Made by a program: the position numbers and the translations under genes. Source: Puniceicoccaceae bacterium 5H (GTDB lineage: Bacteria > Verrucomicrobiota > Verrucomicrobiia > Opitutales > Oceanipulchritudinaceae). Taken from it: DNA of 64,000 bases. The DNA lies in assembly GCA_009772895.1 (NCBI GenBank), contig WOUP01000002.1, positions 186,001 through 250,000 of the forward strand, written 5' to 3'. The notes beneath the pieces were generated by a model that was not told the origin of the DNA, did no database searches, and saw only the letters and a program-made list of their open reading frames with translations. Numbering within the stretch: the stretch's first letter is position 1; the number at the start of each line of letters is the position of its first letter. Shown here piece after piece: positions 1-64,000 of the stretch.

Positions 1-1
1 G

Positions 2-148
2 ATCCGAGTATGCCCTCGTCGCCCTCCAGACTTCGCCGGGTTCAAGGCCTGCAAATGGGATTTTGCCTGGACCCGGCGAGAGCAGTGGAAGCAGAAGAAC
101 GGAGAGCAGGAGCGGGTGAGGATTGTTCGAGAGGTTGAGAGACTTTAA
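2..148 (+). CDS. possible C-terminal end of a gene entering from the left
   Basis: Frame 2 is open from the window edge to a TAA at 146-148. The last 30 or so residues are rich in Trp, Lys, Arg and Glu (for example KWDFAWTRREQWKQKNGEQ), which looks more like protein than random GC-rich DNA. The other two plus frames also stay open for over 100 bases, so this is weak support. No family can be named. Confidence 0.25.
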   Translation: MRVCPRRPPDFAGFKACKWDFAWTRREQWKQKNGEQERVRIVREVERL

Positions 149-431
149 TGGCGGTAGCGCATGATGCTAATTGTTGGTGAACAAGCAGTCATGCATGAAT
201 TCTGGATGCGAACATAGTATATCAAACGCCAATAAGAAACGCAATCGGATCAACCCCTCACCTCTATTGCGTCAGGCCTGAAGGCATGACCTCCACCACG
301 CCCCGCTGCAAATGAGCCCTAATCGGTCCAGGCAAGCCCTGCCTGAGGGAATTTCCCTCGGTACCTTTCGCCTTGCCTGAGGCGGGCTGGGCCTCACACT
401 GGTGACTTTCACTATCCTGCGTGCGGCGGAT
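149..431. other. intergenic region upstream of smc
   Basis: No convincing gene on either strand. A minus-strand ORF that starts inside smc and runs to 272 is a shadow of the Walker A region of smc. The stretch around 180-240 is AT-rich and could hold the smc promoter, but no clear -35/-10 pair was identified. Confidence 0.4.
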
Positions 432-3400
432 ATGTATCTGAAGGAATTACGGATCAACGGCTTCAAGTCCTTTGCGCAGAATACGCGCCTGGACCTTGCG
501 CCCGGGGTCACGGCGATCGTCGGACCCAACGGTTGCGGCAAGAGCAACATCGCGGACGCGCTGCGTTGGGTGCTGGGGGAGTCGTCGGCCAAGTCGTTGC
601 GCGCGGGGGCCATGAGCGACGTGATCTTTCAGGGCACAACCAACCGTGCACCGTTGAACCTCGCGGAGGTGTTCCTGCTCTTCACCGATTGCGAAAAGCA
701 GCTCGGGCCCGGTTACAATGAAGTCGAGGTGGGGCGCAAGGTGGCGCGTGAGGGTGGCAGCGACTACTTTCTCAACGGCAAGCGGGTGCGTCGGCGCGAC
801 ATCCAGCAGCTGTTCATGGATACCGGCATCGGGCAGGTCAGCTACTCCTTTATGCTGCAGGGGCAGATCGACCAGATCCTCTCCAACGACCCGGCCGAGC
901 GACGGGCGATCTTTGAGGAGGCCGCCGGCATCTCGCGCTACAAGACGCAGCGGCGCGAGGCCCTGCAAAAGCTCGAAAGCGTCGACGCCAACCTCGCGCG
1001 CGTGACCGATGTGCTGGACGAGGTGAGCCGCCAGATCGGCACGCTCAAGCGCCAGGCGGCCAAGGCCATCCGCTACCGTCGGATCGATCGCCGCCGCCGC
1101 AGCCTCGACCTCGCGCTGAAGTCCCGGCGCTTTCAGCTCGTGCGCGAAGACGTGAGCGAGCACGAGCGCAAGCTGGCCTTTCTGGAGCGCGAAGTGGAGC
1201 AGGCCCGGCACAAGTTGCAGCAGGCGGAGGAGGCCATCGCGCAAAAGCGTAACCGGCGCAATCAGCTGCAGGCCCAGGCTCAGGAGCTGCAACAGCAGGT
1301 GTTCGACGCGCGTTCGCGGCGCGATCAGGCCCGGCAGCGCATCGGGTTCGCCGAAGAGCGCCTGGCGGACAACGCTCGGCGTTCGCAGGAGCTGGAGACG
1401 CAGATCGACCAGATCGAAGACCAGTTACAGGCGCTTGGCGTGCAGGTGGAAGAGCAGCGTGCGGTGTTGGAAAAGCGCCAGGCCGAGGGCGCGGAGACGG
1501 AGCAGAATTTTTCTCAGCAAGAGCAGGCTCTGGCCGAGCTGCAACGCCAGTTGGCCGACACCGAGCGCGCACACAGTCAGGCCCGGCAAGTGGTGTTGAC
1601 CAAAGAGAGCGGGGTGAGCCGGTTGCGGTCGCGTACCACCACGCTGGAGGTCGACTTGAAGACCTTTCAGGCGCGCCATGCCCAACTGGCGACCGATGTC
1701 GACGGCCTGAAGCAGGAAGTCGAGCGCCTGGAGCAGGAGGCGGTGCAAATCCGCGAAATTTGGCAGCAGCGCCAGCAGGATCACGCGCAGGCTCGCGAAA
1801 AGGTGGAGGCGGCGACCGCGCAGATCCGTCAGGCGCAAGAGGCGCGCCGCGAAGCCGAGCAGGCCTTGGCCGCCCTCGAGCAGCAATACACGCGTCAGGA
1901 GGGGCAAATCCAGGCGTGGCAGGCGCTGCAGGACAAGCTCGAGGGTTTTTCGCAGGGGGCCAAAGCGCTGTTGCAGGGCAAGCTCCAGGGCGCGTTGGCG
2001 GCGGCAGATTGCTCGTTGCTGCTCAAGCACCTGCGCGTAACGGAAGGCTACGGCGTCGCGATCGAAGCGTTGCTCGGCGCGGCGGGCGAGGGTGTGTGGG
2101 TGCAGGATCCCCAGCGTGTTCCGGGAGTGGTCGAAGCCCTGCGCGCGAAGAAGTTCGACCGCGTGGCGCTGCTGTTCGACACCGAGGCGCCCGTACCCAA
2201 CGAAGACGTTTCGCCGCTCGAGGGCCTGAAGCCCGCCCGCACGCTGGTAAAGGTGCAGACCGAGGAGGCGCGTCCGCTGGTCGACCGGTTGCTGGGCGAC
2301 TGCTACTATTGCGAGGACGTGGCGGCGTTTTTTGCGGCCTGGCGGGAGCATCCGGACTTCGCTTTCCGCTACCTCGTGACCGCCAACGGGGAGATGATCG
2401 ACGGGCGGGGCCTGATACAGGCCGGCGGGCGCAGCGGCCAGCAACAGACCTCTTACCTCGAGCGGGCGCGTCAGATCGATCAGGCCAAGGAGGCGTTGAA
2501 GCAGCTCGACGATCAGGTGACGGATGCCGGACAGCGCGTGGATGTCGCCGCGCGCAAGGTCCAGACCGTCGAGCAGCAGGCCGAAGAGCAGCGCAAGTGG
2601 CTCAACGAGCTGTCGCAGGAGCTTTCGACCCTGCAGGGCCAGCGCAAGAGTGCCGACCGCAGCCACGAGCAGGCGGGGCGGCAGTTGCAGCAGCGTCAAC
2701 AGGAGCTGGCCAAGCTCGAGACCCAACGCGGCGAGTCCGAGCAACGCCTGCAGGCGGCCCAGCAGGAAATGACCGCGCTGGAGCAGGAGATCGCCGCCGC
2801 GCAGGAACAGGTGACGCAAAAGGAGGCCGAGGTGGCGCGCTTGCGCGGCGAGGTCGAGCAGGCCAAGGAGAGCTTTAACGAAGAGCGCCTCGCGCGGGCG
2901 GAACGGCGTCAGCAGATCGAGTTGGGCCAGCGCGACCTGCAGGAAAAGGAGCAACAGCAACGCCGCGCCCAGAACGCGCTCAAGCAGCGCCGCGACGAGT
3001 CGCGCAACATCGCCCGGCAAAATACGGACTTGCAGCAGCAGTTGACCACCGCACGCCAGGAGGTCGAGACGGCGGAGGCCGAGCTGAACAAGGGCACGCA
3101 GCAGCTGGAGACCGCCCGGCAAGATCTGGATGCACTGGACAAGGACGTGACGGTGGTGGAAAAGGGCCTGACCGCTCAACGCGAGTCCGTCGAGCGCCTG
3201 ACGAAGGAGCACACGCGCGTCGAGGTGGCGTTGGCCAAGTTGCAGACGCAGCGGGACAATTTGCTCGCCGATGCCCAATCGGCCTACGAGCTGGACCTGA
3301 AGCACGAGGACTGGCGTCGCCATTGGCTGGAGGCGGGCGAGCCCGTGCCGGAGCGCCTGCGCGTGGAGATCGACGAGTGGGAGGCCGACGAGGCGGAGGA

Positions 3401-4127
3401 AGAGGCCGAAGTCGACACTTCGCCCGAGGCGTTGCGCGCGGTCGAGGAGCCGGATTGGGAGCCGGTGGCCAAGGAGGTCGAGCAGCTGCGGCAGAAGCTG
3501 GGCTCACTGGGCACGGTCAACCTGCTGGCGATCGAGGAATACAAGGAGCTGAAGGAGCGCCACGCCTTCCTCAAGAACCAGAGCGACGACCTCTGGCAGA
3601 GCAAGGATCAGCTGATGCAGGCGATCGACGAGATCAACACGACTTCCGAGCGCCTCTTCGCCGAAACCTTCGCGCAGATCCGGACGAATTTTGCCTACAC
3701 CTTCGAGCAGCTCTTCGGCGGCGGCAAGGCCGAGCTGAACCTCGTCGATGCGGAGGATGTGCTCGAGTCGGGCGTCGAGATCATCGCCCAGCCGCCCGGC
3801 ACGCGCCTGAAGAGCCTCGCCTTGCTCAGCGGCGGACAAAAGACCATGACCGCGGTGGCCCTGCTCTTTGCCGTCTACATGGTCAAGCCCAGCCCCTTTG
3901 CCGTGCTCGACGAGCTGGACGCGCCGCTGGATGACGCCAACATCGGCCGCTTTTGCGACATGGTGAAGCGCTTTACCGACAAGTCGCAGTTCCTGCTCAT
4001 CACGCACAGCAAGCGCACGATCAGCATCGCCGACACGATCTACGGTGTCACCATGCAGGAGCGCGGCGTCTCCCGCCTCGTTTCGATGCGCTTCAATCAC
4101 CACAAAGGCGAAGCCGAGGTGGCGTAG
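432..4127 (+). CDS. smc: chromosome segregation protein SMC
   Basis: SMC ATPase that organises and segregates the chromosome in the cytoplasm, normally with ScpA and ScpB. The 1231-residue chain has the expected order: N-terminal head with Walker A GPNGCGKSN (residues 31-39), a long Gln/Glu/Arg-rich coiled coil, a hinge around 500-660, a return coiled coil, and a C-terminal head with signature LLSGGQKTM near 1131 and Walker B FAVLDELDAPLDD near 1156. The ATG at 432 gives the canonical SMC start MYLKELRINGFKSFA; an in-frame GTG at 402 would add ten atypical residues. No scpA or scpB lies nearby. Several long ORFs on the other strand are shadows of the biased coiled-coil codons. Confidence 0.97.
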   Translation: MYLKELRINGFKSFAQNTRLDLAPGVTAIVGPNGCGKSNIADALRWVLGESSAKSLRAGAMSDVIFQGTTNRAPLNLAEVFLLFTDCEKQLGPGYNEVEVGRKVAREGGSDYFLNGKRVRRRDIQQLFMDTGIGQVSYSFMLQGQIDQILSNDPAERRAIFEEAAGISRYKTQRREALQKLESVDANLARVTDVLDEVSRQIGTLKRQAAKAIRYRRIDRRRRSLDLALKSRRFQLVREDVSEHERKLAFLEREVEQARHKLQQAEEAIAQKRNRRNQLQAQAQELQQQVFDARSRRDQARQRIGFAEERLADNARRSQELETQIDQIEDQLQALGVQVEEQRAVLEKRQAEGAETEQNFSQQEQALAELQRQLADTERAHSQARQVVLTKESGVSRLRSRTTTLEVDLKTFQARHAQLATDVDGLKQEVERLEQEAVQIREIWQQRQQDHAQAREKVEAATAQIRQAQEARREAEQALAALEQQYTRQEGQIQAWQALQDKLEGFSQGAKALLQGKLQGALAAADCSLLLKHLRVTEGYGVAIEALLGAAGEGVWVQDPQRVPGVVEALRAKKFDRVALLFDTEAPVPNEDVSPLEGLKPARTLVKVQTEEARPLVDRLLGDCYYCEDVAAFFAAWREHPDFAFRYLVTANGEMIDGRGLIQAGGRSGQQQTSYLERARQIDQAKEALKQLDDQVTDAGQRVDVAARKVQTVEQQAEEQRKWLNELSQELSTLQGQRKSADRSHEQAGRQLQQRQQELAKLETQRGESEQRLQAAQQEMTALEQEIAAAQEQVTQKEAEVARLRGEVEQAKESFNEERLARAERRQQIELGQRDLQEKEQQQRRAQNALKQRRDESRNIARQNTDLQQQLTTARQEVETAEAELNKGTQQLETARQDLDALDKDVTVVEKGLTAQRESVERLTKEHTRVEVALAKLQTQRDNLLADAQSAYELDLKHEDWRRHWLEAGEPVPERLRVEIDEWEADEAEEEAEVDTSPEALRAVEEPDWEPVAKEVEQLRQKLGSLGTVNLLAIEEYKELKERHAFLKNQSDDLWQSKDQLMQAIDEINTTSERLFAETFAQIRTNFAYTFEQLFGGGKAELNLVDAEDVLESGVEIIAQPPGTRLKSLALLSGGQKTMTAVALLFAVYMVKPSPFAVLDELDAPLDDANIGRFCDMVKRFTDKSQFLLITHSKRTISIADTIYGVTMQERGVSRLVSMRFNHHKGEAEVA

Positions 4128-4141
4128 GGGCCTTGGGGGAG

Positions 4142-4744
4142 TTAGTCTTCGAGTGCCGTCCGCAGGGCGAGCTGCATCCATGCCAGGGTGGGGCTCGAGT
4201 CGCCTCGCATCGCCGCAGCTGCCGCTTCTCCATAGCCGTCGTTGGGGCGTGGGCGCAAGCGCGCGAAAGGCGGCAGCCCGTAGCGCATCGCGAGGGCATT
4301 GGCCAGAAGTCGCGCGCTGCGTCCGTTGCCGTTGGCAAAGGGGTGAATGCGTACCCACTCGGCGTGAGCCCATGCGCACGCGTGCAGCACGGCGGAAATC
4401 TTGTCACCATCCAACTTCGTTCCGGCCTCTATGTGGTGATCCAGATAGCTCACAAGCTTATCCAGTCGTTCCTCGAAGTGTTGTAGCGCCGCATGAACTT
4501 TTTTCGCTGGCAATCCGTGGCCCCGACCCACTCGGACTTCGATCCCTTCCAGGCCGGGCTCACCCCGAAAGGCGCCTGACCAGTGGGGATTTGGCGGGGT
4601 GAGGCGGTCCAGCATGAGGCGATGCCATTCCCGGATCGTTTCAACCGACAACGCTTCCCGACGGCGTGCCGCATCGCGAATAGCTCGGAGCAGAGCCCGC
4701 AGGTTGTCGCGCAGCTGCGGACTATCCTCGTCCCAGTCAGGCAT
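4142..4744 (-). CDS. Fic-domain protein (putative AMP transferase toxin)
   Basis: A 200-residue Fic/DOC family protein. Fic enzymes usually transfer AMP from ATP to a hydroxyl on a target protein. The core motif is HPFANGNGRSAR at residues 134-145, with catalytic His134, the anion-hole GNGR and its Arg; Asn replaces the more usual Asp/Glu at the fifth position, as in many active family members. An upstream WSGAFRGEP segment fits the Fic fold. No N-terminal or C-terminal [ST]xxxE[GN] inhibitory motif is obvious in this chain, so inhibition would have to come from elsewhere. Its start overlaps the end of the ribbon-helix-helix gene by 8 bases, implying one operon. It converges on smc 14 bases from that gene's stop. 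Confidence 0.85.
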   Translation of the reverse strand: MPDWDEDSPQLRDNLRALLRAIRDAARRREALSVETIREWHRLMLDRLTPPNPHWSGAFRGEPGLEGIEVRVGRGHGLPAKKVHAALQHFEERLDKLVSYLDHHIEAGTKLDGDKISAVLHACAWAHAEWVRIHPFANGNGRSARLLANALAMRYGLPPFARLRPRPNDGYGEAAAAAMRGDSSPTLAWMQLALRTALED

Positions 4745-5063
4745 CGACGAGGTGTTGCACGTGGGCGGTCAGGGATTCGCTGGTAGGGTCGACCGTGCCT
4801 TCTGCCGGGTCCGTTTTGCTGTCAGCTTCGGCCTCCACAAAACGGTCGATCGCAGCTTCAAAGTCCGGATCTTTGGTCTGGTAGGCCTTTAGGGCTTGGT
4901 GGAGGGCGTCGGCCTCGTGTGCCATGGCCAGCGCCTGGTCCTTTACGTAGCTTGCGACGGCTTCGTTGATGAGGCGATTCTTGGTCTTGCCGGAAATCTT
5001 GCTTAACCGGGCGAGCGCTTCTTGTACGCCCTCATCCAGTCGTACCGTAGAGCGGTTTTTCAT
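4737..5063 (-). CDS. ribbon-helix-helix protein, probable partner/antitoxin of Fic
   Basis: A 108-residue protein. The first 45 residues look like a CopG/RHH DNA-binding domain: a short basic strand (STVRLDEGV) followed by two helices (ALARLSKISG, NRLINEAVASYV). The acidic tail from about residue 60 may bind the toxin. Residues 84-89 (TDPAEG, bases 4797-4814) fit the [ST]xxxE[GN] motif by which class I Fic antitoxins block the ATP gamma-phosphate site. Gene order (DNA-binding partner first, 8-base overlap with fic) is typical of autoregulated toxin-antitoxin operons. The antitoxin role is inferred from context; the domain call is fairly firm. Confidence 0.75.
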   Translation of the reverse strand: MKNRSTVRLDEGVQEALARLSKISGKTKNRLINEAVASYVKDQALAMAHEADALHQALKAYQTKDPDFEAAIDRFVEAEADSKTDPAEGTVDPTSESLTAHVQHLVDA

Positions 5064-5069
5064 GCTACC

Positions 5070-5097
5070 AAGATAAACCCGTATAACATGGTGTCAA
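5070..5097 (-). promoter_or_regulatory. sigma70-like promoter of the RHH-Fic operon
   Basis: Reading leftward, a perfect TTGACA (5092-5097) is followed after 16 bases by TATCTT (5070-5075). The RHH start codon begins at 5063, only six bases beyond the -10 hexamer, so transcripts would be leaderless or nearly so. No Shine-Dalgarno sequence precedes the ATG, which agrees. Confidence 0.55.
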
Positions 5098-5142
5098 TCA
5101 TGATGGAATGACGTCAAAACGCGTGAATGGCGCCCGGCCTCC

Positions 5143-6420
5143 CTACCGCTTCAGGGCGAACGGTTCGCCGTTGACGATGACCTGGTGGAGCGAGAAGTCT
5201 TGCACGCGGTCACTGAGGTGCAGGTTTGGCTCACGGGCGTCGAGGGCGATCTCACGTAGCGTGATGTCGCTGATCTCGGTATTGGCGTTGCCTTCGATCA
5301 CGCCGAGGGAGCGCAACGAGCCGCTGATGTTGGCGAGGGTGATGTCGCGCACGATCGAAGGGGGCGGCGTCTGGCCTTTGAGATCGAAATACTGGGACCA
5401 GCCCCGGATGTCGAAGAGCACCGCGCCGGGCGCCTGGATGGAGATGCCACGCAGCGTAAAGTCCTTGTAACGCTGGGGCGTATCGCCGCGCAGCTTCAGG
5501 CGCAGCAACGGCATGGAGCCGGTCACCTCGCAGTTTTCCACCACGACATCCCGGATGGCAGTCGCTTCGCTGCCGCAGGTGAGGGCTCCGTGTCCGCGGC
5601 GAAATTCGCAGTCTGAGACGTAGATATCCTGGACCGGCTGGCTCTGCTTGTCTTTCAGCGCGAACGGGCCCTTGGTGCCCTTCAGCGCAATGCAATCGTC
5701 CGTGACGGAAAAGTAGCACTCGCGAATCTCCACCTCCTGGCAGCTGTCGACGTCGATGCCGTCCGAGCTGGGCACCTGACGGTAGTCATCCGGCACCGTG
5801 AAGCGCACGCCCTGAATCCTGACCTCCTGGCAATTGTAGAGGTGGAGGTTCCAGAACTGGGAGTCCTTGAAGGTGATGCCCTCGATGCGCACATCGCGGG
5901 CGTTTTGGATGAGGCTCAGGCGGGCGCGCGGGACGCTCAGGTTCTCGAAGTTCTTCGGATCGGCGGATGCCCGGCGTTCGCGCCAGAATTGGTCCCAGAT
6001 GGGGCGGCCTGCGCCGTCGAGCGTGCCGGCGCCCGTGATGCGCAGGCCGTCGCAGCCATCGGCGTTGATCAGGGCCGGGTTGAAGCTTTCCTCGAAGTGC
6101 CCTTCGATGCGGGTGCGTTGCTCGGGAAAGTTGGCCATGTCAGTCGAGCACTGGAGCACACTGCCTTCGGTCAGGTGCAGGTTCACGCCCGGCTTCAGAA
6201 ACAGCGCGCCGCTCACAAACACGCCCTCGGGCACCACGACGGTGCCCCCGCCGTCGGCGGCCACGGCGTCGATGGTGGCCTGAATCGCCTCGGTGTTGAG
6301 CTGCTGGCCATCGCCCACGGCTCCGTGGTCGACGATGTTGAGATCCGCTGCCCACGCCCCGGGCAGGATCGCACAGAGGATGAACAGGGCGGGATAGAGA
6401 GAAAAGGGGCGGCGCAGCAT
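5143..6420 (-). CDS. secreted GH28 polygalacturonase-family glycoside hydrolase
   Basis: Right-handed beta-helix enzyme of family GH28, which hydrolyses alpha-1,4-galacturonosyl or related links in pectin. From the ATG at 6420 the protein starts MLRRPFSLYPALFILCAI, a good signal peptide ending near GAWA; an in-frame start at 6468 would add 16 residues before it and is less likely. The mature part opens with NIVDHGAVGDG and QATIDAVAADGGGTVVVPEG, standard for the family. Catalytic landmarks are DGIDVDSC, TDDCIALKG, GHGALTCGSE and RLKLRG, corresponding to the conserved acidic, His and Arg/Lys residues of GH28. It is divergent from the TonB receptor gene at 6779, so the two may share a control region. 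Exact substrate is unknown. Confidence 0.88.
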   Translation of the reverse strand: MLRRPFSLYPALFILCAILPGAWAADLNIVDHGAVGDGQQLNTEAIQATIDAVAADGGGTVVVPEGVFVSGALFLKPGVNLHLTEGSVLQCSTDMANFPEQRTRIEGHFEESFNPALINADGCDGLRITGAGTLDGAGRPIWDQFWRERRASADPKNFENLSVPRARLSLIQNARDVRIEGITFKDSQFWNLHLYNCQEVRIQGVRFTVPDDYRQVPSSDGIDVDSCQEVEIRECYFSVTDDCIALKGTKGPFALKDKQSQPVQDIYVSDCEFRRGHGALTCGSEATAIRDVVVENCEVTGSMPLLRLKLRGDTPQRYKDFTLRGISIQAPGAVLFDIRGWSQYFDLKGQTPPPSIVRDITLANISGSLRSLGVIEGNANTEISDITLREIALDAREPNLHLSDRVQDFSLHQVIVNGEPFALKR

Positions 6421-6778
6421 CGAGAGCAGGGATGGGGGTGAACTCAATCGGGCTCTATACAGAAGCACGCTGGGGGCTAGGCAGCAAATGCCGTGACCGT
6501 GGACAGTCAGAACATATGTGGGGTGAGAAGGGCGATATTGATCAAGGGTGAACCAACACGTTTAGCGATTAGAGGATTAGGGCCAGGATAGTTAAGGGTG
6601 TATCAATTTATAGCTTACGAGATATCTGCTTAGGCTATGCAATGATGCGCAATTAGGCGGTAGATTTTGCTCAATCGAAACGGCTGTTTAGTGATTGGTA
6701 TAAGGCGCGCTGAAAGTAGAGACTCACCCATTTCAGAGTCTGTCTCTGATTACGTTTAACCGTCTCAATACCAAAAAG
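6421..6778. promoter_or_regulatory. divergent promoter region between GH28 and TonB receptor genes
   Basis: About 360 bases without a supported gene, AT-rich from 6490 onward. It must hold the promoters of both flanking genes. At 6643-6655 it contains TGATGCGCAATTA, a TGCGCA-centred site resembling ones near other glycan genes in this window (see findings). The minus ORF at 6671-7135 overlaps the receptor gene and is not supported. Confidence 0.4.
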
Positions 6779-9271
6779 ATGTCCCGTCTTCTTGTGTGTC
6801 AGCTCGGCTGTGTACTCCTCAGTGCATCCGCTCTCTTGGCTCAGGACTATAGCGATCCTGCCTATACCGGTTCCGATTCCGATGATTCGGACCTGGAAAC
6901 CCTCGATACCTTTACCGCCAGCGGGCGCGTCACAGAGCCTTATCAGGCCGTCGGCTTCGACAGTGTGCGCGCTAGCACTACCGTTACGCGCGACGCCTTG
7001 CTCTCGGCACCGCCAGGGATCAGCGGCCTGAAAATGCTGGAAGGCATTCCCGGAGTCGTGATGAGCAACTCCGATGCGAACGGTCTTTACGAATTCGGCA
7101 ACCAGTTGCTGGTGCGTGCCTTCGGGTTCGAGCAACTCGGCTTTACCCTCGACGGCATTCCGATGGGCCGCACGCAGGCCTTTGGCGGCAGCCCCATCTA
7201 CCGCTACGTCGACAACGAAAATCTAAAGGAGGTCGTGGCCAACCAGGGCTCGGGTGACGTTACGGTGCCCGGCTATGTTTCCCTCGGGCCGTCGTTCGAA
7301 TACTTCACCGCCGATCCGACGGAAGATTTCGAGCCGCACCTGGAGGCCTCCTACGGCTCCAACGATTACACACGCGTCTTCGCCAAGGTCAACGTGGGCG
7401 AGATCGCGCCGGGGCTGACGGGCTACTACAGCATCTCGTCGATCCAGGCCAACTACTGGCGCGGGCCCAACGAAAACGACCGCATCCACATGGAGGGCAA
7501 GATCCGGTGGGAGGCGACGGAAAAGATCACCATGTCGGCCCTCTACGTCTACAACGACTTCGAGGACGGCGACTACCGCTTCCTGGGTTTGAGCGACTAC
7601 GAGACTTATGGGCGCTACTTCGATTACGCGCCCTATATGCCGGTCGCGCCCGGGCTGACCATGTCGACCGATGAGGTGGGCTATGATTACGCCGCCGCCC
7701 GTGCGGCCTACAATGCCGATCCGCAGGCCAACCTCGGTGCGTTCTTTGTGGCGACGCCCGACGGCATCCCGGACAACCTGCAGGGCCGCATGCTCGAGCG
7801 CGATGCCGACGGCAATCCGACCGGCGATATTGTCTCTACCGGGCGCGACGAAAACGGCTTTGTCGTGACCGATGAATATCGCGGCCACATCAACGCCCGG
7901 ACCGACGACCTCTTCGGCTACAACATCGACTTCGATCTCAGCGAAGCGATCAACCTGCACAGCACCCTCTACTATGAAGACAAGATGGGGGACGGCGTCA
8001 GCTACGACGATTTTGCAGGCGAGGTGGAGCACTACATCCGGCAGACGGAAAACGGCTTCGACATCGACGGCCCGCAGGGCGTGCTCTGGGGCCTGACACA
8101 CCTCGAAGGCGAGCGCTACGGCGGCCGTCTGGACCTGACCTGGGACGTGAACGAGATGAATACCTTCCAGGCGGGCGTGTGGTATGAAAACGATGAGTTT
8201 TACCGCAACACCACGCGCTATAACATCCGCGACGGCCTGGCCCAGCCTGAGCCGCTCTTCGATTCGATCGCCTTTCTACGCAAGGACTTCACGCAGACGA
8301 CCGACTCGATGCAACTCTACCTCAAGGACACCCTCAAGTTGCTGGAGGACCGGTTGACGATCGAGGCGGGCGTCAAGGCGCTCGACGTGGATGTGGAGGT
8401 CGACGGCTTCCGCAGCGTGGAAGACTACGACGTGTGGGCCCGTCGCTACGACGATGCCGATTTTCTCGCCAACGGCGCGCATATCGATGCCTCGTGGGAC
8501 GACTACTTCCTGCCCTCCGTGGGGGCCACTTACAACCTGACCGAAACCGTCCAGGTCTTTGCCTCTTACGCCAAGAGCATGTCGAGCCCGACGGCGGAAG
8601 GGGAGGATGTGCTGAGCTACGGCGATCCGCGCAATTTCGACGTGCCGGACGCGCCGACCTCGAACAATTACGACATCGGCTTCCGCACCAACTTCAACGA
8701 ATTCAGCTCCTCCGTGGCGTTCTACTATGTGGACTTTGCCGACAAGCTGGAGAACGTCGGCTACTTCGACGCGGAGCAGAACGAGACCTTCAACCAATAT
8801 GAAACGGTCGGCGCCGTGACGGCCTACGGGGTCGAAATCGCGTCCACCTACGTGCCGCGTTGGGCCGGGGACGATCTTGCATTGACGACTTCGCTGCTGA
8901 TCAACGAGGCGGAATACGAAGGCGACTACGGCGGGCGCGATGGCAAGACCGTGGTCGGCACACCGGAGTGGAACCTCACGGCCACCGCCACCTATTCGTT
9001 CAGCCAGAGCGTGATTGGCAGCGTGACCGCGACGCACATGGGCGAGCGGCCGATGGATCAGGACAATTCGCTCTACGCGGAGGCCTATACCACCGTCGAC
9101 GCCTATCTGGAGTTCCGCTTCGACATGCTGGGCGAGGCATACGAAGGCTTCAGCCTGCGCGTCAACGGCACCAATCTCACCGATGAGGACGCGTTGGGCA
9201 ACATCTTCAGCTCGGGCGGGCGCCCCATCCAGGACCGCGCCTACAGCGTGACCCTCCGGGCGATCTTTTAG
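6779..9271 (+). CDS. TonB-dependent outer membrane receptor (830 aa)
   Basis: Outer membrane beta-barrel that imports a ligand using TonB energy. The start MSRLLVCQLGCVLLSASALLAQ is a signal peptide. The plug domain occupies roughly residues 45-190, with the usual VTRDALLSAPP, LKMLEGIPGV, VRAFGFEQLGFTLDGIPMG and VANQGSGD elements. The rest is a long barrel rich in Tyr, Asp and Asn, ending in RAYSVTLRAIF with the terminal Phe needed for BAM insertion. There is no CarboxypepD-like N-terminal domain and no SusD partner. Being divergent from GH28, it may import pectin fragments, but ferric or other ligands cannot be excluded. It is followed by a strong hairpin terminator. Confidence 0.92.
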   Translation: MSRLLVCQLGCVLLSASALLAQDYSDPAYTGSDSDDSDLETLDTFTASGRVTEPYQAVGFDSVRASTTVTRDALLSAPPGISGLKMLEGIPGVVMSNSDANGLYEFGNQLLVRAFGFEQLGFTLDGIPMGRTQAFGGSPIYRYVDNENLKEVVANQGSGDVTVPGYVSLGPSFEYFTADPTEDFEPHLEASYGSNDYTRVFAKVNVGEIAPGLTGYYSISSIQANYWRGPNENDRIHMEGKIRWEATEKITMSALYVYNDFEDGDYRFLGLSDYETYGRYFDYAPYMPVAPGLTMSTDEVGYDYAAARAAYNADPQANLGAFFVATPDGIPDNLQGRMLERDADGNPTGDIVSTGRDENGFVVTDEYRGHINARTDDLFGYNIDFDLSEAINLHSTLYYEDKMGDGVSYDDFAGEVEHYIRQTENGFDIDGPQGVLWGLTHLEGERYGGRLDLTWDVNEMNTFQAGVWYENDEFYRNTTRYNIRDGLAQPEPLFDSIAFLRKDFTQTTDSMQLYLKDTLKLLEDRLTIEAGVKALDVDVEVDGFRSVEDYDVWARRYDDADFLANGAHIDASWDDYFLPSVGATYNLTETVQVFASYAKSMSSPTAEGEDVLSYGDPRNFDVPDAPTSNNYDIGFRTNFNEFSSSVAFYYVDFADKLENVGYFDAEQNETFNQYETVGAVTAYGVEIASTYVPRWAGDDLALTTSLLINEAEYEGDYGGRDGKTVVGTPEWNLTATATYSFSQSVIGSVTATHMGERPMDQDNSLYAEAYTTVDAYLEFRFDMLGEAYEGFSLRVNGTNLTDEDALGNIFSSGGRPIQDRAYSVTLRAIF

Positions 9272-9300
9272 TCAGGGGCATCATCGTTAAGTCAGAGTTG

Positions 9301-9330
9301 GCTGCGGGCAAGGGCCCGCGGCCTTTTTGG
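9301..9330 (+). terminator. rho-independent terminator of the TonB receptor gene
   Basis: A 9-bp stem, 9301-9309 with 9314-9322 (one G-U pair), a 4-base AAGG loop, then C and a run of five T. It lies 30 bases after the receptor stop codon. Confidence 0.8.
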
Positions 9331-9489
9331 TGTTTACAGGGGGCTCGCCGGTTACCTTTGATGATGCTGACGCATAGATGGTAAATGGATGTAAAATGTT
9401 TATTAACAGATGCTTTTGAGATGTCTTCGGTTGAATTTGGTTGCGCCCCCTGGACGCGATTCTAGCCTTCAGCGCAATACCAGCTCCCC

Positions 9490-9846
9490 ATGATGAAAAC
9501 ACTGAATCTTTTTGCGCTGAGCGGCTTTACGCTGCTCATCTTTGCTGGCTGCGGCCCGCGGCCCGAATCCACTGCCGAGGATTTTCTGAAGTCCTTTATC
9601 GAAGGAAATGAGGAAGACGCGCTCGCTCTGAGCGATGGGCAGGCGCACCAGCTGGTCGAGATGGCCTTCGCCTTTGGCGCTGCGGACGAGCTGGATGAGT
9701 CGAACTTCAAGTTCAAGCACCTACGCACGGAGCGCGAAGGCGATCAGGCGGTCGTCTATTTTGCGGACCAGGATGGGAGTGAAGCTCACGTCGGGCTGAC
9801 GAAGATCAAGGGCGAGTGGAAGGTGACCGAGATTCCCAAGGAATAG
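9490..9846 (+). CDS. small predicted lipoprotein
   Basis: A 118-residue protein with a lipoprotein signal: MMKTLNLFALSGFTLLIFAGC, Cys at residue 21. The mature part begins GPRPESTAEDFLKSFIEGNEED and ends in a short beta-rich section (GLTKIKGEWKVTEIP). That layout, a helix that defines the size of a population or pool followed by a strand-rich half, resembles DUF4878-like and NTF2-like lipoproteins, but the match is only by eye. An ATG at 9493 is an equally good start. It ends three bases before the GTG of the C92-type peptidase gene, so the two are probably cotranscribed. Function unknown. Confidence 0.7.
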   Translation: MMKTLNLFALSGFTLLIFAGCGPRPESTAEDFLKSFIEGNEEDALALSDGQAHQLVEMAFAFGAADELDESNFKFKHLRTEREGDQAVVYFADQDGSEAHVGLTKIKGEWKVTEIPKE

Positions 9847-9849
9847 CCG

Positions 9850-10527
9850 GTGACAGTCTGCCGCGGCAAATTCCCATTTCTGGTTGCCGGCCTGATGTGG
9901 GCGGCGTCCTGCGCGCGTGGCGAAGGGCTCTCCATGCAGACGGGAGATCTCGTAGCCCGTTTCCAGGATGGGACCTGGTCTCGTTTTTTTGCGGCGGCCT
10001 CTCCCCACGACCAACGCTTCGCCCATATAGGACTGGTGGTGCTGGAAAAGGAGGAACCGTGGGTCATTCATGCCCAAGGTAACGATCAGAATGGTAAGGG
10101 GCAGGTCTGCAAGACGCCGCTGGCCCAGTTCATCAATCCCGAGCACACGCTGCGCTGGGCCGTGTTCAGAGCGGACGCGTCGCCGGAGCAGCTTCGCGCT
10201 GCGGTGCGCCAAGCCGAGGCCTTTGTCGCCGACGGGGTCCCCTTCGACGCCCAGTTCGACTTGCGTGATGCCCATGCGCTGTATTGCACAGAAATGGTTT
10301 GGCGGGCATTTCTGGACGGGGCGGGTATCGAGCTCGTTCCGGTACGCGTAGAGGTTGGCGACCAGTCCTTCATCACGATCGATTGTCTGACCGGTAGCCC
10401 GTATGTGCACGAATTAACCGCCAGCGGACATGATGTGGAGTTCGTAGTGGGGCGACGAGACGACGCCAATAGGCATGGCAGGCGACTTGAGGCTTTACCG
10501 GATGAACCGTTGACCGATGTAGAGTGA
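9850..10527 (+). CDS. secreted YiiX/YaeF-like permuted NlpC/P60 (C92) hydrolase
   Basis: A 225-residue exported protein resembling the permuted papain-like amidases (peptidase family C92, YaeF/YiiX). These have a circularly permuted NlpC/P60 fold and are thought to cut amide or ester bonds in the envelope. Landmarks are TGDLVARF after the signal peptide, catalytic His59 in FAHIGLVVLE, and catalytic Cys146 in HALYCTEMVW. The start is a GTG at 9850, which gives a plausible signal peptide (KFPFLVAGLMWAASCARG); no ATG lies early enough. The gene begins three bases after the lipoprotein stop and is followed by a peptidoglycan amidase, so an envelope role is likely. The substrate is not evident. 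Confidence 0.75.
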   Translation: MTVCRGKFPFLVAGLMWAASCARGEGLSMQTGDLVARFQDGTWSRFFAAASPHDQRFAHIGLVVLEKEEPWVIHAQGNDQNGKGQVCKTPLAQFINPEHTLRWAVFRADASPEQLRAAVRQAEAFVADGVPFDAQFDLRDAHALYCTEMVWRAFLDGAGIELVPVRVEVGDQSFITIDCLTGSPYVHELTASGHDVEFVVGRRDDANRHGRRLEALPDEPLTDVE

Positions 10528-10584
10528 CTGATGGATTTGCGGTGGACCTCGGCAGAGGATTCTTTTGCATGAGGTGATACCGCT

Positions 10585-11859
10585 GTGAGTTCTTCCGCTT
10601 CCGATTCCTTCCGCACTGTGTTTCCGCCTTGCCTCATCCGCCTCGTGACGGCCTTTTTGTGCTTGTTCATGTTGTCTCCGCACGCCCGCGCTGCCGATCC
10701 CGCCGCGCTGCAGGCCGCCGTCTGGGGGCCGCGGCCCGATTGGTCGATGCTCGATGCCTTTGCCTATACTCGTACGCCGGGCGAGGTGCGCGCTTTGCTC
10801 GATGAGGTGTATGCGCCCGACAATGCGGCCGTGACCTGGCTGAGCCTGACGGACAACGCCCTGATCGTGCAGACGGGCGACCCCAACGTCGGCACCATCC
10901 GCATCCCGCTGGCGACCGGTCCGAGCCAGCGCCGGCCTGCCCCGCAGTTTTGGCGTCACGTGGACGAGCTGCAGCTGGGGGCGGACCCGGAGAAGCCGCT
11001 GCAGGGCCTGCGGCTGGTGATCGATCCGGGCCACATCGGCGGTGACTGGGCCTCGCTGGAGGCGCGCGAATGGCAGCTGCCGGGCGGTCCGGTGATGCGA
11101 GAAGGGGAGATCGCGCTGGCGGTCGCCCGGGAGGCGCGGGCGCAACTGCAGCGGCTCGGGGCGAAGGTCTACCTCGTACGAGCCCGCAACCAGCCCGTGA
11201 CGCCGTATCGCCCGGAAGACTTTTATCCGCTCGCCCGCTACGACCTGCAGCAGCGCGGCACGAGCAGCCCCACCGATGCCCAGGTGCGGCACCGGGCGGA
11301 GCTTTATTTTTACCGCTATGCCGAGATCCGGGCCCGCGCGGAGCTGATCAACGACCGCATGCAGCCCGATCTGGTGGTAGCTCTGCATCTCAACGCCGCC
11401 GCCTGGCCCGACCCGGACAATCCGGCACTGGTGGAGCAGGATCACGCGCACGTGCTGTTGCACGGGGCCTACAGCGCGGCCGAGTTGAAGCGTCCGCTTG
11501 CCCGGCTGGAGATGCTGGAAAAGCTGATGACGGGCGTGATTGGCGAAGAGCTGCGCTGGGGAGAGCCGCTGGCGGCCAGCCTGGAAGCGGAGACGCATCT
11601 GCCCGCGTTTACCTACACCGGTAGTAACGCGGTGAAGGTAGGAGCGCACCCCTATCTTTGGGCGCGCAATCTCCTCGCCAACCGGATCTATCATTGCCCG
11701 GTCGTCTATCTCGAGCCCTACGTGCTCAACAGCGCCGAGGTCTATGGACGCCTTAAAGACGTGCAGGCTGAGGACTTACGCGAGTCGGATCTGGTGCAGG
11801 AATACGCCCGGGCGCTCGTAAAAGGTCTGCTAAAAGCCGCCGATTCGGCTGAGAATTAG
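10585..11859 (+). CDS. N-acetylmuramoyl-L-alanine amidase (Amidase_3)
   Basis: Zinc amidase that cuts the bond between N-acetylmuramic acid and L-alanine in peptidoglycan, acting in the periplasm. The signal peptide spans about residues 15-36 (LIRLVTAFLCLFMLSPHARA). A roughly 100-residue unknown region precedes the catalytic domain, which has DPGH with zinc ligand His150, a Glu ligand in REGEIALAV (173-175), His268 in VVALHLNAA, and a late catalytic Glu in YLEPYVLNS. The GTG start at 10585 is supported by GAGGTG at 10571-10576. The domain is larger than the AmiC type, with an insertion between the Glu and second His. It sits in an envelope gene cluster with the C92-type hydrolase. Confidence 0.88.
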   Translation: MSSSASDSFRTVFPPCLIRLVTAFLCLFMLSPHARAADPAALQAAVWGPRPDWSMLDAFAYTRTPGEVRALLDEVYAPDNAAVTWLSLTDNALIVQTGDPNVGTIRIPLATGPSQRRPAPQFWRHVDELQLGADPEKPLQGLRLVIDPGHIGGDWASLEAREWQLPGGPVMREGEIALAVAREARAQLQRLGAKVYLVRARNQPVTPYRPEDFYPLARYDLQQRGTSSPTDAQVRHRAELYFYRYAEIRARAELINDRMQPDLVVALHLNAAAWPDPDNPALVEQDHAHVLLHGAYSAAELKRPLARLEMLEKLMTGVIGEELRWGEPLAASLEAETHLPAFTYTGSNAVKVGAHPYLWARNLLANRIYHCPVVYLEPYVLNSAEVYGRLKDVQAEDLRESDLVQEYARALVKGLLKAADSAEN

Positions 11860-11874
11860 GTCCAATACCTCAAG

Positions 11875-11956
11875 CGGTAAGCACAAAAGCAGTCGACGTA
11901 AGCGGTAGCCGCGCCTAGGTTGCCCGCTTAGAAAAATCAAACTGCTTGTGCTACCG
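11875..11956 (+). promoter_or_regulatory. nested inverted repeats forming a structured 5' leader
   Basis: The outer arms, 11875-11893 and 11941-11956, pair with small bulges (CGGTA, GCACAA and GCAG blocks match their complements). An inner perfect 7-bp stem pairs 11899-11905 with 11924-11930. The outer 3' arm ends two bases before the ATG at 11959, so folding would hide the start region. There is no T-run, so it is not an ordinary terminator for the upstream amidase gene. Confidence 0.45.
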
Positions 11957-11958
11957 TT

Positions 11959-13680
11959 ATGAAAAGCCCTCTCATCCCACTCAGCCTCTTAGGTTCACTC
12001 ATCGCTTGCCCGATCGCGGGTCACGCCAAGGCCGATCTCGACCAACTGCGGTCCATGGCGTCGCAGGAAAACCTGGTCTATTTTGAAGCGCCGGACTTCG
12101 AGCGCCTGAACGAGCATAGCGCTGAAAGCGTCTGGGGCCAGATCTTCCAGAACGAGGATTTCCAGAGCTATCTCCGCCGCCTCATCTCTAAAAATGACGA
12201 AGAGGAAGCGGAAGGTTTCGATGAATTCCTTGCGGATTGGGAAGAATATTCCAGCCACTTTGACGGCCCGGTCGTGGCGACGATCAACTACGAGAACTTT
12301 GACGCGTTCGTGAACGAGGAGGCGGATGCGTTCGCGATCACGGGCTTTGTCGCCATCGGCCACGACGACAAGTCTTTCTGGGAGAAGGATCTGAAAGACG
12401 ATGAGGCCGAAAAGGTAGACGTGAAGTTGAAGGGTTTCGACCTCTACAAGCTGGAGGATGGCGACGAGGAAGGTATGCCGGCGGAACCCTACCTGCTGCT
12501 GGGCAAGGACTTGATGGTGCTGGCGTTCAGCAAGGACGGGGCGCTGAGCTTTGCCGAAAACTACCACGGCAAGTCGAGCTCCGGCCCCAGCCTCACCGAG
12601 ACCGCTTACTATCAGCAGATGGTCGAGAACGACCCGGATGCCGACTTCTACTTTTATGGCAACCTGCAGGGTGTCGGTGGCATGCTGGACAAGCTGTTGG
12701 AGAACTTCCGCCCGCAGATCGAAGAAGCTGCGGCCAATGGCCAGGTGGTAGGGGTCGACCAGATCAAGCAAGCCATCGGTTATGACAGCTGGCGCGCCTA
12801 CTACTTCTCCGCCGGTTTCGATGGTTCCGAATCCTACATGCACGGCGCGATGACCTACGAGAACGGCGGCGGCCTGCTGGGTGAGCTGGTCAGCTATTAC
12901 GGCACGGATCTGCCGCAGCCGATGTGGGTGCCGGCCGATGCTCCCGTGGTGACGGTGGGCAATTTCGATTTCAGCGGGGTAGCACGTATGATCGAGCGCC
13001 TGGTTGGCCGCATCTCTCCGATGGGAGGCGGTATGTATACCATGATGAAGAATCAGCTGAAGATGCAGCAGATCGACATCGACGGCGGCCTGATCGGCAA
13101 CCTCGGCTCGCAAATAGTCCAGGTCTACACCGTGAATGACGCGAGCATCCCGGGCCCGGTGACGGTGATCAGCCTGCGCGACGGCGCGGCGTTTGCCCGG
13201 ACGGTCTCCCAGTTGACGGGAATGCAAGGCATGCCCCTGAGCTTTGAGGATTACAACGGTGCGCGCATTGCGTCGATTCAGCAGCCCCAGGTGCCGACTT
13301 ACGATGAAAACGGCGAGCCGGTTATGCCGGAGGCGTCCGACCAGGCCTTTACGCTTGCCACTACGGCCGACCAGTTGGTCTACGGCATGAGCCGCAGCGG
13401 AGTCGAAGAGGTGCTGGATTTGATGGCCGGCCAGGCCGACGAGCCGTTGCTCGAGCAACCGGAGCTCAAGGCGTACCTCAGTGAGATGCCGGACGATACG
13501 GTCGGCTATGCCTACTACGACGTGAATGCGCTCCTGAATACCTACCTGCAGATGATCGCACAGCTGCAGGGCGAGGAAGCTCCGCACATCGAGCTGGACG
13601 AGGACTATATTGCCATCGGCAGCTATCGTCGCGCCCAGGACGGGCTCTACTCTGAGGGGGTCGTAAAGCCACGCCAGTAA
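11959..13680 (+). CDS. large secreted protein of unknown function
   Basis: A 573-residue acidic protein with a signal peptide (MKSPLIPLSLLGSLIACPIA, cleavage near GHA). It has no recognisable catalytic motif. The chain alternates strand-helix units with recurring phrases such as DAFAITGFVAIG, LLLGKDLMVLAFSKDG, ATTADQLVYGMSRSGVEEVL and TVGYAYYDVNALLNTYLQ. This resembles the DUF3352-type periplasmic proteins that test or display stored values, but the assignment is a visual impression only. It follows the amidase in the same direction after a 99-base structured leader and ends at a good terminator, so it may be its own transcription unit within the envelope cluster. Confidence 0.7.
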   Translation: MKSPLIPLSLLGSLIACPIAGHAKADLDQLRSMASQENLVYFEAPDFERLNEHSAESVWGQIFQNEDFQSYLRRLISKNDEEEAEGFDEFLADWEEYSSHFDGPVVATINYENFDAFVNEEADAFAITGFVAIGHDDKSFWEKDLKDDEAEKVDVKLKGFDLYKLEDGDEEGMPAEPYLLLGKDLMVLAFSKDGALSFAENYHGKSSSGPSLTETAYYQQMVENDPDADFYFYGNLQGVGGMLDKLLENFRPQIEEAAANGQVVGVDQIKQAIGYDSWRAYYFSAGFDGSESYMHGAMTYENGGGLLGELVSYYGTDLPQPMWVPADAPVVTVGNFDFSGVARMIERLVGRISPMGGGMYTMMKNQLKMQQIDIDGGLIGNLGSQIVQVYTVNDASIPGPVTVISLRDGAAFARTVSQLTGMQGMPLSFEDYNGARIASIQQPQVPTYDENGEPVMPEASDQAFTLATTADQLVYGMSRSGVEEVLDLMAGQADEPLLEQPELKAYLSEMPDDTVGYAYYDVNALLNTYLQMIAQLQGEEAPHIELDEDYIAIGSYRRAQDGLYSEGVVKPRQ

Positions 13681-13710
13681 GGCGACGTCCGTCCAGCCTT
13701 CTCTTTCAAG

Positions 13711-13738
13711 CTCCCGTCACCATGGCGGGGGTTTTTTG
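13711..13738 (+). terminator. rho-independent terminator
   Basis: Stem TCCCGTC with GGCGGGG around an ACCAT loop (one G-U pair), followed by G and six T. It ends just before the stop codon of the convergent kinase gene at 13742. Confidence 0.7.
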
Positions 13739-13741
13739 TGC

Positions 13742-15337
<1,596 letters not shown>

Positions 15338-15448
15338 GAGGAGTTGGCTTTAACTCAATCGCGCGCTGAATCCCTCTTTTTTTACCGTTTGCCCCCACGA
15401 AAAAGAATGATTTTTCGTTTTCGTTCAGGGGCGTTCTGCCGCCTCAGG

Positions 15449-16669
15449 TCAATGGGGACGCAGCAGAGGTGCCAAGCTGGTGGGGACTTCTTCTTCCACG
15501 CAACGCTGGGCCTCTTCGATCTCCTGCTCATGGTCGTCCGACAAGCCGGATGCAATGGCCAAGACGTTGCGGATGAAGGTGTTGTCCCACTCTGTTTCCT
15601 GCGGGTAGGGCCATTCCTGCGGCTCGCAGACGTAGGGCAGCAAAAAGCCGAGCGCACGGTCGAGGCTCGCGCCGTTGGAGGCCCTGTGGTCCATCAGGTC
15701 GACATCCACATCCAGGCCCAGCAGGGCGAGGCGGTAAAAGTGCTCCAGATTTTCCGTGCAATAGCTCCACGTGCGGGTGCGGACGAGTTCCTCGGGCTGG
15801 GCGCCGCTGGAGCGGATCTGGCGCTCGATGCGCGGGGTCACCGATTCTTCGAGCAGCCAGCGCACGTAGTCGTCGTTGCCGATAAAGTGGGCGACGCTGG
15901 CCGCCTGGAGGTCGAAGGCCGTGCCGTGGTTGTTGACCGAGCTGGCTTCGTCGCGGCCGTTGTCGTTGGTGATGAGCCAGCGGAAGTAGTCCTGATACCA
16001 TTCCTGCAGCGCCGTCAGATCTGCATCACTCAAGCTCTTCGAATCGGCGAGCACGAGGATGCCGTCAGCCAGTTCGCCCAGTGGGTGCGCGTCGATGATG
16101 CCCGTTCCGCGGCCGTTGGTGCGCCCGGGGATGGCCTGGGCATGGTTCAAGTTGGGCCGCATGTAGGTCTCGGGATCCAGAAACCATGCGCGCAACAGCT
16201 TCACGCCTTGCTTGGCATAGCGCTCTTCGCCGGTCAGGCGATAGGCGAGGGCGCAGTAGCGCACATCGTGGATCATCTGGTGCAGCGGCTCGCGGTCGGA
16301 GACCTTGTCGCGCTCCGGGTTGAACTCGCCGTCGCGGCGCACGTAGGGCAAACCGTCGGCCGTATCCGGGTTAGGCCACCAGTAGGGCCCCGTGCTGTAG
16401 TAGTCGTGCACGTTGCCGCTGGGCGGGGTCCGATCGTTAAACGTCACCGAGTAGACCTTCTCCTCCTGCACGATTGCGTCGGCCTGCTCCAGCACGCTCT
16501 CGCGCAGGGCAGGCCAGGTGCCCTCCTGAGAGTGGGCGAGGTCGTCGAGCCGCGGCTCTTGCCAGAAAAGCAGTTGATCGCCCTGCGCGTGCAAGGCGGG
16601 TGCGAGGCTGGCGAGCAACAGGGGCAGCTGCGCCAGGAGGCGTGGGGTGGGGATACGGAGTAGCGCCAT
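15449..16669 (-). CDS. secreted alginate-lyase-superfamily protein (PL38-like)
   Basis: A 406-residue alpha/alpha-toroid protein of the alginate lyase superfamily (PF05426), whose members cleave uronic-acid polysaccharides by beta-elimination. The signal peptide covers about the first 28 residues and ends LHAQ. Family landmarks are YYSTGPYWWPNPDT (about 90-103), DGLPYVRRDG, a Tyr-rich helix DVRYCALAYRLTG, HAQAIPGRTNGRGTGIID, and VNNHGTAFDLQ with Asn247 and His248 as likely active-site residues. The pattern is closest to PL38 enzymes, acting on alginate or glucuronan, but PL5-like or other uronan specificity cannot be excluded. It stands alone, with the kinase gene next in the same direction. 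Confidence 0.8.
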   Translation of the reverse strand: MALLRIPTPRLLAQLPLLLASLAPALHAQGDQLLFWQEPRLDDLAHSQEGTWPALRESVLEQADAIVQEEKVYSVTFNDRTPPSGNVHDYYSTGPYWWPNPDTADGLPYVRRDGEFNPERDKVSDREPLHQMIHDVRYCALAYRLTGEERYAKQGVKLLRAWFLDPETYMRPNLNHAQAIPGRTNGRGTGIIDAHPLGELADGILVLADSKSLSDADLTALQEWYQDYFRWLITNDNGRDEASSVNNHGTAFDLQAASVAHFIGNDDYVRWLLEESVTPRIERQIRSSGAQPEELVRTRTWSYCTENLEHFYRLALLGLDVDVDLMDHRASNGASLDRALGFLLPYVCEPQEWPYPQETEWDNTFIRNVLAIASGLSDDHEQEIEEAQRCVEEEVPTSLAPLLRPH

Positions 16670-16863
16670 AAGGTTACAAGCTAATAAATATTGGATTATT
16701 GGGCGTCAACTCCTTCTCGTGACTTTTCGGGGGTGGCTGTAGCGAGGCACCTAAGCATCAACCCGGCATTTAGCAGGTCACGGCCGGGCGATCCTCTCAC
16801 TGCCCGCGCAGACCCATAAACGGGAGCGTATGCAGCCAAGCGGGAGCGCTCAGGTTGAACTTC

Positions 16864-17298
16864 CTACTCGACTTCAAACGGCTCTGCGCCAAGTGAAACG
16901 GTTCCTGCTGCTGTCACCAATGCTTTGCCATCGCCCACCTTCAAATCCACTTCATATTCGAATCCAGGCTCCAGATACACCGAGGAATGGGCCGTCTTCT
17001 CCAGCGGAGAGAAGGAAACAAAGAACTTGCCGCGACTAAACGTTACACGTCCGACATTTCCCGTTTCAGCGTCTCGCTCGATGTTGAGCAGACGAATCAC
17101 AGAGCCCCAGCCCAACTCCAAGCATTCCTCACCGAGTTCTTTGTGGTAGTGCTCGCCCAAGGCGGAAAACAAGACAATCAATTCACCATCTTCAACGCCA
17201 GCGATTACCAATCGTAGCTCCTCTTTGGAGTCATGGGATACCTGGGCATTCATTGTCGCAACAAAACCCAGCGCGAACAGAATCGAAAGCAATTTCAT
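16864..17298 (-). CDS. small secreted protein, possible orphan immunity protein
   Basis: A 144-residue protein with a signal peptide (MKLLSILFALGFVATMNAQ). The mature part is strand-rich and acidic, with GKFFVSFSPLEKTA and EPGFEYEVDLKVGDG; no family is recognised. It is the last gene in the leftward run of small ORFs that follow Rhs C-terminal remnants, and its base composition is less GC-rich than the flanking lyase gene. That placement suggests a cassette gene, perhaps immunity to a periplasmic toxin now lost. This is inference from position only. Confidence 0.6.
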   Translation of the reverse strand: MKLLSILFALGFVATMNAQVSHDSKEELRLVIAGVEDGELIVLFSALGEHYHKELGEECLELGWGSVIRLLNIERDAETGNVGRVTFSRGKFFVSFSPLEKTAHSSVYLEPGFEYEVDLKVGDGKALVTAAGTVSLGAEPFEVE

Positions 17299-17375
17299 GG
17301 TAATGGTAGTCAGCTTTGCTGGCGACTCATGTGTCGCCGAGGACTTGCGGCGGTGGATAGGATAAGAAAGAACCG

Positions 17376-17708
17376 TTATTTAAACCTCGGAAGAACAACT
17401 AAGATCTCTACCGGAATCAAAACTACCACCGTAAGGATCAAAGCCAGTAGCCAGCGCCTCATATCTTTGTCATACCTTCTCGCAATACATTCCTTCAGTT
17501 TCAGAAGCTCACGTGAATCATTATCTTTAAAAAAAACTCTTCGCCTAAAAGCCACATCTCGTGATAGAATCGAAAAGCTGTCGTATGGGCACCGCTCCGC
17601 ACTAGATTCATACAGTTTGCACAATTTTAGATAAAGGAGGTACAGGCGAAACGCCGAGATCCAGCAATAAGGTACCGAGAGGAACACAAAGACCACAAAG
17701 GAAATCAT
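17376..17708 (-). CDS. small two-TM membrane protein, possible orphan immunity protein
   Basis: A 110-residue protein with one hydrophobic segment at each end: SFVVFVFLSVPYCWISAF near the N-terminus and WLLALILTVVVLIPVEIL near the C-terminus, flanking a basic, charged middle (about 35-82). The hairpin-like layout fits an inner-membrane protein. It lies 86 bases beyond the truncated Rhs C-terminal frame ending at 17794, in the same direction, the usual place for an immunity gene. No family is recognised. Codon use is AT-richer than the chromosome average in this window. Confidence 0.55.
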   Translation of the reverse strand: MISFVVFVFLSVPYCWISAFRLYLLYLKLCKLYESSAERCPYDSFSILSRDVAFRRRVFFKDNDSRELLKLKECIARRYDKDMRRWLLALILTVVVLIPVEILVVLPRFK

Positions 17709-17793
17709 CTTCTTACTATGTTACTCCGCCGTAGATCCGCTATCCCGCGAACTACACGCAGCCTTTCCTGCATTCCAGAGAAATGACCTCACC

Positions 17794-18250
17794 CTATAAG
17801 TCCACTCTGCTGCGGGTGTCGGTGAAATTTGCATATATTGTGAAATCAGGCAACTCAAAAACTGTGTCATCTGTCGTAAGGCGTGGAACGCCAATATCTG
17901 GCATGTCCTCGCCGAAGAGGTTGTAACGTCGATCACCCGTCACCATACCTAATAGGTCGCAGGCGCCGATCGGACTATTCGCGACGTAGGCATACGGGTG
18001 CGCCCGCCGGCGTCGTATTCATCGTGTGCGACCGCCTGCGCCGTTCCGCCGTTGTTGGCCTACAGCAGCATCAAATTGCCGTCGCGTTCATACGCCGGCA
18101 CGTAAAGCTCCCCATCGGTGTCTTCGATCGCCTGCAGCCCACCGATCCCGCCAGCGCCTCCATAGGCGCCGCTCATGTCCGGCCCTCAGCCATAGGTCTT
18201 GGTGTGCTCGAGGCCGCCAGAGTTTACTTCAAAATTCCGCGATCAGGTGA
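17794..18250 (-). pseudogene. Rhs core/C-terminus remnant, copy A
   Basis: Reading leftward, bases 18250-18003 encode a recognisable Rhs core ending (TYG..GPDMSGAYGGAGGIGG, GELYVPAYERDGNLMLL) interrupted by in-frame TGA and TAG codons. A one-base shift then leads into HPYAYVANSPIGACDLLGM, the hallmark where Rhs cores meet their variable tips. The frame continues through GDRRYNLFGEDMPDIGVPR and stops at 17794, leaving only about 60 residues of C-terminal domain. The core upstream of 18250 is gone. Similar junctions lie at 19040-19240 and 20505-20700. This is a displaced, decayed cassette of a polymorphic toxin gene. Confidence 0.75.
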
Positions 18251-18565
18251 AAATCGTGATAGAGGTAACGGGTCCTTTAGCCTGCTAAACTCTCATCGTT
18301 GGCTTCGATCGAAGGGCCGGATTGGCCTATTATCTCCCGTCTGTGGATTTCATTCAGAGTAGGGTCTGCGGCTATTTCTGCAAACGTGGCTGCGACAGCT
18401 AATTACGCCGTCCTTTTGGCCGCGGTCAGATATATAAGGAAGCGTGGAGATGGCTCAAGTTGAGCCAACGTGCCAGAGCTTGCCGACAGCACGAGGCGAA
18501 GCGCGGCGTTAGCCGTCCCTGCCATAGTGCAGGAGAGCACAAATTGAGTTTTGGTCGGCGGCGAA
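18251..18565. other. intergenic stretch inside the Rhs-remnant island
   Basis: About 315 bases without a supported gene. It begins with stop-rich sequence where the Rhs homology of copy A ends. A 7-bp palindrome GGCTCAAGTTGAGCC lies at 18452-18466, just before a weak, incomplete resemblance to an integron attC site (considered and rejected). Confidence 0.4.
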
Positions 18566-19012
18566 CTATGGAAGGTCAGCTTTGATGTAGATGAACCTGT
18601 CCAGCTGGGGGGAATCTATGTATTGGGAGTTCGCAGCCTGCATGAGGGCATCTTTACCCTCAAAGTTCAGCACTACATAGCACAAGCTTGCTTCAAAAGT
18701 CGCGGGTATACTATCATCGGGCATCAACACAACGTTGCTTTCCTCGATTTCCCAGCGACCTGTGTGTGAGTAGCCGACTGGAGCATCCTCTTGCAGCACT
18801 AGCTGAGTCCACTGGTACGTTTCGTCGTCTCGAAGCACGAGTCGCTCCACGGTATCGAGGTTCTTCCGAACGTATTCACCGGGCAGCTGCGTTGCTTCAA
18901 TCGTCTCTAAAACTTTCATCGATGCAGGATTTGAAGCCATGCAACCCGAGACGACCGACCCCGCCAACGTCAGCACGGCGAAAAAGCAAATTAGTTTTCC
19001 GGACATTCCCAC
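18566..19012 (-). CDS. predicted lipoprotein, possible orphan immunity protein
   Basis: A 148-residue protein with a lipoprotein signal: hydrophobic GKLICFFAVLTLAGSVVSGC with the lipidated Cys at residue 24. The mature part includes MKVLETIEATQLPGEYVR, ETYQWTQLVLQ and a YSHTGRWEIEESNVVLMPDD segment typical of small lipocalin-like or META/copper-resistance-like beta folds, though no family is certain. It begins 8 bases past the point where Rhs junction copy B would end, so it looks like an immunity gene retained after loss of its toxin domain. An outer- or inner-membrane lipoprotein could neutralise a toxin that acts in the periplasm. Confidence 0.6.
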   Translation of the reverse strand: MGMSGKLICFFAVLTLAGSVVSGCMASNPASMKVLETIEATQLPGEYVRKNLDTVERLVLRDDETYQWTQLVLQEDAPVGYSHTGRWEIEESNVVLMPDDSIPATFEASLCYVVLNFEGKDALMQAANSQYIDSPQLDRFIYIKADLP

Positions 19013-19029
19013 CTCCCAACATTTATGTT

Positions 19030-19250
19030 CAGGCCCTCGAAATCGGGCAACTCAAAACCGGGTCGTCAGATGTGAAATCTGGCACGCCAATGCCTGACAT
19101 TTCCTAGCCGAAGAGGTTGTAACGTCGATCACGCGGCACCATACCTAATAGGCGCCCAGGCGCCGATCCGGTTATTCTCGACGTAGGCGTACGGGTGCGC
19201 CTGCAGGCTTCATATTCAAAAGTGGGATCGTCGCCGGGAACAGGCGATAC
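19030..19250 (-). pseudogene. Rhs core/C-terminus remnant, copy B
   Basis: Leftward frames show PVPGDDPTFEYEA, then HPYAYVENNRIGAW, then (after a frameshift insertion) LLGMVPRDRRYNLFG followed directly by a TAG, then EMSGIGVPDFTSDDPV and a further shift into FELPDFEGLN. This is the same core/tip junction as copies A and C, with about 26 identical bases around 19108-19133. Only about 30 residues of tip remain. Its upstream edge abuts the stop codon of the 151-residue ORF at 19252, marking a recombination joint. Confidence 0.7.
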
Positions 19251-19251
19251 C

Positions 19252-19707
19252 TCAAGAATCTTCATCCTGAGCGTTTGACCCCTCCTCAGGCAATCCAATG
19301 AAAATCGCAGTAAACTGTACGCCCATTCCAATGGGCGAATGATCCTCCAACTTCCCTTGTAACCGAAATTGACAGTGTTTGTTGGCCTCCAAAAACGCCT
19401 GAATCTCATCGAAAGAGGGATCTGGGTTTACATCGAATCCAAGAATCACGCTTTCAGCAATCTGGCGATCTTTGGAAGCGCACTCAGAAGGAAAGAGTCG
19501 AAACTCGACGCCGGTGTAGCTTATGCACGCCTCGATCTCTACTTCCTTCCCAAAGTCCCCATTGCACTTCATCTCTAGCAAACGCCGAAACGAAATCGAG
19601 GCCACATCTTCATTCTCGCTGCCAATCGCTGCTTTCAACTCAGATCCTCCCTTCAGCGCCAACGCGCAGCAGATCATCGCAAGGACAAGCACATAGAATC
19701 TCATCAT
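19252..19707 (-). CDS. exported protein coupled to the Rhs C-terminal domain, putative immunity protein
   Basis: A 151-residue protein with a signal peptide (MMRFYVLVLAMICCALAL). The mature chain has four Cys (in MKCNGDFG, ACISYTG, SECASKD and NKHCQF), suggesting disulfides in the periplasm, and ends acidic. No family is recognised. Its ATG overlaps the stop codon of the 306-residue Rhs C-terminal ORF by ATGA, so translation is coupled. In polymorphic toxin loci that position belongs to the cognate immunity protein. Export of the candidate immunity protein would mean the toxin is neutralised outside the cytoplasm. The immunity role is inference. Confidence 0.6.
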   Translation of the reverse strand: MMRFYVLVLAMICCALALKGGSELKAAIGSENEDVASISFRRLLEMKCNGDFGKEVEIEACISYTGVEFRLFPSECASKDRQIAESVILGFDVNPDPSFDEIQAFLEANKHCQFRLQGKLEDHSPIGMGVQFTAIFIGLPEEGSNAQDEDS

Positions 19708-20624
19708 AAACCAGCCTTTCTACATTCCACTGCTCGATTATGAGTCGTTTGATCGTATCGCGAATGTATCCCTTGATATTGATCACCTTCAGTCGGGTTT
19801 TGTCCTTGGCCCGCTACTCCGAAATGGTGATTGCCGTCGCGATCTTGGTAATGAACTCCAATAAACCCATTCTGCATAGCGGATGCAGCATCCCCATCTG
19901 AGATAATCGAGACGGCATCATAATATTGATCAACACTAGCTTTGAAGCCACGCACCATATTTGTAACCCGGCTATAAGTCCAGCTACCCACAGAATGTGA
20001 ATGCCCAAGACCGAGAGGCTCGCTGTCTCTTGGCACACTAATATTAAACGTCCCTCCCGGATTCCCGGGATCAGCACCAAGCGGACCGGGAGCGCGGCCT
20101 ATGGAATACGAAAACGCGTGAGTCTCATTGTTCACAAAGATATGGGAATAATGCTCCCATCGAACTTGGGCACTTTCTCCTCGATAACTAAAATCAAAAT
20201 ACAAACTTTCAGTCATGGCCCCCGCGTTGATCATACTGGAAAGAAGAGTATCCACCAAATTCGTATGAGAATCGCCTTCCTTGATATTTAGTCCCGGATT
20301 ATCAGCGAAGAGACTGGCACAATTCTCCTTTGTCGGCTTCCACTCTTCCTTTTTGGGCGCATTAGTCCCGGAGCCTATGCCTCCAGATCCATTTGAGAGC
20401 TGGTTGAGATAAGACAAATCGATCGTGTTCTGTGTAAAGAAGAACGCATGCTCAAATTGCATATCAAAATCGAACCACCCTTCGTCCATTTCAGTGTCAG
20501 TGGAATTTGCATATATTATGAAATCAGGCAACTCAAAAACTGCATCATCAATCGTAAGGCGTGGAACGCCAATGCCTGACATGTCCTCGCCGAAGAGGTT
20601 GTAACGTCGATCACCCGGCACCAT
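19704..20624 (-). CDS. orphan Rhs C-terminal domain, possible JAB-like metalloprotease toxin
   Basis: A 306-residue ORF that begins exactly at the Rhs core boundary: MVPGDRRYNLFG is the sequence that follows the DLWG end of the core in copies A and B. The first 60 or so residues match the other copies; the remainder is unique. Residues Glu157 (VRWEHYSHIF), His208 and His210 (GLGHSHSVGSW), and Ser242/Asp245 (SIISDGDAA) follow the order E...HxH...SxxD used by JAB/JAMM metalloproteases and DUF4329-like Rhs tips. The spacing between HSH and SDGD (31 residues) is wider than in classic JAMM enzymes, so this is tentative. It lacks its core, so it cannot be exported as a full Rhs protein from here; recombination with an intact rhs gene would be needed. 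Confidence 0.6.
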   Translation of the reverse strand: MVPGDRRYNLFGEDMSGIGVPRLTIDDAVFELPDFIIYANSTDTEMDEGWFDFDMQFEHAFFFTQNTIDLSYLNQLSNGSGGIGSGTNAPKKEEWKPTKENCASLFADNPGLNIKEGDSHTNLVDTLLSSMINAGAMTESLYFDFSYRGESAQVRWEHYSHIFVNNETHAFSYSIGRAPGPLGADPGNPGGTFNISVPRDSEPLGLGHSHSVGSWTYSRVTNMVRGFKASVDQYYDAVSIISDGDAASAMQNGFIGVHYQDRDGNHHFGVAGQGQNPTEGDQYQGIHSRYDQTTHNRAVECRKAGL

Positions 20625-20705
20625 ACCCCAGAGGTCCCAGCCGCCGATCGGGGCTATTCGCCGACGACAGCGCTCAAATTGCGCCCGCCGGCGTCAGGGC
20701 CTTGG
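20625..20705 (-). pseudogene. Rhs core remnant, copy C (boundary only)
   Basis: Just upstream of the orphan C-terminal ORF a short stretch still encodes ALSSANSP and GGWDLWG, the last residues of an Rhs core, separated by a one-base insertion and preceded by stop codons. The core sequence further upstream is absent. The junction block 20505-20625 matches copies A (17823-17945) and B (19040-19145). Confidence 0.6.
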
Positions 20706-20989
20706 CCTGCAAATGATGCGAGCCGGCTGCTGGGGGAGGGCATCCGTGGGGCACTGCAGAGGTCCGCTGGCGTTTCTGGTTGGTCTTGAAAGAATCATGC
20801 CGGAATCCTTGCCCAGCTTTGGCTGGGGCGCCCGTCGCGGGAGGGCCTGTGCGCGGTGGACCTGTAGAGGCCGGAGAAGGCAAAAAAAAGTGCCCGTGTT
20901 TGGGGGCGGCAGGGGTTTCCTCGACGACGATTTCGTGGTATCTTGGCGGTTAACTTTAACCGGCAATTTCGAGACCCCGATGAGAGGAA
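20706..20989. other. intergenic region between Rhs remnants and tRNA
   Basis: No supported gene. GC-rich up to about 20930. A small palindrome (CGGTTAA/TTAACCG, 20947-20962) follows the tRNA on its 3' side and may help end its transcript. ORFs here carry the AGIEPAT phrase that commonly arises from reading a tRNA in the wrong strand. Confidence 0.4.
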
Positions 20990-21066
20990 TGGTAGCAGGA
21001 GCCGGGATCGAACCGGCGACCTAAGGCTTATGAGTCCTTCGCTCTAACCAACTGAGCTATCCTGCC
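20990..21066 (-). tRNA. tRNA with CAU anticodon (elongator Met likely)
   Basis: A full cloverleaf reads leftward from 21066: acceptor GGCAGGA with TCCTGCT, D arm GCTC/GAGC, anticodon loop CTCATAA (anticodon CAU), T arm with GGTTCGATCC, discriminator A and encoded CCA at 20990-20992. The loop matches elongator tRNA-Met; a tRNA-Ile2 (lysidine-modified CAU) cannot be ruled out by eye. The bottom pair of the anticodon stem is an A-G mismatch. The Rhs-remnant island lies directly downstream of its 3' end. Confidence 0.9.
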
Positions 21067-21119
21067 ACTAGAAAACCAGTAGAAAAATGCATGATTACAG
21101 GCGTTGGCAAGCCTAAAGA

Positions 21120-21223
21120 GTGACTTTTTCTTTAATTGAGACACTTGGCTCAATTTTCCGCTTGCGGAGTCTCAAAAAGCCGCTTTTATTGAGACTAAAG
21201 AAGCTATTTCAAGAAGGATTATT
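21120..21223 (+). promoter_or_regulatory. leuC leader with leucine-codon-rich upstream ORF and alternative hairpins
   Basis: A GTG-started frame from 21120 runs into leuC in another frame (stop near 21302). Of its first 36 residues 11 are Leu, with a cluster PLLLRLKKL at 21180-21209 that uses CTT, TTA, TTG and CTA, rare in this GC-rich genome. GTCTCAA (21169-21175) can pair with TTGAGAC at 21136-21142 or with the identical copy at 21189-21195, making two exclusive hairpins. TCCGC/GCGGA (21157-21168) forms a small hairpin between them. No U-run follows, so any control would be at translation or by pausing. Confidence 0.35.
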
Positions 21224-22654
21224 ATGGGCAAAAGTTTGTTTCAGAAAGTCTGGGATGCGCACAGTGTGCGTCGCCTGTCCAACGGGCAGACCCAGTTGCT
21301 GATTGGGACGCACCTCATTCACGAGGTGACGAGCCCGCAGGCGTTCGGTATGCTGCGCGACCGCGGTCTGAAGGTGAAATACCCGCACCGCACCTTCGCG
21401 ACGGTGGACCACATTGTGCCCACCAACGAGTCGCTGGAGCCGTATTCGGACAAGCTCGCGCAGGCCATGATCGAGGAACTGCGCAAGAACTGTGCGGAGC
21501 ACGGTATCGAGTTCTTCGACACCAACACCGGCAAGCAGGGCATCGTCCACATCGTCGGCCCGGAGCAGGGCATCACGCAACCCGGCACCACCATCGCCTG
21601 TGGCGACAGCCACACCTCCACCCACGGCGCGTTTGGCGCAATCGCGTTTGGCATCGGCACGAGCCAGGTGCGCGACGTGCTCGCCACGCAGACGATGGCC
21701 CTCAGCCCGCTGAAGGTCCGCCGCATCAATGTGGACGGCAAGCTGGCCCCGGGCGTGTATGCGAAGGACGTGATCCTGCACATCATCCGCCTGCTCGGCA
21801 CCAAGGGCGGTACCGGCTATGCCTACGAGTATGCCGGCGAAGTCTTCGACAACTTTTCGATGGAAGAGCGCATGACCGTGTGCAATATGTCCATCGAGGG
21901 CGGCGCGCGCGTCGGTTACGTCAACCCCGACGAGACGACCTTCGAATACCTCAAGGGCCGTCCCTACTCGCCCAAGGGCGCGGCGTGGGATGCGGCCGTC
22001 GAGCGTTGGAAGAACTTCGCCAGCGATCCGGACTGCGCATACGACGACGTGGTCAACATCCGCGCCGAAGACATCGCACCGACCGTCACCTGGGGCATCA
22101 ATCCCGGTCAGGGCATCTTTGTGGATGAGAACATCCCGGCACCGGCCGACGGCAAGACCCAGAGCGAGCGCGAAGGCATCTCCGAAGCCCTTGAGCACAT
22201 GAAGTTCCAGGGTGGCGAGCCGATCAAGGGCAAGAAGATCGACGTGGCCTTCTTCGGTTCCTGCACCAACGGCCGCCTGAGCGACCTCAAGGAAGTGGCG
22301 CAGTACCTCAAGGGCCGCAAGGTCCACCCCGACGTGCAGGCGATCTGCGTGCCGGGCAGCCAGGTCGTGGCCAAGATGGCGGAAGACCTCGGGCTCGCCC
22401 AGATCTTCCGCGATGCGGGCTTTGAGTGGCGCGGTGCCGGTTGCTCCATGTGTCTGGCCATGAACCCCGACAAGCTTGTGGGCGATCAGCTGTGCGCCAG
22501 CTCCAGCAATCGTAACTTCAAGGGCCGCCAAGGCTCCGTGACCGGGCGCACCATCCTGATGAGCCCGCTCATGGTCGCCGCCGCCGCCATCACCGGCGAA
22601 GTCAGCGACGCCCGCGAAGTCTTCGGCCTGCTGCCGGAGCCCGTCGGCGCCTAA
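21224..22654 (+). CDS. leuC: 3-isopropylmalate dehydratase large subunit
   Basis: Catalyses, with LeuD, the isomerisation of 2-isopropylmalate to 3-isopropylmalate in leucine synthesis; cytoplasmic. It is a 476-residue aconitase-superfamily protein with three cluster-binding Cys at 347 (GSCTNGR), 407 and 410 (CSMCLAMN), which carry a 4Fe-4S cluster. Other landmarks are [19 protein letters not shown] and [11 protein letters not shown]. The ATG at 21224 is preceded by AAGAAGGA. leuD follows after a 183-base gap that contains an inverted-repeat element, so the pair may still be one operon. The family member is standard in length and complete. Confidence 0.97.
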
Positions 22655-22667
22655 ATGAGTGAAATTT

Positions 22668-22807
22668 GGAACAGAAGAACGCAAAGAACACAAAGGCATG
22701 AAAACAGCGCTTGGTTGCGAGTCAGCCTTGGTTGTCGGACAAGCGCCTGCTCAGGGCTAGCGTAAAGCGACCACACCTTCTTGGTGTTCTTCGCGTTCTT
22801 CTGTTCC
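22668..22807. repeat. inverted-repeat element between leuC and leuD
   Basis: A 28-base left arm (22668-22695) and a 28-base right arm (22780-22807) are inverted copies, 26 of 28 positions matching, separated by 84 bases. The arms are of the GAAGAACGC...AAGAACAC kind, a purine-rich pattern seen as an interspersed intergenic repeat in many bacteria. The element has no ORF. It could be a MITE-like or REP-like insertion, and its RNA would fold into a long hairpin between the two leu genes. Confidence 0.7.
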
Positions 22808-22837
22808 ATCAATATCTCTTTCTAATCTTTCTTTTCC

Positions 22838-23449
22838 ATGGCTTTACCCAAGATCAACCAGATCGCCGGCCGTGCCGTTTACGTGCCGGGCGATGACATC
22901 GATACCGACCGCATCATCCCGGCGCGCTTCATGAAGTGCGTGACCTTCGACGGGCTGGGCGAGTACGTTTTCTACGACGTGCGCAAGAACGAGGACGGCA
23001 CGGACCGCAAGCACCCGCTGAACGATCCGAAGTTCTCCGGTGCCACGATCCTCATCAGTGGTAACAACTTCGGCTGCGGCTCCTCCCGCGAGCACGCCCC
23101 GCAGGCCATCTACCGCGCCGGCTTCCGCGCCGTTATTGCTGAAAGCTTCGCCGAGATCTTCTTCGGCAACAGCACCCAGCTCGGCATGCCTTGCGTCTCT
23201 GCCACGCACGACGACATTCAGGCCCTCGTGCGCGCCCTGCAGGCCGATCCCGACATGACCGTGATGATCGACCTCGAGATGCAGCGCATTCACTTCGGCG
23301 ACGTCTCCATCTCCTGCGAGATCCGCGAGACCAACCGTCAGGCGCTCGTCGGCGGCTATTGGGATCCCATTCAGGACCTGATCAACGGCGAAGAGCAAGT
23401 CGAGGCCGTCGCCAACGACCTCGCCTACTTCCGCGCCACCGCCGACTAG
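22838..23449 (+). CDS. leuD: 3-isopropylmalate dehydratase small subunit
   Basis: Small, swivel-domain partner of LeuC; together they form the isopropylmalate isomerase of leucine synthesis. The 203-residue protein shows the expected DDIDTDRIIPARFMK, GNNFGCGSSREHAPQA and AESFAEIFFGNS motifs and the usual length. It lies downstream of leuC in the same direction, past the inverted-repeat element, and is followed by a strong terminator. No leuA or leuB is in this window. Confidence 0.97.
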   Translation: MALPKINQIAGRAVYVPGDDIDTDRIIPARFMKCVTFDGLGEYVFYDVRKNEDGTDRKHPLNDPKFSGATILISGNNFGCGSSREHAPQAIYRAGFRAVIAESFAEIFFGNSTQLGMPCVSATHDDIQALVRALQADPDMTVMIDLEMQRIHFGDVSISCEIRETNRQALVGGYWDPIQDLINGEEQVEAVANDLAYFRATAD

Positions 23450-23474
23450 ACTGCGCGTCAGCTCAGAGCTTTTC

Positions 23475-23509
23475 GCGCCGATCCCTCCACCGGGGTCGGC
23501 GCTTTTTTT
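23475..23509 (+). terminator. rho-independent terminator of leuCD
   Basis: An 11-bp stem (23475-23485 with 23492-23502, one G-U pair), a 6-base TCCACC loop, then seven T. It starts 25 bases after the leuD stop. Confidence 0.9.
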
Positions 23510-23599
23510 AGTAGGGACATCTCCACGGGGGTCGCCGGCAGTGGAGATATTAAAGAATAGAATTGCCGCGTTTAGTTAAGCTACATAGATAATGGATCC

Positions 23600-24415
23600 A
23601 TGCTAAAGCCTATCTCCCGTCTCCCTCTCGCTGTCGCCCTGTTAATGTCCACTGCTATGGCATGGGCTGCTCCGATGACCAATGATGACGTCATCAAGCT
23701 GACCAAAGCCGGTCTGGGCGAAGAAACGATTGTGCTCGCAGTCAAGAATGCCCCCGAAACGGACTTCGACACTTCTTCCGATGGGCTGATTGCCCTGACT
23801 CAAGCCGGCGTGTCTGGTGAAATCGTCAACGCGATGCTGACCGCAGGCCAACCCGAAGCAGCGGCGCCTGCTGGCCCAGGGGCCAATGCGGCCGTGGCCG
23901 ATCAACACGATCCGCAGGAAATCACGTTGATCACGGACGATGCCGAGCAAGAGCTCCTCTACACCTCGGCGCAGATGCGCACTGCGGCCCGGGCCTTCGG
24001 CTTCGGCGGAGTGGCAACTTATGCGGTCTTGCGAGGCAGCAACGCGCAGTTGCGGATTACGGACACCGAACCGGAATTTATCATCGCGGCTCCCGGGCGC
24101 GCGCAGCCCGATGCCTACGCCCAGCTTGCCAGCTTCGCTATCCGTGGCAACGGTTCCCGCGAGGTGCTGGTGGGCGGCGGCTATATGTCTTACTCCACCG
24201 GCATCCATCCCGATCGCATCATGCCCATTTCCTTCGCCCCGCTGGAGGACCAGTCCAAGGCACCCGAGGGATTCACGCTCTATCGGATTAAGACGACCGA
24301 GCCGTTGGCACCGGGCGAATATGCCGTCGTTTTTTACAGCTCCGAGGTTGCGCTGCCTGGCATGCTCTTCGGTGGCGGCAACGCCTACTTCGACTTCGGG
24401 ATCGACCCGCAGTAA
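23600..24415 (+). CDS. secreted protein with N-terminal DVIKLxxAGL module
   Basis: A 271-residue exported protein with a signal peptide ending near AWA (residue 23). Residues 26-80 (MTNDDVIKLTKAGLGEETI, DFDTSSDGLIALTQAGVS, VNAML) form a small helical module seen near the N-terminus of many secreted bacterial proteins, in which a helix phrase on the form DVxxLxxAGxxxxxI is followed by FDTSxxxLxxLxxAGVS. The rest is beta-rich with GSREVLVGGGYMSYSTG and LAPGEYAVVFYSS, resembling a cell-surface beta-sandwich. No catalytic site is seen. The ExbB gene begins 112 bases downstream, with no terminator between, so a shared transcript is possible. Confidence 0.7.
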   Translation: MLKPISRLPLAVALLMSTAMAWAAPMTNDDVIKLTKAGLGEETIVLAVKNAPETDFDTSSDGLIALTQAGVSGEIVNAMLTAGQPEAAAPAGPGANAAVADQHDPQEITLITDDAEQELLYTSAQMRTAARAFGFGGVATYAVLRGSNAQLRITDTEPEFIIAAPGRAQPDAYAQLASFAIRGNGSREVLVGGGYMSYSTGIHPDRIMPISFAPLEDQSKAPEGFTLYRIKTTEPLAPGEYAVVFYSSEVALPGMLFGGGNAYFDFGIDPQ

Positions 24416-24527
24416 GGCTCGCAGTCCCTCTTTGCTCCGGCAAACCCAAGGCTTCAACCCGCCCGGGCTGGGTCATTTTCGTCCTCGCGTTGAACGTCTG
24501 AGGCCTTTATCCCGTCTCCTCAAGCAG

Positions 24528-25139
24528 ATGTACAAGTTGTTCGAAGACGCGGGTATCTTCGCCTGGCCGCTGCTCCTGTGCTCGGTCCTGGCGCTCGTCA
24601 TCATTGTGGAACGGCTGATCGCGCTGCGTTCGGCGCGCGTCATCCCCCGGCGCTACCAGGAGGCGTTCATGCGCGGCGAAGTGCCCGCCGAGGGCGACAA
24701 TACCGTGATGGGGCGTATCGTGACCGCATTTCACCAGGCCGAGTTCGACTCCGAGCAGTTGAAGGCCGTGGCGCGCCTGCAGGTGACGCGGATGGAGCGG
24801 GGCCTGTTCATCCTCGAGGTGATCATCAGCGCCGCGCCGTTGATCGGTCTGCTGGGCACGGTGACGGGGCTGGTGAACGTCTTTGGCCAGATCGACGTCA
24901 ATTCCGGGCTGCCCGACTCGCGCGGTTTCGTCGAAGGCGTCGCGCTGGCGCTCACCACGACGATGATCGGCCTCAGCATCGCCATCCCGGCGCTGGCGGC
25001 CAACGGCTACCTGCAGCGCCGTATCGACACCTTTGCCGCCATGCTGGGGGTCGGCGTGGAGCGGTTGGTGGCGATCAAGCGCCAGCAGGAAGAACCCACC
25101 ACCTCTACCGCCAACGCCGCTGCGCGCGCAAACGCATGA
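24528..25139 (+). CDS. exbB: MotA/TolQ/ExbB proton channel family protein
   Basis: Inner-membrane subunit of a TonB/Tol-type energy-transducing complex, which uses the proton gradient. The 203-residue protein has three membrane segments: about 12-30 (WPLLLCSVLALVIIVERL), about 99-122 (ILEVIISAAPLIGLLGTVTG) and about 143-167 (ALALTTTMIGLSIAIPALA). The LIGLLGTVTGLV motif is diagnostic. A longer open frame exists upstream to 23940, but it overlaps the previous gene, and ATG 24528 gives the normal family start. Its stop overlaps the exbD start by ATGA. Whether it serves TonB or Tol is not shown; with two TonB receptors in the window, ExbB is the more natural reading. Confidence 0.9.
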   Translation: MYKLFEDAGIFAWPLLLCSVLALVIIVERLIALRSARVIPRRYQEAFMRGEVPAEGDNTVMGRIVTAFHQAEFDSEQLKAVARLQVTRMERGLFILEVIISAAPLIGLLGTVTGLVNVFGQIDVNSGLPDSRGFVEGVALALTTTMIGLSIAIPALAANGYLQRRIDTFAAMLGVGVERLVAIKRQQEEPTTSTANAAARANA

Positions 25140-25543
25140 GCGAGAGCGTCATCCCTCCGCGGCCGCGCCGTCGGCCGGAAATCAACATCGTGCCGCTGGT
25201 CGACGTGCTGGTGGTGCTGATCTTTTTCTTCCTGATGTTCATGCAGTTCCGTAACATTACGGCGCTGAACCTGAAGCTACCCAAGATCGAGACCGCCGGC
25301 AAGAGCGACCAGACCCAGCGCCCGATCGAGATCGGCTTGCCGCCCGACGGCGGCTATGTGCTCAACGGCGAGACGCTGGAGGAGGATGCCCTGCAACAGC
25401 GCCTGGAGCAGCTTGCGCAGGAGAACACCAGCCGCAAGGTGCTCATTCTGGCCGACGAGGACAGCCGCACCAAGCAGCTGACGAAGGTGATGGACCTCTG
25501 CCGCCAGCTGGAGCTGAACAACATCAGCCTGCAGTCCCGCTAG
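25136..25543 (+). CDS. exbD: ExbD/TolR family biopolymer transport protein
   Basis: Partner of ExbB, anchored by one membrane helix with a periplasmic domain. The 135-residue chain has the classic INIVPLVDVLVVLIFFFLMF segment whose Asp (in LVDVL) is needed for proton use, then a periplasmic domain with LNLKLPK and KVLILADEDSRTKQLTKVMD. It overlaps exbB by four bases. No tonB gene follows; the next gene encodes a CE2-like esterase in the same direction. Confidence 0.92.
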   Translation: MSESVIPPRPRRRPEINIVPLVDVLVVLIFFFLMFMQFRNITALNLKLPKIETAGKSDQTQRPIEIGLPPDGGYVLNGETLEEDALQQRLEQLAQENTSRKVLILADEDSRTKQLTKVMDLCRQLELNNISLQSR

Positions 25544-25638
25544 CCCCGTCGATTGCCGCCGCAGCTGCACCTTGACCCTTTCGTGTGGGGGTGGTTGGCT
25601 GGTGGCGCTTCGGCCCTCCCCATTTACGACAAATCCCC

Positions 25639-26727
25639 ATGCGCCCAAAACTGATCCTCACCCTGCTCGCGATGCTGTCCGCACTGCCTGCACTGCTCAC
25701 CGCCCAGACGCACGCCCGCTTCATGGGCCGCGTCCAGCCGACCAACGAAGGCACTGTGATGGCCTTCCCCGGCATCGCAGTCGACACCAGCTTCACCGGC
25801 TCCGGCCGCATCGCGTTCCGCGCGTCGCTCGCCTCCGCCGGCCCCTGCTACTTCAACGTCTACGTCAACGGCGTGGAGCTGCCCATGATCGAGGTGGATA
25901 GCGATGTGCCGCGCGACTATGTGATCTCCGACCGCCTGGACCCGCAGAAGACCTACGACGTGCGCGTGGTGCGCCGTAATGAGGCCTGGCAGGGCACGGT
26001 GCTGTTTCAGGAGTTCGTGGCCGAGGAATCGGTCGAATGGCTCGAGCCCACGCCGCTGCCGTCCCGCAAGCTGATGTGCCTGGGCGACTCGATCACCTGC
26101 GGCGACCGCAACGTCTTCATGGGCCCTTACGCCAAGGAAGGGAACCACAACTCCAACGCGGAAGTGACCTATGGCTGGGACCTCGCCAAGATGTTCAACA
26201 GCCAGGTCAACCTCGTCAGCTACGGCGGCAAGGGCCTGATCCGCGACTGGGAGGGCAAGGAAGAGCCGATCACGCTGGGCGAGTTTTTCGAGCGCAGCCT
26301 GCCCGACGATCCCTCCACCAGCTGGGATCACCAGGCCTACGTGCCCGATGCGATTACGATCTGCATCGGCCAGAACGACTTCAACCAGGGCGTGATCGAG
26401 GCGGACCGCTACGTGCCCGCCTACATCAAGCTGGTGGATCGGCTGACCGGGCTCTATCCCGACGCCAAGATCCTGCTCATCTCCAGCCCCATGCAAAACC
26501 CGGAGAGCGCATCCGACGGCCACAAGAAGGACGTGCTCGAGGGGCACCTGCAGGCCGTGGTGGAGCACTACCGCGAGCAGGGCAACGACAATGTGCGCTT
26601 CCACTCCGTCAGCTACTACCCTGGCGGCGAATACAACGCGCACCCCATCGCGCCGCAACACTACCAGATGGCCCGCGAGCTTTACGAAGACCTGGGCCCC
26701 TGGCTCGGCTGGTTGCAGGAGCGCTAG
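25639..26727 (+). CDS. secreted SGNH/GDSL carbohydrate esterase (CE2-like)
   Basis: A 362-residue exported esterase. The signal peptide is MRPKLILTLLAMLSALPALLTAQ; an upstream in-frame ATG at 25585 would bury it. Residues about 25-130 form a beta-sandwich like the N-terminal domain of CE2 acetyl-xylan/glucomannan esterases. The SGNH part has nucleophile Ser151 in CLGDSITCG, GQNDF in place of the usual GTND, and His335 in NAHPIAPQHY. CE2 enzymes typically work with a Ser-His dyad. The likely role is removing acetyl groups from polysaccharides or oligosaccharides. It follows exbBD without a terminator and ends at a hairpin terminator. Confidence 0.82.
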   Translation: MRPKLILTLLAMLSALPALLTAQTHARFMGRVQPTNEGTVMAFPGIAVDTSFTGSGRIAFRASLASAGPCYFNVYVNGVELPMIEVDSDVPRDYVISDRLDPQKTYDVRVVRRNEAWQGTVLFQEFVAEESVEWLEPTPLPSRKLMCLGDSITCGDRNVFMGPYAKEGNHNSNAEVTYGWDLAKMFNSQVNLVSYGGKGLIRDWEGKEEPITLGEFFERSLPDDPSTSWDHQAYVPDAITICIGQNDFNQGVIEADRYVPAYIKLVDRLTGLYPDAKILLISSPMQNPESASDGHKKDVLEGHLQAVVEHYREQGNDNVRFHSVSYYPGGEYNAHPIAPQHYQMARELYEDLGPWLGWLQER

Positions 26728-26755
26728 GGCGTTCGCCATCCCCCGTTACTTGACT

Positions 26756-26793
26756 CGCCGCGCCGGAGCCAGCCTTCCGCGCGGCGTCTTTTT
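26756..26793 (+). terminator. rho-independent terminator after the esterase gene
   Basis: Perfect 8-bp stem CGCCGCGC/GCGCGGCG (26756-26763 with 26779-26786), further weak pairing inside, then TC and five T. It lies 28 bases after the stop codon. Confidence 0.75.
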
Positions 26794-26862
26794 GCCCGCC
26801 CGCAGCGCCTTACGTTGAAAATCGGCTGGCCAAAGTGCGCGCGATCGTTGTCCTAAGAGGGG

Positions 26863-27882
26863 ATGAGCAGCCCGGATCAACCAGTCGTATTGACGTGCGC
26901 GCAACCCACGGGGCAATTGCACCTGGGGAATTACTTCGGGGCGGTCCGAAACTGGACGACTTTCCTCGACAGCCACGCATGCTACTTCGGCATCGTGGAC
27001 CAGCACGCGATCACGTTGCCCTACGTGCCGGCCGAGCTGCGCCAGAGCTGCTACAAGACGCTGGCCCTCTACATCGCCTGCGGCCTCGAGCCCGAGAAGT
27101 GCAACCTGTTTTTGCAGAGCCACGTGACCGGCCACACGGAGCTGGCCTGGATCCTCGCCTGCCTCTGCCCGCTCGGCCAGCTCGAGCGCATGACGCAGTT
27201 CAAGGACAAGGCGGCTCGCCAGGAAGAGGGTGGGGCCGGCTTCATCGGCAGCGGTCTGCTGTATTACCCCGTGCTGATGGCGGCGGACATCCTGCTCTAC
27301 AACGCCGACGTCGTGCCGGTGGGTGAAGACCAGCGCCAGCACGTGGAGTTGACCCGCGACCTCGCGATGAAGTTCAACGCCACCTACAGCGACACCTTCA
27401 AGATCCCGAAAGTCGAGATTCCCAAGCAGGCCGCGCGCATCAAGAGCCTGCAGGACCCGACGCGCAAGATGTCCAAGAGCGACCCCAACCAGGGGGGCGT
27501 CATCTACCTGCTGGACGAGCCCAACATCGTGACCAAGAAGATCAAGAGCGCGGTGACGGACAGCGGTAGCGAGGTGCGCGCGAGCGAGGACAAGCCGGGC
27601 ATCACCAACTTGCTGCACATCATGAGCGCTTCGACCGGGCGCTCGATCGAAGACCTGGAGCAGGAATTTGCGGGCAGCCAATACGGGGTCTTCAAGGCCG
27701 CCGTGGCCGACGCCGTGGTGGAGATGCTCACGCCTATCCAGGAGCGCTACAAGGCCATCGCCGACGACAAGAAATACCTCGAAGGCGTCTTCAAGTCCGG
27801 TGCCGACGCCGCCCAGAAGCGCGCCTTCAAGATGCTCAGCAAAGTCAACCGCAAGGCCGGCTTTATCGAGCGCGCGCGCTAG
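26863..27882 (+). CDS. trpS: tryptophanyl-tRNA synthetase
   Basis: Charges tRNA-Trp with tryptophan using ATP; cytoplasmic. The 339-residue class I synthetase has the HIGH-type motif in PTGQLHLGNYFG near residues 15-26 and the KMSKS loop in RKMSKSDPN around residue 205. GEDQRQHVELTRDLA, an ATP- and tRNA-binding hallmark, is also present. Length and layout are normal. A purine-rich AAGAGGGG sits immediately before the ATG, close for a Shine-Dalgarno site. It is a single gene between the esterase terminator and leftward genes. Confidence 0.97.
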   Translation: MSSPDQPVVLTCAQPTGQLHLGNYFGAVRNWTTFLDSHACYFGIVDQHAITLPYVPAELRQSCYKTLALYIACGLEPEKCNLFLQSHVTGHTELAWILACLCPLGQLERMTQFKDKAARQEEGGAGFIGSGLLYYPVLMAADILLYNADVVPVGEDQRQHVELTRDLAMKFNATYSDTFKIPKVEIPKQAARIKSLQDPTRKMSKSDPNQGGVIYLLDEPNIVTKKIKSAVTDSGSEVRASEDKPGITNLLHIMSASTGRSIEDLEQEFAGSQYGVFKAAVADAVVEMLTPIQERYKAIADDKKYLEGVFKSGADAAQKRAFKMLSKVNRKAGFIERAR

Positions 27883-27940
27883 CGCCTTTCAGGCTTTCCG
27901 TTCGCAGCGGTCTGCGATCCCAGCCGCGCAAGGCCGGTGT

Positions 27941-28102
27941 TTACGGCTTGGGCGCGTCGTTGCGCTGGGAGAGCACGTGCTCGTTCTCGCGTGGCGGCCG
28001 GTGGCCTTGCTGGTTCTTGCGCTTGGCGGGGCGCAAGAGGATGAACAGGAAGGCGATGGCGACCAACGCCAGAATGATATAAAAGGCATATCCGAAAATC
28101 AT
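27941..28102 (-). CDS. 53-residue single-pass membrane protein
   Basis: A short ORF with a strong ribosome binding site: GGAGGA ends five bases before the ATG at 28102. The protein is MIFGYAFYIILALVAIAFLF followed by a basic turn (LLRPAKRKNQQ) and a polar tail ending PKP. This is a typical small inner-membrane protein with its C-terminus in the cytoplasm by the positive-inside rule. It overlaps nothing else supported and lies between convergent trpS and the short plus ORF. No family is recognised. The hydrophobic core plus the RBS make it credible despite its size. Confidence 0.6.
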   Translation of the reverse strand: MIFGYAFYIILALVAIAFLFILLRPAKRKNQQGHRPPRENEHVLSQRNDAPKP

Positions 28103-28241
28103 GGGGTCCTCCGGTTGGATTCGCCTTTTCTGGTCGCATAACCTGTGCCCACTCTCCCAGCTTGCGCCGCCTGCTTCTCCAGCGCGTCTCCATGCCCCTC
28201 GCGTTCAGCGTTTTGCCGCCGTATGTCGATTGTGTAGGCGC

Positions 28242-28418
28242 ATGGATCTTGCTGATCTACAACTAGATGCGTTGCGATATGCCGCGTGCGTTGCCAAGCA
28301 GGGCAAACAAAGCGGCGGCACATCCCGGGAGCGCTTGCTCGAGCTATATCCTTACCTGACAGATACGGCCATCGACACCTGCCTGCGTGACGCCGCTGCT
28401 GGATCAGTCTTGATCTAG
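28242..28418 (+). CDS. possible 58-residue helical protein
   Basis: An ATG at 28242 opens a 58-residue frame (MDLADLQLDALRYAACVAKQ, then SRERLLELYPYLTDTAID) with amphipathic helices and a sensible amino-acid mix, like a small winged or three-helix protein. There is no clear ribosome binding site and no family match, so it may be chance. It would be the only rightward gene between trpS and the regulator block. Confidence 0.3.
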   Translation: MDLADLQLDALRYAACVAKQGKQSGGTSRERLLELYPYLTDTAIDTCLRDAAAGSVLI

Positions 28419-28481
28419 AGCGCACGCGAGTCCGCATGTTGCCGCTGTAAGTTCTCCGCCGCTCTTGTCGACAGCCTTCCC

Positions 28482-30929
28482 TTACCGCCGCATCTGCCAG
28501 GTGACGATGCCGATAGTGGAGAGGGAGCTGAGGGGCATGAGGATGGCCGCGAGCAGGGGATTCATCAGGGCGGCGAGGCAGAGGGAGATCGCGACGAGGT
28601 TGTAGCAGACGGCGAAGGCGAAGGTGTAGCGTACGGCCCGGCGGCGGCGGCGTTCGGCGTCGAGCAGGCCCAGCAGGCCGCCGAGGCTGCGCCCGAGAAA
28701 GTAGAAATCGGCCTTGGACTCGAGCAGACCGCGGTCGACGACGGGGGTGCCGCGCACGGCGGCTGCATCGAAGGCCAGGCTGTCGTTGGCCCCGTCTCCA
28801 ATAAAAAGCGTGTGCTCCGGCTCGTGCTGTTGCACCCAGGCCGCTTTTTGTTCAGGGCTCAGGCGCCCGAGCGCCGCCGTGGTGGGCAGGCCGAGGTGTT
28901 GGGCCATCGCGAGCACCTTTTCTTCGCGGTCGCCGCTGAGGATGTGCAGGTCCAGGCCGCGCTGGCGGAGGGCGTCCACGGCCGGCACGGCGTCTTCGCG
29001 CACGGTTTCGGTAAAGTGCAGCTCGGCCAGCGTCTCGCCGTCACGGGCCAGCGCACAGTCAAAGCTGCCCGCCGTGGCGTGCCCGGCGGGGGCGTCCAGC
29101 TTGCCTCGACTCGCCACGTCGGCCCATTGGGGGCGGCCCAGCGCGTAGCGGTGCTCATCGAGCAATACCGTGACGCCAAAGCCCACCGCCTCCTGCACGG
29201 GGGCCTGCGTGCGCTCTTGCGCCGGGCGGATGCCCCGGGCGAGCAACGACTCCCGCAGCGCGCGCGAAATGGGGTGCAGGCCGTCTTCGACGAGGTGCCA
29301 CAAGGCCCGGCGGTCGGCGTCGCTCAAAGCGTCCAGCGCCTCCGGGTTGGCCAGCTCGGGTGTCTCGAGCGTTAGCGTGCCGGTCTTGTCGAACACGATG
29401 CGCTTGAGCCCGCGCAGGCGGTGAAAAATGTCGGCCTCGCGCACGTAGACGCCCATGCGGCGCAGTTGGGCGACCGTCTGTTCCTGGGCCAGCGGGTAGG
29501 CGACCCCGAGGGCACAGGGGCAGCTGACCACCAGCACGCTCAGCGCGACTTGTCCCCCGGTCAGCCAGTCGCCGGTCGCGAGGCCCCAAGTCAGCGCGCC
29601 GATGGCGGCGACGATCAGCACCATGACGAGGTAAAAGCGCAGGATGGCTTCCAGCACCGGGTAGCGCAGTTGACGCGGCTCGATCGTCGTCAGGCGGCGT
29701 AACAAAGAATCTTCCCAGGTTTCTTCGCTGCGCAGGTCGAAGGGCTGACGGCTGACGTTGACGGCGCCGGCGGGCACGATCTGGCCCGGCTGGATGCGCA
29801 CGGGCTCGGCCTCGCCATTGATCCACTCGAGGCTCACCTCCGCGGGGTCGGCCTCGGGGGAGAGGCGGCCGCGCACCGGCACGAGATCGCCGGGGCCGAG
29901 GCGGATCGTCTGCCCCGGCTGCAGGGTTTCGAGCTTTTGATCCGAGGTGCCGCCGGTGCTGCCGACGACCCGGGCCTGAGTGGGTTGCAGCCGCGATTGT
30001 CGCAGCGAAAACCGGTTGCGTTCCACCGCGCGCTCCTGCAACCAGCGTCCACCGAGCATGAGAAAGGCGAAGATGGCCACGAAGTCGAAATACGCGTAGT
30101 TTTCGTGCCCGAAAAAGTAGCCGAAGAGCGAGCCGAGGTAGGCCGCCACCAGCCCTAGCGCGATGGGAAAGTCGATGTGCAGCACGCCCATACGCAGCGC
30201 CCGCGCCGCGCGCTCGATGAAGTAGCTGCCGCCGACAAACAGCGCGATAGTGGCACTGACGAGCGTGAAGAGCCCGAACAGGTTCGCCAACTCGAAGTCG
30301 GGCGGCATGCCAAGGTAACGGGGCAGGGTAAAGAGCATGGCGTTCATCGCCGCCGCGCCCGTGATGCCGACCCGCCCCAGCAGGCGCTGGCTTTCGGCGT
30401 TCTCGCGTTTGCTCGGCGGTTGCAGCAGATAGCCGAATTGCTGCAGGGTCTCGCCCGCTCGCGTCAGGATGGTCGACGTTTCGGTCGGGTCGTCCGCCTT
30501 TCCGGTCGCGACGGGATCGAGGTGCTCGCTCTGCCACTGCAGGCGCACCTGGCCGAGTTGGGCGTTCACCTCCGCCCGCTGGATGCCCGTCTGCTGGCTC
30601 AACACCCGCTCGATCAACCACACGCAGCCTACGCAAGAGATCCCCGTCAGGTCGAGTTCGGTGGTCGCGCTGGGGCGGGTGGCCTGTTCCGCTTCCGCGT
30701 CGGCCTGCAGCTGGGCCAGCCAACGGTAGTCCCGCTTCTGCAGGGCCGCCGGTTTAACTGGCGCGATGATGCGGTCGCGCAGGTTGTAATACTGGTCCAG
30801 GCCGCTGTCGGCGATCATGCGGGCCACATAGGCGCAGCCGTTGCAGCAATATTCGCTGTCCGGGCGAGCGCGCGCGTCAAACGGCGTGCCGCAGTGGGTG
30901 CAGACTTTGGTGGTGGAGGGGGTGGCCAT
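28482..30929 (-). CDS. heavy-metal P-type ATPase, CcoI/FixI (CopA2)-like
   Basis: Copper-type P1B ATPase that exports copper across the inner membrane, in this subgroup usually to load cytochrome oxidases. The 815-residue chain starts with a cysteine-rich cap (CTHCGTPF, YCCNGCAYV) typical of CcoI/FixI, then an HMA metal-binding domain with GISCVGC near residue 100. Eight membrane segments follow, with the ion site SCPCALGVAYPL. The phosphorylated Asp514 is in DKTGTLT, the HP motif is in LHPISRALRES, and the hinge is GDGANDSLA. The actuator loop reads INGEAEP in place of TGE at the usual place. The DsbD_2/TauE-like gene lies 22 bases upstream, an operon partner common in cbb3 oxidase assembly clusters; no oxidase genes are seen here. 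Confidence 0.92.
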   Translation of the reverse strand: MATPSTTKVCTHCGTPFDARARPDSEYCCNGCAYVARMIADSGLDQYYNLRDRIIAPVKPAALQKRDYRWLAQLQADAEAEQATRPSATTELDLTGISCVGCVWLIERVLSQQTGIQRAEVNAQLGQVRLQWQSEHLDPVATGKADDPTETSTILTRAGETLQQFGYLLQPPSKRENAESQRLLGRVGITGAAAMNAMLFTLPRYLGMPPDFELANLFGLFTLVSATIALFVGGSYFIERAARALRMGVLHIDFPIALGLVAAYLGSLFGYFFGHENYAYFDFVAIFAFLMLGGRWLQERAVERNRFSLRQSRLQPTQARVVGSTGGTSDQKLETLQPGQTIRLGPGDLVPVRGRLSPEADPAEVSLEWINGEAEPVRIQPGQIVPAGAVNVSRQPFDLRSEETWEDSLLRRLTTIEPRQLRYPVLEAILRFYLVMVLIVAAIGALTWGLATGDWLTGGQVALSVLVVSCPCALGVAYPLAQEQTVAQLRRMGVYVREADIFHRLRGLKRIVFDKTGTLTLETPELANPEALDALSDADRRALWHLVEDGLHPISRALRESLLARGIRPAQERTQAPVQEAVGFGVTVLLDEHRYALGRPQWADVASRGKLDAPAGHATAGSFDCALARDGETLAELHFTETVREDAVPAVDALRQRGLDLHILSGDREEKVLAMAQHLGLPTTAALGRLSPEQKAAWVQQHEPEHTLFIGDGANDSLAFDAAAVRGTPVVDRGLLESKADFYFLGRSLGGLLGLLDAERRRRRAVRYTFAFAVCYNLVAISLCLAALMNPLLAAILMPLSSLSTIGIVTWQMRR

Positions 30930-30951
30930 GTCGTGATTCGAGGACGCGCCG

Positions 30952-31650
30952 TCAGGACCCGCAGAAGAGCCCGTTCTGGTTCATGGTCTCGAAGTGCACG
31001 ATGCGGAAAATGAGGACCGCTGCAACCAGTCCGGCCAGACCGCGTTGCCACAGGCCCAGAGTCGAGGGTTTGAGCCGCCCGCTCCAGCGCACGTAGCCCG
31101 CCTGCACCAGCCAGAGCAGGGGCAGGGTGCCGAGCCCGAAGGACAGCATCAGCTCCGCGCCCGCGATCGGGTCTTGCGTCATCAGCGCCAGCGAAAGCAG
31201 CAGGTAGAGCGGGCCGCAGGGTAGCAGGGGCGTGAAGAAGCCCAACAGGCTGCTCGCAAGCGGGCGCGGCATTTTCAGGAATTTGCCCGTCTGCCGGTGC
31301 AGGTAGCGCGCAGGGCCTTTGGGCTTGGGCAGCCATTGGTCGACGCGCAGAGCCACCACGAGGAAAAACAGGGCCATGGCCCACGGGAAAAAGCGCGCGA
31401 TGGGCTGCCCCCAGGTCTCGAACCAGCCGAGCGCGGTCATGCCCAGTAATCCGCCGACTGCCCCGAGCAGGGTATAGCTGGTCAGGCGGGCGGCCTGATA
31501 GACGCCGGCGCTGGCGGCAAAGCTGGCCTGTTCGCCCGGGCGGGGGGCGATGAAGCACGCGAGCGGACCGCACATGCCCGCACAGTGCAGGCTGGTGACG
31601 AGGCCCGCCACAAAGGCGGTGCCGGGACCGGTGATGCTGGCAATATCCAA
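30952..31650 (-). CDS. sulfite exporter TauE/SafE-like (DsbD_2, CcoH-associated) membrane protein
   Basis: A 232-residue inner-membrane protein with about six hydrophobic segments. The N-terminus carries GLVTSLHCAGMCGPLACF, the diagnostic Cys-containing motif of the DsbD_2/UreH-like family found next to ccoI genes. A second pair of motifs, LLGFFTPLLPCGPLYLLL, repeats the proline-cysteine pattern. Members are thought to take part in copper handling or thiol-redox transfer during oxidase maturation. Its position 22 bases upstream of the CcoI-like ATPase fits that. Database names for this family (sulfite exporter) are probably misleading for this context. Confidence 0.85.
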   Translation of the reverse strand: MDIASITGPGTAFVAGLVTSLHCAGMCGPLACFIAPRPGEQASFAASAGVYQAARLTSYTLLGAVGGLLGMTALGWFETWGQPIARFFPWAMALFFLVVALRVDQWLPKPKGPARYLHRQTGKFLKMPRPLASSLLGFFTPLLPCGPLYLLLSLALMTQDPIAGAELMLSFGLGTLPLLWLVQAGYVRWSGRLKPSTLGLWQRGLAGLVAAVLIFRIVHFETMNQNGLFCGS

Positions 31651-31677
31651 GAGCTGGGCGAAGGGGGAGTGGGGCCG

Positions 31678-32301
31678 CTAGCGTTCGAAAGCCAGCAGCC
31701 GGATACCGAATAGGGCGAAGAGGGAGCCCGTGCCGTAACGGAAGGCGTCCTGTAGTCGGGGGAAACGCTGCAGGGTCGCCCGGAGTTGCGACGCGATCAA
31801 CGAAACCAGGCTGAACCACGCCGCCGCCAGCCCGGCCATCGTCAGGCCCAGCAGGCCGACCAGCATGCTGTGATCGGCGCCAGTGTGCGGGATGAACTGC
31901 GGCATGAAGGCGATAAAGGTCAGGCTCACCTTGGGGTTGAGCACATTGGTCAGAAAGGCCTGGCGCACCAGGCGCGAGGTGGGCAGGTGGCGCTGCTCCG
32001 GCGAGAGGTCGAGCGCGCCGCCGCGCCGAAACGCCATCACCGCCAGATACAGCAGATAGGCTGCGCCCAGATACTTAACGACCATGAAGGCCACGGCTGA
32101 AGTCTGCAGCAGCGCGGTCAGCCCCACGACGGCGGCGGTGGTGTGCACCAGCAGCCCCATCCAGATCCCGAGCGCCGCCCACAGTCCGGCCCGCACGCCC
32201 TGGCTCAGCGCCCGCCCCGACACATACAGAAAATCCGGCCCCGGGGAGGCGATCAGCACCAGTGCACCGCCGCAAAAGAGCAAGTAAGTCCCTGCATCCA
32301 T
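31678..32301 (-). CDS. LysE/RhtB family amino-acid exporter
   Basis: A 207-residue inner-membrane exporter. The N-terminal segment LLFCGGALVLIASPGPDFLY contains the family-defining PGPD motif, followed by SGRALSQGVRAGLWAALGIWMG and LLYLAVMAFRRGG, then LTNVLNPKVSLTFIAFMPQF. Six membrane segments are expected. The ATG at 32301 gives this N-terminus; the open frame extends further upstream into the PAP2 gene, but with no membrane-like sequence. Substrates in this family are amino acids or homoserine lactones, and this member's substrate is unknown. It lies 27 bases upstream of the DsbD_2-like gene, so it may be cotranscribed. Confidence 0.88.
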   Translation of the reverse strand: MDAGTYLLFCGGALVLIASPGPDFLYVSGRALSQGVRAGLWAALGIWMGLLVHTTAAVVGLTALLQTSAVAFMVVKYLGAAYLLYLAVMAFRRGGALDLSPEQRHLPTSRLVRQAFLTNVLNPKVSLTFIAFMPQFIPHTGADHSMLVGLLGLTMAGLAAAWFSLVSLIASQLRATLQRFPRLQDAFRYGTGSLFALFGIRLLAFER

Positions 32302-32353
32302 ACCGACCAGTATGCCTCTTCCCGCCCCGCGGGCAAGCGTCGAGGCAAGCCCC

Positions 32354-33079
32354 TCAGTTTTCGGCGGCGAGCTTGCGGGGGCGGCCGAGGGTGCCGCGGC
32401 GGCGCAGGAGGTAGGCGACGCCTTCGCAGAAGAGCGCCCAGGCGATGCCGAGCGACCACCCGGCCAGCACGTCGGTGGGGTAGTGCACGCCGAGGTAAAC
32501 CCGGGTGACGCCGATAATGCCGACCAGCAGCAGCGCGGTGGCGATGAAGAAGATCTTCTCGCGGTGCCGGTCGGTGGCCTGGGCGAGCAGCGTGCCGAGC
32601 GTGAGGTAGACGACGGCCGGAATGAGGGAGTGTCCGCTGGGAAAGCTGTAGGTCGAGACTTCGGTGATGTGCGGCACTGCGTCGGGTCGGGCTCGCTCGA
32701 AGACGTTCTTGAGCCCAAAGGAAATCACCATGCCGCTGATCGTGGCAGCGAGCACGAACAGCACGGTGCGGAAGCGGCGCGCAATTGCGAGGTAGGTGCA
32801 GACCAGCAGCGTGATCAGCGTCAGGACGGTGGCGCCGCCGAGGGCGGTCACGTCGACCGCGGCCTTGTGCAGCCAGCGCGGGCCGATCAGTTCGGCGGGG
32901 TTGTCCGGCTGGCGCAGGCTCAGGAGAATCTGTCCCTCGAGATCGGCATAGTGGCCGCCCGCGACGAGTTTGGCGATCAAGAGAAAACTCAGCAGGCCGA
33001 GGGAACAAAGGATCGCGATGCCTAGCAAACGCACATCCATGCCCGCCGACTCTCTTGCTTCCCTCTCCCGGTCTGTCAT
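32354..33079 (-). CDS. PAP2-family phosphatase, membrane-bound
   Basis: Type 2 phosphatidic-acid phosphatase-like membrane enzyme, probably acting on a lipid phosphate such as undecaprenyl pyrophosphate. The three signature motifs are present: KNVFERARP, SFPSGHS and TRVYLGVHYPTDVLAG, giving the catalytic His residues. Six hydrophobic segments are visible. The ATG at 33079 (MTDREREARESAG) is preferred to the TTG/upstream start at 33178; ATG 33040 is also possible. It follows the epimerase and glycosyltransferase genes in the same direction, which suggests a role in recycling the lipid carrier for a surface glycan. Confidence 0.88.
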   Translation of the reverse strand: MTDREREARESAGMDVRLLGIAILCSLGLLSFLLIAKLVAGGHYADLEGQILLSLRQPDNPAELIGPRWLHKAAVDVTALGGATVLTLITLLVCTYLAIARRFRTVLFVLAATISGMVISFGLKNVFERARPDAVPHITEVSTYSFPSGHSLIPAVVYLTLGTLLAQATDRHREKIFFIATALLLVGIIGVTRVYLGVHYPTDVLAGWSLGIAWALFCEGVAYLLRRRGTLGRPRKLAAEN

Positions 33080-33181
33080 GGCGCAAGCTAACCGACGATG
33101 CTGCCTTATCAAGTGCGGCTGCCGGAAGGGCTGCGAGAAATCGTGCACCTGCAGCCAGCACTCCGCAGCGGGCGCCACCGG

Positions 33182-34162
33182 CTAGAAATCTTCCGGGCGC
33201 TTGGCTTTCCAGTCCTTCAGGCTGGTGGCGAAGTCGTATTTGAAGGTAAAGCCGTGGTCGATCAGCCACTGGGGCACGATGTGGGTCGGCATGGCCGCCT
33301 TGCGCACGCGCTTGGGGTGGATGCTCGATTTGGCGCCGGTGAGCCACTGCACGACGTGGGCGGCAGGCACGAGTGCCCAGAGGGGCAGGGGAATCGTGCG
33401 GCTGCGCTTGCCCAGAAATGCTTCGATGTGTTTTACGAGGTTGCACAAGGGCTCGGTCGGGTGCTCCACGTAATTGTAGCGGATGATCTTTTCCTCCCGA
33501 TCCATCGTGAACTCGATGCTGTCGAGCAGGCCCTCGATATAAGCGTAGCTCTTGTAGATATTGGGGTTGCCGGGAAAGGCGAAGATGCCCTTCTTCACCG
33601 CCTGGATCATGCGCAGGATGTTGCCGGGATCGCCCGGCCCGTAGACCACGCCGGGGCGGCAGGTGATGAGCCGGCGCTCGGGCGCGCCCATGGCCCAACG
33701 CTCGTGGATCAATTCGGCGGCCAGCTTGGAGATGCCGTAGCCGGAGTTCGGATATTTTGGGGCCGATTCGTCCGTGGCGGTGCGGGTGGGGCCGTAGACC
33801 GCGATGGAGGCCGTAAAGAAGATATGGGGCACGCGGTAGTGCTCGGCAAAGGCCGTGACATGTTCCGCGCCGGGCAAGTTGGTGTCGAAGTATTCCTCGA
33901 ACGCGTGACCCGGCTCGCGGTGGACGGCGGAATAGTGAAAAACCCATTCGATGGAGTCGAACGCCTCGCCGCCCAGCGTGGTTTCCAGCTGCGGGATCAC
34001 GGGCTGGCGCACGTCGCAGGCGGTGAAAAGCACGCCATCGGGCAGGGGTTCGGAGGGTTCGTGGACATCGGCCAGGATGATGCGGTCGAAGCGCGCGCGC
34101 AGGCGCTTCCACGTCCACATACCGATGTAGCCGGTGCCGCCGAAAATGACTGCGATCTTCAT
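33182..34162 (-). CDS. NAD-dependent epimerase/dehydratase (extended SDR)
   Basis: A 326-residue extended short-chain dehydrogenase. The Rossmann motif GGTGYIG is at residues 8-14, the catalytic YxxxK is in SGYGISKLAAE, and the Ser-like partner comes from TASIAVYGPT. Enzymes of this group act on nucleotide sugars or on sterol-like substrates; the C-terminal half (PLPLWALVPAAHVVQWLTG) resembles the membrane-associating 3-beta-HSD-like branch. Start and the upstream glycosyltransferase stop overlap by ATGA, so the two are cotranslated. The neighbours (GT4 and PAP2) point to surface glycan or glycolipid synthesis. Confidence 0.85.
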   Translation of the reverse strand: MKIAVIFGGTGYIGMWTWKRLRARFDRIILADVHEPSEPLPDGVLFTACDVRQPVIPQLETTLGGEAFDSIEWVFHYSAVHREPGHAFEEYFDTNLPGAEHVTAFAEHYRVPHIFFTASIAVYGPTRTATDESAPKYPNSGYGISKLAAELIHERWAMGAPERRLITCRPGVVYGPGDPGNILRMIQAVKKGIFAFPGNPNIYKSYAYIEGLLDSIEFTMDREEKIIRYNYVEHPTEPLCNLVKHIEAFLGKRSRTIPLPLWALVPAAHVVQWLTGAKSSIHPKRVRKAAMPTHIVPQWLIDHGFTFKYDFATSLKDWKAKRPEDF

Positions 34163-35262
34163 GCGTGCTGCAGGTTGGCGAGTTGCAGACCGGTTTCCTG
34201 CTCCATCAGGCCGATCATCTTATCCAGAAACGCTTGCTCGGAAAATTGCTCGGCGTTGGCCCGGATGGTATCCGGATCCCAGCTTTGGCGTTCGAATTCC
34301 GGTACGGCCGCGGCGAGGCTATCCGCCGTGCCTTCGTAAAAGAACATGCCCGACACGCCCGGCTGGACCGTTTCAAGCGCGCCGCCACCCCCAAAGGCCA
34401 GCACCGGCTTGCCGCTGGCCTGCGCTTCCACCGGCGTGATGCCGAAGTCTTCCAGCCCGGGAAAGACGAAAGCGTAGCAGTTTTGCATGTGCCAGGTCAC
34501 CTCTTCATCCGACAGGCGGCCTTTGAACTCGACCGTCGGCCCGGCGAGCGATTGCAAACGGGCTTTGTCGGGGCCGCTGCCGATCACGACCAGCCGTTTG
34601 CCGAGCTTTGAGAGCCCCACGACAGCGCGGTCCAGGCCCTTGTAGCCGACCAGGCGCGACACGATGAGGTAAAAGTCTTCCGAGTGGTGCGAGACGGTGA
34701 AGCGCTCCACGTCAACCGGCGGATGGATCACGACGGAATCGCGGTGGTAGAACTGCTTGATCCGGTCCTGCACCGTGCGGGAGTTGGCGATGAGGTGCGT
34801 CATACGTTGGGCCGCGCGGTAATCCGACTGGCGCAGGCTGGGGATCATGCCGCGCACGACATACTGCAGCGCCTTGTTGGGCACCTCGTAGGGCAGATAG
34901 TTGTCGGGCTGCCAGAAGAAGCGGGGCGGGGTGTGGCAGTAGCAGAAGACCGGCGTTTCGGGCGCAAAGTCCGTCCACTTTGCGAAGCCGCTACTGCTCA
35001 TCCATACCAGATCGTCCTGCACCGTGCCGAGGGATCTGAAGGCCCAGGGGTAGAGCGGGAAGAACTTCTTGAAGTGCGTGTTGATCCCGGGGAGATGCTG
35101 CATCCAGCTGTTGCGGATGGTGCGCCCGTTGAACTCGGGAAACAACGTCTCATACTGCGTCGCGCTGGTCAGGATCTCCGCTTCAGGGAACGCCTCCGCC
35201 ATCAGGGCAACGACTCGTTCGGCGCCGCCCATCTGGATCAGGTAGTCGTGAACAATCTTCAT
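34159..35262 (-). CDS. GT4-family glycosyltransferase
   Basis: A 367-residue GT-B glycosyltransferase that transfers a sugar from a nucleotide sugar to an acceptor, probably at the inner membrane surface. The N-terminal acceptor domain starts MKIVHDYLIQMGGAERV with the GGAERV signature. The C-terminal donor domain has the SRLVGYKGLDRAV lysine region, the FKGRLSDEEV turn, and FPGLEDFGITPVEAQASGKP with the E-x7-E nucleotide-binding motif. The epimerase gene overlaps by four bases. Sequence type resembles WbaZ/mannosyl-type enzymes, but the sugar is not assigned. Confidence 0.88.
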   Translation of the reverse strand: MKIVHDYLIQMGGAERVVALMAEAFPEAEILTSATQYETLFPEFNGRTIRNSWMQHLPGINTHFKKFFPLYPWAFRSLGTVQDDLVWMSSSGFAKWTDFAPETPVFCYCHTPPRFFWQPDNYLPYEVPNKALQYVVRGMIPSLRQSDYRAAQRMTHLIANSRTVQDRIKQFYHRDSVVIHPPVDVERFTVSHHSEDFYLIVSRLVGYKGLDRAVVGLSKLGKRLVVIGSGPDKARLQSLAGPTVEFKGRLSDEEVTWHMQNCYAFVFPGLEDFGITPVEAQASGKPVLAFGGGGALETVQPGVSGMFFYEGTADSLAAAVPEFERQSWDPDTIRANAEQFSEQAFLDKMIGLMEQETGLQLANLQHA

Positions 35263-35516
35263 CGTCTGCTTCCGCCGCGAGGGCGCCGTTCAGGGCCGCA
35301 GGCAACGGACCGAGCCAATCTTCGGTTCGGCGCTCAAGGGCGCGGAGGACGAAGATACGTTACCTCTGGAAGCGGGGACGACGAGATTCATGAGAGACGA
35401 CAATACGGGTGGCCGACTTGTTAAGTGCTTGCTCAACAAGTCGCTAATAAGAGGACATCTTTGGCTACACCGTTCGTCCCGAGGCGGCAAGGGCAAAGAT
35501 GCCGTGGGCAACAGCC
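35263..35516. other. intergenic region upstream of the glycosyltransferase gene
   Basis: About 250 bases without a supported gene between the glycosyltransferase start and the YCII-like stop. No clear promoter or terminator was identified, and minus-strand ORFs here are low-complexity. Confidence 0.3.
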
Positions 35517-35936
35517 TCAAGCGTCGCCGGTCGCTTGCCGTAGCTTATCTTCGCGTTCGCGCAATTCCGGGGTCAGCAGATCGCCAAAATCCTCCGCTTC
35601 GTAGAGCCGCCGGATCTCGACTTCAGTTTCTCCCGGCATCGGGTTGGGGCAGCGCTGGAGCCATTCCACCGCTGCGTCCATCGAATCGACCTGCCAGAGC
35701 CAGAAGCCCGCGATCAGGCCCGATTCGTGGAAGGGCCCCGGAATGACGGTCCGTTCTGCGCCGGAAAAGCGCACGCGCGCTCCCTTGGAAGTCGGCTGCA
35801 GACCTTCGCCGGCAAGCAGCACACCCGCTTGGGCCAGGGCTTCGTTATATGCGGTCATCGCGCTGAGCAATGCGGCATCTGGCAGCACACCGGCTTCGCT
35901 CTCGGCGCTGGCCTTGATCAGGATCATCACTTTCAT
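35517..35936 (-). CDS. YCII-related (DGPF-domain) protein
   Basis: A 139-residue protein of the YCII/DGPF superfamily, small dimeric alpha-beta-barrel proteins often found beside ECF sigma factors and of uncertain function. The start MKVMILIKASAESEAG, the central GLQPTSKGARVRFSG and the segment IPGPFHESGLIAGFWLWQVDS are typical. A conserved His/Asp pair gives some family members enzyme activity, and His is present in PFHES. No sigma factor lies adjacent here; the SAM methyltransferase precedes it in the same direction after a 135-base gap. Confidence 0.82.
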   Translation of the reverse strand: MKVMILIKASAESEAGVLPDAALLSAMTAYNEALAQAGVLLAGEGLQPTSKGARVRFSGAERTVIPGPFHESGLIAGFWLWQVDSMDAAVEWLQRCPNPMPGETEVEIRRLYEAEDFGDLLTPELREREDKLRQATGDA

Positions 35937-36071
35937 GGTCGGAATGTCGGTCGGTTGTATTGCCGCCGGTGATCGAGACGACCGTTCGCTTCGGCGGTTC
36001 TACTTTTCCGACGCATCAACCCGGGTAGCAAGGACACCCTTGGTCAAAAAACGCAGCCGTCGTGCCTACTT

Positions 36072-36770
36072 CTAGGGCTTACGCGAATACCAGCCGTGAA
36101 TCAGCAGCGACTGGAAAAAGCGCACAGGGGTCGGAAATCCGCTTTGACGCAGCATATCTTCAATCGACCCCGGCGGCAGGATGTCGACGTGTTCTTGCAT
36201 GGTCCGGATGCTCTGGTCGAGCTTTGCGGGATCGGCTCCGGAGGCCAGGTGCATGGCCTTCCATGTTTCCAACATTGGGGCAAAGGCCGGCGAGGCGGTG
36301 TCGAAACTGATGTCGGCGTTGATGAGGAAGCCGCCGGGCTTAAGGTGTGCGCCCATGTCGGCCAGCATCTGTTGCCGCTCGCTGCGGTCTTTAATGAAGT
36401 GGGTGACGAGCAGGCAGAGCGCCGCGTCGAATCCCTCTCCTCGAGGCAGATCAGCCAAATAGCCGTGGACCAGTTCGCACCGCTCGAGCGCCCCCGCTTC
36501 CTCCAGACGGCCGCGGCAAACCTCGAGCATCGACTCCGAGGGCTCAACGCCGATGAAGCGCCAACCGGGGTGTTGCTCGGCCAACCGCAGGATTTCGCCG
36601 CCGGTGCCGACACCGACGCAGAGCAAGCGGGCGTCTTCGGGTAACGAGCTGAGCGTCAGGCGGATCAGTAGGTGCAGGTTGTCGTTGATCGCGCCGACTT
36701 TCTGGGCCTTTTCGTCGTAGGCCGCAGCCGCTTTGCGGTCGAAGAAGTGGGAAACGGAATTGCGTGTCAT
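36072..36770 (-). CDS. class I SAM-dependent methyltransferase
   Basis: Cytoplasmic methyltransferase using S-adenosylmethionine. From ATG 36770 the protein is 232 residues (MTRNSVSHFFDRKAAAAYDE). Motif I is LLCVGVGTGGEILRLA, motif II GVEPSESMLEV, and a later LKPGGFLINADIS strand. The longer frame back to 36824 needs a TTG start and is less likely. It lies 75 bases downstream of the XylR/AraC regulator in the same direction, so the two may share a transcript. The substrate is unknown; layout resembles the TehB/UbiE-like group. Confidence 0.82.
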   Translation of the reverse strand: MTRNSVSHFFDRKAAAAYDEKAQKVGAINDNLHLLIRLTLSSLPEDARLLCVGVGTGGEILRLAEQHPGWRFIGVEPSESMLEVCRGRLEEAGALERCELVHGYLADLPRGEGFDAALCLLVTHFIKDRSERQQMLADMGAHLKPGGFLINADISFDTASPAFAPMLETWKAMHLASGADPAKLDQSIRTMQEHVDILPPGSIEDMLRQSGFPTPVRFFQSLLIHGWYSRKP

Positions 36771-36845
36771 GCGTAACTTCAGGTGAGAAAGCCCTTCCTT
36801 ATACTCGCTCCGGAGAAAACGCAACGGCTGCGGGCGGGCTGCGCT

Positions 36846-38000
36846 TTAGGCTGGGCCGCTTTCGCTATCCTGCATCTGCTTGCGGTAGGCGGAGGGGGAG
36901 ATGCCGACGATGCGCTGGAAGGCCCGGATGAAGTGAAAGCGGCTCGAGAATCCGCTTTCCAGGGCGACGGCATCCAGCTTCAGATCCTCGTCGACGAGCA
37001 GCTGGCAGGCATGCTCGACCCGGACGCGGGTCAGCTCATGGATCATGGTAAACCCGAAGTTTTCTCGGAAGGATGACTGGAGCCGGCGTGCTGAGACGCC
37101 GACCTGGCGCGCGATGTCGGCGATGCGCAGCGGTTGACGGAACGCGTCGCGGATCAGGCGCAGCGCGTGCATTGCCGCGAGATCGGGCACGGCGATCGTG
37201 TCGGTCGATTTGCGGCTGGTGACGCCCGCCGGAGGGATGCGGATCATCTCGGGCGGCCCCTCTTCGCCCTCCATCAGCCGGTGGAGCAGGGTAGCGGCTT
37301 CGTAGCCCTGGCGTTCATGGTTGCAGTCGATACTCGAAAGAGGCACTTCGGCCATATCGCACACCACCCGCGTGTCGTCGACGCCCAGAACCGCAACTTC
37401 TTCGGGGATGCGCAAGCCGGCGTCGAGGCAGACCCGTGTCACTTCCAGCGCGTTGATGTCGTTCATGGCCAACAGAGCGACCGGCTGGGGCAGAGTCGCG
37501 AGCTCTTGCTTCAGCTGCGCAAACTGCAACTTGTGAAAGTGAGCGCCAGCGGCCAGAGCCGTTTCGCCAAATCCGTTGCAACGCGCCCGTTCGATCTGAT
37601 TGTCCTCGAACATCACGAAGGCGAGCTGCCGAAAGCCCAGCGACAGGAAATGTTCGGCGGCCAGTTTGCCGATTGCGACGTGGTCTACGACCACACGGGC
37701 GGCAGAATGGTAATCTCCAAAATGCTGCAATCCGACGATCGGGGCGGAGGAGCGATTGAGCAGATCGATCAACGGCAACAGGCGTTTGGATGTACCAGGA
37801 TTGGCAATAATCCCGTCGCCCGTCCAGTTGGCAAAGGACGCGATGTTATGGGTCCAGCGCATGCGGCAATCGAGCACCCAACCACGTTCGGCCGCCACCT
37901 TCGCGACTCCCTCAAATACACGATCTTCCCACCAATAAAGGGCGATGAGCACGCGGCGTCGCGGAGAATCCGGTGGCTGAAGAGGAGGGAAAGCAGGCAT
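36846..38000 (-). CDS. XylR-type transcriptional regulator (LacI-like sensor + AraC HTH)
   Basis: A 384-residue DNA-binding protein. The N-terminal 265 residues are like a periplasmic-binding/LacI sugar-sensing domain (RRRVLIALYWWEDRVFEGV, AAEHFLSLGFRQLAFVMFED, LLAMNDINALEVTRVC). The last 100 are an AraC-type domain with two helix-turn-helix units: IADIARQVGVSARRLQSSF and LDAVALESGFSSRFHFIRAF, ending SPSAYRKQ. This architecture is that of E. coli XylR, which activates genes in response to a sugar bound at the N-terminal domain. It is divergent from the large TonB receptor, making that locus its obvious target. Confidence 0.92.
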   Translation of the reverse strand: MPAFPPLQPPDSPRRRVLIALYWWEDRVFEGVAKVAAERGWVLDCRMRWTHNIASFANWTGDGIIANPGTSKRLLPLIDLLNRSSAPIVGLQHFGDYHSAARVVVDHVAIGKLAAEHFLSLGFRQLAFVMFEDNQIERARCNGFGETALAAGAHFHKLQFAQLKQELATLPQPVALLAMNDINALEVTRVCLDAGLRIPEEVAVLGVDDTRVVCDMAEVPLSSIDCNHERQGYEAATLLHRLMEGEEGPPEMIRIPPAGVTSRKSTDTIAVPDLAAMHALRLIRDAFRQPLRIADIARQVGVSARRLQSSFRENFGFTMIHELTRVRVEHACQLLVDEDLKLDAVALESGFSSRFHFIRAFQRIVGISPSAYRKQMQDSESGPA

Positions 38001-38558
38001 GGAAGATCGAGTGTGCTGCGTAAAATATCACGAATTATGCGCTAAATCGCACCTAATACGATTCGCTATTGAGAGGCTTTACGTCAAGATCAGGGTTCCG
38101 CAAATTTCCCCTCTTGTGGCTATAGCAAGCGCGAATGAGCCTAATGTGACTCGTCTTAAAAACGGTTGTATCTCTGATTCTAGTGATCCAAACCTTCGCT
38201 GTTGATCGTTGGTTTGTTCGTGATAACAAATGTGCAGTTCAGCCTGATTTATATCCTGCGTAAACTTTCTCTAATTTTAGTTGGAAAGAGTTCGATGAGA
38301 TTGTCTGGCGATCCTCTAGGAACTTATCCCCCTCTTACTCCCTGTAATCCCCCAAAATAGACGGTTTGTACGCGCCCAAATCTTGGTTTCACGGCGTTAC
38401 TCCGATCTTTTTACCCCTTTTCCCGACTCCGTTCCAACCGTCAGAACGATGACACGTCGCCTTTTAGGCCCCTTCCCATGTTTGGATAAGAATCGGGAAC
38501 TCCCCCAAAGAACCCTAATCATCTACAAAAAACTATGCTTACTCCTTACGGGCGCTTC
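38001..38558. promoter_or_regulatory. divergent control region between xylR-like and TonB receptor genes
   Basis: About 560 bases, AT-rich in places, with no supported gene. At 38035-38047 it has TTATGCGCTAAAT, one of the TGCGC-centred sites shared with other glycan-gene promoters in this window. Two more AT-rich stretches (38220-38300) could carry promoters; none was assigned with confidence. Confidence 0.4.
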
Positions 38559-41500
38559 ATGAAGAAGCCAAGCTCTCTGCGATGGGCCTCCTGCCTGGCC
38601 TCCCTCCTTATCGTACCCCTCACCTGGTCCCAACAAAACTCCAATGACGACGAGGGCGAAGAGGTATTCGAACTGTCTCCGTTCGAAGTTTCCACGTCGG
38701 AGAAAGACGTGGGTTATTACGCCGAAAACACGCTCGCGGGTAGCCGCATGAACACGCGTATTTCGGACTTGGCGGCCTCCATCACGGTGGTCACCAAGCA
38801 GCAGCTCGAAGACACCGCCTCCACCGACATCAACGATGTGTTCCGCTACGAAGCGAACACTGAAGGTGCCTCCACTTACACCCCCGGCGTGCTCTCGATG
38901 CGCAGTGATGGTGTAGCCGATACAATCGCTGGGGTCACGGCCGGTAATTCGGGCACACCTCAGACCGTCACGACGGCCAACCGCGTGCGTGGTCTCGGCT
39001 CGCCCGACCGTACGATCAACTACTACCTGTCGGCACAGGCCTTTCCCATCGACTCTTACAACATCGAGTCGATGGAAATCAACCGCGGCCCGAACTCCAT
39101 GCTTTTCGGCATGGGCAGCCCGGCCGGTATCGTCAACGTTTCGTGGGCGACGGCCAATCTGGATGCCGACAATACCCGCGTGCGCGCTCGTTTCGACGAC
39201 CGCGGGTCTCAACGCTACTCGCTGAGCTTCAATCGTCCGCTGACCGACGAGATCGCCGTCTACGGTGCCTTCCTTTATGACGATCAGCGCTTCACGCGCA
39301 AGCCGTCCTACGACCGCACCCGCCGCCAGTATGGTTCCATCACCTGGCAGCCGAGCGATCGCACACGCATCGACTTCAGCATCGAGAACTACGACAACGA
39401 CAACCGTCGTCCGAACTCGATCACCCCGCGCGACGGCGTCAGCTACTGGCGCTCCGTCGGCAGCCCGTATTATGACCCGACCACGCTCTCCGTCTACAGC
39501 ATGGACAGCGGCGAATTGCTGGGTGGGCCCTACGTGATGAATGCTGGCTCCATGCGAGCGGACGACACGCGCGCTTACATCGAGAGCCTGCCGGGTTACG
39601 ACGAGTCTCTCTGGAACACCTACGATCCGGAGAAGGACAACTACCGCACCTCCTACAACGGTGTGAGCATCTTCGGCGAAGGTGCACTCTACAACCAGGA
39701 TTCGGCTCTTTACGTGCCAGGTATCACCTGGACCAATCGCGGCCGTCCGACGATGCAGATTGCCGATGGTCAGGTCGTAAACTGGTTCACCGGCTATCCA
39801 GACCGCTACCTCCAGTCTTGGAATCAAGATGGGACGAACCCGGATTCCTATCCGGAGACGAGCGTCATTTATGCCGATCCGGTGCTCGATCAAGCCTACA
39901 ACCAGCGCTATTCGAGCTCGGCCCTGCCCGTGGCTCCTGAGGCGTATCCCGGCTACATTTTCCCGGGGGTGACCGACAAGTCGATCTACGACTATGAAGA
40001 CGTCAACATCCTTCAGATGAACTTCGGCGAGCAAGATGCGCTGACGTTCAACCTGGAAGGTGAGCAGGTCATTATCGATGACCTGCTGCACGTCAGTGCC
40101 GGCTGGTTCCACCAGAAGTTCGACGTGACGTCCAACTACTCGGTTTCGCAGCTCAACGCCGCCACGATTTATGTCGACACCAACAAGTTCCTGCCGGACG
40201 GGACCGAGAATCCCTACTTCGGCGAGCCCTATGTGGAAGACTTCGACCCAGACCAATTCATCAACGAATATGAGACGGATCAGTACCGTGTGATGGCGGC
40301 GTTTACGCCCGATTTCACCAAGCACGATGGCTGGATGCGCTGGCTCGGGCGGCACCAGATCATGGCCTTGGCTTCACGCGAGTACGACTACCATACCTTC
40401 TACCGCAATCGCTGGTTCTTTACCGACGGAGATGAAGTGGACAACGGCACGATTCGCTGGCTGAACAACCCCTATGCGGACGGTTGGAACTACCAGAATA
40501 CCAGCGTGCGCCGCGCCTATTACCTGAGCGATCCGGGGGGCACTGCTGGTAAGGTCACCGAGTCTTCGGGGCGTTTCGACAACAGCTCCTACACTGGTAA
40601 CGTTCGTACCTTCAATTACGGCACGGGTGAGTGGGAAGATCTCTCGATGACGCAGGAGTACGTGACGACGAGCTGGGGCACCAGCCGCAACGAGCGCATC
40701 ATCGATTCCACCAAGCTGGGCGCTACCAGTCACTTCTGGAACGATCGTATCGTCACGACCCTGGGCATCAGCTACGACGTCAACAAGGCGCATACGACTA
40801 CTACAGGCGAAATCGAATATGACGACGGCACGGTGCTGCCCAAGATGACCGACGGGGAGATCTGGGTCGATGGCGTCTATCAGGAAGACACCATCTTCGA
40901 CCGCTACGAACCCTGGACCAAGACCTCCGGCAAGACCACCACGACGGGTGTCGTTTTCTCGCCCTTCAGTGGTTGGAGCAGCCTTGAGTCCAAGGCGCGT
41001 TCCGGTTCGATCTTCCACGAGTTCCTGACCGGTTTCGCCGTCTTCTACAACAACTCGGACAACTTCAACCCTCCGACTCAGGCCTACACCGACGCCTTTG
41101 GCACGCCGCTGCCCAAGCCGACCGGCGAAACGAAGGACTACGGCTTCCAGTTCAGCCTCTTCGACCAGAAGCTTTTTGCGCGCTTCACCTGGTTTGAGGG
41201 CACGAATGAAAATGAGCCGACCAGCCCGGGGTCTGCTCTGAGCCGCCTCACGAGTAACATCGACACGACGCTCTACCGTGAGTGGGCCGAAACGATCACC
41301 CGCATCAACATGGGCTACGACCCGACCGATAAGGAGTCGTGGGAAGCCTTCGATGATGCTATGGAGAACGATGCTTTCGAGCAGAACTTCGAGCAGCAAG
41401 TCGCCGAGATCTGGGGGCTGGACTACGACTACTACGACAACATCACCAACATGTATGCCACCCGCACGGCTGAGGCGGAAGGCATGGAAGTCCAGATCAC

Positions 41501-42245
41501 GTACAATCCCGTGCGCAACTGGTCGATCAAGTTTACGGGTGGTAAGCAGGAAACCATTTACAGCAACGTGCTGCGTGAGTTCGATGCCTGGTATGCCGAG
41601 CGTATCGATGACTGGGACAGCGCCACGGCTGCCGCCGTGCTCGACCCGGAATATCAGCAATACGCTTCCACCTTTACCATGCACAATGGTCGGGAAGTAG
41701 ACCTTTCCAACTTCTGGGGAGGCTACGGCTGGAACGGCAACGCTGCGCTCGACAACAACTATGGCTACACCAACGTCCAGAAGTATTATGATGCCGTTGT
41801 GACGCCTCAGTACCGTCTGGCGAGCGACCTGAACGGTCAGGCTGCTCCGGGACAGCGCGAATACCGCTGGTCGTTGATCACGAACTACGCGTTCGACGGC
41901 GGTCCGCTTGATGGCTTCAACTTCGGTGGCTCCCTGCGCTGGGAAGACGAAGCGATCATCGGCTACTACGGTATGGATGATCCCAATACCCCGGAAGAAG
42001 CCTACACGCTGTCCGACACCAGCCGCCCGATCTATGACGATGCGAACTACTACACCGATCTCTGGGTTGGTTACACCCGCAACATCATGGATGACAAGGT
42101 CCGCATGAAGCTGCAACTCAACGTCGCCAATGTCTTTGAAGACGGCGGCCTGCAGGTTGTGGGGGTCAACAAGGACGGTTCGCCGCACTCCTACCGCATC
42201 ATCGACCCGCGGCGCTTCCAGCTCACTGCTACCTTCGATTTCTAG
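38559..42245 (+). CDS. large TonB-dependent receptor (1228 aa), Verrucomicrobia type
   Basis: Outer-membrane importer. From ATG 38559 the protein begins MKKPSSLRWASCLASLLIVP, a signal peptide, then EEVFELSPFEVST, the N-terminal motif typical of large receptors in Opitutales. The plug domain has GSRMNTRISDLAASITVVTK, VRGLGSPDRTINYYLSAQAF and MEINRGPNSMLFGMGSPAGI. A long barrel of Tyr/Asn/Asp-rich strands follows, ending RRFQLTATFDF with the terminal Phe. An ATG at 38535 would add eight residues before the signal and is less likely. There is no SusD gene. Adjacent XylR-type regulator and downstream PL9 and GH3 genes suggest it imports oligosaccharides, though the ligand is not proved. Confidence 0.93.
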   Translation: MKKPSSLRWASCLASLLIVPLTWSQQNSNDDEGEEVFELSPFEVSTSEKDVGYYAENTLAGSRMNTRISDLAASITVVTKQQLEDTASTDINDVFRYEANTEGASTYTPGVLSMRSDGVADTIAGVTAGNSGTPQTVTTANRVRGLGSPDRTINYYLSAQAFPIDSYNIESMEINRGPNSMLFGMGSPAGIVNVSWATANLDADNTRVRARFDDRGSQRYSLSFNRPLTDEIAVYGAFLYDDQRFTRKPSYDRTRRQYGSITWQPSDRTRIDFSIENYDNDNRRPNSITPRDGVSYWRSVGSPYYDPTTLSVYSMDSGELLGGPYVMNAGSMRADDTRAYIESLPGYDESLWNTYDPEKDNYRTSYNGVSIFGEGALYNQDSALYVPGITWTNRGRPTMQIADGQVVNWFTGYPDRYLQSWNQDGTNPDSYPETSVIYADPVLDQAYNQRYSSSALPVAPEAYPGYIFPGVTDKSIYDYEDVNILQMNFGEQDALTFNLEGEQVIIDDLLHVSAGWFHQKFDVTSNYSVSQLNAATIYVDTNKFLPDGTENPYFGEPYVEDFDPDQFINEYETDQYRVMAAFTPDFTKHDGWMRWLGRHQIMALASREYDYHTFYRNRWFFTDGDEVDNGTIRWLNNPYADGWNYQNTSVRRAYYLSDPGGTAGKVTESSGRFDNSSYTGNVRTFNYGTGEWEDLSMTQEYVTTSWGTSRNERIIDSTKLGATSHFWNDRIVTTLGISYDVNKAHTTTTGEIEYDDGTVLPKMTDGEIWVDGVYQEDTIFDRYEPWTKTSGKTTTTGVVFSPFSGWSSLESKARSGSIFHEFLTGFAVFYNNSDNFNPPTQAYTDAFGTPLPKPTGETKDYGFQFSLFDQKLFARFTWFEGTNENEPTSPGSALSRLTSNIDTTLYREWAETITRINMGYDPTDKESWEAFDDAMENDAFEQNFEQQVAEIWGLDYDYYDNITNMYATRTAEAEGMEVQITYNPVRNWSIKFTGGKQETIYSNVLREFDAWYAERIDDWDSATAAAVLDPEYQQYASTFTMHNGREVDLSNFWGGYGWNGNAALDNNYGYTNVQKYYDAVVTPQYRLASDLNGQAAPGQREYRWSLITNYAFDGGPLDGFNFGGSLRWEDEAIIGYYGMDDPNTPEEAYTLSDTSRPIYDDANYYTDLWVGYTRNIMDDKVRMKLQLNVANVFEDGGLQVVGVNKDGSPHSYRIIDPRRFQLTATFDF

Positions 42246-42304
42246 TACTGCATAATCGTTAGAGTATAGATATAGAATAGAGAAGTTAAAATAATAGTGA
42301 GTAC

Positions 42305-42336
42305 GCCCCTGTGTGTGAGTAGCACAGGGGCTTTTT
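42305..42336 (+). terminator. rho-independent terminator of the large receptor gene
   Basis: Perfect 9-bp stem, 42305-42313 with 42323-42331, 9-base loop, then five T. It starts 60 bases past the stop codon. Confidence 0.85.
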
Positions 42337-42355
42337 GTGTTCTTTGGCGATGGGC

Positions 42356-42398
42356 TCAAAAAGATCCGCGCAGTGGACCAATTGCCTCTGCGCGGATC
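42356..42398 (-). terminator. rho-independent terminator of the PL9 gene
   Basis: Perfect 11-bp inverted repeat GATCCGCGCAG/CTGCGCGGATC (42363-42373 with 42388-42398). Read leftward it is followed by five T (42358-42362 on the complement), so it serves the leftward PL9 gene ending at 42473. Confidence 0.75.
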
Positions 42399-42472
42399 AT
42401 GTTCTCTTGACTGTCTGTAAGTAGTTCCTCGGGTAGTTACCCTGATTTACGAAAAGCTTGGGCCGAAACCCC

Positions 42473-44032
42473 TTAGTGCAACAAGAGGCGATAGTAGCCC
42501 GCTGCGTTCGTCACAGGGCTGGCGGTCGAGAATTCGACCGTGCCGTCGGTGCCGATGATGCCGCTCTGGAGTTGAGTCCAATGCTCCGGCGACTGGGCCA
42601 GGTTTGCGGTTCCCACCACTTCGTAGCTCCAGCCGGCGGGTGCGGTCCATTCGAGGCTGACACTACCATCTCCGAGCGCGTAGGCTTTTAGCGCTGCTGC
42701 TGGGCCGCTGCCGGTTTCGAATGCGCCTAGATCCGGTGCATTGCCGTGGTAGGGAAAGCCAACGTCGAGGCCCGCGTCGATCAAATCGCTACCCGCGCTC
42801 AACCGCGCGAACGCGATGTTGGGTAGAGAGCCGTCCGCCTGGCGCGGTAACGTCAGCAACGACTCGTCGAGGCTGACGAAGTCGGTGGCGCTCACGGTCA
42901 CCGGCAAGGTAAAGTAGTTACCCGCCACATCGCTCTGGGCCTCGTCCAGATTCGCCACTTCGGTGTCCCGGGCATCGTAGCCCAGATTGTTGCGCATATA
43001 GTGGTCATAGCCGTCCACATCGGTGGCATTGTCGAGCAGGGTGGACAACAGGTTGAAGTTGTAGCGGTTGCCGATCGCGGTATTGCTTACCCAGTCGATG
43101 CCGCCCGTATGGTGATTGGCGTAAAAGCCGGACGATTTGTTGCCGACCGCGAGGCAGAAGCGCACGGCATGGCGTGGCACCGGGGTCGGAAAATCGGTCT
43201 TGCCGTTGCGTCCATAGCCTCCCGCCTTGAAGCCGTTGCCGTCGGCCATCGAGTTGAAGTCACGGTCGTAGCCGTTGTAAAACGCCCAGCAGTTTTCGAT
43301 CTCTACCGGCGCGTTGGCGCTGATCAGGTCGAAGCCATCGTCGCTGTTAAACCAGGCGCGGCAGCCGACAAAGCGGTTGCCCGTGCTCGCGGTGGAATTC
43401 GGGTGACAACCGAAGCCGTCGACATTGCCGATCGAGGCGGCGTCCAGCCCGCAGTTGTTATAGGCGTCGCAGTTCAGCACCAGATTGTCGGCACCCTTGG
43501 CGAGGTAAAAGCCGATGCCCATGCCGTCGTGCATGGCCAGCCGCTCAAACCGGTTGCCATTGCCACCGTTGACCCGAAAGCAAACCGATTGGGTGTTGCT
43601 CGCCTCGTCTTCAGTCACCGTCACCTGCACCCCAACGACGTCGAAGCCTTCGAACACGCAATCGTCTGCTGTCACGTAAAAGGCGACCACACGGTAACCT
43701 GCCGGTTTGACCTCCGAAAAGTCTAGGATCGGTTGCTCGCCCGGATAGGCGACGTAGCGAATACCGTCCTTGTTGATGTGGTGGACGTAGGCGCGCGGGT
43801 TGCTCGTGCTGGCAATGTCGGAGTTCTGCAGTTGATAAGTGCCACCGCGCAGGTAGACGGTATCTCCAGCGGAGGCGAGATCCTGGGCGGCCATGAGGGT
43901 CGCGAGCGGATGGTTGATCGTGCCCGCGTTCGTATCCGCACCATCTGGTGCGACATAGAGATTGGCGGCCATGCCTTGGGCGGTGATCAAGGAGAGTAGG
44001 GTACAGGAGCAAACGGGTCTCAGGAGTTTCAT
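42473..44032 (-). CDS. secreted PL9-family pectate lyase-like protein
   Basis: Right-handed beta-helix polysaccharide lyase, cleaving polygalacturonate-type chains by beta-elimination with calcium. The 519-residue protein has a signal peptide (to about residue 22), then ANLYVAPDGADTNAGT, the PL9 opening. Asp205 (NVDGFGCHP), Asp231, Asp232 and Asp235 (NSDDGFDL) and Lys269 (GNGFKAGG) have the same order and nearly the same spacing as the calcium site and catalytic Lys of Dickeya PelL (209, 233, 234, 237, 273). The last 60 residues form a short beta domain ending NAAGYYRLLLH, common in Verrucomicrobial secreted enzymes. The gene follows GH3 in the same direction, 283 bases after it. Confidence 0.87.
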   Translation of the reverse strand: MKLLRPVCSCTLLSLITAQGMAANLYVAPDGADTNAGTINHPLATLMAAQDLASAGDTVYLRGGTYQLQNSDIASTSNPRAYVHHINKDGIRYVAYPGEQPILDFSEVKPAGYRVVAFYVTADDCVFEGFDVVGVQVTVTEDEASNTQSVCFRVNGGNGNRFERLAMHDGMGIGFYLAKGADNLVLNCDAYNNCGLDAASIGNVDGFGCHPNSTASTGNRFVGCRAWFNSDDGFDLISANAPVEIENCWAFYNGYDRDFNSMADGNGFKAGGYGRNGKTDFPTPVPRHAVRFCLAVGNKSSGFYANHHTGGIDWVSNTAIGNRYNFNLLSTLLDNATDVDGYDHYMRNNLGYDARDTEVANLDEAQSDVAGNYFTLPVTVSATDFVSLDESLLTLPRQADGSLPNIAFARLSAGSDLIDAGLDVGFPYHGNAPDLGAFETGSGPAAALKAYALGDGSVSLEWTAPAGWSYEVVGTANLAQSPEHWTQLQSGIIGTDGTVEFSTASPVTNAAGYYRLLLH

Positions 44033-44243
44033 TTTTCCTTTCGATAAGGGGTAGGGAACGATTCAGAAAGCCGCGTACGCAGACAGAACATGCCTGCGGG
44101 ATGGGAGGCGCGGTTTCCATCGCTTCCGGCGCGCCCGCGGAAGGGGCTTTGGGCGGTCGGAAGCGCATCAATCCTCAACGCTAGCCTGGCTAACCGCGAG
44201 ACGCAAAGGGTGATTTTTTGCGCATTAAATGTGTTGTTTCGCG
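44033..44243. promoter_or_regulatory. promoter region of the PL9 gene
   Basis: Intergenic stretch upstream of PL9. It contains TTTTTGCGCATTAAAT at 44215-44230, one of the TGCGC-centred sites shared with other glycan genes here. No gene is supported on either strand. Confidence 0.35.
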
Positions 44244-44280
44244 AAAAAGCCGTGGTGGATACAGAAGATCCGGCCACGGC
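44244..44280 (-). terminator. rho-independent terminator of the GH3 gene
   Basis: Stem GCCGTGG/CCACGGC (44249-44255 with 44274-44280), with more partial pairing inside an 18-base loop. Read leftward it ends in five T (44244-44248 complement). It lies 36 bases past the GH3 stop codon. Confidence 0.65.
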
Positions 44281-44315
44281 TGATTTGATTGCCCTAGGCG
44301 TAGTCACGCCATGTT

Positions 44316-46796
44316 CTAAATGGGATCGACCCAGTCGTTCTGGATCGGTGCTTCTTCGGGTGCCTTCCCCGCCTTGTTAGTGATGGTGAACTGCGTAGAC
44401 TGGCGGATGTCCGTCGAGGATGCGCCCGCCATCACGGTGAAGCGGCCCGGTTCGACCACCCATTGCTCTTTTTGGTTAAAGAGCTGCAGGGCCTCGCGGT
44501 CCAGTGTGAAGGTGACGGTCTGGCTTTCGCCCGCTGCCAAATGAATGCGTTGGAAGCCGACCAGGCGCTGCTCATAGGTCGTCACGCTGCTGTAATCGTC
44601 GCGCAGGTAGAGCTGCACCACCTCGTCGCCCGCACGCTGGCCTGTGTTGCGGACCTTCACGGAGACCTTGACCGCTTCGTCCGCCGTCGTGCGTTTGGGC
44701 GTCGCCTGCAGATCGCTATAGCTGAACTCGGTGTAGCTGAGGCCGTGACCGAAGGGGAAGAGGGGGCCCTGTACTTGGCCGCCGTCCTCATCTTGCGCGC
44801 CAGGCTTGGTGGGGAAGTTGTAGGGGATTTGGCCGACCGATTGCGGCACCGTCACCGGCAAGCGACCGGCTGGGTTGTAACGGCCCAGCAGCACGTCGGC
44901 CAGTGCTTCGCCGCCGTCTTCGCCCGGGAACCACATCTCGACGATGGCCGGGATGCGGCGGGCGGCGAATTGTGTGCTCAAGGGACGCCCATTGGAGAGG
45001 ACCAGCACGACTGGTTTGCCCGTGGCGTAGAGAGCGCGCAGCAGCTCTTCCTGGTAGCCCGGCAGGTTCAGGTTGATGCGGCTGCGCGATTCCCGGCACT
45101 GCTCGTCGGTCTCGCCCAGGCAGGCGATGATCACATCCACATCCTGCGCTGCGGCCACGGCTTCGTCGATGCCCGCCTGCACTTCGGCTGACGGTGCTTC
45201 CTTGAAGACGTCGCTCAACGGCCAGTTTTCGTCCGCGGCTTCAACGCCCTTCACGAAATCCACTTCGCACTTGCCCTCCAGGGCCGCTCGCAGGCCTTCG
45301 AGCGGAGTGATGAAGTCCAGATGCTGCGCCCCGTAGCGGCTCCACCAGGCCCGGTTGTGGTTGGCCAGGGGGCCGGTCACGAGCACGCGCTCCAGTTGGT
45401 CGGTCTGCAGGGGTAGGGCGTCGTTCTCGTTCTTCAGCAAGATGATGGATTCGCGCGCCACCTGGGCGGCGATGTCCATATGCTCGGACGAGCGCACGAC
45501 GTCCTTGGCCTGCTCCGGCTTCGCCTCGAAGGGGCGGTCGAACAAGCCGAGGCGAAACTTCACGCGCAGGATGTCGCGCACGCGGCTATCGATCGTAGCC
45601 ATCGAGAGGCTGCCTTCGCGCACGAGCTCACGCAAGGGCTCCGCATATTCCTCCGGCTCGGTAAAGTTGGTGCGCACGTTGAGACCGGCCTCGACGGAGA
45701 GGCGGATGGCTTCCTTGGGCGTCGCGGCAACCCGGTGCTTGGCGTGGATGAACTCGACGGCCGCGCTGTCGGAGACCACGTAGCCTTCAAAGCCCCACTC
45801 ATCGCGCAGGATGTCGGTGAGGAAGCGGGCGCTGGCTTCGACCGGCACGCCGTCGTAATCGTTGTAGGAGGCCATGACGCCCAATGCGCCGCCCTGCTGG
45901 ATCGCCTTGCGGAAGGGGGCGAGGTAGGTTGTCTGCACCTCGTTCCAGGTGGCGTGCGGATCGGTGCGGGCATGACCGTCGCGCCCGCCCTTGGGAATGC
46001 CGTAGACCGCGAAGTGCTTGAGGGTGGAGGCCACGCCTTGCTCCTGGATGCCGAGCACCTGTTGCAGGCCCAGCTCCGAGACGAGAAATGGGTCTTCGCC
46101 GTAGCTCTCGATGATGCGACCCCAGCGCGGGTCGCGCGACACGTCGAGCACGGGGGAATAGACATTGGAGTAGCCCAGCGCCTTGGCCTCGCTCCCGGTC
46201 ACGCGACCGATCTCGCGCACCAGCGGGGCGTCCCAAGTGCTGGCCACACCCAGTTCAGCCGGAAAACTGGTCGCTTTGGAGTGCATCAGGCCGCGAATGC
46301 CCTCGTTGGTGAAGTCCACCGGGATGCCGAGCCGCGTATTCTCGATGAACCACCGCTGCACAGCCTGCAGGGCCTCCGTATGCGCCGCCCAAGGCAGATC
46401 GTGGTCCGGGTTCGGCAGATTGCCGCTCCAGCCCTCGTTGCCGTTGATGTGCTCATCGATATTGCCGATGCCGTCCTTCCACATACGCTGGTCCCACTCC
46501 GCCGTGGGCAGCTCGTCCTGCAACACGCGCGGATAACCGTAGAGAGTGGTCATCTGGGCGGTCTTTTCCTCCAACGTCATGCGCGAGAGCAGGTCTTCGA
46601 TCCGCGTTTCTTCCGGCTGGGACGGATCCTCGTAGGGGTCGAGCACGCCGTTCTTGTTCAAGTCGATCCAGCTGTCGTGATAAATTTCGGAGGAGGCGGG
46701 GTTATCCATGGGGGCAGCGGCCGTGGCGGGCGAAGCGATGCCCATCGTGCAGGCCAGGATAAGTGGGGGCCAAAGGTAGCGTCTGGGTAGAGTCAT
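44316..46796 (-). CDS. secreted GH3-family glycoside hydrolase (beta-glucosidase/xylosidase type)
   Basis: An 826-residue exported enzyme that removes sugars from the non-reducing ends of oligosaccharides. ATG 46796 gives a signal peptide (MTLPRRYLWPPLILACTMGI, to about ATA). Residues about 40-60 contain an EF-hand-like loop DLNKNGVLDPYED before the GH3 barrel. The barrel carries TRLGIPVDFTNEGIRG, KHFAVYGIP, SRDPRWGR and the nucleophile Asp343 in VVSDSAAV. The second sandwich domain has KPVVLVLSNGRPLS and LFPFGHGLSYTEF, then a fibronectin III-like C-terminal domain (VKVRNTGQRAGDEVVQLY). The family includes beta-glucosidases, xylosidases and exo-glucanases; which one is open. It is upstream of PL9 in the same direction. 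Confidence 0.92.
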   Translation of the reverse strand: MTLPRRYLWPPLILACTMGIASPATAAAPMDNPASSEIYHDSWIDLNKNGVLDPYEDPSQPEETRIEDLLSRMTLEEKTAQMTTLYGYPRVLQDELPTAEWDQRMWKDGIGNIDEHINGNEGWSGNLPNPDHDLPWAAHTEALQAVQRWFIENTRLGIPVDFTNEGIRGLMHSKATSFPAELGVASTWDAPLVREIGRVTGSEAKALGYSNVYSPVLDVSRDPRWGRIIESYGEDPFLVSELGLQQVLGIQEQGVASTLKHFAVYGIPKGGRDGHARTDPHATWNEVQTTYLAPFRKAIQQGGALGVMASYNDYDGVPVEASARFLTDILRDEWGFEGYVVSDSAAVEFIHAKHRVAATPKEAIRLSVEAGLNVRTNFTEPEEYAEPLRELVREGSLSMATIDSRVRDILRVKFRLGLFDRPFEAKPEQAKDVVRSSEHMDIAAQVARESIILLKNENDALPLQTDQLERVLVTGPLANHNRAWWSRYGAQHLDFITPLEGLRAALEGKCEVDFVKGVEAADENWPLSDVFKEAPSAEVQAGIDEAVAAAQDVDVIIACLGETDEQCRESRSRINLNLPGYQEELLRALYATGKPVVLVLSNGRPLSTQFAARRIPAIVEMWFPGEDGGEALADVLLGRYNPAGRLPVTVPQSVGQIPYNFPTKPGAQDEDGGQVQGPLFPFGHGLSYTEFSYSDLQATPKRTTADEAVKVSVKVRNTGQRAGDEVVQLYLRDDYSSVTTYEQRLVGFQRIHLAAGESQTVTFTLDREALQLFNQKEQWVVEPGRFTVMAGASSTDIRQSTQFTITNKAGKAPEEAPIQNDWVDPI

Positions 46797-47161
46797 AGTG
46801 ATGCTAACAGTCTCCTCCCAACGGACCGACATGGCGACGCGTAAAAAGTGCGATTATGCGCATATGATGTGATCCTTTGCGCGGAATGCGGTTTTTTTTG
46901 AAACGCGTTTTAGGGAAGTCTGACTGAAGTCAGCTCGCCCCAGGGGTACAGCGTCCGGGGCCCCGGCAGCTGCATCACACACCGCTTGTCTTATGGTTAT
47001 TGATAGAGACGTTCGGACGCCGGCGATATACGCCAATTTAAGCACAAACGCTATTTCCCCGACACGGCTAGGTAGTCAGGAGAAACACTGATCGAGTCCG
47101 CTGAAATGCAGAGACAGGCAGACCGGTTCGCTAGTGGAGCGGGTCTGCCCGATGCTGGCGA
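46797..47161. promoter_or_regulatory. promoter region of GH3 and end of trpB
   Basis: About 365 bases without a supported gene. At 46855-46864 it has a perfect 10-bp palindrome TATGCGCATA, the best example of the TGCGC-centred motif. A second, weaker CTTTGCGCGG lies at 46876-46885. A 63-residue minus ORF at 46854-47045 has no RBS and overlaps the palindrome. An inverted repeat after the trpB stop (47117-47149) lacks a T-run. Confidence 0.4.
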
Positions 47162-48383
<1,222 letters not shown>

Positions 48384-48726
48384 AGGACTCCACTAGAGAA
48401 CTTCGCCCTCCGTTTGGAAAGCGAAAATTCAGCAGCCACGCGGGATTCAGTCGTGTTTCCTGCCTCCAAAGGAGCCGGAGTGGCGGCGGGGGTGGGTGCC
48501 TGCGTAGCACTCCCGGACATGCGGAGGGGCGGCCGCGCATGATTTTGCTTGGAGGTGATGCGCGGCATGTCTCTCCAGATAGAGGCATTTGGCTTACGCT
48601 AAATACTGGGCACCGCTGTTTGGTAAAGGCTCCGGAAATGCCTACAGCACAATATACGGCATTTACAGATCGTCCTAAATGCAGGAACTGAAATAGCACG
48701 GCCTCTTTTCGATTTTTACGCGGGTG
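48384..48726. other. intergenic region between trpB and the CBASS-like genes
   Basis: About 340 bases; nothing clear. ORFs on the minus strand (48343-48699) are low-complexity and overlap trpB. This is the left edge of the accessory island; no copy of the tRNA-Gly 3' end was found here. Confidence 0.35.
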
Positions 48727-49338
48727 TTAGGCCGAGACCTCTAACGCGGAGATGGAAACCCAGATTAGAAAGCCAAGCCCACAGGCTACCACAAGGAAGA
48801 CCCAGGCGTAAAGGCTGGCCGGAATCTTGTCTTTCCAGAATTTGAAGTGGAGCTCCTCATCCACCCAGTCGATGTGGGATTCACCGAAGAACTTGAGGTG
48901 CGCATACCAGCCGCTGAGGAGGATCTGCTTGCTGATGCCAATGCTCCCGCATTTCTTTTCGATTTCCTTCCAATTGGCTTCCAGCGCAGCCAAGCCTTCC
49001 GCATCATCTTCCTCCAAGGCATTGGCCGAGTAGTAAAGGCGCCTGAGATCATGGAACTTTTGGGTCAGTTCCTTGCCGGCCTGATCATACATCTCCTTTT
49101 GGTGGTCAAAGATGCTGATGCAGGTGCCGATGTGGCCAAGAACGATGAAGAGGGCCGAGAGCCACTTCGCCGAGAGAATATCGAAAACCAGCGCAAACAC
49201 ACCGATTGCGGTCGAGAGGACACCAATTGTCCCAGGTACTTTGTCGATGATGTCCAGCGTCGCAAAGTGGCGCTTGGCACCAAAGCCAACGTTGTAGCCG
49301 GTAATCGCGATGTTTTTGAGGAGATCTTTTCTGGTCAT
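48727..49338 (-). CDS. SLATT-domain membrane effector of a CBASS-like system
   Basis: A 203-residue protein of the SLATT group (SMODS and SLOG-associating 2TM effectors). The N-terminal AITGYNVGFGAKRHFATLDI segment is typical of this family. Membrane segments are at about 37-53 (TIGVLSTAIGVFALVF), 59-77 (LSALFIVLGHIGTCISIF) and 177-197 (YAWVFLVVACGLGFLIWV), flanking a charged helical region (84-170). Such proteins are thought to form pores or disrupt the inner membrane when activated by a cyclic nucleotide, killing the infected cell. Its start overlaps the stop of the CD-NTase gene by ATGA. Evidence for defence is by family and context. Confidence 0.75.
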   Translation of the reverse strand: MTRKDLLKNIAITGYNVGFGAKRHFATLDIIDKVPGTIGVLSTAIGVFALVFDILSAKWLSALFIVLGHIGTCISIFDHQKEMYDQAGKELTQKFHDLRRLYYSANALEEDDAEGLAALEANWKEIEKKCGSIGISKQILLSGWYAHLKFFGESHIDWVDEELHFKFWKDKIPASLYAWVFLVVACGLGFLIWVSISALEVSA

Positions 49339-50636
49339 GAGCTCTTCAAGGTGATCGGAACATCAATGCGATCCTTGGCGACCACAACGTCGTCTTTGAC
49401 TATGTAGCAGTCTACCAGATGCGCTCCCCGGAAGTTGGTCGACTCAGTTCTTTCCCGCCGGCCTGTGTCCGTGCAAATCTGCCCTCGTATGCAGTCCCTT
49501 CTCTGCGCTTCGTCGCCGCGATTGAGTACCTTCCATTTTACCTCGTAGGGCTCGGGGACCGAAATCTCGTCGATGTAGAAACGGAGTGACTTGTTCGGCA
49601 ACAAGGGGAAGCGCTTGGTCAGCATCTCCCTCAGCAAATAGCTACGGAAACCGTTTTGAGTGACTTCGCAGTCGATCTTGACGTCAAAGCGAATGTCGAC
49701 GGGAAACTTGTCCTCGATGAACTCTTCGGTGTCCCTCCAGTTCCGGGCGGCATTCACAGCGATCTTGGTTTTCTCGAGGACCTTGTTGGCCGGGAACTGA
49801 CGGCCGTAGACTCGCTTCCACTTATCGTTGACGCCCTTTTGACCTTCAGCGGCGATCGCCTCAAGGCAGAGCTGATGGGCTTTCTTCGCTTTTCTCTGGA
49901 ACTGCTTCTTCACCTTAACTCGTTGCTGGCTACCCGGTGCCGCGTATTCGCTCTGTTCCGGAAGCTCCGACAAATACTTGAAGAAGTCATGTCCCAGCCA
50001 GTCGTAGTATTCATAGCTCCGGGTGTCGTATTCAGTGGTCGAACTCAGGAAGTTATACGCAAGCGTATCGATCAGGAGGCCGCCCATCGCCATTCCATGG
50101 GTGTTCCTCCAGGCACGCACCATTTTGCACAGCCGCCGAAGATTGCCGTTCTTCTGTTCATTCAGATCGGCGACGGCCTCCATCTCCTCCCTCGGCTTCG
50201 TGGTCTTCCAAGAAACTGCATGGGTATCAGGGTACTTGAAACTCCCGTCGTCTTGCTCGAAAACAGGCTGAACTTCCACATGGAAGTTTGTGTAGGTCAC
50301 CGTCACCACCAGCCGGTCGACCCGAATCTTCGTTTTCGGATACCGAGCCGCGATCGCGCGTTTGGTGTTGGAGAGTAACTGATACTGCTTCCGATCCTTA
50401 TAGACGTCCCACAGCCTATTGGGCATGATGTACAGCATATCCAGATCGGAAATGCCATTGATCCCCGTTTTCCGCCCGAAGGAACCCACCTGAAGGGTGT
50501 TTGCCGTGGGCGAAACCGTATCGCGGAACTCCTTATTCAGGGCAGAAGTAATCTCGCCGTAGCGATCGCTGATCGTGGCGGCATTATCGATCGCCAGGTT
50601 TCCGATGAAATCGCGGAACATCTCAGACACTGACAT
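49335..50636 (-). CDS. SMODS/CD-NTase nucleotidyltransferase with AGS-C-like sensor domain
   Basis: A 433-residue nucleotidyltransferase that makes cyclic or linear oligonucleotide signals in response to phage infection (CBASS). The active site is VGSFGRKTGINGISDLDML at residues 50-68, with catalytic Asp64 and Asp66; the third acidic residue is Glu121 in HVEVQPVF, where many CD-NTases have Asp. The helical middle (about 150-300) contains KMVRAWRNTHGMAMGG. The last 100 residues (PYEVKWKVLNRGDEAQRRD, NFRGAHLVDCYIVKDDVVVA) match the adenylyl/guanylyl and SMODS C-terminal sensor fold (AGS-C). No Cap2/Cap3 or HORMA genes adjoin, so a type I-like system is most likely. It precedes the SLATT gene by overlap. 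Confidence 0.82.
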   Translation of the reverse strand: MSVSEMFRDFIGNLAIDNAATISDRYGEITSALNKEFRDTVSPTANTLQVGSFGRKTGINGISDLDMLYIMPNRLWDVYKDRKQYQLLSNTKRAIAARYPKTKIRVDRLVVTVTYTNFHVEVQPVFEQDDGSFKYPDTHAVSWKTTKPREEMEAVADLNEQKNGNLRRLCKMVRAWRNTHGMAMGGLLIDTLAYNFLSSTTEYDTRSYEYYDWLGHDFFKYLSELPEQSEYAAPGSQQRVKVKKQFQRKAKKAHQLCLEAIAAEGQKGVNDKWKRVYGRQFPANKVLEKTKIAVNAARNWRDTEEFIEDKFPVDIRFDVKIDCEVTQNGFRSYLLREMLTKRFPLLPNKSLRFYIDEISVPEPYEVKWKVLNRGDEAQRRDCIRGQICTDTGRRERTESTNFRGAHLVDCYIVKDDVVVAKDRIDVPITLKSS

Positions 50637-51140
50637 TGAAGCCCTTGGATAGAGTTTAAGGATAAAGGATCTTTAACGACCATGATAGGGCTTTTGCGAG
50701 TCTTCAAGCTACTTATCATTACGCTAGGGTTTAGTTATCAAGTCTAAGGCTTTGACTGGTGTTGGAGCGCCCCGCCATGCGAGCAATGTGAGGCCCGCAA
50801 CAATTACTGATAGCTACTTCCCAGTAACAGCGTCAGCGGCAAGGACTCGGGCGAAACCGCTCATGTCGAGCGTGTGAAGCGCATGGCAAACGCTTTAAAG
50901 ATAAAGCAAAATAGCTTTTCTTCGCCAAATCTTGGATGCTTCGCTGCTGCCGATCAAAGAGGCGGTCGATAAACTGCCTTAGCTAGATGAGCTACCTGTG
51001 GGCGTTGACTTACAAAATTGAGGCAAATCCTAGCATGCGCTCCCCAGTTTGCACGTTCGAGGAGATATTCGAAGGCTCGAAAGAACCTGAAAATGAGCAA
51101 GACAGGCGCGAATTGTCACGGTCTGACACGCCTTGTCAAC
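50637..51140. other. intergenic region between the CD-NTase gene and tRNA-Gly
   Basis: About 500 bases with no intact gene; it contains the IS1-like remnant listed separately. It must also hold the promoter of the CD-NTase operon, probably in the AT-rich 50640-50760 stretch, but no -35/-10 pair stood out. Confidence 0.4.
50823..50940 (+). mobile_element. IS1-family transposase 3' remnant
   Basis: A rightward frame from 50823 reads SVSGKDSGETAHVERV, close to the GKxTGxTxHxERF signature near the end of IS1-type transposases. A change of frame about 15 codons later would continue as LFFAKSW, like the LSFSKS that follows in that family. The rest of the element and its ends were not found. It is a degraded trace only. 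Confidence 0.45.
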
Positions 51141-51215
51141 TGGTGCGGGTGGCGGGAATCGAACCCGCATCCCAAGCTTGGAAGGCTCGTATACTAGCCG
51201 TTGTACTACACCCGC
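51141..51215 (-). tRNA. tRNA-Gly (UCC anticodon)
   Basis: A complete cloverleaf reads leftward from 51215: acceptor GCGGGTG/CACCCGC, D arm, anticodon loop CTTCCAA (anticodon UCC), T arm with GGTTCGATTCC, discriminator A and encoded CCA at 51141-51143. It is close to the known bacterial tRNA-Gly(UCC). The CBASS-like island lies downstream of its 3' end. Confidence 0.95.
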
Positions 51216-51429
51216 AGGGAGCGAATCCACCGGATTCGGAAACAGGTTAATATGGCGACTGGTCTGCGGCGCGTCAATGCAAACCTTGCATGATTAACCT
51301 CGGGGGCGTCTGCGCTTAATCAGATGACAGAAGTGACGCTTTAGGATGAGGAAATGCTTTTCACCTGCTGTCCGGCACGCTAGGCTGGGAGAGTTAGGTC
51401 TGCTTATCTTATCCTGGGAAACTGACGTC

Positions 51430-52602
51430 ATGGCAATGATTACTGGCTCCGCGACGGCGTCCGCCTCTACGGCGACGACCGCTCGCAAAGGCAATTCATT
51501 TTGGGAAAACCAGCGGCTGGCAAAGCAGCGCGTCTACGAAAAGAAGGCGAAGACAAAGAAGATCGCCCTCTCGAAGTTGACGACGTTTACGCAGCAGCTT
51601 TCGGCTATGCTCGAGGCGGGGTTACCGCTCGTGCAGGCGCTCGAGGCGTTGCAGGACCAGACGGAGGACCCGGTGTTCCGCATCATTATCCGCAACGTGA
51701 AGGTGGATGTGGCGAGCGGCACGTCCTTCAGCGAAGCTTGCGCCAAGTATCCGAAGGCGTTCCCGAATCTGTTCGTCTCCATGGTGGAGGCGGGTGAAGC
51801 TTCCGGGGGCCTTGGCTCGCTGATGAACCGGGTATCGATCTACTTCGAAGACACGGTGAAGCTGATGCGCGAGGTAAAGGGCGCGATGACGTATCCGCTC
51901 TCCGTTATGGGCATCGCCATCGGCCTGATTGTGGTGCTGATGGTCTTCGTGATCCCGGTGTTCAAGGACATGTTCGTGAGCTTTGGGTCCGACCTGCCCG
52001 CGCCGACGCAGATGCTTTTCGATGTGTCGATGTTCTTCAAGAATTACATCCTCTATATCATTCCGCTGGTGGCGTTGATCGCGTTTTTGCTGGGCAAGTA
52101 TTTCGGCACGCCCAAGGGGCGCCGGGTCAAGGACCAGCTGGTGCGGCGTATGCCGATCGCGGGCAGCCTCTCGCGCGAGGTCTCGATTTCCCGTTTTACG
52201 CGTACCTACGCCATTCTGCTGCGTTCCGGCGTGCCGATCCTGCGCGCGATCGAGATCGTCTCCCGCGCCTCCAACAACACGTTTATCGAACACGCCTGCA
52301 CCAAGATCAGCCGCCAGATCTCGCAGGGCGGTCAGCTCTCCGAAGTGCTGGCCGAGGAAGAATACTTCCCGCCGGTGGTGAAGCACATGGCCCGGGCCGG
52401 TGAGCAGACGGGGAACGTCGACGGCATGATGAACAAGGTGGCCGACTTTTACGATGACGAGGTGAAGGTGAAGGTCGAGTCGCTGACCTCGCTGATGGAG
52501 CCGTTGCTGACGTGCTTCCTCGGGGTCGTGATCGGTGCGATCGTGATGGCCATGTTCCTGCCGATCTTCAACCTGGCCGCCACGGCGATGAACGCCAGCT
52601 AG
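51430..52602 (+). CDS. type II secretion/type IV pilus inner-membrane platform protein (GspF/PilC)
   Basis: Platform protein that anchors the ATPase of a type IV pilus or type II secretion machine in the inner membrane. From ATG 51430 it has 390 residues with two T2SSF domains: the first contains FTQQLSAMLEAGLPLVQALE and the second FTRTYAILLRSGVPILRAIE, each with the expected A-x-x-L-x-x-G pattern. Three membrane segments are visible, near the centre (PLSVMGIAIGLIVVLMVFVI; YIIPLVALIAFLLGKYF) and C-terminus (LTCFLGVVIGAIVMAMFLPI). An earlier in-frame ATG at 51346 gives an extension unlike the family. No pilB or other pilus genes lie in the window. A bidirectional terminator follows. Confidence 0.92.
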   Translation: MAMITGSATASASTATTARKGNSFWENQRLAKQRVYEKKAKTKKIALSKLTTFTQQLSAMLEAGLPLVQALEALQDQTEDPVFRIIIRNVKVDVASGTSFSEACAKYPKAFPNLFVSMVEAGEASGGLGSLMNRVSIYFEDTVKLMREVKGAMTYPLSVMGIAIGLIVVLMVFVIPVFKDMFVSFGSDLPAPTQMLFDVSMFFKNYILYIIPLVALIAFLLGKYFGTPKGRRVKDQLVRRMPIAGSLSREVSISRFTRTYAILLRSGVPILRAIEIVSRASNNTFIEHACTKISRQISQGGQLSEVLAEEEYFPPVVKHMARAGEQTGNVDGMMNKVADFYDDEVKVKVESLTSLMEPLLTCFLGVVIGAIVMAMFLPIFNLAATAMNAS

Positions 52603-52631
52603 GCCGGATCTCCAGCATTTCCAGTGACGAA

Positions 52632-52668
52632 AAAGCGCGTTGCCTCTGCGGTAACGCGCTTTGTTTTG
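52632..52668. terminator. bidirectional rho-independent terminator
   Basis: Perfect 10-bp inverted repeat AAAGCGCGTT/AACGCGCTTT (52632-52641 with 52653-52662). Rightward it is followed by GTTTTG; leftward by a T-run (complement of AAAAA before it). It closes both gspF and the leftward 87-residue gene. Confidence 0.8.
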
Positions 52669-52689
52669 TCATGGAGAAAACAGGGTGGC

Positions 52690-52953
52690 TTACTTCAGCC
52701 CCTGCTGCCAGCGGTCGTGCAGCTTTTTCACGATCGCGTAATCGGTATGGCTCACCTTGCCCCGCGCGAGGTGGCGGTCGAGCAGCTCAAAGAGGTCCTC
52801 CCAGTCGCGTTCGTCCGGCGAATGAGGCTCGCGTGGTTCATGGCGGGTGCGGTGGATGATCCAGCTCGCGTCCTGGCGCACCAGCTTGAAGGTCAGGTGC
52901 ACGCGCTTGCCGGTGTCGTCGTCGCGTCGGTTCCAGCCTACGTCAAAAGTCAT
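52690..52953 (-). CDS. small conserved-looking protein of unknown function
   Basis: An 87-residue basic/acidic protein (MTFDVGWNRRDDDTGKRVHL, then DWEDLFELLDRHLARGKVS and TDYAIVKKLHDRWQQ) with a beta-strand N-terminus and two amphipathic helices. No family is recognised. It lies 17 bases downstream of the pyrF stop in the same direction, so it is likely in the pyrF operon, and it ends at the bidirectional terminator. The composition and operon position support a real gene. Confidence 0.6.
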   Translation of the reverse strand: MTFDVGWNRRDDDTGKRVHLTFKLVRQDASWIIHRTRHEPREPHSPDERDWEDLFELLDRHLARGKVSHTDYAIVKKLHDRWQQGLK

Positions 52954-52970
52954 CGGTGCAGAATCAAAGG

Positions 52971-53792
52971 TTAGCGAGCGGAGCGCACCCGGCGGATGGC
53001 GTCGAAGATCTTGCGGGCCTCGGCGGCGGCGGCATCGGCGAAGTCCGGGCCATTGCTGGCGTAGAGGATGCCGCGCGAGCTGTTGATCAGCAGGCCGCCC
53101 TCGTCGTTCAACCCGGCCTTGAGCACCGCCTCGAGGTCGCCACCCTGGGCGCCCACACCCGGCACGAGGATGGGCAGGGTAGGGGCGATGGCACGCACGC
53201 GGGCCAGCTCTTCCGGGTAGGTGGCGCCCACCACGAGGCCCACATTGTCGTGCGCATTCCAGTCCTGCTCGGCCATTTTGGCCACGCGCTCGAAGAGTTT
53301 CTCACCGCCGCCGATGTCGAGGTTCTGGAAGTCGCCGCTGCCGGGGTTGGATGTCTTGCACAGCACGATCACGCCGCGCTCCTGATGCTTGAGGAAGGGC
53401 TGAAGCGAATCACCGCCCAGGTAGGGGTTCACCGTCACGGCATCCGCGCCGTAAACGGAAAAGGCCTCGAGGGCGTAGCGCTCGGCCGTGCTGCCGATGT
53501 CCCCGCGCTTGCTGTCGAGGATCACGAGCTTCTGCGGGTAGCGGTCGGCGATATAGGCGATGGTGTCGCGCAGATCGTCGAGCGCGTTGGCCGCAGCGTA
53601 GTGGGCAAACTGCGGCTTGTAGGCGCAGGCAAACGGCGCGGTGGCATCGACGATCGCCTGATTGAACGCCAGGATCGGCCGATCCGCCCGCTGAAGGCTG
53701 GCAGGAAACTTTTCGGGCAGCGGGTCAAGGCCCACGCAGAGCAGCGAATCGCTGTGCGTCCAGGCGGCGGAAAGGCGTTCACGGAAAGTCAT
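52971..53792 (-). CDS. pyrF: orotidine 5'-phosphate decarboxylase (type 2)
   Basis: Last step of de novo UMP synthesis, decarboxylation of OMP to UMP in the cytoplasm. The 273-residue length and motifs fit the type 2 group: LLCVGLDPLPEKF near the N-terminus, and the catalytic LDSKRGDIGSTAERYA with the Lys-Asp network near residue 95. NPYLGGDSLQPFL and VGATYPEELARVR complete the pattern. It is followed 17 bases later by the 87-residue gene. carB, for the first step of the same pathway, lies divergent 377 bases away. Confidence 0.95.
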   Translation of the reverse strand: MTFRERLSAAWTHSDSLLCVGLDPLPEKFPASLQRADRPILAFNQAIVDATAPFACAYKPQFAHYAAANALDDLRDTIAYIADRYPQKLVILDSKRGDIGSTAERYALEAFSVYGADAVTVNPYLGGDSLQPFLKHQERGVIVLCKTSNPGSGDFQNLDIGGGEKLFERVAKMAEQDWNAHDNVGLVVGATYPEELARVRAIAPTLPILVPGVGAQGGDLEAVLKAGLNDEGGLLINSSRGILYASNGPDFADAAAAEARKIFDAIRRVRSAR

Positions 53793-54169
53793 ATGCCGTC
53801 AGCAAAAGAGCCGCGAACAAAGTGGCCAGCTTTTTCGGCACAAGAGCGGGCAGAGCCAGAGAGTCCGGGTTTTCTGGTCAGGCACCACGAGATCGTGGAG
53901 CCGAGACGCTGCTTTTTTGCCGATCTAGAAAAAAAATCCGAGAAGTGCGGGGAGGTAGACCCTTTCAGGAATAGCGTTGTGTATATCCGGAAATATTTTA
54001 CGTGAAATAGCGGATTTTGAGGCAGATGAGGCGCCCTGTTGGGGGTGATAAGATACTAATCTATCTTGAGTAAGTTCCGTTGGTTCGCAATGGCGAGAGC
54101 TGCTTCTGCGGAAAATACACGTTTTTGCCCTTGCGGAGGTATGGGTCGGGCGACTTATTTACCACCTCA
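53793..54169. promoter_or_regulatory. divergent promoter region between pyrF and carB
   Basis: About 380 bases with no supported gene. It serves two genes of pyrimidine synthesis transcribed in opposite directions. It is AT-rich at 53980-54060, and no riboswitch or attenuator was recognised. Confidence 0.35.
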
Positions 54170-57406
<3,237 letters not shown>

Positions 57407-57415
57407 CCCCTTCTC

Positions 57416-58276
57416 ATGAAAGAGGAAACGCCTACTTTAACGGCCCTTCTGTTCGGTCCCGACCAGAAGGGCCTGGTGGCCAAGACGTCGGGTTGGATCT
57501 TTGCCTGCGAGGCAAACATCCTGCACGCGGATCAACATACGGACCTGGAGGAGGGCATCTTCTTCCAGCGTATCGTGTGGCAACCGCGGCCCGGCACGGA
57601 TATCGAGCGCCACCTGGAGGCGTTTCACGCTTTCATTCAGGAACTGGGCATGCAAGCCGAGCTGGCCCGCAGCGACGTACTGCCCAAGGTAGGCGTGCTG
57701 GTCTCCAAGATCTCGCACTGCTTCCACGACTTCATGCTGCGCTGGAAGTCCGGCGAATTCCTCTGCGAGGTGCCGCTGGTGATTTCCAATCATGCGGATC
57801 TGGCGGACGAGGCGGCCGCTTACGGCGTGCCCTTCCATCACGTGCCAGTGGCGGCGGCGACGAAGGCCGAAGCCGAAGCCCGGCAGATTGCGCTGTTGCA
57901 GGAGGCGGGGGTGGACTTCGTCATCATGGCCCGCTACATGCAGGTGCTGTCGGCCGACTTTCTCAACACCGTCGGGTGCCCGGTGATCAACATCCACCAC
58001 AGCTTCCTGCCCGCCTTCGCCGGCGCGAAGCCCTACCACCAGGCTTTTGCCCGCGGCGTAAAGTTGATCGGCGCCACCGCCCATTACGCAACTGCCGTGC
58101 TCGACGACGGCCCGATCATCCAGCAGGACGTCGCCCGGGTGAACCACCGCCATGCCGTGCAGGACCTCGTGCGCAAGGGCCGTGATCTGGAGAAGGTCGT
58201 TTTCGCCCAGGCCATCCGCTGGCACCTCGAGCACCGCGTGCTCGCCTACGGTAACAAGACGGTCGTCTTCGATTAG
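57416..58276 (+). CDS. purU: formyltetrahydrofolate deformylase
   Basis: Hydrolyses 10-formyl-THF to formate and THF, feeding formate to purine synthesis or balancing the one-carbon pool. The 286-residue chain has an N-terminal ACT domain (LLFGPDQKGLVAKTSGWIFA; HADQHTDLEEGIFFQRIVW) and a C-terminal formyl-transferase fold with catalytic Asn and His in NIHHSFLPAFAGAKPYHQA and Asp in VLDDGPIIQQDV. Spacing of nine bases after carB indicates a shared transcript. Start ATG 57416 is family-typical. Confidence 0.95.
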   Translation: MKEETPTLTALLFGPDQKGLVAKTSGWIFACEANILHADQHTDLEEGIFFQRIVWQPRPGTDIERHLEAFHAFIQELGMQAELARSDVLPKVGVLVSKISHCFHDFMLRWKSGEFLCEVPLVISNHADLADEAAAYGVPFHHVPVAAATKAEAEARQIALLQEAGVDFVIMARYMQVLSADFLNTVGCPVINIHHSFLPAFAGAKPYHQAFARGVKLIGATAHYATAVLDDGPIIQQDVARVNHRHAVQDLVRKGRDLEKVVFAQAIRWHLEHRVLAYGNKTVVFD

Positions 58277-58436
58277 GGGATGGGCAAGGGCCTCATCACG
58301 TCCTCCTGCGGCATCGCTGGAAATCCCTCTTGCTGGCTTCTTTCAGCTCCTGTTCAATTCCCTGCCTTCCTGAGTTTAGCGTTGACCGGCGTAACCGCTC
58401 GGGCCTACTTCTTTAAGCTTTTATTCGCCGTTCCAG

Positions 58437-59189
58437 ATGAGTTCCCAACCGCCCCATAGCCAGAAGCCCCAGAAAGTCGATCCCTCCCTGGATCCCAACC
58501 GGGAGCTGCCGCCGGATGCGGACGTCGAGGAGCATTTCATCAACTTCTGGAAGAAGCAGGGGCCGGGGATCATCCTGTTCTTCGTGATTCTGGGCGTTGG
58601 CCTGATTGGTTTCCAGACTTGGAATTACCTGCAGGAGCGCGGGGCGGAGAAGCTGAAGGAGCAGTATCGCGAGGTATTGGCGCAGGACGACCCAGCGGCG
58701 TTGCTGAGCTTCGCCGACGGCCATGCGGACAAGGAACTCGGTGGCATGGCGTATCTGCAGGTGGCTCACCGCGAATTTGAAAAACAAGACTTTACGCAGG
58801 CCTTGGGGCACTATCAGGCCGCGATCAAGGGGCTTGGAGAGGACGATGTTTTTGCCCAGCGCGCACGCCTGGGGGCCGCGGTTTCTCAGTTGCGCCTTGG
58901 CGATGATCAAGCAGGCATGGCCGGTCTGGAAGACCTGAGCTTTGATCCCAACGCGCTGGATTCGCTACGCGCCGAAGCGGCCTATTACCTCGCCGGTGAG
59001 CGTTGGCAGGCGAACAACATCGCGGGCGCCCGCCAGATGTTGCTCCTGATCCAGCAACTGCCGGAGGCGACGATGTGGGAGCGTGCTGCTCAATCGATGC
59101 TGAATGAGCTGCCGAAAGAGGATCAGCAAAGCGGACAGGCGACGACGGACGTCACCGCCGAAATCGTGCCCAACGAAACCGAATCTTAG
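58437..59189 (+). CDS. YfgM-like single-pass membrane protein with TPR-like repeats
   Basis: A 250-residue protein with a polar N-terminus, one membrane segment (about 44-62, PGIILFFVILGVGLIGFQTW) and a periplasmic helical region with TPR-like repeats (GHADKELGGMAYLQVAHREF, EKQDFTQALGHYQAAIKGLG, RAEAAYYLAGERW). This matches the YfgM/tetratricopeptide family linked to periplasmic chaperones and the Sec translocon. Ends in a Glu/Thr-rich tail. The gene is separated from purU by 160 bases and runs to within four bases of the convergent ADP-ribosylglycohydrolase gene. Confidence 0.8.
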   Translation: MSSQPPHSQKPQKVDPSLDPNRELPPDADVEEHFINFWKKQGPGIILFFVILGVGLIGFQTWNYLQERGAEKLKEQYREVLAQDDPAALLSFADGHADKELGGMAYLQVAHREFEKQDFTQALGHYQAAIKGLGEDDVFAQRARLGAAVSQLRLGDDQAGMAGLEDLSFDPNALDSLRAEAAYYLAGERWQANNIAGARQMLLLIQQLPEATMWERAAQSMLNELPKEDQQSGQATTDVTAEIVPNETES

Positions 59190-59193
59190 GCCC

Positions 59194-60186
59194 TTAAATC
59201 TGCGGGAAGGCCGGCTTCATCCAGGCCTCGACCTGCTCGCGGCAATGGAGCTTTTCGATCCACTCGGCCGGGATGCCATCGGCTACGTCCATGCTGAAGT
59301 AAGCCCCGGCGATTGCGCCAAGAAAGGAGCCGCGTCCCGCCGAGTCGCCGCCGGTAAAGATGTTGCGGCGGATGGCGTGGGCAAAGCTCTCCGCGCCAAA
59401 GAAATTCTGTAGCAGGCAGGGAAACGCGTGGTCCAGGTGGCAATCGCTGCCGATTTCCTCACCATATTTCACCGGATCGTCGCCCTTGTGTTCACGCGCG
59501 TGTTCGACGACTTTGCGTACGTCGTCACTCGCGACTTCCAGCGCTTTATCGACGGCGGTATCCAGATCGCAGGAAGTGAGCAATTGCTGGAGCAGCACCG
59601 TGGCGAAGCGCCCGTAGGCGACGGCCTTGTCGTTGTTGTTGGTGGCGCGAATGGCCGCCTCGGCTTCGTCGAGCAAGCTTTCCGCGTTACTGCGTGCGGC
59701 TACGAGCGGGCCCAGCTTGGCGAGGGCCGGTATTTGGTCGTCATCGGCACCCTGCGGCTGCTCATAGATGAGACCTTCGTCATCCGCGTCGGCGGTAGCC
59801 GCATCCAGATTCTTGAGCGTTTCCCGGATCGCCACATCGCGATAGCCATTGAAGTTGCCTTCGGCGAAATGGGCGTGCCAAGTGCGTTGATAGTCGGCCA
59901 GTTCAAATTCTCCGCCGTTTGTGGCCAGCATCTCCAGTATTACGAGCACCTGCTCACCGTATTGGGTCAGGTCGCCCGCGCGCCGGTTCTCGTGGGCAAA
60001 GACGCCTTTGACACCTTCGTAGTAGGAGGCCTTGGGCTCCATGAACTCCGGGTATTTGGGCGCTATTTCCTGCACGCGTTGTGGCGAATAAATCCAATGC
60101 AGACCGAGGGCGGCGGCATCGGCGACCAGAGCCCCCCACACGGTGGCCCTTTGACGATCTGGCTGGGGACGCTGTTTGTGTTCCAT
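59194..60186 (-). CDS. ADP-ribosylglycohydrolase family protein
   Basis: A 330-residue protein of the ADP-ribosyl-hydrolase (DraG/ARH) fold, which removes ADP-ribose from proteins or nucleotides. The N-terminal GALVADAAALGLHWIY matches the first metal-binding segment, and TGGDSAGRGSFLGAIAGAYF is the second Mg site (GGDxxxxGSxLGA). The ATG at 60186 is preferred to a TTG-initiated extension. The middle of the chain has more Asp/Asn than the usual members and a Gly-rich turn is absent, so substrate specificity is unclear. No ADP-ribosyltransferase gene is in the window. Confidence 0.8.
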   Translation of the reverse strand: MEHKQRPQPDRQRATVWGALVADAAALGLHWIYSPQRVQEIAPKYPEFMEPKASYYEGVKGVFAHENRRAGDLTQYGEQVLVILEMLATNGGEFELADYQRTWHAHFAEGNFNGYRDVAIRETLKNLDAATADADDEGLIYEQPQGADDDQIPALAKLGPLVAARSNAESLLDEAEAAIRATNNNDKAVAYGRFATVLLQQLLTSCDLDTAVDKALEVASDDVRKVVEHAREHKGDDPVKYGEEIGSDCHLDHAFPCLLQNFFGAESFAHAIRRNIFTGGDSAGRGSFLGAIAGAYFSMDVADGIPAEWIEKLHCREQVEAWMKPAFPQI

Positions 60187-60245
60187 TCCGCAGCCTAAAC
60201 GTTTCGCGCGTTCAGGCAAACGTGGCTCCCAGATTGCGGGCTCGC

Positions 60246-62246
60246 CTATTGTCCGTCTGGGTAGTGGCTCTGGCAGTAAGAGCGCAGTGCTTTCGCCAGC
60301 TCCTCGATGCGCAGCGGCTTGGCGAGATAGTCGTCCATCCCGGCGTCGAAACAGGCCTGTCTGTCCTCCGGGCGGGTGTGCGCGGTGAGGCCGATCAGGT
60401 GGGCCGACTTGTTTTCGATGCCTGCCTTGCCGGCGCGGATGGCCCGGGCGGCTTCGAGGCCGTCGACTTCCGGCATCTGCACGTCCAGCAAGATGACTTC
60501 CGCCGGTTGCTGGCGCAGGCGTTCGATCAATTGCCGCCCGTCTTCGGCAAAAATGGGCTCCTGATTCAGCTTGCGGAGCTGGTTTTCCAGGACCTTACGG
60601 TTATTGACGTTATCTTCGGCACAGACGAGGCTGAGCCGCGGCAATTGTCTGCCCGAAGCTGCTTGTCGCGTCGCGAGGTGAGCCGGTTGGACGTTGTTGC
60701 GCTTGCACACGGGCTTGAGCGGCAACTGGATGGTGAAGGTCGTGCCATTGTTGACTTCGCTCTCGCAGCTGATCCGCCCGCCCAGATGATCGAGCAGACG
60801 ACGGCTGATCGCCAAACCGAGGCCCGTGCCGCCATAGCGACGCCGGATGCTGCTGTCTGCCTGGCGAAATGGTTCGAAGATCTTTTCCTGTTGCTCGGTG
60901 GGGATGCCGACGCCGGTATCCCTGACCGCGACCTCCAGCACGCTTTGCTCTTCCTGGGAGGTATCCAGGTTGGCATTCAACTCGATCTGGCCCCGTGCGG
61001 TGAATTTCAACGCGTTGCTCAGCAAGTTGTGCAGCACCTGGCTGAAGCGCAGCACATCGATTTCGACCTGCGGCCACTGTTCGTTTTCCCACTTGCGGAA
61101 AAAGTTGATGCCCTTCAGCGCGGCCTCACGGGCGTAACTCGCGGTCACATCTTGCAGCACGAGGTTGAGGTCGGCCGGTTCGAAGTGGAGCTGGAGGTTG
61201 CCGCTGCTGATCTTCGAGTAGTCGAGGATGCTGTTGATCAGCGTGAGCAAAAGGCTGCCGTTTTGCTGGATGTGTCGGATGTATTCGGCCCGCTCCTCGG
61301 CATCCTGAGCGTCGGCCAGAAGTTCCGAAAACCCGATGATGGCGTTCATGGGGGTGCGGATCTCGTGGCTCATGACGGCCAGGAATTCGCTTTTGGCGCG
61401 GTTGGCCACCTCGGCTTCGTCGCGCGCCGCCCGCAAGTCCTGATTGGCACGGGAGAGTTGCTCTGCCGTCTGCTGCAGCATCGTGTCGGAGTGCTTGCGG
61501 CGGGTGATGTCTTCTACCACCGCCACGACGCAGTAAGGCTCCCCGGCGTTGTTGAGGATCATGCTCACGGTGAGCTCGGCCCACAGCACCAGTCCATCGC
61601 GCGTCAGGTAGCGCTTCTCCATGCTGTAGCCGGGGATGGATCGGGCCACCACCTGCTCGAACAGCGCCATGTCGGCCTGCAAATCTTCTGGTAGGGTGAT
61701 GTCGGCAAAGGTGAGCTGCATCAGCTCTTGCGGCGTGTAGCCCAGCATCTCGCAGAAGCAGTGATTCACGCGGATCAGCCGCCCCTCCAGGTCGGTATGG
61801 ACGAAGCCGATGGGGGCGTAGTCGAGCGTGCGGTGCACAAGCTCCAGATTGGCTTTCAGCCGGTCGACTTCTTCCTCCACCACTTCATGCCGCAAGAGGC
61901 GAACGAGGTAGACGTTCCAGTCCGAAACCCAGGATATATGAAAATCCGCAGTCCAGGCCTTTACGCCGCCCGCCGGATAGGAGACCACAAAGCAGCCGGC
62001 CCGGCCTTCTTTGGCCTCGCGAGCGGCGGCTACCAGATGCATGTGCTGGTGAAACTGGAGGGCTTCTGCCCACGCGTCACCGTTGGCGCTGAGGCAGAGG
62101 GGTAGACAATGCAACCACGCATTGTTGGCGTGTGCGATAGAAAGCTCTGCGTCGAGCAAAGCGGTAGGCAGGGGGTCGGCATCCAGCAGGGGGAGACTGC
62201 TGTTCAGACTGAGGGGAGAGGCCGGTGGTTCCTGATCGTGAGACAT
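60246..62246 (-). CDS. PAS-domain hybrid sensor histidine kinase
   Basis: A 666-residue soluble hybrid kinase. The N-terminal 120 residues look like a first PAS-like domain ([20 protein letters not shown]) and residues about 130-250 are a clear PAS/PAC pair ([31 protein letters not shown]). A coiled coil follows, then the HisKA domain with His294 in [11 protein letters not shown], the HATPase with [16 protein letters not shown] and [10 protein letters not shown], and a receiver domain with Asp588 in [11 protein letters not shown] and a later Lys in YLAKPL. It resembles the kinase at 13742 in core order but has its own sensor region. No membrane segments or cognate regulator are visible. Confidence 0.92.
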
Positions 62247-62423
62247 GCAGGGGAGCTCCTGTGAAAGGGCTGGCGTTAGTTATATCGGATGGGCGACGTC
62301 AGACTACAGTTTTTTTTGCAAAAAGACTAACCTCTTTTCATTTTTCCAAAAAAACCTAACCTCAAAGCGTTAACCAACTAAGGTTGAATGTAAAGAGGAC
62401 TTATGCAATATCAAGTAAAGGGC
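62247..62423. promoter_or_regulatory. intergenic region between hybrid kinase and unknown gene
   Basis: AT-rich stretch (A/T runs at 62310-62360) between two leftward genes. It probably holds the kinase promoter; no terminator hairpin for the upstream gene was identified. Confidence 0.35.
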
Positions 62424-64000
62424 TTACTTCCTGCCGTTGTTAAGCTTGAAGCAGTCTTTAAATGCGCGGTGTTTTCGTGCGAAAGAAAGATGAGTCGCGC
62501 CACAGAGTTGTGCCAGTGTTGTGTGCGTTTCTAACAACAGTAGGCTTTGGGGAGAATTTGAGGTGAGAAGGGGAAGAAGCATAGGGCCTGCCACATTCCC
62601 AGATGGGGAGGGCTGGATTGTGGCGCAGGCCTGAAGTGAGCGCAAGACCTCTTTTGCATCCGTTTGGTGTTGGAGAGCTTCGATGGTTAACGCAAGCGCA
62701 ACTCCGGTATAACATTTTTGGGCACAAGCCTCGATGAGCTTTGCGGGATCAACGCCGATCATGTGCGGTGCACGGTCGAAATCCCAGCTGAGTTGCAGCA
62801 TTTTTAGCTGATCGGCCAACGACAATGTGTCCGCTAAGTCTGGTGCTAGGGCGAGGGTGTCTGCGGTCGGCCGCGTTACGACTACATGTCCCGCCGGTAG
62901 GCGTTGCTCGATCTGGATCGATTCCCGATTGAGGCTCACGAGCCACCCCTTGTGCTCGGTGCCGTCTGGGGCCGTCAAGATCACCGGCACACGGGGCACC
63001 TGGGGAGACGCCAGCTCGCGCCAGTCAGGGAGAGGGAGCTCGGGCGTGGGCGGTAGCGGCGGCGGTGGCGTCGCTTGCCGCAAGCGAGCCCAGACTGGGG
63101 CTTCAAGCTGTTCCGGCGCTTCGGTTAGCAGGCGCTCGAAGATGTGCTTTGCGCGCGCTGGATCTTGCGGCAGCAACGATTCGGCCCACCAGCCCTCGAC
63201 GCGTCGGCGTTGATCCGCGGCGGGAAAGCGGTCGAGATAACGTGCGGCAGCCGCCGTAAACGTCGGATCGAGCGGTTGCTCCTCATGCAGTGCCAGCAGG
63301 TGCATGAAGTGCAGTGAGGCTTCGCGGGAAGGCGTCAAGCCAGGTTGCGCCAGCGCGACCTCTGCGAGCACGGTGGCACGATCAAACTGCTGCTGCCGCA
63401 AACTCAGCCGCACATAGGTCTCAAACCAGGCCAGCAACAGCTGGCGGTCATCGTGGCGTGAATGCGCGCGTTGGCGGCCCAGCTCACGCCGCCAGCGGAT
63501 GACGCCGGCCTCCCAGCTGTGCTCCTGCAAGGGCAGCGGCAGGGTGGCGTCCGCCCCGGATTGTCGAAGCAATTCAGTCCATTGCTCGACCGGGAATTGC
63601 GCCAGCAGCTCGGCCGCCGCGGCGTTATCCTCCTCTGCCATCAGGTCCTGAGCAATCTGCAGTCGCAGATAGAGATCACCCAGGGGATCGAGCCGGGCAG
63701 GCGGCGCGGGCAATTGCTGCACCAGACGGTGCGCCGCGGTCAGGTCGTCCGCATCCAGGTAGCCTTGCGCGGCCCGGCGCCACAAATAATCCCGGAGCGG
63801 GCCCGGATGGCTCTGTGCGGCCCACAATTCGACGTCACCCGGTTCAGGATCAGGCGCCCAGTCGAGTTGCCAGATGCGGGCGAGTGTCCATGCCTCGGAG
63901 CCGGCGGGCAGGGCCTCGGCCTCGGGCGGGCGTTGCTGCTCCCAGGCTTCAAATAGGATGTCGCCAGGGTGTGCCAGAAGGGCAGGAGCCAAACCCAAAG
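62424..64000 (-). CDS. unknown protein, N-terminus cut by window edge
   Basis: A frame open from 62424 to the right edge (at least 525 residues). The protein is helical and rich in Leu, Ala, Gln and Pro, with repeated QLL/LLR/LLAQ phrases and a proline run (TPPPPLPPTPELPLPDW) near its middle, followed by a small beta-rich domain (VPVILTAPDGTEHKGWLVSL). The first half resembles tetratricopeptide-like helical repeats. The frame shows no ATG near the right edge and the sequence LAPALLAHPGD may be the end of a signal peptide, so the true start lies outside. Function unknown. Confidence 0.6.
   Translation of the reverse strand, partial: LGLAPALLAHPGDILFEAWEQQRPPEAEALPAGSEAWTLARIWQLDWAPDPEPGDVELWAAQSHPGPLRDYLWRRAAQGYLDADDLTAAHRLVQQLPAPPARLDPLGDLYLRLQIAQDLMAEEDNAAAAELLAQFPVEQWTELLRQSGADATLPLPLQEHSWEAGVIRWRRELGRQRAHSRHDDRQLLLAWFETYVRLSLRQQQFDRATVLAEVALAQPGLTPSREASLHFMHLLALHEEQPLDPTFTAAAARYLDRFPAADQRRRVEGWWAESLLPQDPARAKHIFERLLTEAPEQLEAPVWARLRQATPPPPLPPTPELPLPDWRELASPQVPRVPVILTAPDGTEHKGWLVSLNRESIQIEQRLPAGHVVVTRPTADTLALAPDLADTLSLADQLKMLQLSWDFDRAPHMIGVDPAKLIEACAQKCYTGVALALTIEALQHQTDAKEVLRSLQACATIQPSPSGNVAGPMLLPLLTSNSPQSLLLLETHTTLAQLCGATHLSFARKHRAFKDCFKLNNGRK

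Follow-up and report, generated by a model that had tools for sequence, protein, structure and literature searches.

A probable relic of an orphan rhs-CT/immunity array beside a tRNA-Met gene in Puniceicoccaceae bacterium 5H

Introduction

In Salmonella and E. coli, orphan Rhs tips and their immunity genes collect downstream of an rhs gene, with which they can recombine. Salmonella orphan rhs-CT fragments lack signals for initiation and export, and become active when they recombine with the main rhs gene via the common core (PMC3967940). Here we describe a small region in a 64,000-nucleotide stretch of the genome of Puniceicoccaceae bacterium 5H (hereafter the window), which appears to hold the substrate side of this Salmonella-type recombination. 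A preliminary description had placed displaced Rhs C-terminal cassettes there, next to a tRNA gene and away from any core. We argue that an orphan rhs-CT/immunity array probably once lay here, and that the region is what remained of it after its parent gene was lost.

Results

Three junction copies and a core remnant

The preliminary description reported three Rhs core/tip junctions on the minus strand, and these are real, having been recovered independently by a repeat search and by local alignment. The repeat search of the window returned one family (D1) of three copies (17816-17973, 19012-19169 and 20494-20651). Local alignment scores were 197 for copies 1 and 2 (shuffle maximum 33), 256 for copies 1 and 3 (shuffle maximum 28) and 149 for copies 2 and 3 (shuffle maximum 30). 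In a multiple alignment, copies 1 and 3 are ~90% identical and copies 1 and 2 ~82%, and the stretch coding for DRRYNLFG is unbroken in all three. Searching the organism's own genome with the junction DNA matched these three copies only. Their extents, refined by alignment, are:

Junction copy 1: ~18021-17816, minus strand; core remnant continuing upstream to ~18280
Copy 1 together with its core remnant, the longest of the three: 17816..18280, minus strand; RTRYLYHDFHLIAEF, GPDMSGAYGGAGGIGGLQAI, HDEYDAGG, HPYAYVANSPIGACDLLGMV, then the post-core block
Junction copy 2: 19218-19039, minus strand; decayed, with its tip lost
Junction copy 3: 20695-20494, minus strand; frameshifted Rhs core tail and post-core block GDRRYNLFGED...TDT

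The repeated blocks were initially thought to end at DRRYNLFG, which is not the case; copies 1 and 3 are alike for ~35 codons further, through EDMSGIGVPRLTIDDAVFELPDFIIYANSTDT, and their homology extends to ...FELPDFxIYANxTDT. Copy 2 has a stop right behind DRRYNLFG and is frameshifted from there on. Altogether, the shared block reaches ~45 codons beyond the end of the Rhs core. Copies 1 and 3 differ by nine non-synonymous and three synonymous changes over 44 shared codons, a ratio that would be expected without strong constraint. An ELPDF-like motif as a common feature behind Rhs cores of the order was unsupported among 22 extracted sequences.

Copy 1 keeps ~320 bp of Rhs core, broken by stops, frameshifts and one internal deletion. 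Two stop-interrupted frames upstream of it read RTRYLYHDFHLIAEF, GGLEHTKTYG, GPDMSGAYGGAGGIGGLQAIEDTDGELYVPAYERDGNLMLL and ANNGGTAQAVAHDEYDAGG, followed by HPYAYVANSPIGACDLLGMV. When the pieces are joined, with stops read through for the search only, they align to Rhs cores from related genomes: L046 at 41% over 80 aa (E 1.8e-10), and L010 and L008 at E 7e-10 and E 4e-9. Copies 2 and 3 are homologous to the last part of copy 1. The 3' end of an Rhs core, a feature of orphan modules, is thus present in the region. What is deleted is the stretch from EYD to the HPYAYV end; in other cores of the order, a RYY...GR...RDPI segment occupies this place. In the alignment, copies 1 and 2 appear to be deleted from the same point and to carry an identical one-base frame change next to it. 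If this shared point, a matter of a few bases, holds, the two copies would have been duplicated after the core was already broken.

One open tip and four small genes

Behind the junctions lie five open reading frames; their signal, lipobox and hydrophobic segments were assigned by visual inspection:

Only open tip ORF: 19704..20624, minus strand, 306 aa; the shared post-core block takes up the first ~45 codons, followed by a unique putative toxin domain without a family match
Candidate immunity gene 1: 19252..19707, minus strand, 151 aa; signal-like segment at the N-terminus; ATGA overlap between the tip stop and its start
Candidate orphan immunity gene 2: 18566..19012, minus strand, 148 aa; lipobox VVSGC; sub-threshold NlpE/DUF5004 similarity
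Candidate immunity gene 3a: 17376..17708, minus strand, 110 aa; two hydrophobic segments; positioned after copy 1
Candidate immunity gene 3b: 16864..17298, minus strand, 144 aa; signal-peptide-like N-terminus

Read from the tRNA along the minus strand, the order is copy 3, tip and 151-aa ORF; copy 2 and 148-aa ORF; and copy 1, 110-aa ORF and 144-aa ORF. Only one tip remains open, as first described. Copy 2 is without one, the lipoprotein-like ORF (19012-18566) starting directly behind the junction, and the tip of copy 1 is truncated. A small gene had been said to follow each junction; this stands for all three, except that copy 1 is followed by two such ORFs (17708-17376 and 17298-16864) rather than one. 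Perhaps a further cassette has vanished from this end of the array (16864-17708, minus strand) and left its small gene behind. Orphan modules have a small gene on the same strand downstream, often coupled to the tip, and here we find four minus-strand ORFs, with the ATGA overlap at the open tip.

Neither the tip nor the four small proteins has a convincing match in Pfam, NCBIfam, PHROGs or PADLOC. A weak PADLOC match of gene 3a to a methyltransferase (E 0.0046, 13.7 bits) was taken as chance. The tip has no relatives in 388 genomes of the phylum, nor among genome contigs, plasmids and viral contigs, bar a low-complexity artefact (a weak match in genome G427 sits in a low-complexity translation). 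An HSH...S motif prompted comparison with JAB-like and DUF4329 domains, but Pfam had no match at E 10, and searching the order for DUF4329 produced none in the organism's own genome. Single-sequence AlphaFold modelling of the 306-aa tip yielded only a low-confidence model (pLDDT 31.5). Candidate immunity genes 1 and 2 have no relatives in 273 genomes of the order. We base the putative immunity role of the small ORFs on where they lie, how long they are and which export signals they carry. The open tip and the gene beside it, without recognisable relatives, might be a new toxin/immunity pair.

Genomic setting at a tRNA-Met gene

The array sits within an AT-rich island that ends at a tRNA gene:

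Whole island: 16700..20985, no strand; 51% GC against a window mean of 61%
tRNA-Met (CAT): 20990..21066, minus strand; DNA identity to the genus mate ends at its 3' end

GC3 lies at 43-60% in the ORFs of the island and at 82-86% in three genes that flank it. The window matches the DNA of the genus mate (G001) across leuC and the tRNA-Met gene, as far as position 20986, 4 bp past the 3' end of the tRNA. At the opposite flank, identity ends at 16574, within the gene at 16669-15449, and from ~16574 to 20986 there is no detectable identity to the regions of G001 that were compared. In G001 the flanks are found on separate contigs, which places the island at a synteny break.

In G001, a fragment of the phage-integrase family (L071, G001:C20:104000-113000, 1101-1757, minus strand; Pfam E 2e-9) lies directly at the tRNA-Met 3' end, and its last codons read into the tRNA end. 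This fragment suggests that the tRNA-Met gene is an integration site in the genus. Compared with typical tRNA islands, the region has the boundary at the tRNA 3' end and lacks the integrase and the direct repeat of the tRNA end; no second copy of that end (an attachment repeat) occurs in the window, and no integrase or transposase was seen inside the island.

The missing core

The absence of an intact Rhs core, noted earlier for the window, extends to the whole genome assembly (4.10 Mb in 40 contigs, 98.64% complete) by two models. The Rhs-associated-core model has a single match there, to a fragment of 239 aa on contig C5 whose core type is different, and the YD-shell model has none. This C5 fragment (L059, G000:C5:66000-82000, 7161-7880, minus strand) lies near transposase-like ORFs and is the only other Rhs remnant found in the genome. 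Orphan modules are expected downstream of a main rhs gene with a common core; as neither window nor assembly holds an intact Rhs gene, we class the array as a relic of an orphan rhs-CT/rhsI array and not as a functional one. The missing core could sit in a gap between the 40 contigs.

A check proposed with the preliminary description, to find a relative's intact rhs gene ending in the same block, was negative in the 372 other genomes of the order; among 373 genomes, own included, the junction is confined to this one. Two weak junction matches in other genomes of the order are not in Rhs context as far as examined. Genome G019 was rejected as a junction carrier, its weak match (E 0.011) lying at the start of an open frame without an Rhs core. 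Across the genome contigs of 84,980 species, a degenerate pattern (DRRYNLFG plus an acidic residue) had one match, which falls in a protein that is not Rhs-like; viral contigs had none. As there is only one genus mate for comparison, these negative searches do not refute the Rhs cassette idea.

An intact Rhs locus in the genus mate

Contig C9 of G001 carries an Rhs gene of 4402 aa with its small gene downstream, and two displaced cassettes, all in the same orientation. One of these cassettes has a NucA/NucB nuclease tip with an RHS repeat, followed by a SUKH-1-like gene (below Pfam's cut-off), and the cassette tips diverge right after the core (DPSGM). Hence the layout proposed for the window, a parent gene with displaced cassettes, exists intact in the genus, with another core type. 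An IS transposase lies beyond this Rhs array (L060, G001:C9:1-20000).

Discussion

The idea of displaced Rhs C-terminal cassettes without a core is supported by the core remnant at copy 1, by the orphan-module gene order and by the parent arrangement in G001. We therefore consider it probable that the region is a relic array that has lost its parent. A full-length rhs gene would once have stood at the locus, or arrived along with the array, with displaced tip/immunity modules downstream, each headed by a short core stretch as recombination homology. After loss of the parent, the three modules would have decayed to differing degrees, giving an open tip with a coupled immunity gene, a junction with an immunity gene, and a broken core with a truncated tip and two small genes. 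Because no core is left, the tip would be undeliverable. The recombination mechanism is most likely dead here, given the broken core ends of the junctions and the absent partner gene. Residual immunity is possible; the intact small genes could still protect against the Rhs toxins of neighbouring strains, if expressed.

Four observations speak against the relic reading. No searched genome has the junction block on an intact rhs gene; the tip and candidate immunity genes 1 and 2 are without detectable relatives, so their roles are read from position; the homology continues for ~45 codons after the core, a longer stretch than in the G001 cassettes; and with an assembly in 40 contigs a gap could hide the core. 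The conserved post-core block GDRRYNLFGEDMSGIGVPRLTIDDAVFELPDFIIYANSTDT might be the pre-toxin or linker region of an undescribed Rhs lineage, in which tips are exchanged ~45 codons past the usual core end and the 306-aa tip represents an undescribed toxin class, but we find this doubtful.

Other explanations concern how the array arose and whether it still does anything. The earlier suggestion that the cassettes accumulated away from a core is unsupported, as loss of the parent, or arrival of a broken island at the tRNA, explains the data at least as well. The latter view, in which a mobile island that was broken beforehand inserted at the 3' end of tRNA-Met and no resident rhs gene was lost, is compatible with the relic reading and differs from it only in how the array got there. 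It would account for the end of G001 identity 4 bp past the tRNA, with an integrase-family fragment there in G001, for the AT-rich composition and for the flanks on different G001 contigs; set against this, the window has no second tRNA 3' end, and the island no visible integrase or transposase, and we regard arrival of this kind as credible though short of probable. A further suggestion is that the array is a useful store of orphan immunity, its tips dead and its small genes kept by selection against neighbours' Rhs toxins. The four small ORFs are all intact, and signal, lipoprotein or membrane segments occur in several of them, with junctions and tips broken in two of three modules; orphan immunity proteins are a known phenomenon (PMC10539506). 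However, candidate immunity genes 1 and 2 have no relatives in 273 genomes on which selection could be measured, and promoter-like sites in the region are no commoner than in shuffles; such a store is thus a tentative and rather unlikely reading.

A live cassette reservoir, still recombining with an rhs gene absent from the assembly, could be imagined from the one open tip with its coupled immunity gene and from an assembly in 40 contigs. Yet at 98.64% completeness neither model finds an intact core, and the core ends of the junctions are frameshifted and would not give an in-frame fusion to a core, which makes this very unlikely. It is barely credible that the junctions are an unrelated repeat family with an accidental likeness to Rhs; although the sole match to the DRRYNLFG-block pattern elsewhere is in a protein that is not Rhs-like, copy 1 has several successive Rhs core segments (E down to 1.8e-10).

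Comparison with known systems

Taken as a relic array, the region most resembles orphan rhs-CT/rhsI modules such as STM0291/STM0292 of Salmonella Typhimurium LT2 (PMC3967940), which are likewise displaced rhs 3' ends with a core piece and a small downstream gene in one orientation. In contrast to LT2, the main rhs gene is absent here and two of three tips are lost or truncated. The homology is also shorter and more diverged, at 180-200 bp and 82-90% between modules, compared to 522 bp at 95% between the main and orphan copies in LT2 (PMC3967940), and the block common to the modules reaches ~45 codons further than the core. Polymorphic toxin cassettes (Zhang et al. 2012, PMC3482391) similarly comprise standalone tips with adjacent immunity genes, although here tip and immunity genes are without a family match and the genome has no full-length toxin gene of the same core type. 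The rhs locus on contig C9 of G001 likewise combines Rhs cassettes that include pieces of core with small genes downstream, all on one strand, but has an intact 4402-aa parent, another core type, and a recognisable NucA/NucB tip with a SUKH-like neighbour; its tips diverge immediately after DPSGM, whereas homology in the window persists for ~45 codons beyond the end of the core.

Displaced cassettes of this sort are familiar, and an eroded orphan Rhs cassette array is ordinary in kind; only the tip/immunity pair is mildly interesting. Read as a relic, the case nevertheless shows how an Rhs cassette array may decay after loss of its parent, with the tips going first and the small downstream genes staying open, and it adds an example beyond the enterobacterial model systems.
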